A stretch of 32,279 bases of DNA. Source: an uncultured Parvularculaceae bacterium. Its GTDB lineage: Bacteria > Pseudomonadota > Alphaproteobacteria > Caulobacterales > Parvularculaceae. The notes below the pieces were generated by a model, which was not told where the DNA came from, made no database searches, and saw only the letters and a program-made list of their open reading frames with translations. A program made the position numbers and the translations under genes. The DNA is taken from contig CALLPQ010000172.1 of assembly GCA_938015425.1 (NCBI GenBank), positions 1 through 32,279 of the forward strand, written 5' to 3'. Shown in pieces: positions 1 through 32,279 of this stretch (its first letter is position 1; each line of letters starts with the position of its first letter).

Positions 1-96
1 CAAAAGCCAACCCAATCGGGTGTAATTGCGCCTTTCTTCTTGGATAAAGTTGCACTAGGATTTTGCGATGGAAATCGTAATTGATGGATTTTTACC

Positions 97-747
97 ATGA
101 GCCTTGATGAAACTAATACGAATAATAAGATAAACAACAAAAAAGCTAACGATAAAACTAACGATAGCGGCGGCGAACATAAGGAAGCCCCGCGTGCGCA
201 CTTTACAGACATGGAAACTAGTACGCAAAAAGATTGGCAAACTATTGCCGGACAATATTTACCGTTTGCGGCCCAAGGGGGAAAGCGGGTGTTGGATCAT
301 TTCCGCGAGCTTGGTAATGACCATGGCGGGTTTCCTGTCAGCCGGGTGGATCATAGTATACAAACCGCGACCAGAGCCTATCGTGACGGGCGTGACGAAG
401 AATATGTTGTGTGTGCTTTGTTGCACGATATTGGTGATTTACTAGGCGCCTATAATCACCCCGATATTGCCGCCGCCATTTTAAAACCATTTGTCTCTGA
501 GCAAAACCATTGGATGGTGGCTAATCATGGTATTTTCCAGGCTTATTATTATGCCCATTACTTAGGAGGCGATAGAAACAAGAGAGATCAGTATAAAGAC
601 CACCCATATTTTCAATATACAGCTGAATTTTGCGAAAAATATGATCAAAACTCTTTTGACCCTAATTATGATAATATGCCGTTAGAGGCGTTTGAGCCAA
701 TGGTTATGAAATTATTTCAAGTGCCTAAAAATGGAATAAGTATATGA
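97..747 (+). CDS. HD-domain protein, PhnZ/TmpB-like diiron oxygenase candidate
   Basis: This 216-residue soluble protein has an HD-domain core. Visible candidate metal ligands are His86 (VDHS), His110-Asp111 (LLHDIGD), His121 (NHPD), His144 (ANHG) and Asp188 (SFDP). That six-ligand set is what the family of HD-fold mixed-valent diiron oxygenases (PhnZ, TmpB) uses, but bimetal HD phosphohydrolases have a similar set, so oxygenase versus hydrolase is not settled. As I recall PhnZ, a Tyr and a Glu just before the first His help position substrate; here that stretch reads DHGGFPVSRVDH and I see neither, suggesting another substrate. The first 30 residues are Asn/Lys-rich low complexity with a near-perfect 12-bp DNA duplication (CTAACGATAAAA type). 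The stop overlaps the MFS start as ATGA, so the two are translationally coupled. A TmpA/PhnY-like dioxygenase partner, if there is one, would lie upstream of the window. Confidence 0.8.
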   Translation: MSLDETNTNNKINNKKANDKTNDSGGEHKEAPRAHFTDMETSTQKDWQTIAGQYLPFAAQGGKRVLDHFRELGNDHGGFPVSRVDHSIQTATRAYRDGRDEEYVVCALLHDIGDLLGAYNHPDIAAAILKPFVSEQNHWMVANHGIFQAYYYAHYLGGDRNKRDQYKDHPYFQYTAEFCEKYDQNSFDPNYDNMPLEAFEPMVMKLFQVPKNGISI

Positions 748-2090
748 AGACGGAAACGGAGGCTGGCTTTGATGACCGCAAAGCGGGCTCCAAAGTGGTT
801 CCCAAGGCAGGGTTTTATCGCCTCTATGTTTTATTACTCCTTACAGCGGTTTACACATTTAATTTTATTGACCGGCAAATTATGGGTATTATTGCCCCTG
901 CCATCCAGGCGGATTTAAAACTGGCAGATTGGCAATTGGGTTTATTATTAGGCCCTGCTTTTGCGGTTCTTTATGCGGTGATGGGTATTCCTATTGCGCG
1001 ATTGGCCGACCGCTGGAACCGCGTATCGATAATTACTATTGCATTGATTTGCTGGTCGGGGTTTACGGCTTTGTCAGGCTTTGCCCAAAATTTTGGACAA
1101 TTGGCGTTGGCGCGAATTGGCGTGGGGATTGGCGAAGCAGGGGGGTCACCCCCGTCACATTCCCTGATTTCTGATTTATATCCAAAGGAAAAACGAGCGG
1201 GGGCTTTATCGGTTTATGCTCTTGGAATTCCTATCGGGATTACACTGGCTTATTTGGGAGGAGGGTGGATAACCCAAGCGGTTGGCTGGCGTGAGGCGTT
1301 TTTCCTTGTGGGTGTTCCGGGAATTGCCTTGGCTCTATTGCTAAAATTGACTGTGGCCGAACCAAAAAGAGGCCACCTGAAAAAAGGGCCCCTCAAAAAG
1401 GAAGATGGGAAACAGGCAAGCCAGATCAGTGTTTGGGAAGCAGCAAAACATCTTTTTTCAATCCGTTCTTATCGGTTGGTTGTCTGTGCCCTGACAGCGG
1501 GGTCATTTGTTTCTTATTCGGTGGGGAATTGGATTGTTGTTTTCTTCCAGCGCACACACCCTGATTTTTCAATTTATAAAGTCTTTATATGGCTTGGTAT
1601 TTTGTCGGGCACCGCATATGTCATGGGAGCGTTTTTGGGCGGGCGGATTGTCGATAGATTAGCCCTTAAAAATCGTTCCGCTTACGGCCTTGTACCGGCG
1701 GTTGCTTTTTTAATCTTGTTGCCTTGTTTTTTGATGGTGTTATGGGTTGGAAATGCGCCGATGGCTTTGGTATTTTTCTGGCCGGTAAATTTATTATTCG
1801 GAATATATCTTGGGCCTTCGTTTGCTTTAGCCCAAACCTTAGCGCCGGTTTCTATGCGTGCATTTGCGACCGCGATCTCGTTCTTTGTTATTAATTTGAT
1901 TGCCCTTGGTATGGGGCCGGCCTATATTGGTTTCATTAGTAATATTTTGAGCGATGCTTTTAATCTCGGGGATGTGCCTGGGTTACGATGGGCACTGACC
2001 AGCACTGTTATCGTATTGATGGTGAGCATTATATTATTTTGGCGGTTATCAAAATCCATTGAAGCTGATTGGAAAACATCAAGCGGATAA
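744..2090 (+). CDS. MFS transporter, spinster-type
   Basis: This 448-residue inner-membrane protein has about 12 hydrophobic helices. The first carries FNFIDRQIMG, typical of the spinster-like branch of the major facilitator superfamily. The loop between helices 2 and 3 has the MFS signature variant IPIARLADRWNR, followed by ARIGVGIGEAGGSPPSHSL in helices 4-5. It presumably exports or imports a small organic molecule; the substrate cannot be read from the sequence. Its ATG overlaps the stop of the HD protein by four bases, so the two probably act on the same compound. The cytoplasmic loop between helices 6 and 7 contains a degenerate 15-bp tandem duplication encoding GHLKK-GPLKK. The family call is firm; the role is open. 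Confidence 0.9.
   Translation: MKTETEAGFDDRKAGSKVVPKAGFYRLYVLLLLTAVYTFNFIDRQIMGIIAPAIQADLKLADWQLGLLLGPAFAVLYAVMGIPIARLADRWNRVSIITIALICWSGFTALSGFAQNFGQLALARIGVGIGEAGGSPPSHSLISDLYPKEKRAGALSVYALGIPIGITLAYLGGGWITQAVGWREAFFLVGVPGIALALLLKLTVAEPKRGHLKKGPLKKEDGKQASQISVWEAAKHLFSIRSYRLVVCALTAGSFVSYSVGNWIVVFFQRTHPDFSIYKVFIWLGILSGTAYVMGAFLGGRIVDRLALKNRSAYGLVPAVAFLILLPCFLMVLWVGNAPMALVFFWPVNLLFGIYLGPSFALAQTLAPVSMRAFATAISFFVINLIALGMGPAYIGFISNILSDAFNLGDVPGLRWALTSTVIVLMVSIILFWRLSKSIEADWKTSSG
1371..1400 (+). repeat. 15-bp degenerate tandem duplication inside MFS gene
   Basis: Two adjacent units, GGCCACCTGAAAAAA and GGGCCCCTCAAAAAG, match at 11 of 15 positions. They encode GHLKK and GPLKK in the central cytoplasmic loop. 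The period is a multiple of three, so the frame is kept. Confidence 0.5.
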
Positions 2091-2116
2091 ACCACATGAT
2101 TATGATGTGATGGCGC

Positions 2117-2155
2117 ATGAGAATGGGGTATGAGAATGGGGTATGGGAGCGGGTT
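2117..2155 (+). repeat. 13-bp tandem repeat spanning the M28 peptidase start region
   Basis: Two identical copies of ATGAGAATGGGGT are followed by a diverged third, ATGGGAGCGGGTT, and then the ATGG of the likely true start. Because 13 is not a multiple of three, each copy places an ATG in a different frame. The diverged third copy contains the Shine-Dalgarno-like GGGAG. Confidence 0.85.
2145..2149 (+). promoter_or_regulatory. Ribosome binding site deciding the M28 peptidase start
   Basis: GGGAG lies six bases before the ATG at 2156. The upstream in-frame ATG at 2117 has no comparable purine run before it, so translation most likely begins at 2156. Confidence 0.6.
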
Positions 2156-4522
2156 ATGGTTAAAAAATTTGTATCTATAGAGAAACAAGATTTTATAAAA
2201 CTCATTATTCCTGGTGTGTTGCTGTTCATATTTATGATCGGGGGCCATTTTACCCAACCGGGGAAAGTTCGCCTGAATAATAAAACCGATCATTTTGATA
2301 CGCACCGTGCCCTAGAGCGAATAGAATTTATTTTGGGAGACGAGCAACCGCACCCTGTTGATAGTCCGGCCAATGATCAAATCAGAGAGCGTTTACTACA
2401 GCAGATCGAGAGTTTGGGATTAACGCCGATTATTACATCCTCGCCCATTTGTTACTCTCGGCCCACCTTGACCTACAATGTGTGTACGCAGGTCAAAAAT
2501 GTTTCCTTTATGCTTAAGCCGAATGTACCGGAGGTAACTAATGTATCGGAGGAAACCCAAAAGGGAAATGTAATATTAGCCACCAGCCATTATGATAGTG
2601 TTGGCGCGGGCCCGGGGGCGGGAGATGCCCAAATGGGGGTGGCTGTGTTGTTAGAGGCGGCGTTTCATTTGTCTAAAGAGGAGCGCAAACGCCCCATTTT
2701 ATTTTTAATAACCGATGGAGAAGAAGCGGGCCTGTTGGGTGCGCGCGCCTTTGCGCAATTTGATCCGCGCATGCAAACGGTTAGCACGATCATCAATTTT
2801 GAAGCCCGTGGCACTTCTGGTCCCGCTTATATGTTTGAAACCAGCCAGCCCAATGGCCGTGTGATTCCGGCCTTTATGAAGCGGGCCAAAAGTCCTGCGG
2901 CCAATTCGGTGATGGCCGCAGTTTATGAGCGTTTGCCCAATTCTACGGATGTGGCTGTTTATTTGCCCGATGGCTATGAAGCATTGAATTTTGCGGTGAT
3001 AGGCAATGAAACCTATTATCACACACCTTTGGATAATCTTGAGAATTTAAGCTTACCCTCATTACAACATATGGGGGACTTGGGGTTATCTACTTTACGC
3101 ACATTCAGCCAAGATGAAGACGCATTCGGAAATGATAACAAGCTGATTTATTCCGATATATTCACTATGGGGATGATTGCATTGCCGCAATGGGTGTCGA
3201 TACCTGTCTTAGGTCTTGGTGTGATTGCGGGGCTATTGGGTTTTTGGCAGGTCTCGCGCCTTTCATCAGATAGATTATCCATTGCTTATAAGATACGTGT
3301 TTTTGTGACGCCTTTATTGATTGTAGGTGTGGCGGGCTTATTATCCTATGGGTTACAATTTACTATCGGGGCATTTCGGGTTGAGCCCGATTATTGGCGT
3401 GCCTACGCATGGGCCAGCCATGGCTGGTCCGTGATGGTCGCAATCATCAGTGCTTTTATTGTCCCCAAATTTATGGGCTCGAAAGTCAATCGTTTGCACT
3501 TACTGACAATAGGGTGGGTTTGGTTTTGTATTTTCGGTCTTGTTCTTGCTTGGTTATTGCCGGGGGCTGCAATTTTATTCGTACCCGCAGCAATATTGTT
3601 TATTGTGGGTGTGTTTTCCGCAATATTTGGCATGCCTAAGGCTATTATTCTGGAAATTGCGGCAGCCTTGATCGCCTTGGTGTTTCTTGTTCCTACGGTG
3701 ACAACTTTGGGCACAGCAATGGGGTATGATATTGCTTTTGTCATTTCTATTTTGACGGCTCTGGCACTGTTACCATGGATAGCCGTGTTAACACCCATTA
3801 CCAAGCCTGACCAACCACAAACTTTAACACAATCTTTGAAACACTCTTTGCCGCTTTATACGGGATTAAGTGTGTTAATTGGGTTTGTGGTTTTGTCAGC
3901 CATTTTGCCCGCCTATTCGAAAAAACTGCCACGCCATTTAAATATTGTTACCTTGATCGACCATGATTTGAAAAAAGCTTTTGTGACTTTTGGGGGAGGC
4001 AGTCCCCTACCCAAAGGGATGGAAGAAGCCGGAAAATTTTCTGGTCCTGATAATATTATCCCTGCCGTCTCGGGGCGGGTTTGGCATCATGAAAGTGATT
4101 ATGGGGTGGCTATCTCCTCTCAAGGGGAGGGGCCAAAACTCACCGTTTTAAAGGATTTTATTACCGAAAATGGCGAGCGCGAAGTGATAATTTCATTAGC
4201 CCTGCAAAATACCCAAAGATTGGATATTCGAATTCCTGATGCGGCTCAGTTAAAGTCATTCGAGTTTGACGGAATTACCCAGATATTAAGCCCTACAGAC
4301 CAAAGCCGGAATGATAAGCTTTTTCGGTGTTTGGGACAGTCTTGCCATAAAAAGAGCCTTAAATTCACCCTTGGAAATCCTAAATCCCATGAATGGATTA
4401 TTAATGCCAGCCAGTATGGTGCGGGTGAAACCGGGGCAGCTTTTGCGAAGGGGCGTCCTGCTGAAGCAATTCCAAGGCAAGCGGGTGATCGGGTTGTGCA
4501 TATTAAACGTATTCAACTTTGA
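2156..4522 (+). CDS. M28 family zinc metallopeptidase with C-terminal multi-pass membrane half
   Basis: With the start at 2156 the protein has 788 residues (801 in the track). One membrane helix near residues 15-32 is followed by an M28 aminopeptidase domain. The co-catalytic zinc ligands are visible: His145 (SHYDS), the bridging Asp157 (GAGDA), Glu189-Glu190 (DGEEAG), the Glu of NFEARG and the His of YYHTPLDN. The second half has about eight hydrophobic helices and ends in a soluble, probably extracytoplasmic domain. This resembles the ERMP1/Pff1-like arrangement of M28 peptidases tethered to a polytopic membrane region. It should cleave amino acids or small peptides outside the inner membrane; the substrate is unknown. 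It lies 65 bases after the MFS gene and could be cotranscribed. Family and active site are well supported, the physiological role is not. Confidence 0.88.
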   Translation: MVKKFVSIEKQDFIKLIIPGVLLFIFMIGGHFTQPGKVRLNNKTDHFDTHRALERIEFILGDEQPHPVDSPANDQIRERLLQQIESLGLTPIITSSPICYSRPTLTYNVCTQVKNVSFMLKPNVPEVTNVSEETQKGNVILATSHYDSVGAGPGAGDAQMGVAVLLEAAFHLSKEERKRPILFLITDGEEAGLLGARAFAQFDPRMQTVSTIINFEARGTSGPAYMFETSQPNGRVIPAFMKRAKSPAANSVMAAVYERLPNSTDVAVYLPDGYEALNFAVIGNETYYHTPLDNLENLSLPSLQHMGDLGLSTLRTFSQDEDAFGNDNKLIYSDIFTMGMIALPQWVSIPVLGLGVIAGLLGFWQVSRLSSDRLSIAYKIRVFVTPLLIVGVAGLLSYGLQFTIGAFRVEPDYWRAYAWASHGWSVMVAIISAFIVPKFMGSKVNRLHLLTIGWVWFCIFGLVLAWLLPGAAILFVPAAILFIVGVFSAIFGMPKAIILEIAAALIALVFLVPTVTTLGTAMGYDIAFVISILTALALLPWIAVLTPITKPDQPQTLTQSLKHSLPLYTGLSVLIGFVVLSAILPAYSKKLPRHLNIVTLIDHDLKKAFVTFGGGSPLPKGMEEAGKFSGPDNIIPAVSGRVWHHESDYGVAISSQGEGPKLTVLKDFITENGEREVIISLALQNTQRLDIRIPDAAQLKSFEFDGITQILSPTDQSRNDKLFRCLGQSCHKKSLKFTLGNPKSHEWIINASQYGAGETGAAFAKGRPAEAIPRQAGDRVVHIKRIQL

Positions 4523-4792
4523 TAGAGTGTGCGATTACCAGCTTTTTTTGGTTAATGGTCCCCCTGATGTGATGTATGCGGTGTTTTATAAACCCGTTTT
4601 TATGGGCGATTACTACCTATCTTATATCACCTATTGGGTGTGTGAAATCCTTTATGGTTTGTTTATAGATGAACGTTTGCAAAATGGGTTTAAACGGAAC
4701 AGATTTTGCACATACCTATTATTGATTAAGACTTCTAGTTAAAAGAGCATAAAATATAAGGGGCATTAAATGTTCCTTTAAGGCTAAAATGT

Positions 4793-5782
4793 ATGTCGAC
4801 CAGTAACGGAATAAAGTTTTTTGCCGGAAAATTACCCTCGTTTTCTGCCATTGGGTATTTCGCGCGCAAGATAAAAACGCGCCCTTTTCTGCCTGACTAT
4901 TCGGGTCAAACATGGTTAATCACCGGGGCATCAGACGGTATTGGGGCAGCGATGGCGCAAGAGGCCGCATTAGCGGGGGCGCGCGTCATTACGGTTGCTC
5001 GCTCGCAAGATAAAATGATGGCATTAAAAAAGTTTGTCGCCTCATACCGTTCTTTTGAACTAGGGCCATCACGCTATGGCAAATCAATTGGCTCTATCTT
5101 GACTGCACCAGCTGATTTATCGTCCATGGGTGATATTCAGCAGTTGGTTGAAACGTTACAACGCAAAGTAAAAATTGATGTACTGATTAATAATGTAGGA
5201 ATTCTAAACAATCAACACCGCGCCTCTCCAGATGGATTTGAACAAAGTTACGCGGTTAATTTGCTGGGGCAATATTTTTTAACGGAACTAATATTTCATA
5301 AAAATGTTTTTGCGCGCTCTCCCTTAATTATCAATATGTCTTCTGGTGGGCTTTATAATGTCGGATTAAATGCTAGATTTTTAAACCAACCCGCTAAAAA
5401 TTTTGATGGTATGCTGGCTTATGCTTCCCATAAGAGGGCGCAGATAACCCTGACGGACCATTGGCGGCGCTCTAGCATGGGTGAAGAACGGTTTGTCTAT
5501 ACGATGCATCCCGGGTGGGTGCGTACAAGCGGGGTGGCCACCAGTTTGCCGGAATTTTCAAAAACCCTTGGCGCTATATTGCGTACTCCAATGCAGGGGG
5601 GAGAGACAGCATTATGGCTTGCCCAAAGACGCCCGGGCACTGGAGAAAATGTTATCTGGTTTGATCGCAAGCAGCGCCCTGCCCATATTTATCGCCATAC
5701 CCGTATGCCGGAAATAACCGGTGAAGAATTAATCGATCGGTTAGATTTTCATTTAAAGAAAATCAATATGTACCCTTTATAA
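4793..5782 (+). CDS. Short-chain dehydrogenase/reductase (SDR)
   Basis: This 329-residue Rossmann-fold oxidoreductase has the nucleotide-binding TGASDGIG at residues 44-51, NNVG at about 133-136, a serine in NMSSGG (183-184) and the catalytic YASHK (Tyr210, Lys214). The roughly 35-residue extension before the Rossmann strand and the sequence around VTVARS and MHPGWVRTSGV fit the DHRS12-like branch of SDRs, which act on lipid or steroid-like alcohols and ketones, but no substrate can be assigned. AAGG sits a few bases before the ATG. It follows a 270-bp gap in which I see no gene and ends 16 bp before the convergent LysM gene. Confidence 0.88.
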   Translation: MSTSNGIKFFAGKLPSFSAIGYFARKIKTRPFLPDYSGQTWLITGASDGIGAAMAQEAALAGARVITVARSQDKMMALKKFVASYRSFELGPSRYGKSIGSILTAPADLSSMGDIQQLVETLQRKVKIDVLINNVGILNNQHRASPDGFEQSYAVNLLGQYFLTELIFHKNVFARSPLIINMSSGGLYNVGLNARFLNQPAKNFDGMLAYASHKRAQITLTDHWRRSSMGEERFVYTMHPGWVRTSGVATSLPEFSKTLGAILRTPMQGGETALWLAQRRPGTGENVIWFDRKQRPAHIYRHTRMPEITGEELIDRLDFHLKKINMYPL

Positions 5783-5797
5783 TTTGATGTATTCTCT

Positions 5798-6757
5798 TTA
5801 ATTTTGTGTTTCTTCATCGTCGGGGACTGAAAAAATCTGCCCCGGGAAAATTAAATCCGGATCGCGGATTTGATCGATATTGGCTTGATAAATCACTGTA
5901 TATTGCGCTCCGGTTCCATAGGCACGTCTTGCAATACGCCATAGACTATTACCCGGTTGAACAATCACCCGCCCATCGCGGAGTTCAATCTGGTCCGAGG
6001 TGGCCCGTTCGAAAGGAAGTTCGATCACGTAAAGGGGGCGTCTCTCTTCATCATACTGAATAATTAGAAGTGTATAAATACCCGGTGCCATAGCGCTTGT
6101 TAAAGTCCAATTGCCCGTTGCATCAGAAGTGACAATGCCAACACTTTGCCGGTTCGCCAAAACTTCCACCCGTCTATTGGGTTCGGCTCTGCCGGAAAAA
6201 ATAACGCTTTCCGAATTATCATAGTCAATAGAATCAAGACTTAGAGGACCATAGCCGGCATCGCGATCCGTTGGGGTTTGTAATACCTGGGTTGCCCCCC
6301 CGGGTGTGGTTCTTACGACCAGTGGGCGCTCACCCGCTTCGGGCACATAAATTACAATTGTTTCTTCAGATTGAATGACCAACCCCGTCACCGTGGTCAT
6401 GGAAAGCGCAAGTTCGACCGTGCCGGAGGTCAAGGGTGTGTCGGTGGAGATAACCCATGAGCCATTAGATTCGATTTCAGTTGAGGCGATAGGATCGCTA
6501 TTGGCGAGCAGCTCGATCGTTGCTCCGCCTTCTCCGCGGCCAGCAATAACCGCAAACCCGTCACGTCCCACACGGACTAGATCAAAGCTAGGGGGGACAA
6601 CGTCAAGTACCGCTGGTTGCTCCGGCGTATCTTGAGGCTGAGGGCTGGTTTGTTGGGTGGGTGTTGGTTCAGGGCCCAATAGTTGAAACCTGTCAACGGC
6701 TTTCCATGTGATAAACCCTAGAATGATCAGCAATAAGAGTAAAATCAGATATCGCAT
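5798..6757 (-). CDS. Membrane-anchored LysM domain protein with Ig-like repeats
   Basis: This 319-residue protein starts with an N-terminal membrane helix (YLILLLLLIILGFITW) and a Pro/Gln/Thr-rich linker of about 25 residues. Two extracytoplasmic beta-rich modules follow, around residues 55-135 and 170-245, with Ig/big-like motifs such as GRGEGGATIELLAN and GRAEPNRRVEVLAN. A C-terminal LysM lies at about 265-314 (PGNSLWRIARRAYG, ending in FPGQIFSVP). LysM modules bind peptidoglycan glycan chains, so the protein probably bridges membrane and cell wall. No catalytic domain is present. It is transcribed alone. The 280 bp upstream carry the tandem repeats at 6790-6853. Confidence 0.88.
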   Translation of the reverse strand: MRYLILLLLLIILGFITWKAVDRFQLLGPEPTPTQQTSPQPQDTPEQPAVLDVVPPSFDLVRVGRDGFAVIAGRGEGGATIELLANSDPIASTEIESNGSWVISTDTPLTSGTVELALSMTTVTGLVIQSEETIVIYVPEAGERPLVVRTTPGGATQVLQTPTDRDAGYGPLSLDSIDYDNSESVIFSGRAEPNRRVEVLANRQSVGIVTSDATGNWTLTSAMAPGIYTLLIIQYDEERRPLYVIELPFERATSDQIELRDGRVIVQPGNSLWRIARRAYGTGAQYTVIYQANIDQIRDPDLIFPGQIFSVPDDEETQN

Positions 6758-6789
6758 GATGGCTTGTTCCTGTTATTTTGTGTCGATCT

Positions 6790-6853
6790 AGTCTCGACGA
6801 AATATAGTCTTGACGAAATATAACCTTGATAAAATTAAGCCTTAACAAGGTTA
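6790..6853. repeat. Four-unit 16-bp degenerate tandem repeat
   Basis: The units are AGTCTCGACGAAATAT, AGTCTTGACGAAATAT, AACCTTGATAAAATTA and AGCCTTAACAAGGTTA. Units 1 and 2 differ at one position and similarity decays along the array. The last two also contain an 8-bp inverted repeat, TAACCTTG (6821-6828) against CAAGGTTA (6846-6853). Confidence 0.85.
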
Positions 6854-6893
6854 AGATGCACCAAAGTCAGTATATCAAAGATTTGGTTTTAAT

Positions 6894-6952
6894 ACCAATA
6901 GATGAGTTCCCCTAAATGGGTTCCAATTGAGGAGCACCAATAAATCAGTTCC
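6894..6952. repeat. Separated 17-bp direct repeat pair
   Basis: ACCAATAGATGAGTTCC at 6894-6910 and ACCAATAAATCAGTTCC at 6936-6952 match at 15 of 17 positions, with starts 42 bp apart. They lie between the divergent LysM and LOG genes and may be paired binding sites or decayed duplication products. Confidence 0.7.
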
Positions 6953-7049
6953 ATAAACCAATTTGACTTTACCGATTAGAATTTGTCTCTACAATAGCCC
7001 GAATCATGAGCAATAAGCAAAACCTTCCTTTTTAAAATTGAAAAATACT

Positions 7050-7604
7050 ATGAAAACAATCTGTGTATATTGCGGGTCCCAGTTTGGGGATGAACCTGCC
7101 TTTAGAAAAGCAGCGCATACGATCGGTAAAATGGCGGCCCAAGCGGGCTGGCGTGTGGTTTATGGCGGCGGCGATATGGGTTTAATGGGTGAAACCGCCA
7201 TCAGTGCCCGTGATGCGGGCGGGGATGTATACGGCATTATCCCCCAGTTTCTAATCGAAAAAGAGGGGGTTTTGCGGGATGTTGAACATAAGATTGTTGA
7301 CACCATGCATGAACGCAAAATGCTGATGTTTGAAGAGTCCGATGTTTTTTGTACCTTGCCCGGCGGCATTGGCACATTGGAAGAGATCATTGAAACCTTG
7401 TCTTGGGCGCGTTTATCCTTACATCAAAAACCGATGATTATTGCCAATATAAACGGATTCTGGTCACCACTGAAAGAGTTGCTTAGTCACGTCGTATCAC
7501 GGCAATTTGCGCCGGAAAGTATGATGGACAGTATCCAGTTTATTGATCAGGCTGAAGATGTCATTAAGGCCGCCGAAGCCGCTTTGTTACGCAATAAAGC
7601 GTGA
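7050..7604 (+). CDS. LOG family protein (TIGR00730), nucleotide 5'-monophosphate phosphoribohydrolase
   Basis: This 184-residue Rossmann-like enzyme of the lysine-decarboxylase-like/LOG family has CVYCGSQFG near the N-terminus and the hallmark PGGIGTLEE motif about two thirds of the way along, with GGGDMGLMG and MHERKM between them. Characterised members hydrolyse cytokinin riboside or other nucleoside 5'-monophosphates to free base and ribose 5-phosphate. In bacteria the cellular role is usually nucleotide salvage or clean-up. The track begins at a TTG at 7038; the ATG at 7050 is a more likely start because conserved sequence begins right after it. Neither has a clear Shine-Dalgarno. A small ribbon-helix-helix gene follows 32 bp later. 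Confidence 0.9.
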   Translation: MKTICVYCGSQFGDEPAFRKAAHTIGKMAAQAGWRVVYGGGDMGLMGETAISARDAGGDVYGIIPQFLIEKEGVLRDVEHKIVDTMHERKMLMFEESDVFCTLPGGIGTLEEIIETLSWARLSLHQKPMIIANINGFWSPLKELLSHVVSRQFAPESMMDSIQFIDQAEDVIKAAEAALLRNKA

Positions 7605-7636
7605 TCATTATAAAAAAATAATCGAGTAGGCGAAGC

Positions 7637-7903
7637 ATGATGCAAAAACGCTCTATCTCTATTCAGGGGCACCGCACCAGCCTGTTATTAGAAGATGAAT
7701 TCTGGGAGCAATTGGAGCGGATTGCAAAAGTAAAATCATTATCAGTGCCAGCTTTAATTGCCTTGATCGACCGCCAACGGGTTCGCGGTAATGAGGGAAA
7801 TGATGGTGACACTTTATCCCGATCATTTTCTTCAACGTCTTTGGCCTCGGCCTTGCGTGTTTATGTGTTGACTGATTTGCGTGATGGATTAACGGTCGGT
7901 TAG
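7637..7903 (+). CDS. Ribbon-helix-helix domain protein (RHH_4 type)
   Basis: This 88-residue protein begins KRSISIQGHRTSLLLEDEFWEQL and later reads LSVPALIALIDRQR and LASALRVYVLTDLR. It matches the RHH_4 family (PF13467 as I recall it), common in alphaproteobacteria: a short beta-strand for DNA-groove contact followed by two helices. Most members are uncharacterised putative DNA-binding proteins. It may form a bicistronic unit with the LOG gene 32 bp upstream. Two adjacent ATG codons could start it and I cannot choose between them. No target operator can be proposed. Confidence 0.85.
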   Translation: MMQKRSISIQGHRTSLLLEDEFWEQLERIAKVKSLSVPALIALIDRQRVRGNEGNDGDTLSRSFSSTSLASALRVYVLTDLRDGLTVG

Positions 7904-7955
7904 GCCATTATAAAAGCGGGCTCTAAATTGGAAGATCCGGGGCGTGATTTTGCGT

Positions 7956-7987
7956 GTCTATGAATTTGCAAGTCTGTGAATTTCTTA
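7956..7987. repeat. Two-unit 16-bp degenerate tandem repeat
   Basis: GTCTATGAATTTGCAA is followed directly by GTCTGTGAATTTCTTA, 12 of 16 identical. It lies in the 153-bp gap before the serine hydrolase gene. Confidence 0.75.
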
Positions 7988-8056
7988 AGCGACTTGCTAT
8001 TCTTGTTTTGCTTATCGGGTTTGTTTTTGGTAGTTTGCTAAAAAATAGGAGCCCTT

Positions 8057-9598
8057 ATGAGCCATTCATTTTTATCAAAAAACCTTAGCCTGAAGCTTTC
8101 AATAAGTCTGAAGCCTTCAAAAAGCTTGAAGCGTGGGATAATTCTATCGCGTTCACCCCTCAAAATTGGTAAAAGCTTAATGGTCGTTTCCGGCCTTATG
8201 GTTGGCTTGCAAATGTTGGGTTTGCAAAATATTAACGCCTACGCACAAGAAAGTGATCCTGCCAAATTGTCCTTAGCCGCTGGATATAAAGCGACGTTTA
8301 CATGCTCGTCAGTTTTTAATTCAGGGCGCTCGGTGGCGCAAATCAATAATGATGAGTTAAATCGTATCTATCCGGATTATCGCGAGGCATTGGCGCAATT
8401 ACCATCAGCGGTGATTGATCGGGATGCGAAGACCGTAAGTGTTAAATTTGCTGATGCTTTCCCACCACGAGTTTCGTTATATCGTGGCCGGTTTGGATGT
8501 ACGCAATTACCAACGGGAAGTGATGTTGCCAGTTTTAAAAACGCAAATCCGCTACCCGCGGTTGATATAGAAACAACCCCACTCAGCAAACGTGATTGGC
8601 CCGTTGGAGATAAGGTTAAGGGTCGGTTATTCTCGAAAACCAGAGCGGGACGGGGCTTGCGGGCTAAAGTAGAAGATGCATTTGACCGTGAAACTTATGG
8701 GGAAGGTACTGAAACCACAGCTGTTTTGGTGGTGCGGGATGGTAAGATCATCGCTGAAAAATACCGTGAAGGGTTTGATAAATATACCGGGCAGCGCACA
8801 TGGTCTGTAGCCAAATCAATTATGGCAAGCATATTGGGCGCGGCTGTGCACCAGAATATGATTGATGTAAAAGAAAAAGCAGGATTGGCGCAATGGTTAG
8901 CGGCGGGGGATCCACGCGGAGAGATCACTCTTGAAAACCTTCTTCACATGGGAAGCGGGCTTGATAATGGTCCGCGTGGTAACCGTACGGACGATATCTA
9001 TTTTGGCGGAGGGCGTGTGGTTGATCATGCGGTCACAAGGCGCTTGGTTGTCGCGCCAGCATCGCGTTGGTATTATGCTAATAATGATACAATGCTTGCC
9101 ATACGGGCCTTGCGAGAGCGCATGAATGATGATGAAGCCTTTGCAAAGTTTCCCTATGAAAGTGTTTTGAATAAAATAGGGATGAATAAAACTTTTCTGG
9201 AAACCGACTGGAACGGCGATTTTATTCTTTCCAGTCAGGTCTATACGACGTCGCGCGACTTGGCCCGCTTGGGTTTGCTTTACCTTAATGACGGTGTCTG
9301 GAATGGGGAGCGTATTCTAGCTGAAGGGTGGAGCGAATATGTGGCAACGCCTGCTCCGGTGCAACCCCCCAACCGCCGTGATGGGTCTAAACGATTTGGC
9401 TATGGTGCGCAGTTTTGGTTGCTGGGTGGTTTTGAAGGTTTGCCGGAAGACACGTACGCAGCGCTTGGCAATCGTGGGCAATATTTGATTATTATCCCCT
9501 CTAAAAACATACTGGTCATTCGCCGCGGATTTGACGATAATGGCGGCGCGCAATTCGATATTGCGAAATTTGCCAGCGATATATTGAAATCTTTATAG
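8057..9598 (+). CDS. Secreted serine hydrolase, class C beta-lactamase/penicillin-binding fold
   Basis: This 513-residue protein has a hydrophobic segment (LMVVSGLMVGLQMLGL) and a likely signal-peptidase site after NAYA, so the mature form is probably periplasmic. The catalytic SxxK is Ser250-Val-Ala-Lys253 and the YxN motif is Tyr340-Ala-Asn342. The third motif region is probably the NRGQ near residue 475. This is the general serine hydrolase family (PF00144), which includes esterases, D-aminopeptidases and beta-lactamases; I would not call it a resistance enzyme. AGGAG five bases before the ATG supports this start. That gives an unusually long, basic pre-signal stretch of about 40 residues, coded in part by an 18-bp tandem repeat. 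Its 3' end faces mvaB. Confidence 0.87.
   Translation: MSHSFLSKNLSLKLSISLKPSKSLKRGIILSRSPLKIGKSLMVVSGLMVGLQMLGLQNINAYAQESDPAKLSLAAGYKATFTCSSVFNSGRSVAQINNDELNRIYPDYREALAQLPSAVIDRDAKTVSVKFADAFPPRVSLYRGRFGCTQLPTGSDVASFKNANPLPAVDIETTPLSKRDWPVGDKVKGRLFSKTRAGRGLRAKVEDAFDRETYGEGTETTAVLVVRDGKIIAEKYREGFDKYTGQRTWSVAKSIMASILGAAVHQNMIDVKEKAGLAQWLAAGDPRGEITLENLLHMGSGLDNGPRGNRTDDIYFGGGRVVDHAVTRRLVVAPASRWYYANNDTMLAIRALRERMNDDEAFAKFPYESVLNKIGMNKTFLETDWNGDFILSSQVYTTSRDLARLGLLYLNDGVWNGERILAEGWSEYVATPAPVQPPNRRDGSKRFGYGAQFWLLGGFEGLPEDTYAALGNRGQYLIIIPSKNILVIRRGFDDNGGAQFDIAKFASDILKSL
8087..8140 (+). repeat. 18-bp degenerate tandem repeat in the pre-signal region of the serine hydrolase
   Basis: AGCCTGAAGCTTTCAATA and AGTCTGAAGCCTTCAAAA are followed by a decayed unit starting AGCTTGAAGC. 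They encode Leu/Lys/Ser-rich stretches (SLKLSI, SLKPSK, SLKRG). The period is a multiple of three. Confidence 0.75.
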
Positions 9599-9617
9599 AT
9601 GAGTTTGAAGTAAAATT

Positions 9618-10520
9618 TTAAATCGCGCAACTTGCTTGATGAGCCAATGTCACTTTTGAAGCTGGTGCGCGGTTTAATTTTTGGGATATCCAAATGCTGA
9701 TTTCTCTCATCAAATCAAGATTGACTCCGGTTTTAAAGCCGGACCCCTCTAGCATATAAATGACGTCTTCGCTGGCCACATTGCCGGAAGCACCGGGCGC
9801 ATAAGGGCAGCCCCCAAGTCCTGAAACGGATGTATCAAAAGTGCGGATATCATGTTCAAGACTAGCGTGAATATTAGCTAATGATTGTCCGTATGTGTCG
9901 TGAAAATGCCCGGCAATCGCGCCCGCGGGGATCTCTTTGGTGATGGCGTCCATTAATTGATTTGTTTTACCCGCTGTGCCAACACCGATTGTATCCCCTA
10001 AAGATATTTCGTAACACCCCATTTCATACAAGGCTTTGGCAACTTTTATGACATCCTTTATGGCTATCTCGCCTTCATAGGGGCAGCCTAAAACGCAGCT
10101 TACATATCCGCGCACTTTAACATCGTCGGCTTTTGCCCGCTCTAGCACGGGCTTAAACCGTTCAAGGCTTTCTTCTATCGTGGCATTAATATTTTTCTTG
10201 CTAAAACTCTGGGATGCAGCAGCAAAGATGGCGACATGATCGGCTTTGTTGTCGATTGCTTTTTCATATCCTTTTAAATTCGGGGTTAATACCGGATATG
10301 AAATATCGGGATTGCGGGTGATCTTTTGCATCACTTCATCCGTACTCGCCATTTGCGGTACCCATTTGGGTGACACGAACGCGCCTGCCTCGATAATAGA
10401 AAGGCCGGTTTGTGAAAGGCGGTTTATCAGGTCAATTTTTAGATCAGGGGGTATGGTTTGTTTTTCATTTTGCAGGCCATCGCGCGGGCCGACTTCAACT
10501 AAAGTTATTTGATCACTCAT
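9618..10520 (-). CDS. mvaB: Hydroxymethylglutaryl-CoA lyase
   Basis: This 300-residue TIM-barrel lyase of the HMGL/DRE family starts VEVGPRDGLQNE, the conserved active-site strand. It also shows AGAFVSPKWVPQMA, GHFHDTYGQ with the metal-binding histidines, and the signature GLGGCPYAPGASGNVASED with the catalytic cysteine loop. The enzyme splits 3-hydroxy-3-methylglutaryl-CoA into acetyl-CoA and acetoacetate, the last step of leucine catabolism. AAAGG precedes the ATG at good spacing. It lies 19 bp downstream of an enoyl-CoA hydratase on the same strand, consistent with a liu-type operon, but isovaleryl-CoA dehydrogenase and methylcrotonyl-CoA carboxylase are not in the window. Confidence 0.95.
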   Translation of the reverse strand: MSDQITLVEVGPRDGLQNEKQTIPPDLKIDLINRLSQTGLSIIEAGAFVSPKWVPQMASTDEVMQKITRNPDISYPVLTPNLKGYEKAIDNKADHVAIFAAASQSFSKKNINATIEESLERFKPVLERAKADDVKVRGYVSCVLGCPYEGEIAIKDVIKVAKALYEMGCYEISLGDTIGVGTAGKTNQLMDAITKEIPAGAIAGHFHDTYGQSLANIHASLEHDIRTFDTSVSGLGGCPYAPGASGNVASEDVIYMLEGSGFKTGVNLDLMREISIWISQKLNRAPASKVTLAHQASCAI

Positions 10521-10539
10521 ATGATTTACCTTTGCCGTA

Positions 10540-11331
10540 TTACGCTTTAACCCAATTCGGTTTTCTTTTTTCCAGATAGGCGCTTATGCCTTCTCGACCC
10601 TCGGGGCTGGCGCGTAACGCGGCGATGCGGGTTGCGGTTTCATCGGTCAATTTATGATCAATGGGTTCAAAGGCCACAGTGCGGATTAAATCTTTTGCGT
10701 GGGTTTGGGCGCTGGGTGCGCAAACCAAAAGGTCAGCGACTGTTTCTTCCAGACTTGCTTCTAACTGGACTGGCATTACCACTTTATGGACAAGTTCGAT
10801 GCGGCGGGCGGTTGTGGCATCAAAGCGTTCCCCTGTTAGAAAAAACCGCCTTGCTTGGCGCACGCCGATGGCTTCGATCACATAGGGTGAAATCACTGCG
10901 GGAATAAGACCCACACGCACTTCCGATAAAGCAAAGAAGGCATCCTCACTAGCAATGGCAATGTCGCACGCAGCGATAAGCCCAAGTCCCCCGCCAATGG
11001 CAGGGCCATTGACAAGTGCAATGGTCGGTTTGGGGGCGTTATAAATGGAATCAAGCATATGGGCGAGGCGGCGTGCGTCATCTTTATTTTCAGCTGGCGA
11101 ATATTGGGCAACCCGTTTCATCATGTTCAAGTCTGCGCCAGCAGAAAACGCTTTACCGGCACCTGTTAGAACGATCACCCTTACATCTTCATTGTTGGAA
11201 AGTTGACCCATTGTGTCGCAGATCTGACCAATCATTTCTTCGTTAAAGGCATTGCGAATTTCAGGATTGTTTAAGGTGACCCTAGCGATGCCATTTTGAT
11301 CGATAGAGGTAATCACGAAGTCTTGGGACAT
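10540..11331 (-). CDS. Enoyl-CoA hydratase/isomerase family, probable methylglutaconyl-CoA hydratase
   Basis: This crotonase-fold protein has 263 residues from the ATG at 11331; the track starts six codons earlier, but GGAA lies about eight bases before the internal ATG and nothing precedes the upstream one. Oxyanion-hole motifs are AFSAGADLNMM and GPAIGGGLGLIAACDIAIAS. FALSEVRVGLIPAVISPYV carries a glutamate at the usual catalytic place. Placement directly upstream of HMG-CoA lyase favours 3-methylglutaconyl-CoA hydratase (LiuC/AUH), which makes HMG-CoA, over a general beta-oxidation hydratase. Fold certainty is high; substrate is inferred from context. Confidence 0.9.
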   Translation of the reverse strand: MSQDFVITSIDQNGIARVTLNNPEIRNAFNEEMIGQICDTMGQLSNNEDVRVIVLTGAGKAFSAGADLNMMKRVAQYSPAENKDDARRLAHMLDSIYNAPKPTIALVNGPAIGGGLGLIAACDIAIASEDAFFALSEVRVGLIPAVISPYVIEAIGVRQARRFFLTGERFDATTARRIELVHKVVMPVQLEASLEETVADLLVCAPSAQTHAKDLIRTVAFEPIDHKLTDETATRIAALRASPEGREGISAYLEKRKPNWVKA

Positions 11332-11407
11332 TGAGGAACTTCCAGTCATATTTTTTAATAATAAGGGGTTTTTAAATATAGGAGATATTTAATTGTACGG
11401 GCTGGGT

Positions 11408-11923
11408 TTAATATTGGTGCCATAAAATAAGTCGGGCGAAAATTGCCATTAGGGAGATAATAATCCATGCCGATAACCGGAAACGAAGTTTGCCATACCA
11501 TTTTGGCCAGACACCGCGCCCGCTTAAAGTCATATCGCGAAAGTAAAGCCACGAAAACACGCAAACCAATAATATGGCCCGCCATGCCGGTTGTATAGAG
11601 ATAAAGAAATATCCTTGAGGTATAATAGCCAGCCACGCAATAGCACTTATCATCATATCGGGCAGGTAAGATGCAATAGATTTTTGTTTTTTTGAAAGAC
11701 TATTGCCGCTACCCATACCGGCTAGGTAAGACGCGGTTATCGCTGCATAAAATAATGTCCCTTGTGCGATAATAAGCGCACGCCCCGTTTGTAAAATCCA
11801 TGGACTTAACCACACACATAAAACCCCGAAACCAAAGGGGATTAACGCAATATAACCAAGCCGGACAAGGGCATGATTTATTTTAATTTCTTTATCGTTT
11901 GATGATGGTGATAGATTATGCAT
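11408..11923 (-). CDS. DUF3429 family membrane protein
   Basis: This is a 171-residue protein with about five membrane helices. The track begins at 12019, but GGAG seven bases before the ATG at 11923 and the start of family-like sequence soon after indicate MHNLSPSS as the N-terminus. The pattern (LGYIALIPFGFG, YAAITASYLAGM, DMTLSGRGVWPKWYGKLRFRLS) fits DUF3429, an uncharacterised inner-membrane family. No catalytic residues can be proposed. A tandem-repeat array of about 18-bp units lies about 120 bp upstream, between this gene and the TIGR02186-like gene. Confidence 0.75.
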   Translation of the reverse strand: MHNLSPSSNDKEIKINHALVRLGYIALIPFGFGVLCVWLSPWILQTGRALIIAQGTLFYAAITASYLAGMGSGNSLSKKQKSIASYLPDMMISAIAWLAIIPQGYFFISIQPAWRAILLVCVFSWLYFRDMTLSGRGVWPKWYGKLRFRLSAWIIISLMAIFARLILWHQY

Positions 11924-12044
11924 GGATATTCTCCGCACTGCTAACATCATAGTATGTATGCGTTCTAGAAATCGGGCCGCGTGGTAGTATAATGGCTTTC
12001 GAGTGCATACCGTTTTCAATCATTATTAAAAGTCTGCCATAGAA

Positions 12045-12120
12045 TTTAAGTCCGTTATAAAACTTAAGCCATTCATTAAACTTAAACCCGCTATAAACTT
12101 AAGCCCGCTACAAAACTTAG
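12045..12120. repeat. Five-unit degenerate tandem repeat, about 18 bp period
   Basis: A TTAAG/CTTAA core recurs at 12045, 12063, 12081, 12098 and 12116 (spacings 18, 18, 17, 18). Units look like CCGTTATAAAACTTAAG, CCGCTATAAACTTAAG and CCGCTACAAAACTTAGG. The array fills the gap between the TIGR02186-like gene and DUF3429, and its last unit reaches the stop codon of the former. Confidence 0.85.
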
Positions 12121-12926
12121 GAACGACGAAAGATCACGGAAACCACCCAACCCGCCAATAAAGATAATAAGACGCATAAAACACCATATATAAAAGAATA
12201 TTGGTGCGCAATCTCGTAGATTTGTCGCTCTATGCCGGTTTTTTTCACAGTTAGTTTGGCGCTATCTTGGCCAATAAGCGTGCCGTTGCGCCATGCGGTG
12301 ACTTCGATTGAATAGTCGCCAACGGGTGTTTGTTTTGGTAATGACAACTCAAAAGAGAATAATCCGTTTTCCAAAAACCGGACTGAATGGGCTTTGATGG
12401 CATATAAACCATCTTTTTGGGCGGTCTCGACTATCGCATTACGGATTTTATCGTCTGCGTATGTGGTTGGGTTATCATCCAGAAAAAATTTTAGATTTTT
12501 TAAATCAAACCCATATTCGATTTGCTGTTTTTCCGGCAAGATGGTGCTTAGCTCAGTTGAACTGGAAATAAAATAAAGGGTGGGTATATCGCGGATAATG
12601 GTTGACTGACCAGGAATATAAATAAGCCCTGATTGTTCAATAGGACGGATACTGATATTCTTTGAGGGCCCTTTTATCATTGCGATGATATGGGGCATGC
12701 TTGAAGTTTGACTGTGACTAGTGGTGTTATTATCTTCCCCGATGACCCCGAATAGGGTAAACTTTGCCCCTTTGAAGCTGACATTGATGTCGATATTCCT
12801 TTGGGCAAGATCAATTGTTACCGTATCAGATGGGGCTTGGCGGGCAATCCCGTTGGGGAATGTGACGACACAATATAAAATGAGGGTGCTTAAAGCAGCC
12901 ATTCGTATAATGAGGTTTTTTATCAT
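12117..12926 (-). CDS. TIGR02186 family protein, membrane-anchored partner of TauE/SafE permease
   Basis: This 269-residue protein has an N-terminal signal-like segment (LIIRMAALSTLILYCVVTF), a beta-rich extracytoplasmic body and a C-terminal membrane helix (FIYGVLCVLLSLLAGWVVSVIF). It resembles the TIGR02186 family of alphaproteobacteria, which as I know it is almost always encoded next to a TauE/SafE permease. Here its ATG overlaps that permease's stop by four bases, so the two are translationally coupled. It includes the recurring motif GPSKNISIRP. Function is unknown; a periplasmic accessory subunit of the exporter is the simplest reading. Confidence 0.85.
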   Translation of the reverse strand: MIKNLIIRMAALSTLILYCVVTFPNGIARQAPSDTVTIDLAQRNIDINVSFKGAKFTLFGVIGEDNNTTSHSQTSSMPHIIAMIKGPSKNISIRPIEQSGLIYIPGQSTIIRDIPTLYFISSSTELSTILPEKQQIEYGFDLKNLKFFLDDNPTTYADDKIRNAIVETAQKDGLYAIKAHSVRFLENGLFSFELSLPKQTPVGDYSIEVTAWRNGTLIGQDSAKLTVKKTGIERQIYEIAHQYSFIYGVLCVLLSLLAGWVVSVIFRRS

Positions 12927-13834
12927 ACGGCCTCAATAATAAATGGAATTGCGGGGGCGGATACAAGGCTTACTAAAAGGCGCAAGCACACCCCTAAAAC
13001 CAGAACCGCCAATAAGGCCCGTAAATATTCTGCCTTTAAATGAACGCCCGCCCGTGCGCCAATTTGCGCCCCAAGGACTCCGCCAATTAATAATAAAAGT
13101 GCAAGTACAATATCCACTGTCTGGTTTGCTGTTGCATGTAAAACTGTGGTGATCGCGGTGACAAAGATGATTTGAAAAAGCGATGTGCCAATCACCACAT
13201 TGGTTGGCATTTTCAAGATATAAATCATTGCCGGAACCATGATAAAGCCGCCGCCGACCCCCATAATGGCCGAGAGAATGCCAACCAAGATGCCCAAAAC
13301 AATAGGCGGGATCGGGCTAATATAAAGGCCGGATCGGCGAAACCGCATTGGGAAGGGAAGGGCCGCCATCCACGGTGCTGACCGTTTTCGCGACCCATAT
13401 GGGCGAACATTCTTGGTTTTGAGTAAGGTGTTGATGCTTTCTACCAGCATTAACCCGCCAATAACCCCCAAGAAAGAGACATAGGAAAGAGAGATCACCA
13501 TATCGATCTGGCCTAAAGAGCGCAGATATTTAAACAGGATAATCCCCAAAAGTGCGCCAATGGCGCCGCCGAAAACCAAAAACCCGCCCATTTGGAAATC
13601 GACGCTTTTGCGCTTTAAATGCGCAGCAACACCGGAAACCGAAGAGGCAACAATCTGGCTGGCTTCAGTACCCACGGCAACGGGGGCGGGAATACCGAAG
13701 AATATCAAAAGGGGAGTCATTAAAAAGCCACCGCCGACACCAAACATGCCGGACAGGAAACCAACGCCGCCGCCCATTGCCATAACAATAAAAGGGTCGA
13801 CCGGCATCTCCGCAATGGGGAGATAAATCTGCAT
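12923..13834 (-). CDS. Sulfite exporter TauE/SafE family permease
   Basis: This 303-residue inner-membrane protein has the duplicated family signature: GGGVGFLSGMFGVGGGFLMTP near the N-terminus and GILSAIMGVGGGFIMVPAMI in the second half, each in a hydrophobic hairpin, for about eight helices in total. Members move sulfite, sulfoacetate or other small anions. The N-terminal extension, central loop and coupled TIGR02186 partner mark the alphaproteobacterial subgroup with unproven substrate. No sulfur-oxidation genes are nearby. It is upstream of and overlapping the TIGR02186-like gene in one transcription unit. Confidence 0.92.
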   Translation of the reverse strand: MQIYLPIAEMPVDPFIVMAMGGGVGFLSGMFGVGGGFLMTPLLIFFGIPAPVAVGTEASQIVASSVSGVAAHLKRKSVDFQMGGFLVFGGAIGALLGIILFKYLRSLGQIDMVISLSYVSFLGVIGGLMLVESINTLLKTKNVRPYGSRKRSAPWMAALPFPMRFRRSGLYISPIPPIVLGILVGILSAIMGVGGGFIMVPAMIYILKMPTNVVIGTSLFQIIFVTAITTVLHATANQTVDIVLALLLLIGGVLGAQIGARAGVHLKAEYLRALLAVLVLGVCLRLLVSLVSAPAIPFIIEAV

Positions 13835-13888
13835 TGTGTGCTTTTAAAACGACTGGCCCCAATCAACAATGGGTAAATGTCGTTTTTT

Positions 13889-13904
13889 TATAATAATCTT
13901 GATT
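13889..13904. repeat. Short perfect inverted repeat over the PodJ-like stop codon
   Basis: The inverted repeat AATAATC-TT-GATTATT ends at the stop codon of the PodJ-like gene. On the gene's strand the adjacent homopolymer is A, not T, so it is not a standard intrinsic terminator for that gene. Confidence 0.5.
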
Positions 13905-16900
13905 ATTGAGAAAGGTTTTGGTTTGCCTGCGTATTGACCGGATTGCTGCGCCATTTATTAACGTCAATATTAATTCTTTCTCTTTGTCCTCGGCTTAACC
14001 GTGCAGATAAAGCGGCAGATTTTGCACCCGCTTGGCCGTCGCCATTTAATGAAGCAAGTGCATACCAGTAATAGGCTTTTTCAATATCTTGAATGCCTTG
14101 AGGGTCATTGCCAAGACCTGGATCATAAATTGCGCCAAGGTTAAACTGGGAATCAAGAAATCCGAAATTTGCGGCTTTTTCGAACCAGCTAATGGCCGTT
14201 GTGATATCGGCGCTACCGCCTTCACCTTCTGCATATAGATAGGCAAGGCGATGCATTGCATAGACATTGCCGGCTGTTGCTGCGCGAAGGAACCATTTTC
14301 TGGATTCTACTGCATTTTTCTCGGTAAAATTACCATTCTTGTAATATTCTGCGAGCTGGAATTGAGCAGGAGGATATCCTAAAAGAGCTGCATTGCGAAG
14401 GTCGTTAAAGGCATCTGATGCGACTTCACCAGTTGGGTTGGTGTTCAAAATCTCAACGCTTTGGGTAAATAATGTTTCAGGGCGCGTTGTCGGGTCTACA
14501 GCTGACGGGACGCTGACCTCGTTAGGGTCAAATGGCGTGGTTGAGCCAAGCGGAGCACCAAGTGTGACACTGTCGGTCCCATCAATCCTTGCATTATTGA
14601 TGTTTGGTCGGGTCCTATTAGGGGTGCCGACGGGGGTCGTGCCCCTACTTGTATCAGCAGTACTGATCGTCGGGATGGATGATGAAGGGGCAGGCTTGTT
14701 GAAAAGGAAGGGTAGAGCAATTTTGTAAACAGCAAACAAGGCGAGCGCTAATATCGTAAAGCCGATTAATGCAGCGGATAATAGCGTTAGCGACCCATGA
14801 GGTGTGATGAAAGAGCGTTGTAATAAGCCTCTATCATCATCAATTTCCGCGTCAATAACCCGATTACGACTAATGATGTTTACGCCAGATGTATCTTCAT
14901 CGTTTAGTGTGTCATTTTTTTTTTTAGATGCTCTGCCTGAGGGAATATCGGACTGGGTTTTGCGTTTTTTAAGAAACGTTCCCTTAAGGTTAGCCATTAA
15001 ACCATGGTGTTCTTCTTCGTCATCATTATAGCGATCGTCACGATAGTTGGCACTGTGAGCGGTTATTTTATTTTGTTCCTGGTCTTTGCTTGCCTTTAAG
15101 GTATTTGCTTCACGTTTTTTACGGGCACGTGCCGCTAATATTGCTTTTTGCTTCGGGGTTAGTTTAGCAACATCAAGCCGTCCATCAGAGGTGCGAGGAA
15201 GGGGACCAAGTGTTGCTTTTTGGCGCGCTGGTTGTGTTTTTCTCTGTTCTTCCTGTGCCGCCTCTGCCCGTGTTTGCGCCCGTGCTTGCGCCGGTACTTG
15301 CCTATGTGTTTCCGCCTGTGCTTCTACCTGCGTATCTTGAGGAGGGTTATTACTGACTGATGGGTTTTGCTGGTTTGTTTGCTGATTTAAAGGTTGTGTG
15401 ATTGTTTCATTGACACTTGAAAAAGGGTCAAACCCGTCATCAGCTTCATTTAACTGATTATCAATATCTGCCTGACTGCCTGATTTATACTCTTCCGGCT
15501 CGAACTCTTCCAATCCCGGTTCAGCACTATTGTCATCTAAAATCTGGTTGATTTCTGCCCTGATGGTTTCGTTTTCATCGTCGGCAAGGGACAATGCATC
15601 ATTATTATAGTCCGGTGTCGCTGGCTCCGGAGTACCAAGCTCCTGAGTGGGTTCATTGTCATAAAAATCGTTGAGCTCGAATGCATCATTGATTGTATTA
15701 TCAATCTCGCTGTTATGAGGAGTGGATTGATGGTCTAGAACGCTTTCCACCGTAAGGTCTTCCTCTTCTTCGTAGAGAGAACCCTTTGCAGCAGCCGTCA
15801 TATGGGATTGGGTGTTAGAGTGAGCATCCGTTAGCGGAGTAGATTGTTCATCAGGGTTTTGTGTATTGCCAAAATTACCTTCTTGATTGTCATCTTCGAA
15901 ATCAAAATCCCCTAATCCGATACTTTCAGCGCTGGTTTGCTCTAGGCTTTCATCAAGATCCAGATCGTTGTCGAGAGTGTTTGTGGGTTTAACCTCTGCG
16001 CTAGTAGTTTGCTGATTAGAAGATTGATTGGCAAGATGTTCCCCGATCTGGGTAGCAATCAATGATTTAATTGTCGCTTGATCAATCTGTTTAGGTTCGG
16101 CCGCCTTGTGGGATACTTGCCCGCGCAAGCTGGTCATGAGGTCGGTTACTTTTTGCAATCCTTCAGCGTTACGCTGTTCTGCTGCATCGATTTGGTCATT
16201 GAGTTTGCTAATTAAAGTTTCGAGGGAGCGTATCTGATCCCCGCCGCGCTTAATCTCATCGCCCAGAACTCTTAATCTTTTGCCGGTTCGCTCGGCAAAA
16301 TGGGGATCTTCAATATGGCCGTCATTCTCCCCGTTTTCAGGTGTTTTATCTGTTTTTTCGTTTTGCTGGCTCTCGATTGTATCAAGGCGTGCATCAAGGG
16401 TTTTTATTGAGCTGACGATTTGCAATAAAGAGGCTTTAGTCTGTTTATCTTTTTCATCGCTAATTTCGGGTGAGGCTTTACCACTTGGTTTAGCCGAGAG
16501 CTTTGCGTTGATATCGTTTAGACACGCAGTCATGTCTTTTTGGCTCTGCTCATTAGCCTCAATTCTAGTCAGCGACGTTTTGTGGCTGGTTTCGAACTGT
16601 ACCGCCATTTGCCCAACAGCTTTTTCAAGTGCTCGCAAGGCCTCAATTCTGTTACGATCGTTGGTTTTTTCTTCTAATTTATTCAGGCGCGCCAATAGAT
16701 CAGGGTCCGTACCAGCATTATCGAGGTTTGATTTAATGCCCTGATTTGTGTTTTTCTCTAGCCCCTCCAGCCTTTGAGCAAGGCCGGAGATGTTTTTCTC
16801 CACAGTGTCGGCTTGTTTTTTATTGTTTTCTTCGTTTTTTATAAGCTGGTCGTTAAGGTGGCTGATGGCGACGACCAATTCTTTGGTCAGTCCTTCATTT

Positions 16901-17049
16901 TGCCCGCTTTGTGCGGCTTCTGCGATGGCTTGGTTGAGCCATTCGCCAACGGTTTTACCTTCTTTACGTGCCGCTTCCTTCGCGGTTTCACGTGAGTCGC
17001 GGGCAATGCCTTTGACGCTCCATGGTGCATTGGACTTCATATTTGCCAC
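13903..17049 (-). CDS. PodJ-like polar localisation scaffold with Sel1 repeats
   Basis: This is a 1048-residue protein. The N-terminus (PWSVKGIARDSRETAKEAAR, then GEWLNQAI) is the sequence I associate with PodJ-type localisation factors in alphaproteobacteria. Residues 45-340 are predicted coiled coil. Residues 340-590 are acidic, Asn/Gln/Asp-rich and probably disordered, and residues 590-740 are basic, with an Ala/Gln/Arg repeat near 590 (AQARAQTRAEAAQEE). One membrane helix lies at about 753-777. Residues 865-1010 are Sel1-type tetratricopeptide repeats (AEYYKNGNFTEKNAVESRKWF, LAYLYAEGEGG). This predicts a cytoplasmic scaffold and a periplasmic Sel1 domain, as in Caulobacter PodJ, which recruits polar and cell-division proteins. 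The start is GTG with AAGGA nine bases upstream; the ATG three codons later is too far from that site. Confidence 0.88.
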   Translation of the reverse strand: MANMKSNAPWSVKGIARDSRETAKEAARKEGKTVGEWLNQAIAEAAQSGQNEGLTKELVVAISHLNDQLIKNEENNKKQADTVEKNISGLAQRLEGLEKNTNQGIKSNLDNAGTDPDLLARLNKLEEKTNDRNRIEALRALEKAVGQMAVQFETSHKTSLTRIEANEQSQKDMTACLNDINAKLSAKPSGKASPEISDEKDKQTKASLLQIVSSIKTLDARLDTIESQQNEKTDKTPENGENDGHIEDPHFAERTGKRLRVLGDEIKRGGDQIRSLETLISKLNDQIDAAEQRNAEGLQKVTDLMTSLRGQVSHKAAEPKQIDQATIKSLIATQIGEHLANQSSNQQTTSAEVKPTNTLDNDLDLDESLEQTSAESIGLGDFDFEDDNQEGNFGNTQNPDEQSTPLTDAHSNTQSHMTAAAKGSLYEEEEDLTVESVLDHQSTPHNSEIDNTINDAFELNDFYDNEPTQELGTPEPATPDYNNDALSLADDENETIRAEINQILDDNSAEPGLEEFEPEEYKSGSQADIDNQLNEADDGFDPFSSVNETITQPLNQQTNQQNPSVSNNPPQDTQVEAQAETHRQVPAQARAQTRAEAAQEEQRKTQPARQKATLGPLPRTSDGRLDVAKLTPKQKAILAARARKKREANTLKASKDQEQNKITAHSANYRDDRYNDDEEEHHGLMANLKGTFLKKRKTQSDIPSGRASKKKNDTLNDEDTSGVNIISRNRVIDAEIDDDRGLLQRSFITPHGSLTLLSAALIGFTILALALFAVYKIALPFLFNKPAPSSSIPTISTADTSRGTTPVGTPNRTRPNINNARIDGTDSVTLGAPLGSTTPFDPNEVSVPSAVDPTTRPETLFTQSVEILNTNPTGEVASDAFNDLRNAALLGYPPAQFQLAEYYKNGNFTEKNAVESRKWFLRAATAGNVYAMHRLAYLYAEGEGGSADITTAISWFEKAANFGFLDSQFNLGAIYDPGLGNDPQGIQDIEKAYYWYALASLNGDGQAGAKSAALSARLSRGQRERINIDVNKWRSNPVNTQANQNLSQ

Positions 17050-17058
17050 CGAATCATT

Positions 17059-17063
17059 TCCTT
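17059..17063 (-). promoter_or_regulatory. Ribosome binding site deciding the GTG start of the PodJ-like gene
   Basis: AAGGA on the minus strand is nine bases before the GTG at 17049, versus 18 bases before the next in-frame ATG. This favours the GTG start. Confidence 0.6.
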
Positions 17064-17184
17064 GCAGCTAGAATATCAATAAAACTAGACGGCATAAAAT
17101 TTTATATAAAGAATTTAATCGGTAAGGTGCTTCGGGCAATTCGCAAAGGGAAAATACGATTTTTATACATATTATATGAAATAG

Positions 17185-17216
17185 TTTTCCCGAATAATGT
17201 TTTTCCCGAATAATGT
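17185..17216. repeat. Perfect 16-bp tandem duplication
   Basis: TTTTCCCGAATAATGT occurs twice back to back (17185-17200 and 17201-17216) with no mismatch. It looks like a recent duplication in non-coding DNA. Confidence 0.92.
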
Positions 17217-17525
17217 AGAGCGGCAAGTTTAGCGATCTTGATGGGGTATTTTACAAAATAATAATCACCTTCACTCGTAAAGCGATTACCACCTCACGGT
17301 CAAGTCACCGGGCTTTATTCGGCGATCTTTGATAGTAATTTTTATACAGTGATTTTTGCATTAAGATCATGGGACCCGATATGGCTTGGGATATTGGTGA
17401 ATTTAAGGATTGTTATATGGAGGGTAGATTATCTGCCTTAAGCTGAAATTGTACTGCTTATAGCGCTTTGCGGATCTTCAATGTTTATCTATTGTAAAAG
17501 GTTCGGAATATATACGGGATATTGG

Positions 17526-17543
17526 CATTGTTTTGTGACAATG
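17526..17543. promoter_or_regulatory. Possible operator: CATTGT-N6-ACAATG inverted repeat
   Basis: A 6-bp inverted repeat with a 6-bp spacer lies about 180 bp before the acyl-CoA dehydrogenase start. The geometry suits a dimeric regulator, but short repeats like this also arise by chance and no regulator is adjacent. Confidence 0.25.
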
Positions 17544-17724
17544 TTCAGTAACCATGACTTAATATTAATGGCTTGGACCCAAAGTTAGGAATTTAATGAT
17601 CAGTTCTAAACCGTTGATCAAGAATAATTTAGTAAAACAATAGTTTAGGGCCATTTGTTTGGGGGAGTAAGTCCCGGATAAGAATGGCGAAGATGATAGA
17701 GAATATTTAGAAGGAAAGTCCCAA

Positions 17725-19512
17725 ATGACGACTTATAATGCACCAATCCGGGATATGCAGTTTGTTTTAAATGAAGTGTTGGATATTTCAAAATACTCGA
17801 ACTTACCCGGATTCACCGACGTTAGTCAGGATCTGATTGATGCCATTTTGGAGGAAGGGTCCAAACTGACGACGAATGTGCTGCATCCGCTCAACCATTC
17901 AGGTGATAAAGAAGGATGCGTGCGTCATAATGATGGTTCGGTGACAACGCCGAAAGGGTTTCGCGAGGCTTATGATGCGTTCCGCGAGGGCGGGTGGCAG
18001 GGTTTATCTTTCGATACCCAATATGGCGGTCAGGGATTACCCTATATATTGTCATTGGCCATGAACGAAATGGTTTCGGCCTCTAACATGGCCTTTGGCA
18101 TGTATCCAGGCCTTGCAATGGGGGCAGCGCAAACCATCCTTGCCCACGGTAGTGACGCGCAAAAAGAAACATATTTACCCAAAATGGTATCAGGTGAATG
18201 GGGGGGGACGATGAACTTGACCGAACCCCATTGCGGCACCGATCTGGGTTTGCTGCGCACCAAAGCGACACCTCAATCTGATGGCACTTATAAAATTAAT
18301 GGAACAAAGATATTTATTTCTGCGGGGGAGCACGACCTGACGGATAATATTATTCATTTGGTCCTTGCACGGATAGATGGTGCCCCAGAGGGCGTTAAAG
18401 GGATTTCTCTTTTCATTGTTCCTAAATTACATGTTAAAGATGACGGTAGCTCAGGGGACGTTAACGGGGTGACGTGCGGATCTATCGAAGAAAAAATGGG
18501 TATTCACGCCAATTCTACGTGCGTTATGAATTATGATAATGCAACGGGTTACTTGCTTGGCCAGGAACATAAGGGCCTTAAGGCGATGTTTGTGATGATG
18601 AACGAGGCCCGCCTCGGGGTGGCGTTGCAAGGGTTATCGATGTCGCAAATATCTTATGAAAATGGTGCTGATTACGCATTGGAGCGATTGCAGGGGCGGG
18701 CATTGACCGGACCGAAGGAGCCTGAAAAACCAGCGGATCCGCTGATTGTGCACCCCGATATTCGGCGGATGTTAATGGACCAACGCGCCTTTAATGAAGG
18801 GGCGCGCCATTGGATGTATTCAGCGGGTCTTTATGCTGATTTACATCATAAATCTCCTGACGAGAACGAACAGCAATCTTCTGATGATTATTTAGGATTA
18901 ATGACACCGATCTTGAAAGCATACTTAACGGAAAAAGGATATTGGCATGCCTCGAACGCCCAACAGGTGCTTGGTGGTCACGGTTATATTCAAGAGTGGG
19001 GTATGGAGCAATTTGTCCGTGATGCCCGTATTGCGATGATCTATGAAGGAGCCAACGGTATTCAGGCACTGGATTTGGTTGGCCGTAAATTAATGCAAGA
19101 TGGTGGCCGTGCATGGCAAGCCTATTTTAAAAATATTGATGACTTTATTGCTGATAATGGTGATGTGGATGCTTTAAAGCCTTTCCTTGAAGGGCTTGGC
19201 GACACGAAGGCTAAATTGCTGGAGGCCACCCAATGGATGGGCGCGAATGCAATGCAAAATTTTGATAATGCCGGGGCGGGGTCTATGGATTATCTACATC
19301 TTTTTGCTTTGACCGCGCTATCGTTTAGCTGGGCACAAATGGCAAAAGTCGCGATAGAAAAACAGGCCGGTGATGATAGCGGATTTTACGCGAATAAAAT
19401 CATCACAGGGCAATATTTTCTGGATCGCATGTTGCCTGATAGTAGTGCGCATTTAGCAAAGATTAAATCCGGCTCCGCATCAATGATGGCGTTGGAGGCG
19501 GAAGCTTTTTGA
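17725..19512 (+). CDS. Acyl-CoA dehydrogenase, long form (DmdC-like)
   Basis: This 595-residue flavoenzyme is longer than the roughly 380 residues of classic acyl-CoA dehydrogenases because of an extra N-terminal segment (MTTYNAPIRDMQFVLNEVLD) and a C-terminal domain. That is the layout of the DmdC/FadE5-type group. FAD and substrate motifs include MNLTEPHCGTDLGLLRTKA and NGTKIFISAGEHD. The catalytic glutamate is Glu441 in IYEGANGIQALDLVGRK. It introduces a 2,3-double bond into an acyl-CoA thioester. DmdC proper works on 3-methylmercaptopropionyl-CoA, but paralogues acting on ordinary fatty acyl-CoAs look alike, so I do not name it dmdC. AAGGAA lies eight bases before the ATG. The gene stands alone and ends at a strong terminator. 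Confidence 0.92.
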   Translation: MTTYNAPIRDMQFVLNEVLDISKYSNLPGFTDVSQDLIDAILEEGSKLTTNVLHPLNHSGDKEGCVRHNDGSVTTPKGFREAYDAFREGGWQGLSFDTQYGGQGLPYILSLAMNEMVSASNMAFGMYPGLAMGAAQTILAHGSDAQKETYLPKMVSGEWGGTMNLTEPHCGTDLGLLRTKATPQSDGTYKINGTKIFISAGEHDLTDNIIHLVLARIDGAPEGVKGISLFIVPKLHVKDDGSSGDVNGVTCGSIEEKMGIHANSTCVMNYDNATGYLLGQEHKGLKAMFVMMNEARLGVALQGLSMSQISYENGADYALERLQGRALTGPKEPEKPADPLIVHPDIRRMLMDQRAFNEGARHWMYSAGLYADLHHKSPDENEQQSSDDYLGLMTPILKAYLTEKGYWHASNAQQVLGGHGYIQEWGMEQFVRDARIAMIYEGANGIQALDLVGRKLMQDGGRAWQAYFKNIDDFIADNGDVDALKPFLEGLGDTKAKLLEATQWMGANAMQNFDNAGAGSMDYLHLFALTALSFSWAQMAKVAIEKQAGDDSGFYANKIITGQYFLDRMLPDSSAHLAKIKSGSASMMALEAEAF

Positions 19513-19596
19513 TCTTGCTTTTTAAAATAATAGACCGGTCTTCGGGTTGATCATTTGGGGGGTGATTATTGAAGACTGCCCAAAATCGGGAACAAT

Positions 19597-19636
19597 AAAA
19601 AGGGGTGAAGATAATTATTATCTTCACCCCTTTTTT
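19597..19636. terminator. Bidirectional intrinsic terminator
   Basis: An 18-bp perfect stem, AAAAAGGGGTGAAGATAA (19597-19614) with its complement (19618-19635), has a 3-base TTA loop. It carries a T-run on the plus strand and an A-run on the other side. It therefore works on paper for both the acyl-CoA dehydrogenase (+) and the convergent Flp pilin (-). Confidence 0.93.
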
Positions 19637-19685
19637 ATAGATTTTGAGTATTTGTAAAACTAATCAGTATGCAGCTGGTTAAATT

Positions 19686-19892
19686 TTAGCTGGTTGCGTC
19701 ATCTACCGCTGTAGAAATTTTATCATATTGCTCTTCTTGGGCTGTGCCAACACGTTGCCATGCGGTGATCACAACAAGAAATATAAGCCCGAGGATGAGC
19801 CCGTATTCGATTGCAGAAGCACCAGATTCATCTTTTAAAAATGAACGGCCTTGCTTGTGTGAAGCGCGGTTGGTTTTAAATTGCTTAAACAT
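19686..19892 (-). CDS. Flp/Fap family type IVb pilin
   Basis: This is a 68-residue prepilin from the ATG at 19892, which has AAGG six bases upstream; the track starts seven codons earlier. A basic leader ends in FLKDESGASAIEYGLILGLIFLVVITAW. The ESGASAIEYGLI segment is the Flp signature, with a Gly-type processing site just before the hydrophobic helix and the Glu-Tyr pair. Flp pilins are secreted by the Tad machinery to make adhesive bundles. No tad/cpa gene is present, so this is a solitary pilin locus, which is common where the Tad cluster is elsewhere. Confidence 0.92.
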   Translation of the reverse strand: MFKQFKTNRASHKQGRSFLKDESGASAIEYGLILGLIFLVVITAWQRVGTAQEEQYDKISTAVDDATS

Positions 19893-19989
19893 AATAGGCC
19901 TTAATGCATTCATAAAGAACGCGACTTGACGAGGGTTTCTTATTGTTGGCTATGACAGTAAGGAAGAATAGTTAATATTTTTAACTATG

Positions 19990-20022
19990 AATTTTTATAA
20001 TTCCTAAAAAACTATAAAAATT
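19990..20022. repeat. 10-bp inverted repeat upstream of the Flp pilin
   Basis: AATTTTTATA and TATAAAAATT flank a 13-bp spacer in an AT-rich stretch between ubiG and the pilin gene (both minus). It could be part of the pilin promoter (AT-rich upstream element) or a weak hairpin after ubiG's upstream neighbour; I cannot tell which. Confidence 0.4.
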
Positions 20023-20124
20023 TTGGTGTTGGTAAACGGTTTTGTGCCAGTGTTACGGTTTGTTTTCATATGGGTTTTTTTGAAATTTTCTGGCCAGAAT
20101 ATTTATGTGATAACGCGCAAAATT

Positions 20125-20913
20125 TTATGCTTCTTTTGTGGCTGTTAGCATATAATTAATGTTCATATCCTTACTCAACTTCCATTGATCCATAAGGGGA
20201 TTGTATGTGACGCCGGTTTTGCCGCTTATGGTCATTTGGGCGTTTTCAAGGGCGGTGGCGGCTTCTTGGGGTTTAACAAATTTCTTTGGGTCATGGGTGC
20301 CAGCGGGTAGCCATCTTAAAATATATTCTGCACCCACCTTGGCGAGGGCAAAAGCTTTCAAGGTGCGGTTGATCGTGGCGACAATCATTAAGCCGCCCGG
20401 CTTTACGAGGTGTGCAGAGCTTTGCAAAAATAAATCTACATCAGCTACGTGTTCAACCACTTCCAAATTTAAAACAACATCAAACTTGGGTTCATCGTTT
20501 GCCACTAATGCTTCTACCGTGGTTGCCCGATAGTCAATATCAAGATTAGTCGGGGCCGCATGGGCCATTGCGGTTTTTATATTCCGCTCCGAAGCATCAA
20601 TGGCGCTAACCGTAGCGCCCATCCGGCACATGGGTTCGGCCACTAGGCCGCCGCCACACCCGATATCAATTAACCTTAACCCCTTAAGGGGGACGGGTGC
20701 TTTAGGGTCATTACCAAAATGTTGGCATATGGTGTCGCGAATAAATTCTAACCGTACCGGATTGAATTTATGTAATGGCTTGAACTTGCCATGGGGGTCC
20801 CACCATTCTTCGGCAATTTTCGTAAATTTTTCGACCTCGTCAGGATCAATGGTGGTGGGGTTGGTGGTGGGGTCGATGGAGGCGGGATCTATGGTGGTTT
20901 TCATATCTGCCAT
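20125..20913 (-). CDS. ubiG: Ubiquinone biosynthesis O-methyltransferase
   Basis: This 262-residue class I SAM methyltransferase has the N-terminal [29 protein letters not shown], typical of UbiG. SAM motif I is [13 protein letters not shown], motif II region [11 protein letters not shown], and the downstream [25 protein letters not shown] is also UbiG-type. UbiG does both O-methylations in ubiquinone synthesis at the inner membrane. The first 28 residues hold repeated Ile-Asp-Pro/Thr units ([15 protein letters not shown]), another short coding repeat. Divergence from lysC is the arrangement I expect in alphaproteobacteria. Confidence 0.95.
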
Positions 20914-21241
20914 GAATTTAAACTCTTATTGGGGCCTTATTGATTATTAAGCGGGATGATTGTTAAACGCGATTATTGTTAAAAGGAATGATAATCTGGT
21001 GCCGTTAGCATGTTCACAATGACAATAATATGTCCATAATTGTCTAATCACGCTTGTGCATTTGCTAATGCCCCCTTATCAAATGGACACAATAAGGATA
21101 GCAAGGCGGCAAGTTGGCGCAATATTGTAGAAATAAACGTAAAATAGATATATTCACCAAAAAATGATGATTATTTGATGATTTTATGTCATTTATTAAT
21201 GTATCATGATATTTTGGTCTAATAATAGAAAGTAAGAAGAC
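20914..21241. other. 328-bp divergent ubiG/lysC intergenic region
   Basis: It contains a three-unit 16-bp tandem repeat (20942-20989) close to ubiG and a short GATGATTATTT / GATGATTTTAT duplication (21166-21187) close to lysC. I see no ORF and no lysine riboswitch-like fold. The promoters are not clear by eye. Confidence 0.6.
20942..20989. repeat. Three-unit 16-bp degenerate tandem repeat
   Basis: The units are GATTATTAAGCGGGAT, GATTGTTAAACGCGAT and TATTGTTAAAAGGAAT, with the TTAA core exactly 16 bp apart twice. They lie 29 bp upstream of the ubiG start and so could sit in its 5' leader or promoter. Confidence 0.82.
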
Positions 21242-22504
21242 ATGGCGCGCATTGTCATGAAATTTGGCGGAACATCAGTTGCCGATGTTGATCGCATTCG
21301 AAATGTTGCCCGTTTCGTGCGCCGTGAAGTGGAATCGGGCCATAGCGTCGTGGTGGTCGTGTCGGCTATGGCGGGGCAAACCAATAAATTAGTTGAGTTT
21401 TGCAAGAATGTCGGTAGCCCCAGCCCCGCCTTGGACATGCAGAATATTGAATATGACGCAGTGGTTTCCAGTGGTGAGCAAGTGACTTCGGCATTACTGG
21501 CTTTAACATTGCAAAACCTCGGGTTTCGGGCGCGTTCATGGCAGGGATGGCAAATTCCGCTTAAAACAAATAACGCCCATGGTAAGGCGCGTATTCTGGA
21601 AATTCCTGAAACCAATATCGGCCCTGCTATTGATGGTGGGGAGGTCGCTATTGTGGCTGGTTTTCAGGGAATAGAAAAAAATAGCCGGATAACAACCTTG
21701 GGCCGCGGGGGCTCGGATACTACGGCGGTGGCGCTGGCGGCGGCAATAGGGGCGGAGCGCTGTGATATCTATACAGATGTTGATGGTGTGTATACGACGG
21801 ACCCACGGATTGCTAAAAATGCCCGACGTATCCCGCGAATATCATATGAGGAAATGTTGGAGATGGCGTCAGTTGGCGCGAAGGTTTTACAAACGCGGTC
21901 TGTCGAGCTGGCCATGGCCTATTCTGTGCGACTGCGTGTATTATCAAGTTTTGAAGAGCCGGGTTTTGCTGACGAGAGTGGCACCGGTACTGTTATTTGT
22001 GGTGAGGATGAAATTGTGGAACAGGAAATCGTTAGTGCTATTACACCGTCACGAGATGAAGCGAAGATTAGTTTAATCGCTGTACCGAATGAACCGGGGC
22101 GGGCAGCATCGATATTTATCTATCTGGCGGATGCAAACATCAATGTGGATATGATTGTTCAAAGTCCATCGCGATCGCCGGACTCGGCCAATATTTCTTT
22201 TACAATGCATGTTAACGATATTGAAACTGCGGCTGACTTGTTGAATAAGCGCAAAGGTGAAATCGGGTTTTCCGACATCACGCTGGATAAAGAAATTGCC
22301 AAGGTTTCGGTTATTGGCGTGGGCATGAAGAGCCATACTGGTGTTGCGTCGGTTATGTTTAAAACCCTGGCTGATCGGGGCATTAACATTCAAAATATTT
22401 CTACATCAGAAATTAAAATTAGTGTGCTAATTGATTCTGAATATACGGAATTGGCTGTGCGGGCCTTGCATCAAGCTTATGGGCTTGACCAGCTTGGCGG
22501 CTAA
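21242..22504 (+). CDS. lysC: Aspartate kinase
   Basis: This 420-residue enzyme phosphorylates aspartate, the first step towards lysine, threonine, methionine and diaminopimelate. Visible are the N-terminal KFGGTSVADVDRI nucleotide-binding strand, the SSGEQVTSALLA segment, GRGGSDTTAVALA and YTDVDGVYTTDPRI. Two ACT domains follow, beginning near residues 275 and 355 (LIAVPNEPGRAASIF; VSVIGVGMKSHTGVASVMF), which normally bind the allosteric end products. Length matches the monofunctional alphaproteobacterial class. Start at 21242; the upstream purine stretch (AGAAG) is only a weak Shine-Dalgarno. It is followed by ptsP after 229 bp. Confidence 0.97.
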   Translation: MARIVMKFGGTSVADVDRIRNVARFVRREVESGHSVVVVVSAMAGQTNKLVEFCKNVGSPSPALDMQNIEYDAVVSSGEQVTSALLALTLQNLGFRARSWQGWQIPLKTNNAHGKARILEIPETNIGPAIDGGEVAIVAGFQGIEKNSRITTLGRGGSDTTAVALAAAIGAERCDIYTDVDGVYTTDPRIAKNARRIPRISYEEMLEMASVGAKVLQTRSVELAMAYSVRLRVLSSFEEPGFADESGTGTVICGEDEIVEQEIVSAITPSRDEAKISLIAVPNEPGRAASIFIYLADANINVDMIVQSPSRSPDSANISFTMHVNDIETAADLLNKRKGEIGFSDITLDKEIAKVSVIGVGMKSHTGVASVMFKTLADRGINIQNISTSEIKISVLIDSEYTELAVRALHQAYGLDQLGG

Positions 22505-22733
22505 TTGGTTTGGTCTTTATGGTATGAAATATAGTGCAACAAGACTATCTTGGTTATGATATGTGTAAGGGCCTAACCAGAACATCGAGATGAGATATAA
22601 AGAGAGTGAGTCCACCGTCAGTTTGCGCCAACCCGATAGTGAAACGATCGTCTGATTTACACCCTGCTAATAAGGTTTTACGATTTTTGATTCAGGCTCT
22701 AGACTATAACTTTGATTTACGAATGGTAAAAAG

Positions 22734-25028
22734 ATGAATATCGAGAAAACAAGGCCGCCTTATGGCGGCCATGGTGATCGCGGCATTACGGTCTTGCTAA
22801 AGAAAATGCATGATGTGGTGGCCGATGATGTAAACGCACAAGAACGCCTTGATCATTTAACCACGATCATTGCCAACCATGTGGTGGCCGATGTTTGCTC
22901 GATTTATTTACGCCGTAGTGATGATCGACTGGAATTATTTGCGACCACTGGCCTAAAAACCGAAGCGGTCCATATAACACGCCTGACTTGGGGCGAGGGG
23001 CTTGTTGGTCTTGTGGCGGATAATCAACAACCGCTTGTGACCGATAATGCACCGGCCCATCCTGCTTTTTCTTATCGCCCTGAAACAGGTGAAGATTTAT
23101 TGCAATCCTTTTTGGGGGTTCCCTTATTACATTCAGGGCAGGTGTTGGGTGTTTTGGTTTTGCAAAACCACAAAGCCCGTCAGTATAAAGAAGATGAAGT
23201 GGGTGCGGCCCAAGCGGTGGCAACTTTATTGGCTGAAATTGCCGCTTCTGGTGAACTTCTTGATAGGGCCGAGACCCAAGAAGTTGATGAGGTGCTGCAC
23301 CGCCCTGAGTCATTAAAAGGTAGCGGTGTTGTGCCCGGCATTGTAATTGCCCAAGCAGCGACCCATGAAGCTCCTATTCCAAAACATAGGGTTTTTGCAG
23401 GGGATGTGAGTGTAGAGGCAAAGAAATTAGAAACCGGCTTGGAATTATTACGCGAGTCGGTGGACAATATGTTGTTGAAGAAAGACCTGAAGGGGGTTTC
23501 TCGCGAAGTCTTGGAGACTTATCGCTTGTTTGCCTATGATCGGGGCTGGAAAGAACGATTGCGTACGGCGGTTTTTTCTGGCCTAAGCGCGGAAACAGCG
23601 GTGTTGCGGGTTAAAGCGGAAAACCGTGAGCGGATGAATAAATCTGCGGATCCCTATTTGCGCGAACGCCTTTATGATCTTGATGATCTGGCTAATCGGT
23701 TAATCCGTTTAATGAACGGGGAATCTCCTGATACGCCGCGAGCATTGCCCGAGAATGCGATTTTGTTTGCGGAAACAATGGGCCCTGCGGAGTTGCTTGA
23801 ATATGACCGTGAAAAGTTAAAAGGGGTTGTCTTGGCGGATGCGTCCCAGACCTCCCATGTGGCGATCGTTGCCCGGGCAATGGAAATCCCGATGCTGGGC
23901 GGTTTATCGCAAGCCTTTGACCGGATCGAAGAAGGCGATACAATTATCATTGATGGTACCACGGGTGATTTACACATTCGTCCGAACCAAGATGTTTTAA
24001 CCAGTTATAAGAATAAGCAAGAATTACAATCTGAAAAACAGGCGCGCTATGCCAAAGAGCGCCATCTCGCTTCTGTCTCTTTAGACGGGCGGGAGATAGA
24101 TATATTGATGAATGCGGGTTTGGTGTTGGATATGCCGCATCTGGTCTCAACAGGCGCGGTGGGGGTTGGGTTATTTCGAACCGAGTTACAATTTTTAATT
24201 GGCTCGCAATTACCAAGTGTGGAGCAGCAAGAAACCCTTTACCGCGAGGTGATGGATTATGCTAACGGGAAACCTGTGATTTTCCGCACGGCTGATCTTG
24301 GCGGTGATAAAACGGCTGAATATATGCACCGTAGTCAAGAAGTGAACCCAGCTATGGGCTGGCGCGGCTTGCGCATGGCGGTGGATCGGCCAGGGCTTTT
24401 CCGTCCGCAACTCCGCGCGCTTTTATCGGCTACGGCGGGGGGGTATTTAAATGTCATGCTGCCTATGGTGACATTGGGGTCTGAAATTGATGAAGCCAGA
24501 CATATGCTTGATCTGGAAATCAATTGGCATAAAAAGCGGAATAAACCTTTGCCAAAAACGATTAAGATTGGCGCGATGATTGAAACCCCTGCTGCGGCTT
24601 GGGCGTTGGAGCATATTGCCCCCAAGGTTGATTTTTTCTCCGTAGGCGGAAATGACCTGGCGCAATTTTATTTTGCTGCTGATCGCGAGACCCCTGCTGT
24701 TACGAGACGGTTTGATCCGTTAAATACGGGCTTCTTAAGTTTCTTGAAGCGTATTGTAAGTAAATCGGAAGAAGCAAAAGTGCCGCTTGGTTATTGCGGG
24801 GAGCAAGTGTCTGATCCGTTGGTTGCAGTTGGATTGCTTGGTGTGGGCATCAAACATTTTTCTGTGCCCGCAACCATGGTTGGGCCTTTTAGGCGATTAG
24901 TGCGTCATCTTCATATGGACCGCCTTGAAGAGTGGTTTGATGATCAACTTTTATCGTCGCGGGATAGTTTACGGATTGATTTACAAAACTATCTAAAATC
25001 TGAAGATATTAAGGTTGAAGACTTATAG
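22734..25028 (+). CDS. ptsP: Phosphoenolpyruvate-protein phosphotransferase, nitrogen PTS enzyme I
   Basis: This 764-residue enzyme is made of an N-terminal GAF domain (about 20-165), then the enzyme I core. The core has an NPr-binding helical part, the phosphohistidine domain with His375 in ASQTSHVAIVARAMEIP, and a PEP-binding barrel with GLFRTELQF, IGAMIETPAAAW, GGNDLAQF and the catalytic Cys688 (GYCGEQ). EI-Ntr takes phosphate from PEP and passes it to NPr and EIIA-Ntr, a regulatory relay linking carbon, nitrogen and potassium status. The GAF domain senses glutamine in characterised homologues. lysC-ptsP adjacency is usual for the class. The expected downstream prfA is not here. Confidence 0.95.
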   Translation: MNIEKTRPPYGGHGDRGITVLLKKMHDVVADDVNAQERLDHLTTIIANHVVADVCSIYLRRSDDRLELFATTGLKTEAVHITRLTWGEGLVGLVADNQQPLVTDNAPAHPAFSYRPETGEDLLQSFLGVPLLHSGQVLGVLVLQNHKARQYKEDEVGAAQAVATLLAEIAASGELLDRAETQEVDEVLHRPESLKGSGVVPGIVIAQAATHEAPIPKHRVFAGDVSVEAKKLETGLELLRESVDNMLLKKDLKGVSREVLETYRLFAYDRGWKERLRTAVFSGLSAETAVLRVKAENRERMNKSADPYLRERLYDLDDLANRLIRLMNGESPDTPRALPENAILFAETMGPAELLEYDREKLKGVVLADASQTSHVAIVARAMEIPMLGGLSQAFDRIEEGDTIIIDGTTGDLHIRPNQDVLTSYKNKQELQSEKQARYAKERHLASVSLDGREIDILMNAGLVLDMPHLVSTGAVGVGLFRTELQFLIGSQLPSVEQQETLYREVMDYANGKPVIFRTADLGGDKTAEYMHRSQEVNPAMGWRGLRMAVDRPGLFRPQLRALLSATAGGYLNVMLPMVTLGSEIDEARHMLDLEINWHKKRNKPLPKTIKIGAMIETPAAAWALEHIAPKVDFFSVGGNDLAQFYFAADRETPAVTRRFDPLNTGFLSFLKRIVSKSEEAKVPLGYCGEQVSDPLVAVGLLGVGIKHFSVPATMVGPFRRLVRHLHMDRLEEWFDDQLLSSRDSLRIDLQNYLKSEDIKVEDL

Positions 25029-25375
25029 TTATACGGCCCATTCTTAGGGGTTATTATAACTGTATATTGTCAAAATTCTGTTTCACTATGAGACAGGCTT
25101 CATTTGATGAATGGTTCGGGATAATACAGCCTTTATTCACAACCAGAAATTCAGCTCAAAAAAATCATTAATTGTCGAAATATTTACGCATCAAAAACTT
25201 GTTTTAGGTAACTTAACAAGTCGTAATGCGCGAAAAGTCGAGATTTTGATTGAGATATGTGATTGGTCACGGGTTTTTAGATCTTTTAGAGTCGCTTTGG
25301 TGCAAAAAAAAAGTTAGACTATAACGGATGAGTCTCTTCTTGATGGTTCAGGTAAGAGGGCAAATTCTGGGGTAA
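25029..25375. other. 347-bp intergenic region between ptsP and the RodZ/TonB hybrid gene
   Basis: The region is AT-rich. A loose AGTTATA...TATAACT inverted repeat directly after the ptsP stop has a long loop and no T-run. I see no ORF worth keeping and no tandem repeat. Presumably it contains the promoter of the downstream gene. Confidence 0.5.
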
Positions 25376-26242
25376 ATGAGTGGATTTGGTGTGATGACGG
25401 GGAAGAGTGCAGAAATTCTAAATATGGAAGCCGCTCGTGCAAAGCGACAGGATTTTGCTGCGAATACAGGGTTTGATACTGCTGGAGCCTATTTAAAAGG
25501 GGAGCGTGAGGCCCTTGGCTTGTCCCTAGAAGATGTTTCAAAGAAAACCCATATTAAAACAAACCACCTAAACGGTATCGAGACCGGCGACCTTTCATTG
25601 TTGCCAGCGCGTGCTTATGTCAGTGGTTTCGTAAAGACCTATGCGGAGCATCTTGGTCTTGATGCTTCCCCGATTGTGACCCGCTTTAAAGAAGATGTTG
25701 GTCTGATCACGACAGTAGAGGTCGAGGCAAGCTCTTTTGATGTTAGTGACACAGTAGATGAGCTTGAACCACGAGAAATGTCTTTGTGGGCTGTGATTGC
25801 TATTCTTGGGTTTATGTTTTGGTGCGGCTGGAAAATTGCCATACCGCAAGATGCGACTTCACCTGCGGATCAGCTAGAAGGGTTTCCAAAACCTTCTCTT
25901 GCCACTGTTGCGCCGGCCATCATCGATATCGATCAACAAGCAATCGAGGTTTTACAATCTGACGCTGATTTATTGGCGCGGCTCGTTGAAAAGGTAACGC
26001 CGATTTATCCCCGCTTATGTGAAGGACGTGCGGCGCCAAATGAAAATGTAGAAATCAGTTTTAATATTACGGCTGATGGGCGTGTGGCGGGTACACGTGT
26101 TTTATCTTCCACAAATGCCTGTTTCGAGCGCTCTGCGCTTAATGCTATTAAACGCTGGCGGTTTTCACCTCGCATGGTCGAAGGGGTTGCCCAACCTTCT
26201 TATGATCAAGTCTATAGGATGGGTTTTAAAAAACCTGCCTAA
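25376..26242 (+). CDS. RodZ-like HTH protein with C-terminal TonB domain
   Basis: This 288-residue protein has three parts. Residues 38-107 are a RodZ-type HTH (YLKGEREALGLSLEDVSKKT; ARAYVSGFVKTYAEHLGLD). Residues 136-155 are one membrane helix (LWAVIAILGFMFWCGW). Residues 205-288 match a TonB C-terminal domain (ITADGRVAGTRVLSS, then ALNAIKRWRFSPRM). RodZ links MreB to the wall machinery with its HTH inside the cell; the usual periplasmic domain is a different beta domain (DUF4115). TonB usually has a short inner tail, an SxxxH motif in its helix and a long Pro-rich linker. None of these is visible here: the linker is only about 48 residues. So neither ordinary role is safe. It is separated from ptsP by 347 bp and converges with the molybdenum hydroxylase genes. 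Confidence 0.85.
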   Translation: MSGFGVMTGKSAEILNMEAARAKRQDFAANTGFDTAGAYLKGEREALGLSLEDVSKKTHIKTNHLNGIETGDLSLLPARAYVSGFVKTYAEHLGLDASPIVTRFKEDVGLITTVEVEASSFDVSDTVDELEPREMSLWAVIAILGFMFWCGWKIAIPQDATSPADQLEGFPKPSLATVAPAIIDIDQQAIEVLQSDADLLARLVEKVTPIYPRLCEGRAAPNENVEISFNITADGRVAGTRVLSSTNACFERSALNAIKRWRFSPRMVEGVAQPSYDQVYRMGFKKPA

Positions 26243-26335
26243 TGGTTTCCAATAAATGCTGCCTTGTTGAACCGTTTTCACGATTGTGTTTAATGGGTAT
26301 GAATTTATTTCCGTATATTGACCATTATTTCATGA

Positions 26336-28582
26336 TTAAATAAATGTTATGCTTTTGTTCATGGGCAGGGCGCGAATACGCTCTCCGGTTAAGGCAAAAA
26401 TTGCGTTGCCGAGTGCGGGGGCAATGGGGGGAAGGCCGGGTTCACCAATACCATGAATGTGCGGATTATTTTCTAAAATAGCCACCTCCATTGCAGGAAC
26501 TTGATAAAGTCGCATGGCGTCATAATCATGAAAATTGGATTGCTCCACTTGTCCGTCTGCAATCGTTATCTCCCCCATAATGGCGGCTGATAGGCCGTAA
26601 ATGATGGCTGATTTCACTTGTGCTCTAATGTTGGCCGGATCCAAGGCCGTCCCCACATCTACTGCGGCAAAGATTTTTGCGAGCTTAAGACCATCGGGAG
26701 TTTGTTCAATTTCGATCACTTGGGCAACGGGTACGCCGAAAGATAAACAAAAGGCCATGCCGCGAGCTTGCCCCGCCGGTAGGGGTTTGTCCCAGTTAGA
26801 TAGTTTAGAAACGGTTTCAACAACTTTATAACTTGGTTCATGATTAATCATGGCTAATCGCATGGCGATTGGGTCCATCCCGCCAGCAGTGGCGATTTCA
26901 TCTAACATGGTTTCCTGAAAGAAAGCATTTTGTGATGCGCCCACCGATCGCCAAGACCCAACGGGCAACATGATCGGCGCTTTATACGCGGTGACGCGAT
27001 AATTGGGTATAGCATAAGGTTGATCCCATGCGGATTGAGCGATGGTTGAATCAGGCCCAGGTATTGATATTCCGATCCGTCCCATTTGCGAATCCACCAC
27101 CGAGCTTGCGCTCACCTGCAAATCAATTGCGCTTATTTTACCGTCCTTTGTGACCGCTTTAAACTTGGCCATAGCCGCCGGACGATAGACATCATGACGC
27201 ATATCTTCTTCGCGGGACCAGACCAGCTTAACGGGGGTGCCTTCCATTATTTTTGCGATCTTTATGGCTTGTATAACGAAGTCCATTTCAGCGCGCCGGC
27301 CAAATCCGCCCCCCATATAGGTTGTGTGCACCGTAATGTTTTTTTCTTTCAGTTTTGTAATCGCCTCGGCTTCTTTTACGACTTGGGTCGGTAATTGCGT
27401 TCCCACCCATATATCAAGCTTGCCATCACGCAAATGGGCAACAGCGTTCATAGGCTCCATAGTGGCGTGGGCTAAATAGGGAACTTTGTAAGTCCCTTCC
27501 AGTAAGGTATTTTCACCAGAACGGGTTTCTTCAAAAATTTTCGTAACATTGCCCTCATTTTTAAATTGACTATCTTTAAAATCTGCAGCGAAAGAATTGA
27601 GTATTGATTTTTCTATTTCCTCTGACGAGGTATGATAGGCAGCGGGTTCCCAATCGCAATCGACCTCGTTCGCGGCGCGAAAGGCATTCCAGCTATTATT
27701 GGCGATGACGGCAATACCATTATCAAGGGCGACAATTTTTTGCACCCCTGCCATGGTGCGGGCATGATCGGCATTGAAGGATTTCATTCCTGCATCGATG
27801 TGTGGGTTCATTTTAACGGTGGCATATACCATATCCGGTAAACGCACATCCATTGAATAGAGTGCGGTACCCGTCGATTTTCCGACGATGTCATGGCGGC
27901 GTTGTGATTTCCCCAATATCTTCCAAGCGGATTTTGGTTTTAACGCCGGATTGCGTGGTAGTTTAATGGACCGCGCAAGCGGCGCTAATTCTTGATAGCT
28001 CAGGGTGCGCCCGTCCGGCGCAATGACATGCCCATTTGCAGTTTTTAATGTGGATGGCTTTTCATTCCATTCTTTTGCGGCTGCTTTGATCAGGGCAATG
28101 CGCGCGGCGGCGCCGGCTTTACGCATTTTTGTATAGGCATCGGGGATTGAGGTTGATCCTCCGGTAACTTGCATGCCTAAAAATTTTGCCGGTATATCCA
28201 TAAAAGCGCGTTGGCGTTCCGCGCCTTTGCTGACATCTGTTGATGGTTTTGAGATACCTTCTTTTAAAATGGCAGCGTTATAGTAGGCTTTTGACGCGGG
28301 GCCGTGAATAATGTTGACATCTTTTAGGGCCACATCAAGTTCTTCGGCCACCAAAGCCGCAAGTGTGGTGTGGACCCCCTGTCCCATTTCAGCGCGGGGC
28401 GCGATGATTGTAATCCCTGATTGATCAATAAGAACGTAAGGGGTTAGGCTGGTTTGATCGGGGTTCAAGCTTTTTTGAAGGGGATTAGGATGAGGGTTTT
28501 TATATGACCAATATCCAAAGGCAACGCCGCCGGCAATGGCGGTTGATCCAATTAAAAAAGAACGCCGTAAAATTTTTCCCAT
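26336..28582 (-). CDS. Molybdopterin-binding subunit of a xanthine dehydrogenase-family hydroxylase (isoquinoline 1-oxidoreductase beta type)
   Basis: This 748-residue protein starts with a twin-arginine-like leader ([20 protein letters not shown]), so the complex is probably exported folded or anchored in the membrane. Two aldehyde-oxidoreductase molybdopterin-binding halves follow, with [10 protein letters not shown]-like ([16 protein letters not shown]), [11 protein letters not shown] and the C-terminal [15 protein letters not shown], whose glutamate is the usual catalytic base. The pair hydroxylates N-heteroaromatics or oxidises aldehydes with water as oxygen donor; the actual substrate is unknown. 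Start and upstream stop overlap by one base (TAATG), so it is coupled to the iron-sulfur subunit. No cytochrome c subunit or MocA/XdhC-type maturation factor is in view. Confidence 0.93.
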
Positions 28583-29040
28583 TATGCGTCCTTCAGTTTT
28601 GATGCAGCATCATGAATGGCTGCACGGATGCGTGGATAAGTGCCGCAGCGACATAAATTGCCTGACATGGCCTCATCAATATCTTTATCCGTAGGGGTAT
28701 CAATTGTTGATAATAAAGCGGCGGCGCTCATGACCTGGCCTGATTGACAGTAGCCACATTGTGCCACTTGATGATCTATCCATGTTTGTTGAATAATGTT
28801 TAAGGCTTCGGGTGTGCCTAACCCTTCGATGGTGGTGATTTCCCCCTCTACTTGATCAAGGGGAAGAGAACATGAGCGCACGGGTTGACCATCCACATGA
28901 ACGGTGCATGCGCCGCACATGGCTATACCGCATCCATATTTCGTACCCGTAAGGCCGATTTCGTCTCTCAATACCCATAATAAGGGTGTTTCAGGCTCTG
29001 CCGAGATCTTATAGTTTTTGCCATTGATTGTTAACTTCAT
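28582..29040 (-). CDS. (2Fe-2S) subunit of molybdenum hydroxylase (isoquinoline 1-oxidoreductase alpha type)
   Basis: This 152-residue protein has two [2Fe-2S] clusters. The N-terminal plant-ferredoxin type is in [17 protein letters not shown] with a later Cys in VRSC. The C-terminal helical domain has [11 protein letters not shown] and GNLCRCGTY. It carries electrons from the molybdenum cofactor of the downstream subunit to an external acceptor. AAGG six bases before the ATG supports the start. It is the first gene of the two-gene operon and carries no Tat leader of its own, consistent with co-export with the large subunit. Confidence 0.95.
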
Positions 29041-29141
29041 GGACCACCTTAAGCATGAATAGATTAAGAGTTTTAGTAGGGTATTAGGGTATGCCGCTTG
29101 CGGAAAAGGTCAAGACTATGACACATATAATGTGGTTTATA

Positions 29142-29189
29142 GGTATAATGATTTAAGACCATAAAGAGTTATGATCATAAGGGTTTATG
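29142..29189. repeat. Three-unit 16-bp degenerate tandem repeat
   Basis: The units are GGTATAATGATTTAAG, ACCATAAAGAGTTATG and ATCATAAGGGTTTATG. Units 2 and 3 match at 12 of 16 positions, units 1 and 2 at 10. They lie between the divergent molybdenum hydroxylase operon and the CoA-transferase fragment; the last unit supplies the ATG the ORF track uses as start. Confidence 0.75.
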
Positions 29190-29231
29190 CCTTATCGGGT
29201 TTTTGGGTGGAGCCATGGGAAAGTAAAATTT

Positions 29232-29516
29232 ATGACGCAAATGGGCAAAGATAATAGAACGAAACATCAGGATCAAAACCAACCCCCCTCTAAAGGGTCA
29301 GGCCAAAACCTAAACGGGCCATTGACAGGCGTTAGGGTGTTAGATTTAAGCCGTATTTTGGCGGGCCCGTTTGCGAGCCAGCAATTAGGAGATTTAGGCG
29401 CCGAGATATTAAAGATCAAGCGCCCTGTTGATGGAGATGATACGAGAAAATGGGGGTCGCCTTTTGCGTCAATATTCGCCAAAAGGGACAGACATTGCCG
29501 TTCACTCGCAGACTAG
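29232..29516 (+). pseudogene. Truncated CaiB/BaiF-type family III CoA-transferase (N-terminal fragment)
   Basis: The fragment reads LTGVRVLDLSRILAGPFASQQLGDLGAEILKI, then DGDDTRKWGSPF, the characteristic N-terminus of formyl-CoA/crotonobetainyl-CoA transferases. Similarity then stops and about 16 unrelated residues lead to a TAG, so about 95 codons of an enzyme normally near 400 residues remain. The catalytic aspartate, which lies around residue 170 in such enzymes, is missing. The fragment should be inactive. Start is uncertain: an ATG at 29187 (in the repeat) or at 29232; I use the latter, since the family-like sequence begins further on. The break falls near 29465 and coincides with the change to AT-rich accessory sequence. 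Confidence 0.85.
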
Positions 29517-29602
29517 GTGTTTAGTACCGGGAAGTGATGGTTTGGATTATTGATAAATAATTGCGGCGATACCTATAGGTATACGGAGTTAGATCGAAAA
29601 GA

Positions 29603-29610
29603 GGAGGAGG
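29603..29610 (+). promoter_or_regulatory. Very strong Shine-Dalgarno before the nuclease-like gene
   Basis: The purine run GAGGAGGAGG ends two bases before the ATG at 29613. It supports MATKED as the start over the TTG at 29550 in the track, and it is stronger than the sites of most other genes in the window. Confidence 0.75.
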
Positions 29611-29612
29611 CT

Positions 29613-30209
29613 ATGGCTACAAAAGAAGATATTTTAGAGCAAATCACTGAGGAGTATTTAATTCATAAAGGATATTTCGTTCAGCATAATGTAAAATTTC
29701 TACCTGATCCTAATCATAAAGATTATCGAAAAAAAGAAGATAGTAATCACTCTGATATTGATGTTCTTGGTTATCACCCGAGAAAACCTGGCGTTGATAA
29801 AGTTGTCGCTGTAAGTTGTAAAAGCTGGCAAGGTGGATTTAAACCAGACACGTGGCTTAAAAATATTCAGGAAAACAAAAAAAGTAGTGGGCGGCCTGCA
29901 TGGAAAGCTTTTCGAGAACTGACTAGCCCGAAATGGTCAGAGGCGTTTTGTGATGTGATTTATGAAATGACTGGAAGTCGTCAGTTTACTTATGTTGTTG
30001 CGGTCTCTCATTGTAAAGGTGATAAGGCGCTTTGGGAGAGGGAGGTCAAATTCCAAGAGGCCTTAAATGGTAACTCAATTAAGGTTTTGACATTTGGTGA
30101 GATGGTTGATTTTATTGAAGAGGGGTTAAGTACAACATTGGCGGCTACGGAGGTTGGGAGGCTTTTACAAATGTTTAAAGCTGCTAATTTGGATGTGAAG
30201 TGTCGATGA
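29613..30209 (+). CDS. Putative PD-(D/E)XK-like nuclease (orphan restriction endonuclease fold candidate)
   Basis: I do not recognise the exact family of this 198-residue protein. The layout suggests a PD-(D/E)XK fold: an N-terminal helix with Glu13-Glu14 (ITEEYLIHKGYFV), an acidic strand SDIDVLGYHP (Asp48, Asp50) and the strand VVAVSCKSWQGGF with Lys70. In the classic site a Glu or Gln sits two before the Lys; here it is Ser68, seen in some divergent lineages but able to weaken catalysis. A second half (TYVVAVSHCKG, VKVLTFGEMVDFIEEGL-like) may complete the fold. No methyltransferase or specificity subunit is visible, so it is an orphan. Base use is more AT-rich than the core genes upstream. 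Confidence 0.6.
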   Translation: MATKEDILEQITEEYLIHKGYFVQHNVKFLPDPNHKDYRKKEDSNHSDIDVLGYHPRKPGVDKVVAVSCKSWQGGFKPDTWLKNIQENKKSSGRPAWKAFRELTSPKWSEAFCDVIYEMTGSRQFTYVVAVSHCKGDKALWEREVKFQEALNGNSIKVLTFGEMVDFIEEGLSTTLAATEVGRLLQMFKAANLDVKCR

Positions 30210-30226
30210 TAAGTTTATACTGTTAA

Positions 30227-30242
30227 ATTAATCATGATTAAT
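30227..30242. promoter_or_regulatory. Perfect 16-bp palindrome after the nuclease-like gene
   Basis: ATTAATCATGATTAAT is fully self-complementary and starts 18 bp after the stop codon. It has no T-run, so it is more likely a protein-binding site than a terminator, or chance in AT-rich DNA. Confidence 0.4.
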
Positions 30243-30606
30243 CAGTGTTTGTATTCGAACCCACACAATAAATTAAATTAGGGGTATGCGAAAAATTGAA
30301 TTTTATATTCCTCATTATCAGCATCCTTTAATGTCAGTTGCATACTGTTGCGTCTGTTTCAATATCCGTTTCATTTTGTTTCAGAAGTTGTGACTGAAAA
30401 AATTAAGGGTACACAGAATAAAATAGTAGAAAAATAAGTTGAAATAGTTATCAACAATTTCCCTTTTAAAATAATCAAACGTAATTATGATTTTTTGGTT
30501 GACTTGAATTATTTTAGATGCTTTATCCGGTGTCCCGCCATTTAATTACACAACTTCATCAGTTTTGCTCTGAAGTTTCCGGCACTTCCAAATTTATTAT
30601 AACTGT

Positions 30607-30623
30607 TATCACCGCTGGTGATA
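30607..30623. promoter_or_regulatory. Operator-like 17-bp palindrome upstream of the SGNH gene
   Basis: TATCACCGCTGGTGATA has 7-bp perfect arms around GCT. It lies between a TATAAC -10-like hexamer and the AAGGA ribosome binding site of the gene at 30643. It closely resembles the consensus half-sites of lambda-type CI operators (TATCACCG). It could also act as a small RNA hairpin in the leader. Confidence 0.45.
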
Positions 30624-30642
30624 GAGCTTAAGGATACTTATC

Positions 30643-31257
30643 ATGTCCAGATTATTATTACTCGGTGATTCAATCATCGATAATGGAAAATATGTTAATC
30701 TCGGTGAACCTGACGTAAGCGAACAATTACAAGCACTAAAGCCATCTATTAAAGTGGTGAGAAGGGCGATTGATGGTGCTATTACACAAGAGGTGTTGGA
30801 TGTGCAAACTAGCAACATCGACGAAACTGACGCCATTGTGGTTAGTTCGGGAGGAAATGATGCACTTTCGAATGTGGAAATTCTTGATAGTGTTTTTGAT
30901 ACAAAATCTAGGGATGTATTGGTGAAGCTATGGAACATTCGAAAGGAGTTTCAACTATGCCATGAGAACCTATTGAAAAAGCTCATCAAGTATTCCCCTC
31001 GAGTTTTGGTTTGCACAATCTATGACCCTGCATTTTTTTCCACAGGTATGGATATTGAAGATCAATACGCGGGTGAAGCGAGTTTGAGTACATTTAATGA
31101 TGTAATTCAAATGAATGCGCGAAAGTTTAGTTGTGATATATTGGAACTTCGGGAAATTTTTACTCAAGATGATGATTTCGCGAACCCAATTGAACCTTCA
31201 GCAAAAGGAGGGAGTAAATTAGCTGCCGCAATCTCAAATTGGTATACAGAGTGTTAA
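30643..31257 (+). CDS. SGNH/GDSL-type hydrolase-like protein
   Basis: This 204-residue protein has block I LLLGDSIIDNG (Ser10), a block II glycine in RRAIDGA (Gly45) and block III SSGGNDAL (Asn72), so the SGNH fold is well supported. Block V normally has Asp-x-x-His; here the equivalent stretch reads FANPIEPSAKGG, with Asn181 and Glu184 where Asp and His would be expected. The IEPS-x-x-GG arrangement may be the norm in a small subfamily, but as it stands the triad is not standard. No signal peptide is present, so it is likely cytoplasmic. AAGGA lies eight bases before the ATG. Substrate is unknown; the fold covers esterases, lipases and acetylhydrolases. Confidence 0.8.
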   Translation: MSRLLLLGDSIIDNGKYVNLGEPDVSEQLQALKPSIKVVRRAIDGAITQEVLDVQTSNIDETDAIVVSSGGNDALSNVEILDSVFDTKSRDVLVKLWNIRKEFQLCHENLLKKLIKYSPRVLVCTIYDPAFFSTGMDIEDQYAGEASLSTFNDVIQMNARKFSCDILELREIFTQDDDFANPIEPSAKGGSKLAAAISNWYTEC

Positions 31258-31438
31258 AAAAGCATACTGCTTATCTGGCCAAGCCTTTGGAAGGTAACTA
31301 ATCCTAAGCAAGCATTGCAGCCAATTCTGATTTTTTCTTGCTCGATAAGGGCTTATTGGGTAGCTTTGAATCGTGGGCGGATGTGTCCTCTGTAATGATT
31401 TTCACTATGCGGATGCTAGACAGGGAACTCAACAGAGT

Positions 31439-31912
31439 ATGAAGTTATTGAACGTGCTATACCGTCCGTTATTGTCGATTTTGCTACTTGTTATGGCTGG
31501 TGGCATTGCCTCGTATGCAGCATTGTCCGAGCCTTCCTCTGAAGCCCAATTCAATCATGTCGTATGTACCGCGATATACGCGTTGGTTGCGACTCCAATT
31601 GAGACTATAGATTTCATTGTCTATTGGGGCACAAGTTGGCTTTTTAATTCTTGGTATTTGACTTTTTTAATTGCCTTCTTGTCACTGGGTTTTTTAGCAC
31701 AAAAGCCTCTTATACGTATAGCCGGAACTGTAGCTGTTATATTATTTGGTCTGGCAATACTCCAGTTTGCGCTTGGGAATGCATTCTATGGAGCTTCTAC
31801 CAAAAAAATTGCTTTTCTGGAAATCATTGCAATTATGATGTTTGCACTGACATTTACTGGGGTTTATGCTTTTGCAATTACACGCTTTAGCCCGAAGTCA
31901 AAATCGGGATAG
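31439..31912 (+). CDS. Unrecognised small membrane protein, four predicted helices
   Basis: From the ATG at 31439 this is a 157-residue protein; the track's GTG at 31373 adds 22 residues of non-hydrophobic sequence that look untranslated. Hydrophobic segments are at about residues 9-30 (LLSILLLVMAGGIASYAAL), 65-85 (WYLTFLIAFLSLGFLA), 90-112 and 122-145. I recognise no family and see no conserved charged residues inside the helices. It follows the SGNH gene by about 180 bp on the same strand in the AT-rich segment. The ribosome binding site is weak. It is probably a real gene because of its length and clear membrane pattern, but nothing about function can be stated. Confidence 0.55.
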   Translation: MKLLNVLYRPLLSILLLVMAGGIASYAALSEPSSEAQFNHVVCTAIYALVATPIETIDFIVYWGTSWLFNSWYLTFLIAFLSLGFLAQKPLIRIAGTVAVILFGLAILQFALGNAFYGASTKKIAFLEIIAIMMFALTFTGVYAFAITRFSPKSKSG

Positions 31913-32024
31913 CTTGCTGAGCGTTGCGTCGATTTTTTGAGGTCGCCTTCCCTACCAGACGTTTGTCAAAGCACGGCATTGTTTAGCTGATATCTGCTTT
32001 AATCTAGGGTTACAAGCGCCACCC

Positions 32025-32279
32025 TTATTCCACAACTTCAGAGGGGTTTGCGTTTGGTGGGTTTGATTTTAAGGTCTTGTTTGAGGAAGTTTTATTGACT
32101 GGCTTTGCTATCCTCTTTGATGGTGCAGCGCCATTGCTTTTATTTTTTGTTATCGGTTTTTTCCTTTTAACGGAGGGTTTTTTTTTTGCCTTTGGATTTA
32201 TTTTTGACAAAACGGCGCTGGTTGGGTCTTCAGTTGCGGCCCGACTTTTAGGTGTAATACCATTGTCTGGAGATTGCGG
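32025..32279 (-). CDS. C-terminal end of a lysine-rich basic protein, running off the window edge
   Basis: The track starts this ORF at a TTG at 32210, but the frame stays open for 23 more codons to the window edge (ending PQSPDNGITPKSRAATED before it), so this is the last 84 codons of a longer gene. The visible part is strongly basic and disordered: KINPKAKKKPSVKRKKPITKNK, then Ser/Asn/Pro-rich sequence to NPSEVVE. Such Lys/Ala/Pro tails occur on DNA-binding proteins (H1-like, Ku, topoisomerase) and on some nucleases, which I cannot tell apart here. It faces the membrane-protein gene convergently. Confidence 0.55.
   Translation of the reverse strand, partial: PQSPDNGITPKSRAATEDPTSAVLSKINPKAKKKPSVKRKKPITKNKSNGAAPSKRIAKPVNKTSSNKTLKSNPPNANPSEVVE

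Follow-up and report, generated by a model that had tools for sequence, protein, structure and literature searches.

The HD-domain protein encoded at the left end of the window (the whole stretch of DNA analysed, 32,279 bp) is best explained as an HD-domain diiron oxygenase, probably mixed-valent, which belongs to a sister clade of PhnZ and TmpB and most likely acts on a hydroxylated substrate other than a phosphonate. We put the probability of this reading at roughly 0.6, its iron occupancy, O2 chemistry and substrate being predicted. The clade is termed D114/Q148 after its diagnostic residues. The gene is an open reading frame with an ATG start, and its relevant segments and the adjacent gene are as follows.

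97..747, + strand: HD-domain protein of 216 aa, candidate diiron oxygenase of the D114/Q148 sister clade of PhnZ/TmpB (open reading frame; profile and fold matches to PhnZ/TmpB only; tree position; model pLDDT 89.5).
316..366, + strand: codons 74-90, NDHGGFPVSRVDHSIQT, replacing the Y24xxE27 loop of PhnZ and holding ligand H86 and the HxxQ motif (Q89) (alignment with PhnZ and TmpB).
424..438, + strand: codons 110-114, HDIGD, with ligands H110 and D111, and D114 in place of PhnZ H62 (alignment).
457..540, + strand: codons 121-148, with ligands H121 and H144, and Q148 in place of PhnZ K108 (alignment).
643..657, + strand: codons 183-187, with the sixth ligand D183, and F187 in place of a Lys invariant in the phosphonate clade (alignment).
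744..2090, + strand: MFS transporter of 448 aa, overlapping the HD gene by ATGA (Pfam MFS_1, 9.7e-44).

The window is one complete contig (C172) of a 78%-complete genome, so that the assembly holds nothing beyond base 1 upstream; the contig begins 96 bp before the HD gene. An open frame of 27 codons (QKPTQSGVIAPFFLDKVALGFCDGNRN) runs in from the contig edge at window positions 1-84 and ends 12 bp before the HD start. It gave no convincing match (best E value 0.87) and may be the tail of an upstream gene. In the HD protein, the first 28 residues or so lie outside the conserved family and were predicted with low confidence by AlphaFold; residues 33-214 can be aligned with homologues. Near the other end of the window, positions 29187-29516 encode just about the first 48 of the 366 positions of a class III CoA-transferase, followed by a stop, and GC content falls from about 0.45 to 0.375 past 30 kb. 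This may be the border of an island, with the gene cut short there, or else a join made in assembly.

In a single-sequence search TmpB and PhnZ were matched with E values of 6e-5 to 1e-4. When the family profile was used, values were 1.9e-8 for PhnZ and 2.9e-8 for TmpB, with the first hydrolase at 0.12. Significant sequence similarity to both proteins was confined to a core of about 50 residues (about 45-55 in the NCBI models), and bit scores were all far below the curated cut-offs of TIGR03276 (40.9/214.6), NF049941 (27.8/300) and NF052439 (19.9/300). In a Foldseek search with the AlphaFold model, all 10 matches at E <= 1e-3 were PhnZ or TmpB chains (TM normalised by target, 0.60-0.70). MIOX came next (E 0.24, probability 0.97), and all hydrolases had E values of 0.2 or higher. 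As confident matches in both profile and fold were obtained with PhnZ/TmpB only, fold and metal site belong with the HD oxygenases. HD phosphohydrolases (YqeK, dGTPase and others) have the HD domain core in common with the window protein, their profile and fold matches being non-significant. In a maximum-likelihood tree, whose bootstrap was not fully settled, 32 phosphonate sequences were split off by a long branch (100/100), and the window protein was located on the other side of it, within an eight-row Parvularculaceae group. The kinship with PhnZ/TmpB over hydrolases that had been proposed in the sequence-only reading was thus supported by profile and Foldseek searches, but membership in that family was not, given the low scores and the split in the tree.

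As that reading had further stated, all six candidate diiron ligands are present. H86, H110, D111, H121, H144 and D183 align with H34, H58, D59, H80, H104 and D161 of PhnZ (numbering counted from the 4MLM sequence) and were invariant in 90 of 90 close homologues as well as in 104 of 104 wider relatives including PhnZ and TmpB, which puts the ligand set far beyond chance. The alignment of 104 sequences comprised 32 close homologues (window protein included), 40 weaker alphaproteobacterial relatives and 32 phosphonate-type sequences, the last group being made up of 30 TIGR03276 matches together with PhnZ and TmpB as far as these could be aligned. An HxxQ motif beside the first ligand is common to the window protein, PhnZ and TmpB and was found in all but one of these sequences (103/104). 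Similar six-ligand sites can occur in dinuclear HD hydrolases, so that the ligands alone do not prove oxygenase chemistry. In MIOX, PhnZ and TmpB the diiron cofactor is reported to be bound via H...HD...H...H...D (PMC8177086).

Five positions of the alignment (window residues 76, 79, 114, 148 and 187) divide the phosphonate clade from the rest. Position 76 is Tyr in 32/32 members of the phosphonate clade and mixed in the others, and position 79 is Glu in 27/32 versus Phe or Tyr elsewhere. The corresponding residues of PhnZ, Y24 and E27, form its substrate loop (PMC8177086). This YxxE loop is absent from the window protein, which has H76-G-G-F79 instead (clade pattern xGGF). Position 114 (PhnZ H62) is His in 32/32 phosphonate-type sequences versus Asp in 66 of the 72 others (32/32 in the query set, 34/40 among weaker relatives); position 148 (PhnZ K108) is Lys in 32/32 versus Gln in 71/72, and position 187 is Lys in 32/32 versus Phe in 71/72. 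H62 and K108 of PhnZ are phosphonate contacts. PhnZ and TmpB resemble the window protein in fold, metal ligands, HxxQ motif and size (about 200 aa), but they form a separate clade in which YxxE, His62 and Lys108 stand in place of xGGF, Asp114 and Gln148; in addition, some 20 residues that separate the last His from the last Asp (around PhnZ 115-135) have no counterpart in the window protein. The substrate-handling residues of PhnZ, which had been reported as not visible, are indeed replaced. Structure prediction and alignment reproduced fold and ligands of PhnZ/TmpB, but not the equivalents of YxxE, H62 and K108. A phosphonate is most likely not the substrate, since the pocket for it has been lost and the position at which the known enzymes carry a base is fixed as an acidic residue, D114. 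The earlier suggestion of a phosphonate substrate does not agree with this replacement of pocket residues throughout the window's clade, nor with the branch that sets the phosphonate clade apart.

MIOX, a diiron oxygenase of the HD type, resembles the window protein in having six ligands and no YxxE loop (PMC8177086). It was the third best fold class for the window protein, but a weak one, and none of the MIOX chains gave a significant sequence match in single-sequence or profile searches. The residue following HDxG, Asp in the window protein, is Lys in MIOX. A sister protein is annotated in some database entries as 'inositol oxygenase family protein'.

A homologue of the HD protein was detected in 29 of 61 related genomes, and a full-length relative (match below 1e-40) in 40 of 299 genomes sampled from the phylum, which indicates a common, well-conserved family and not a local oddity. 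The 80 loci inspected at 55-75% identity came from Parvularculaceae, Hyphomonadaceae, other alphaproteobacteria, Pseudomonas, Variovorax, Ralstonia and Cupriavidus. Conservation of the six ligands and of a dense group of residues in the pocket extends over alpha-, beta- and gammaproteobacteria. The D114/Q148 clade is apparently a large, uncharacterised sister clade of PhnZ/TmpB; a description was not found in the literature searched, which does not prove absence.

The ATGA overlap between HD stop and MFS start was confirmed at positions 744-747, and the second reading frame encodes an MFS_1 protein, for which 'spinster-type' is the label of the sequence-only reading. In compact bacterial genomes an overlap between genes says little by itself. 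None of 80 homologous loci had a relative of the window MFS protein within 6 kb of the HD gene, and none was found in the 1.5-kb flanks of 19 HD loci of related genomes. Homologues with 48-53% identity in related genomes occupy other places, several of them between a quinone-oxidoreductase-like gene and metG, and some genomes with such a homologue carry no HD homologue. The MFS protein at the sole other locus with an adjacent MFS gene (L147) is merely 25% identical to that of the window. On these grounds a conserved HD-MFS operon was rejected, and the idea of an uptake-and-cleavage pair was not supported. The MFS gene is probably an incidental, unrelated neighbour of the HD gene.

For the analysis of gene neighbourhoods, near-identical proteins were collapsed and each locus was assigned by profile to one of three sets: Q, the subfamily of the window protein; W, its sister subfamilies; and T, the phosphonate clade. 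Gene calls around homologues were mechanical ORFs; as spurious antisense ORFs in GC-rich genomes render such lists noisy, only neighbours confirmed by Pfam or profile were used. PhnZ and TmpB pair with 2-oxoglutarate dioxygenases. Partners of this kind were sought by similarity search with the 2-oxoglutarate-type enzymes found in these loci, and were encoded immediately upstream, in the same orientation, in 9 of 40 W loci versus 0 of 81 Q loci (Fisher p 2.4e-5, not corrected for relatedness). As a control, a TauD partner was recovered in 6 of 29 T loci, where flanks were just 1.5 kb and divergent oxygenases may escape. A Pfam scan of 114 co-directional Q neighbours revealed no 2-oxoglutarate family among the 25 families listed. 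Elsewhere in the window's genome assembly there are three PhyH genes, located on other contigs and with no link to the HD gene seen, and neither a TauD nor a bona fide PhnZ/TmpB was found. Pairing with a 2-oxoglutarate dioxygenase as in PhnZ/TmpB is hence possible in the D114/Q148 clade overall, but was not seen among the 81 unique homologues of the window's subfamily. The sequence-only reading had named clustering with phosphohydrolases, or a missing dioxygenase partner together with no diiron signal, as speaking against it: no partner was found in the 81 loci of the subfamily, but the protein did not cluster with phosphohydrolases.

Genes of oxidative metabolism recur beside Q genes. Among the 114 co-directional Q neighbours, the Mpo1-like family (8) and the class II aldolase family (6) were the commonest in the Pfam scan. 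A gene for an Mpo1-like 2-hydroxy-acid dioxygenase precedes the Q gene in 27 Pseudomonas-type loci (12 unique); one Pseudomonas locus (L089) has a divergent AraC regulator. Class II aldolase genes, whose products are related to the decarboxylase NovR (6e-23), adjoin the Q gene on either side in nine loci (seven unique). The aldolase was dropped as an obligate partner: its gene occurs in 58 of 61 related genomes, with or without the HD gene, so that co-occurrence adds nothing and only adjacency counts. The window HD gene has neither an Mpo1-like nor a class II aldolase neighbour. Since partner genes vary by lineage, no single pathway emerges. On a 12.9-kb mobilizable plasmid of Sphingobium baderi (L174), a cassette of class II aldolase, HD gene and alpha/beta hydrolase lies beside a transposase.

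In the sister subfamilies, the dioxygenase partners were TauD (L131, L171), PhyH (L143, L162, L229, L230, L234) and DIOX (L138, L145) proteins. The W-paired TauD genes are nearest to TmpA and gamma-butyrobetaine hydroxylase, yet score under the TmpA cut-off. On the Pseudomonas aeruginosa plasmid pF045_1 (L171), genes for a TmpA-like TauD, a D114-type HD protein, a choline ABC binding protein, choline dehydrogenase and aldehyde dehydrogenase lie in a row, which from gene content would make a candidate quaternary-amine pathway with a TmpAB-like pair devoid of the phosphonate residues. This HD protein is 43% identical to the window protein and belongs to the same HD superclade, with Asp after HDxG, but it is of another subfamily and differs in its upstream TauD, which resembles TmpA and gamma-butyrobetaine hydroxylase, and its choline-catabolism-like operon. 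At L138 and L145 the HD relatives directly follow an oxygenase of the isopenicillin-N-synthase type (DIOX_N), a third kind of 2-oxoglutarate-type partner; the L138 protein has HDLGH where most of the clade has Asp. A sister subfamily adjoins fatty-acid hydroxylases at L139 and L172. In six genomes of one genus (L221-L226, L239-L241), which we guess to be Rhizobiales-like, a W-type HD gene is followed directly by carnitine 3-dehydrogenase-like and acyl-CoA dehydrogenase genes.

According to the favoured model, the six ligands would hold a two-iron site, and a substrate with a hydroxyl next to the scissile bond would chelate one iron. O2 on the other iron would remove the C-H hydrogen, whereupon the neighbouring bond would be cleaved oxidatively. 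Our first guess for that bond is a C-C bond in an alpha-hydroxy acid or a comparable carbon compound; the neighbours that recur give a weak hint of hydroxy-acid or lipid oxidation.

Among the alternatives, a dinuclear HD phosphohydrolase or phosphodiesterase of the YqeK kind, which would keep the old fold and hydrolyse a phosphoester with two metals, is unlikely: Pfam shows only a generic HD domain, slightly below cut-off, and one plasmid record carries the annotation 'phosphohydrolase', but solved hydrolases failed to match in profile (E 0.12 and worse) and fold (E >= 0.2) where PhnZ/TmpB did match, HxxQ at the first ligand is common to the window protein, PhnZ and TmpB, and sister subfamilies adjoin oxygenases. 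Still less probable is a catalytically different HD protein, be it a hydratase, a regulator or an inactive relic. HD folds do include the hydratase Ddi2 (PMC8177086), but this enzyme lacks the last Asp, which is present in the window protein, and conservation of six ligands and a dense pocket set over three classes of proteobacteria argues for selected catalysis.

An oxygenase for a phosphonate or close analogue, altered in specificity and supplied by the overlapping MFS transporter, is the least probable alternative. The nearest solved relatives, PhnZ and TmpB, and the ATGA overlap would fit it; the replacement of Y24, E27, H62, K108 and a second Lys, all near-invariant in the phosphonate clade, does not, nor do the 100/100 split, the want of a 2-oxoglutarate partner in the subfamily (0/81), the non-conserved MFS adjacency and the lack of a bona fide PhnZ/TmpB elsewhere in the genome. 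A narrower form of the favoured explanation assumes an alpha-hydroxy-acid oxygenase by which one carbon is removed oxidatively (alpha-oxidation) where PhnZ removes phosphate. Adjacency to Mpo1-like 2-hydroxy-palmitic acid dioxygenases in Pseudomonas and to NovR-related class II aldolases would agree with it, as would the fatty-acid hydroxylases and the carnitine dehydrogenase beside sister-subfamily genes. This is, however, guilt by association from differing lineages only, the partners could be co-regulated without a common substrate, and neither kind of neighbour occurs in the window; so specific a version is doubtful, on a par with the hydrolase. The diiron oxygenase with a non-phosphonate, hydroxylated substrate thus remains the preferred reading.

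It is possible, though short of probable, that the D114/Q148 clade, which 40 of 299 genomes sampled from the phylum carry, is a broad family of HD diiron oxygenases for non-phosphonate substrates, fed by 2-oxoglutarate dioxygenases in some lineages and by Mpo1-like or class II aldolase enzymes in others. If so, PhnZ/TmpB would have branched off, as specialists, from a family of oxygenases that cleave C-X bonds in general. In a 2020 review only three HD-domain oxygenases, MIOX, PhnZ and TmpB, were listed as characterised (PMC8177086), to which a 2023 phosphonate review adds the PhnZ-type variants G. maris PhnZ and PhoF (PMC10574752). A widespread sister clade with the same metal site and a rebuilt pocket would represent a large reservoir of iron oxygenases with no assigned function. 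Published figures for how abundant phnZ is in the ocean range from below 0.01% to about 20% of bacteria (PMC10574752). If the broad-family view is true, part of the phnZ counts from loose searches is unrelated to phosphonates. True phosphonate genes can be told from the D114/Q148 clade simply by residues 114 and 148 (Asp/Gln in the latter, His/Lys in the former), which bears on the counting of phnZ.

Follow-up and report, generated by a model that had tools for sequence, protein, structure and literature searches.

Background

RodZ joins MreB inside the bacterial cell to wall synthesis outside it. Mutation of an aromatic pair in the RodZ proteins of E. coli and Chlamydia weakens or abolishes MreB binding (PMC6946637, PMC4047632), while the periplasmic domain of RodZ (RodZ_C) is largely dispensable in E. 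coli and is absent from Chlamydia RodZ (PMC6946637, PMC4047632). For these reasons RodZ_C is not treated here as a defining feature of RodZ, and its dispensability in E. coli leaves the role of the periplasmic part unsettled. The TonB C-terminal domain (TonB_C) is best known from transport, and at least one TonB-like protein has been placed elsewhere: SjdR of Anabaena, which carries a cytosolic extension, is reported to affect the peptidoglycan of the septum but to leave siderophore uptake unaffected (PMC8262864).

The gene described here lies in a stretch of 32,279 nucleotides (the window; contig CALLPQ010000172.1) from an uncultured bacterium of the Parvularculaceae, a family of marine alphaproteobacteria. 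A preliminary description made from the letters alone had recognized a RodZ-like cytoplasmic half joined by one membrane helix to a TonB-like periplasmic half. The profile, structure-prediction and comparative analyses reported below uphold both halves and extend the observation to the family: judged from sequence, the RodZ_C domain of RodZ is replaced by a two-cysteine TonB_C throughout the Parvularculaceae as sampled. No description of an HTH_25 + TonB_C architecture was found in the open-licence literature; the question of whether it is widespread and already characterized is thus answered in part, as it is carried by every complete HTH_25 gene read in one family and no characterization turned up in the literature searched.

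Results

Domain organization and predicted fold

The gene (25376..26242, + strand, as are its parts and the lysC and ptsP genes given below) begins with ATG and encodes 288 amino acids arranged as HTH_25, membrane helix, short linker and TonB_C, an order supported by Pfam, NCBIfam, AlphaFold and Foldseek. A conserved N-terminal peptide (residues 11-21, 25406..25438, SAEIxxMExxRxxR), in which A12, I14 and R21 are invariant among the short-linker forms defined below, precedes the HTH_25 domain, i.e. the RodZ cytoplasmic domain (residues 39-100, 25490..25675), which was identified by profile, model, Foldseek and alignment (Pfam E 2.8e-21; 75.5 bits, cut-off 24.6). HTH_31 and HTH_3 gave weaker Pfam matches, and the NCBIfam RodZ equivalog models matched the HTH part only, far under their cut-offs (47 vs 375 bits and 17 vs 208). 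In Foldseek searches with the full model, the HTH part matched two RodZ structures at a target TM of 0.83 each, namely 3fym (RodZ/YmfM of S. aureus) and 2wus (RodZ of T. maritima bound to MreB). The MreB-contact aromatic pair is present as Y81/F85 (25616..25630), aligned with F60/Y64 of E. coli RodZ and Y66/F70 of Chlamydia RodZ, and both positions are aromatic in 57/57 family members.

The cytoplasmic part of 136 residues is followed by a single membrane helix (residues 137-155, 25784..25840; AlphaFold model and alignment) with a conserved FxxW motif (F146, W149), and the nature of the two flanking domains implies an orientation in which the C-terminus of the protein is periplasmic. The periplasmic linker (25841..25978), earlier put at about 48 residues, comprises 46 in the model, where it has low confidence; it is acidic (8 D/E and 1 K/R between the helix and the first TonB_C strand) with a proline content of about 9%. 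The TonB C-terminal domain (residues 202-285, 25979..26230; Pfam, NCBIfam, AlphaFold and Foldseek) matched Pfam TonB_C over residues 224-273 (E 4.2e-10; 40.4 bits, cut-off 24.6) and NCBIfam tonB_Cterm over residues 210-275 (E 2.5e-11), together with a weak match to the NCBIfam AgmX/PglI C-terminal model (E 6.4e-5). By alignment it contains an invariant pair of cysteines, Cys215 (26018..26020) and Cys249 (26120..26122), which may form a disulphide. PF13464 (RodZ_C) has no match in the 288-aa protein or in its genome.

An AlphaFold model built from a 40-sequence alignment, the check that had been proposed at the outset, gave confident predictions for the HTH domain (about 31-110), the helix (137-155) and TonB_C (202-285), with the linker disordered; the TonB_C domain modelled alone reached pLDDT 97. 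TonB structures ranked first when this part was searched with Foldseek (target TM 0.79-0.86 against E. coli TonB structures), the best being 2gsk, the BtuB-TonB complex, at 0.86, and TonB in complex with BtuB, FhuA and FoxA is among the closest solved structures. Profiles, AlphaFold and Foldseek agree, and both domains are real and beyond chance.

The membrane helix

The helix was correctly said to lack the SxxxH motif, which occurs in 0/57 of the family's HTH_25-TonB_C proteins. The further argument that this absence speaks against ExbB/ExbD did not hold: the Parvularculaceae TonB proteins encoded beside exbB likewise lack SxxxH, so its absence is uninformative here, and we dropped the proposal that it proves independence of ExbBD. 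The two helices are nevertheless unlike each other, with consensus SLxAVxAIxxFxxWCAWQIT in the HTH_25-TonB_C proteins and RLxxGxPxAxxVTxxLFxxM in the family's own TonB.

Distribution of the architecture

Genomes were scanned with an alignment of relatives as the query, and the loci read are the best 30 per search; the genome sets are samples, and long-linker fusions may appear in them as separate matches. Full-length relatives were found only in the Parvularculaceae (e.g., Marinicaulis flavus), where TonB_C is carried by every complete HTH_25 gene read (57 distinct proteins). Outside the family, TonB_C occurred on 0/123 distinct HTH_25 ORFs read, there was no full-length match among the matches listed for sampled genomes of the class (385) and of the phylum (399), and no plasmid match covered 80% of the query. 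RodZ_C, on the other hand, was found in 120/159 other genomes of the order vs none of the Parvularculaceae searched, the window genome included. The absence of RodZ_C from the family, taken with the lack of TonB_C on the 123 outside ORFs, indicates that one lineage swapped the periplasmic domain of RodZ.

Three other accounts were discarded in the course of this survey. A singleton fusion or an assembly chimera is ruled out by relatives of full length on many contigs and in many species; a standard RodZ alongside the fusion, which the preliminary description had asked about, is ruled out for the Parvularculaceae at the sensitivity of PF13464; and an architecture common in Pseudomonadota is ruled out on the samples (class, phylum, outside ORFs and plasmids).

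The two-cysteine TonB_C domain

The cysteine pair (YPxxC ... NxCF) is present in 89/89 Parvularculaceae TonB_C domains examined, 58 of them linked to RodZ and 31 not, and in 0/34 TonB_C domains from outside the family. Joint conservation of the two residues would be explained by a Cys215-Cys249 disulphide. In the domain tree, which has few columns and many unresolved forks, the RodZ-linked TonB_C needs a single change (SH-aLRT 90); the domain was thus apparently captured once by RodZ, and its source was probably the family's own expanded stock of TonB_C domains. Mean identity of TonB_C and HTH is 56.6% and 56.4%, respectively, among the short forms and 45.0% and 50.8% among the long forms, and P212, C215, E223, G235, N247 and C249 of TonB_C are invariant across several genera and both linker classes. 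Conservation as strong as that of the HTH argues for selection on TonB_C and against its being filler.

The two-cysteine family has expanded in the Parvularculaceae, as seen on two contigs of one genome (C11 and C15) and at further loci. Its members also include short TonB-like proteins and a BlaR1/M56 peptidase protein, and tandem TonB_C pairs occur at four loci in proteins of about 350 aa with a signal-like N-terminus. A different family of the order (f5) has TonB_C cysteines at other positions: the five loci read show the motifs GxC.V.FD and SC(T/S)(N/S)S, an arrangement suggesting that a disulphide arose in this fold a second time, independently.

Linker classes and additional copies

The linkers fall into a short class of 31-65 residues and a long class of 100-335. 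The short forms make up one branch (support 89/96) containing genera g1 (the window), g2, g4, g5 and g7; the long form is found in genera g3, g6, g8 and g43, with ptsP or ispG adjoining it at several of the loci read. The two g2 genomes read have a second, long copy between an enoyl-CoA hydratase gene and sdhA. In the Marinicaulis-type genomes read (two loci), the second, long-linker copy is flanked by an enoyl-CoA hydratase gene on one side and, on the other, by the succinate dehydrogenase genes at their sdhA end; the short form is present in Marinicaulis flavus, a culturable species. Among strong matches, one genome (G134) and two nearly complete g4 genomes have the short form only, which is therefore apparently sufficient there.

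An extended polypeptide chain measures about 0.35 nm per residue. At this value the contour of the 46-residue linker comes to about 16 nm, which suffices for reaching the wall, with the outer membrane at the margin of its range; the long-linker forms can span the periplasm. The view that a short linker makes contact with outer-membrane receptors unlikely was accordingly relaxed, since 46 residues is not exclusive of such contact and related forms have 100-335.

The rodZ locus and its genome

Parvularculaceae relatives share the gene order lysC-ptsP-[HTH_25 gene]-ispG-prfA-prmC. In other families of the same order the slot after lysC-ptsP is filled by HTH_25 + RodZ_C proteins, a comparison of five loci read, one of them with another context. 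In the window, lysC (aspartate kinase, 21242..22504, a rodZ-locus marker named from its sequence) and ptsP (GAF domain and PEP-utilizing enzyme, 22734..25028, named from its sequence and place) lie upstream of the gene, the latter as the neighbor marking the rodZ locus, and ispG is elsewhere in the genome, on contig C11.

The window genome (2.55 Mb in 183 contigs, 78% complete) contains a complete Rod cluster mreB-mreC-mreD-pbp2-rodA on contig C74, named from its sequences; MreB is present in 62/62 Parvularculaceae genomes. No second strong HTH_25 protein was found in this genome, which at 78% completeness may still encode one. A standard TonB was also sought, and the genome has a separate TonB-like protein and exbB-exbD-exbD on contig C128. 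No exbBD adjoins the HTH_25-TonB_C gene at any locus read, and no partner gene was found at the locus.

Two other features of the window were recorded. An ORF at 29187-29516 looks like the start of a CoA-transferase (CaiB/BaiF type by eye) and is cut off after 109 aa, directly before an unrelated 219-aa ORF (29550-30209); this is possibly an insertion or a pseudogene. A 1048-aa protein (13903-17049), which has Sel1-like repeats as well as one membrane helix and a region resembling a coiled coil, recalls by eye the PodJ-type polar factors of Caulobacterales.

Discussion

With no other strong HTH_25 protein and no RodZ_C match, no other RodZ candidate is left, and we consider it quite probable that this gene is the rodZ of Parvularculaceae, encoding a Rod-complex adaptor whose TonB_C docks passively on an envelope partner. 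The HTH half would bind MreB, and the helix would cross the inner membrane and link the MreB side to the periplasm. There the oxidized, disulphide-locked TonB_C would dock through the TonB strand-pairing surface on a putative partner. This could be a protein of the Rod complex or of peptidoglycan, or one that lies in the outer membrane and carries a TonB-box-like peptide. The helix unlike that of the family TonB and the lack of exbBD nearby favor passive docking over docking powered by ExbB/ExbD. With its 46 residues, the linker would confine TonB_C mainly to the wall zone; forms with long linkers could go further. These results suggest that Parvularculaceae attach the cytoskeleton to the envelope through a different part, in keeping with the cytoskeleton- or wall-linked role first proposed, which remains the likeliest reading.

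The nature of the partner bears on a special case of the same reading, not exclusive of it, in which TonB_C binds the TonB-box peptide of an outer-membrane protein or lipoprotein and so couples MreB motion to the outer membrane, a coupling of the kind put forward for the TonB_C proteins GltG and GltJ in Myxococcus gliding. The intact strand order of the TonB fold, the receptor-bound TonB complexes among its closest solved structures, the weak AgmX/PglI match, the TonB_C proteins of an MreB-scaffolded machine (PMC5349195) and the periplasm-spanning long linkers are all consistent with such a tether, yet outer-membrane reach is marginal in the short forms (31-65 residues, 46 in the window) and the locus has no partner gene, and we regard it as possible and on balance doubtful. 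In its fullest version, the RodZ TonB_C physically couples MreB, with a disulphide in the dock, to an outer-membrane protein or lipoprotein that bears a TonB box, and this gives a mechanical link between wall growth and the organization of the outer membrane that involves no proton-driven motor; we regard this version as speculative and rather unlikely. A different account is that the replacement was passive, RodZ_C being dispensable and TonB_C only keeping the periplasmic end folded. The E. coli and Chlamydia precedents cited above fit this account; the conservation of TonB_C at the level of the HTH, with its six invariant residues, makes it improbable.

The remaining explanations start from one half of the protein. 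If it were a TonB that had gained a cytoplasmic HTH and powered outer-membrane transport with ExbB/ExbD, the complete TonB_C fold, the exbB-exbD-exbD genes of the genome and the uninformative absence of SxxxH would be accommodated, but a helix unlike that common to the family TonB proteins, 136 residues ahead of it, the absence of adjoining exbBD at every locus read and the existence of dedicated TonB-like proteins make this very unlikely. An Xre-like HTH fold with weaker HTH_31 and HTH_3 matches might belong to a membrane-bound transcription regulator that binds DNA and uses TonB_C as an envelope sensor; that HTH_25 is the RodZ-type HTH, that its nearest solved folds are RodZ proteins, that the MreB pair is aromatic in every family member and that the gene occupies the rodZ locus render a regulator highly improbable.

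The RodZ adaptor reading, if correct, gives the replacement a wider use. A natural, family-wide swap to TonB_C, a domain of known binding mode, is a ready-made test of which periplasmic function of RodZ, if any, is needed, and TonB_C is a small, stable domain with which a partner could be found. The range of TonB_C would also widen, beyond transport, to what appears to be a cytoskeletal adaptor in Alphaproteobacteria.

Comparison with known systems

The protein shares with RodZ (E. coli YfgA, T. maritima 2wus, S. aureus YmfM 3fym and Chlamydia Ct009) the HTH_25 fold, the MreB-contact pair, the single helix, the rodZ locus and an MreB encoded in the genome, and differs in that RodZ_C is exchanged for a two-cysteine TonB_C and that it falls far below the cut-offs of the NCBIfam RodZ equivalogs. 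With TonB (PF03544, TIGR01352) it shares the C-terminal fold and the core motifs YP, DGRV and RWRFxP; it differs from TonB in the HTH-bearing cytoplasmic part of 136 residues, the other helix, the lack of exbBD nearby, the cysteine pair, and a short acidic linker with little proline in place of a long proline-rich spacer. GltG and GltJ (AgmX) of Myxococcus gliding likewise combine a single helix with a C-terminal TonB_C and work within an MreB-scaffolded machine (PMC5349195). They belong, however, to a motor-linked gliding system, and the profile match is only weak here. GltG and GltJ also carry other cytoplasmic domains. SjdR comes from another phylum, has an incomplete TonB C-terminus (PMC8262864) and is not known to carry HTH_25. 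GltG and GltJ, and more loosely SjdR, may thus be taken as precedents for TonB_C outside transport.
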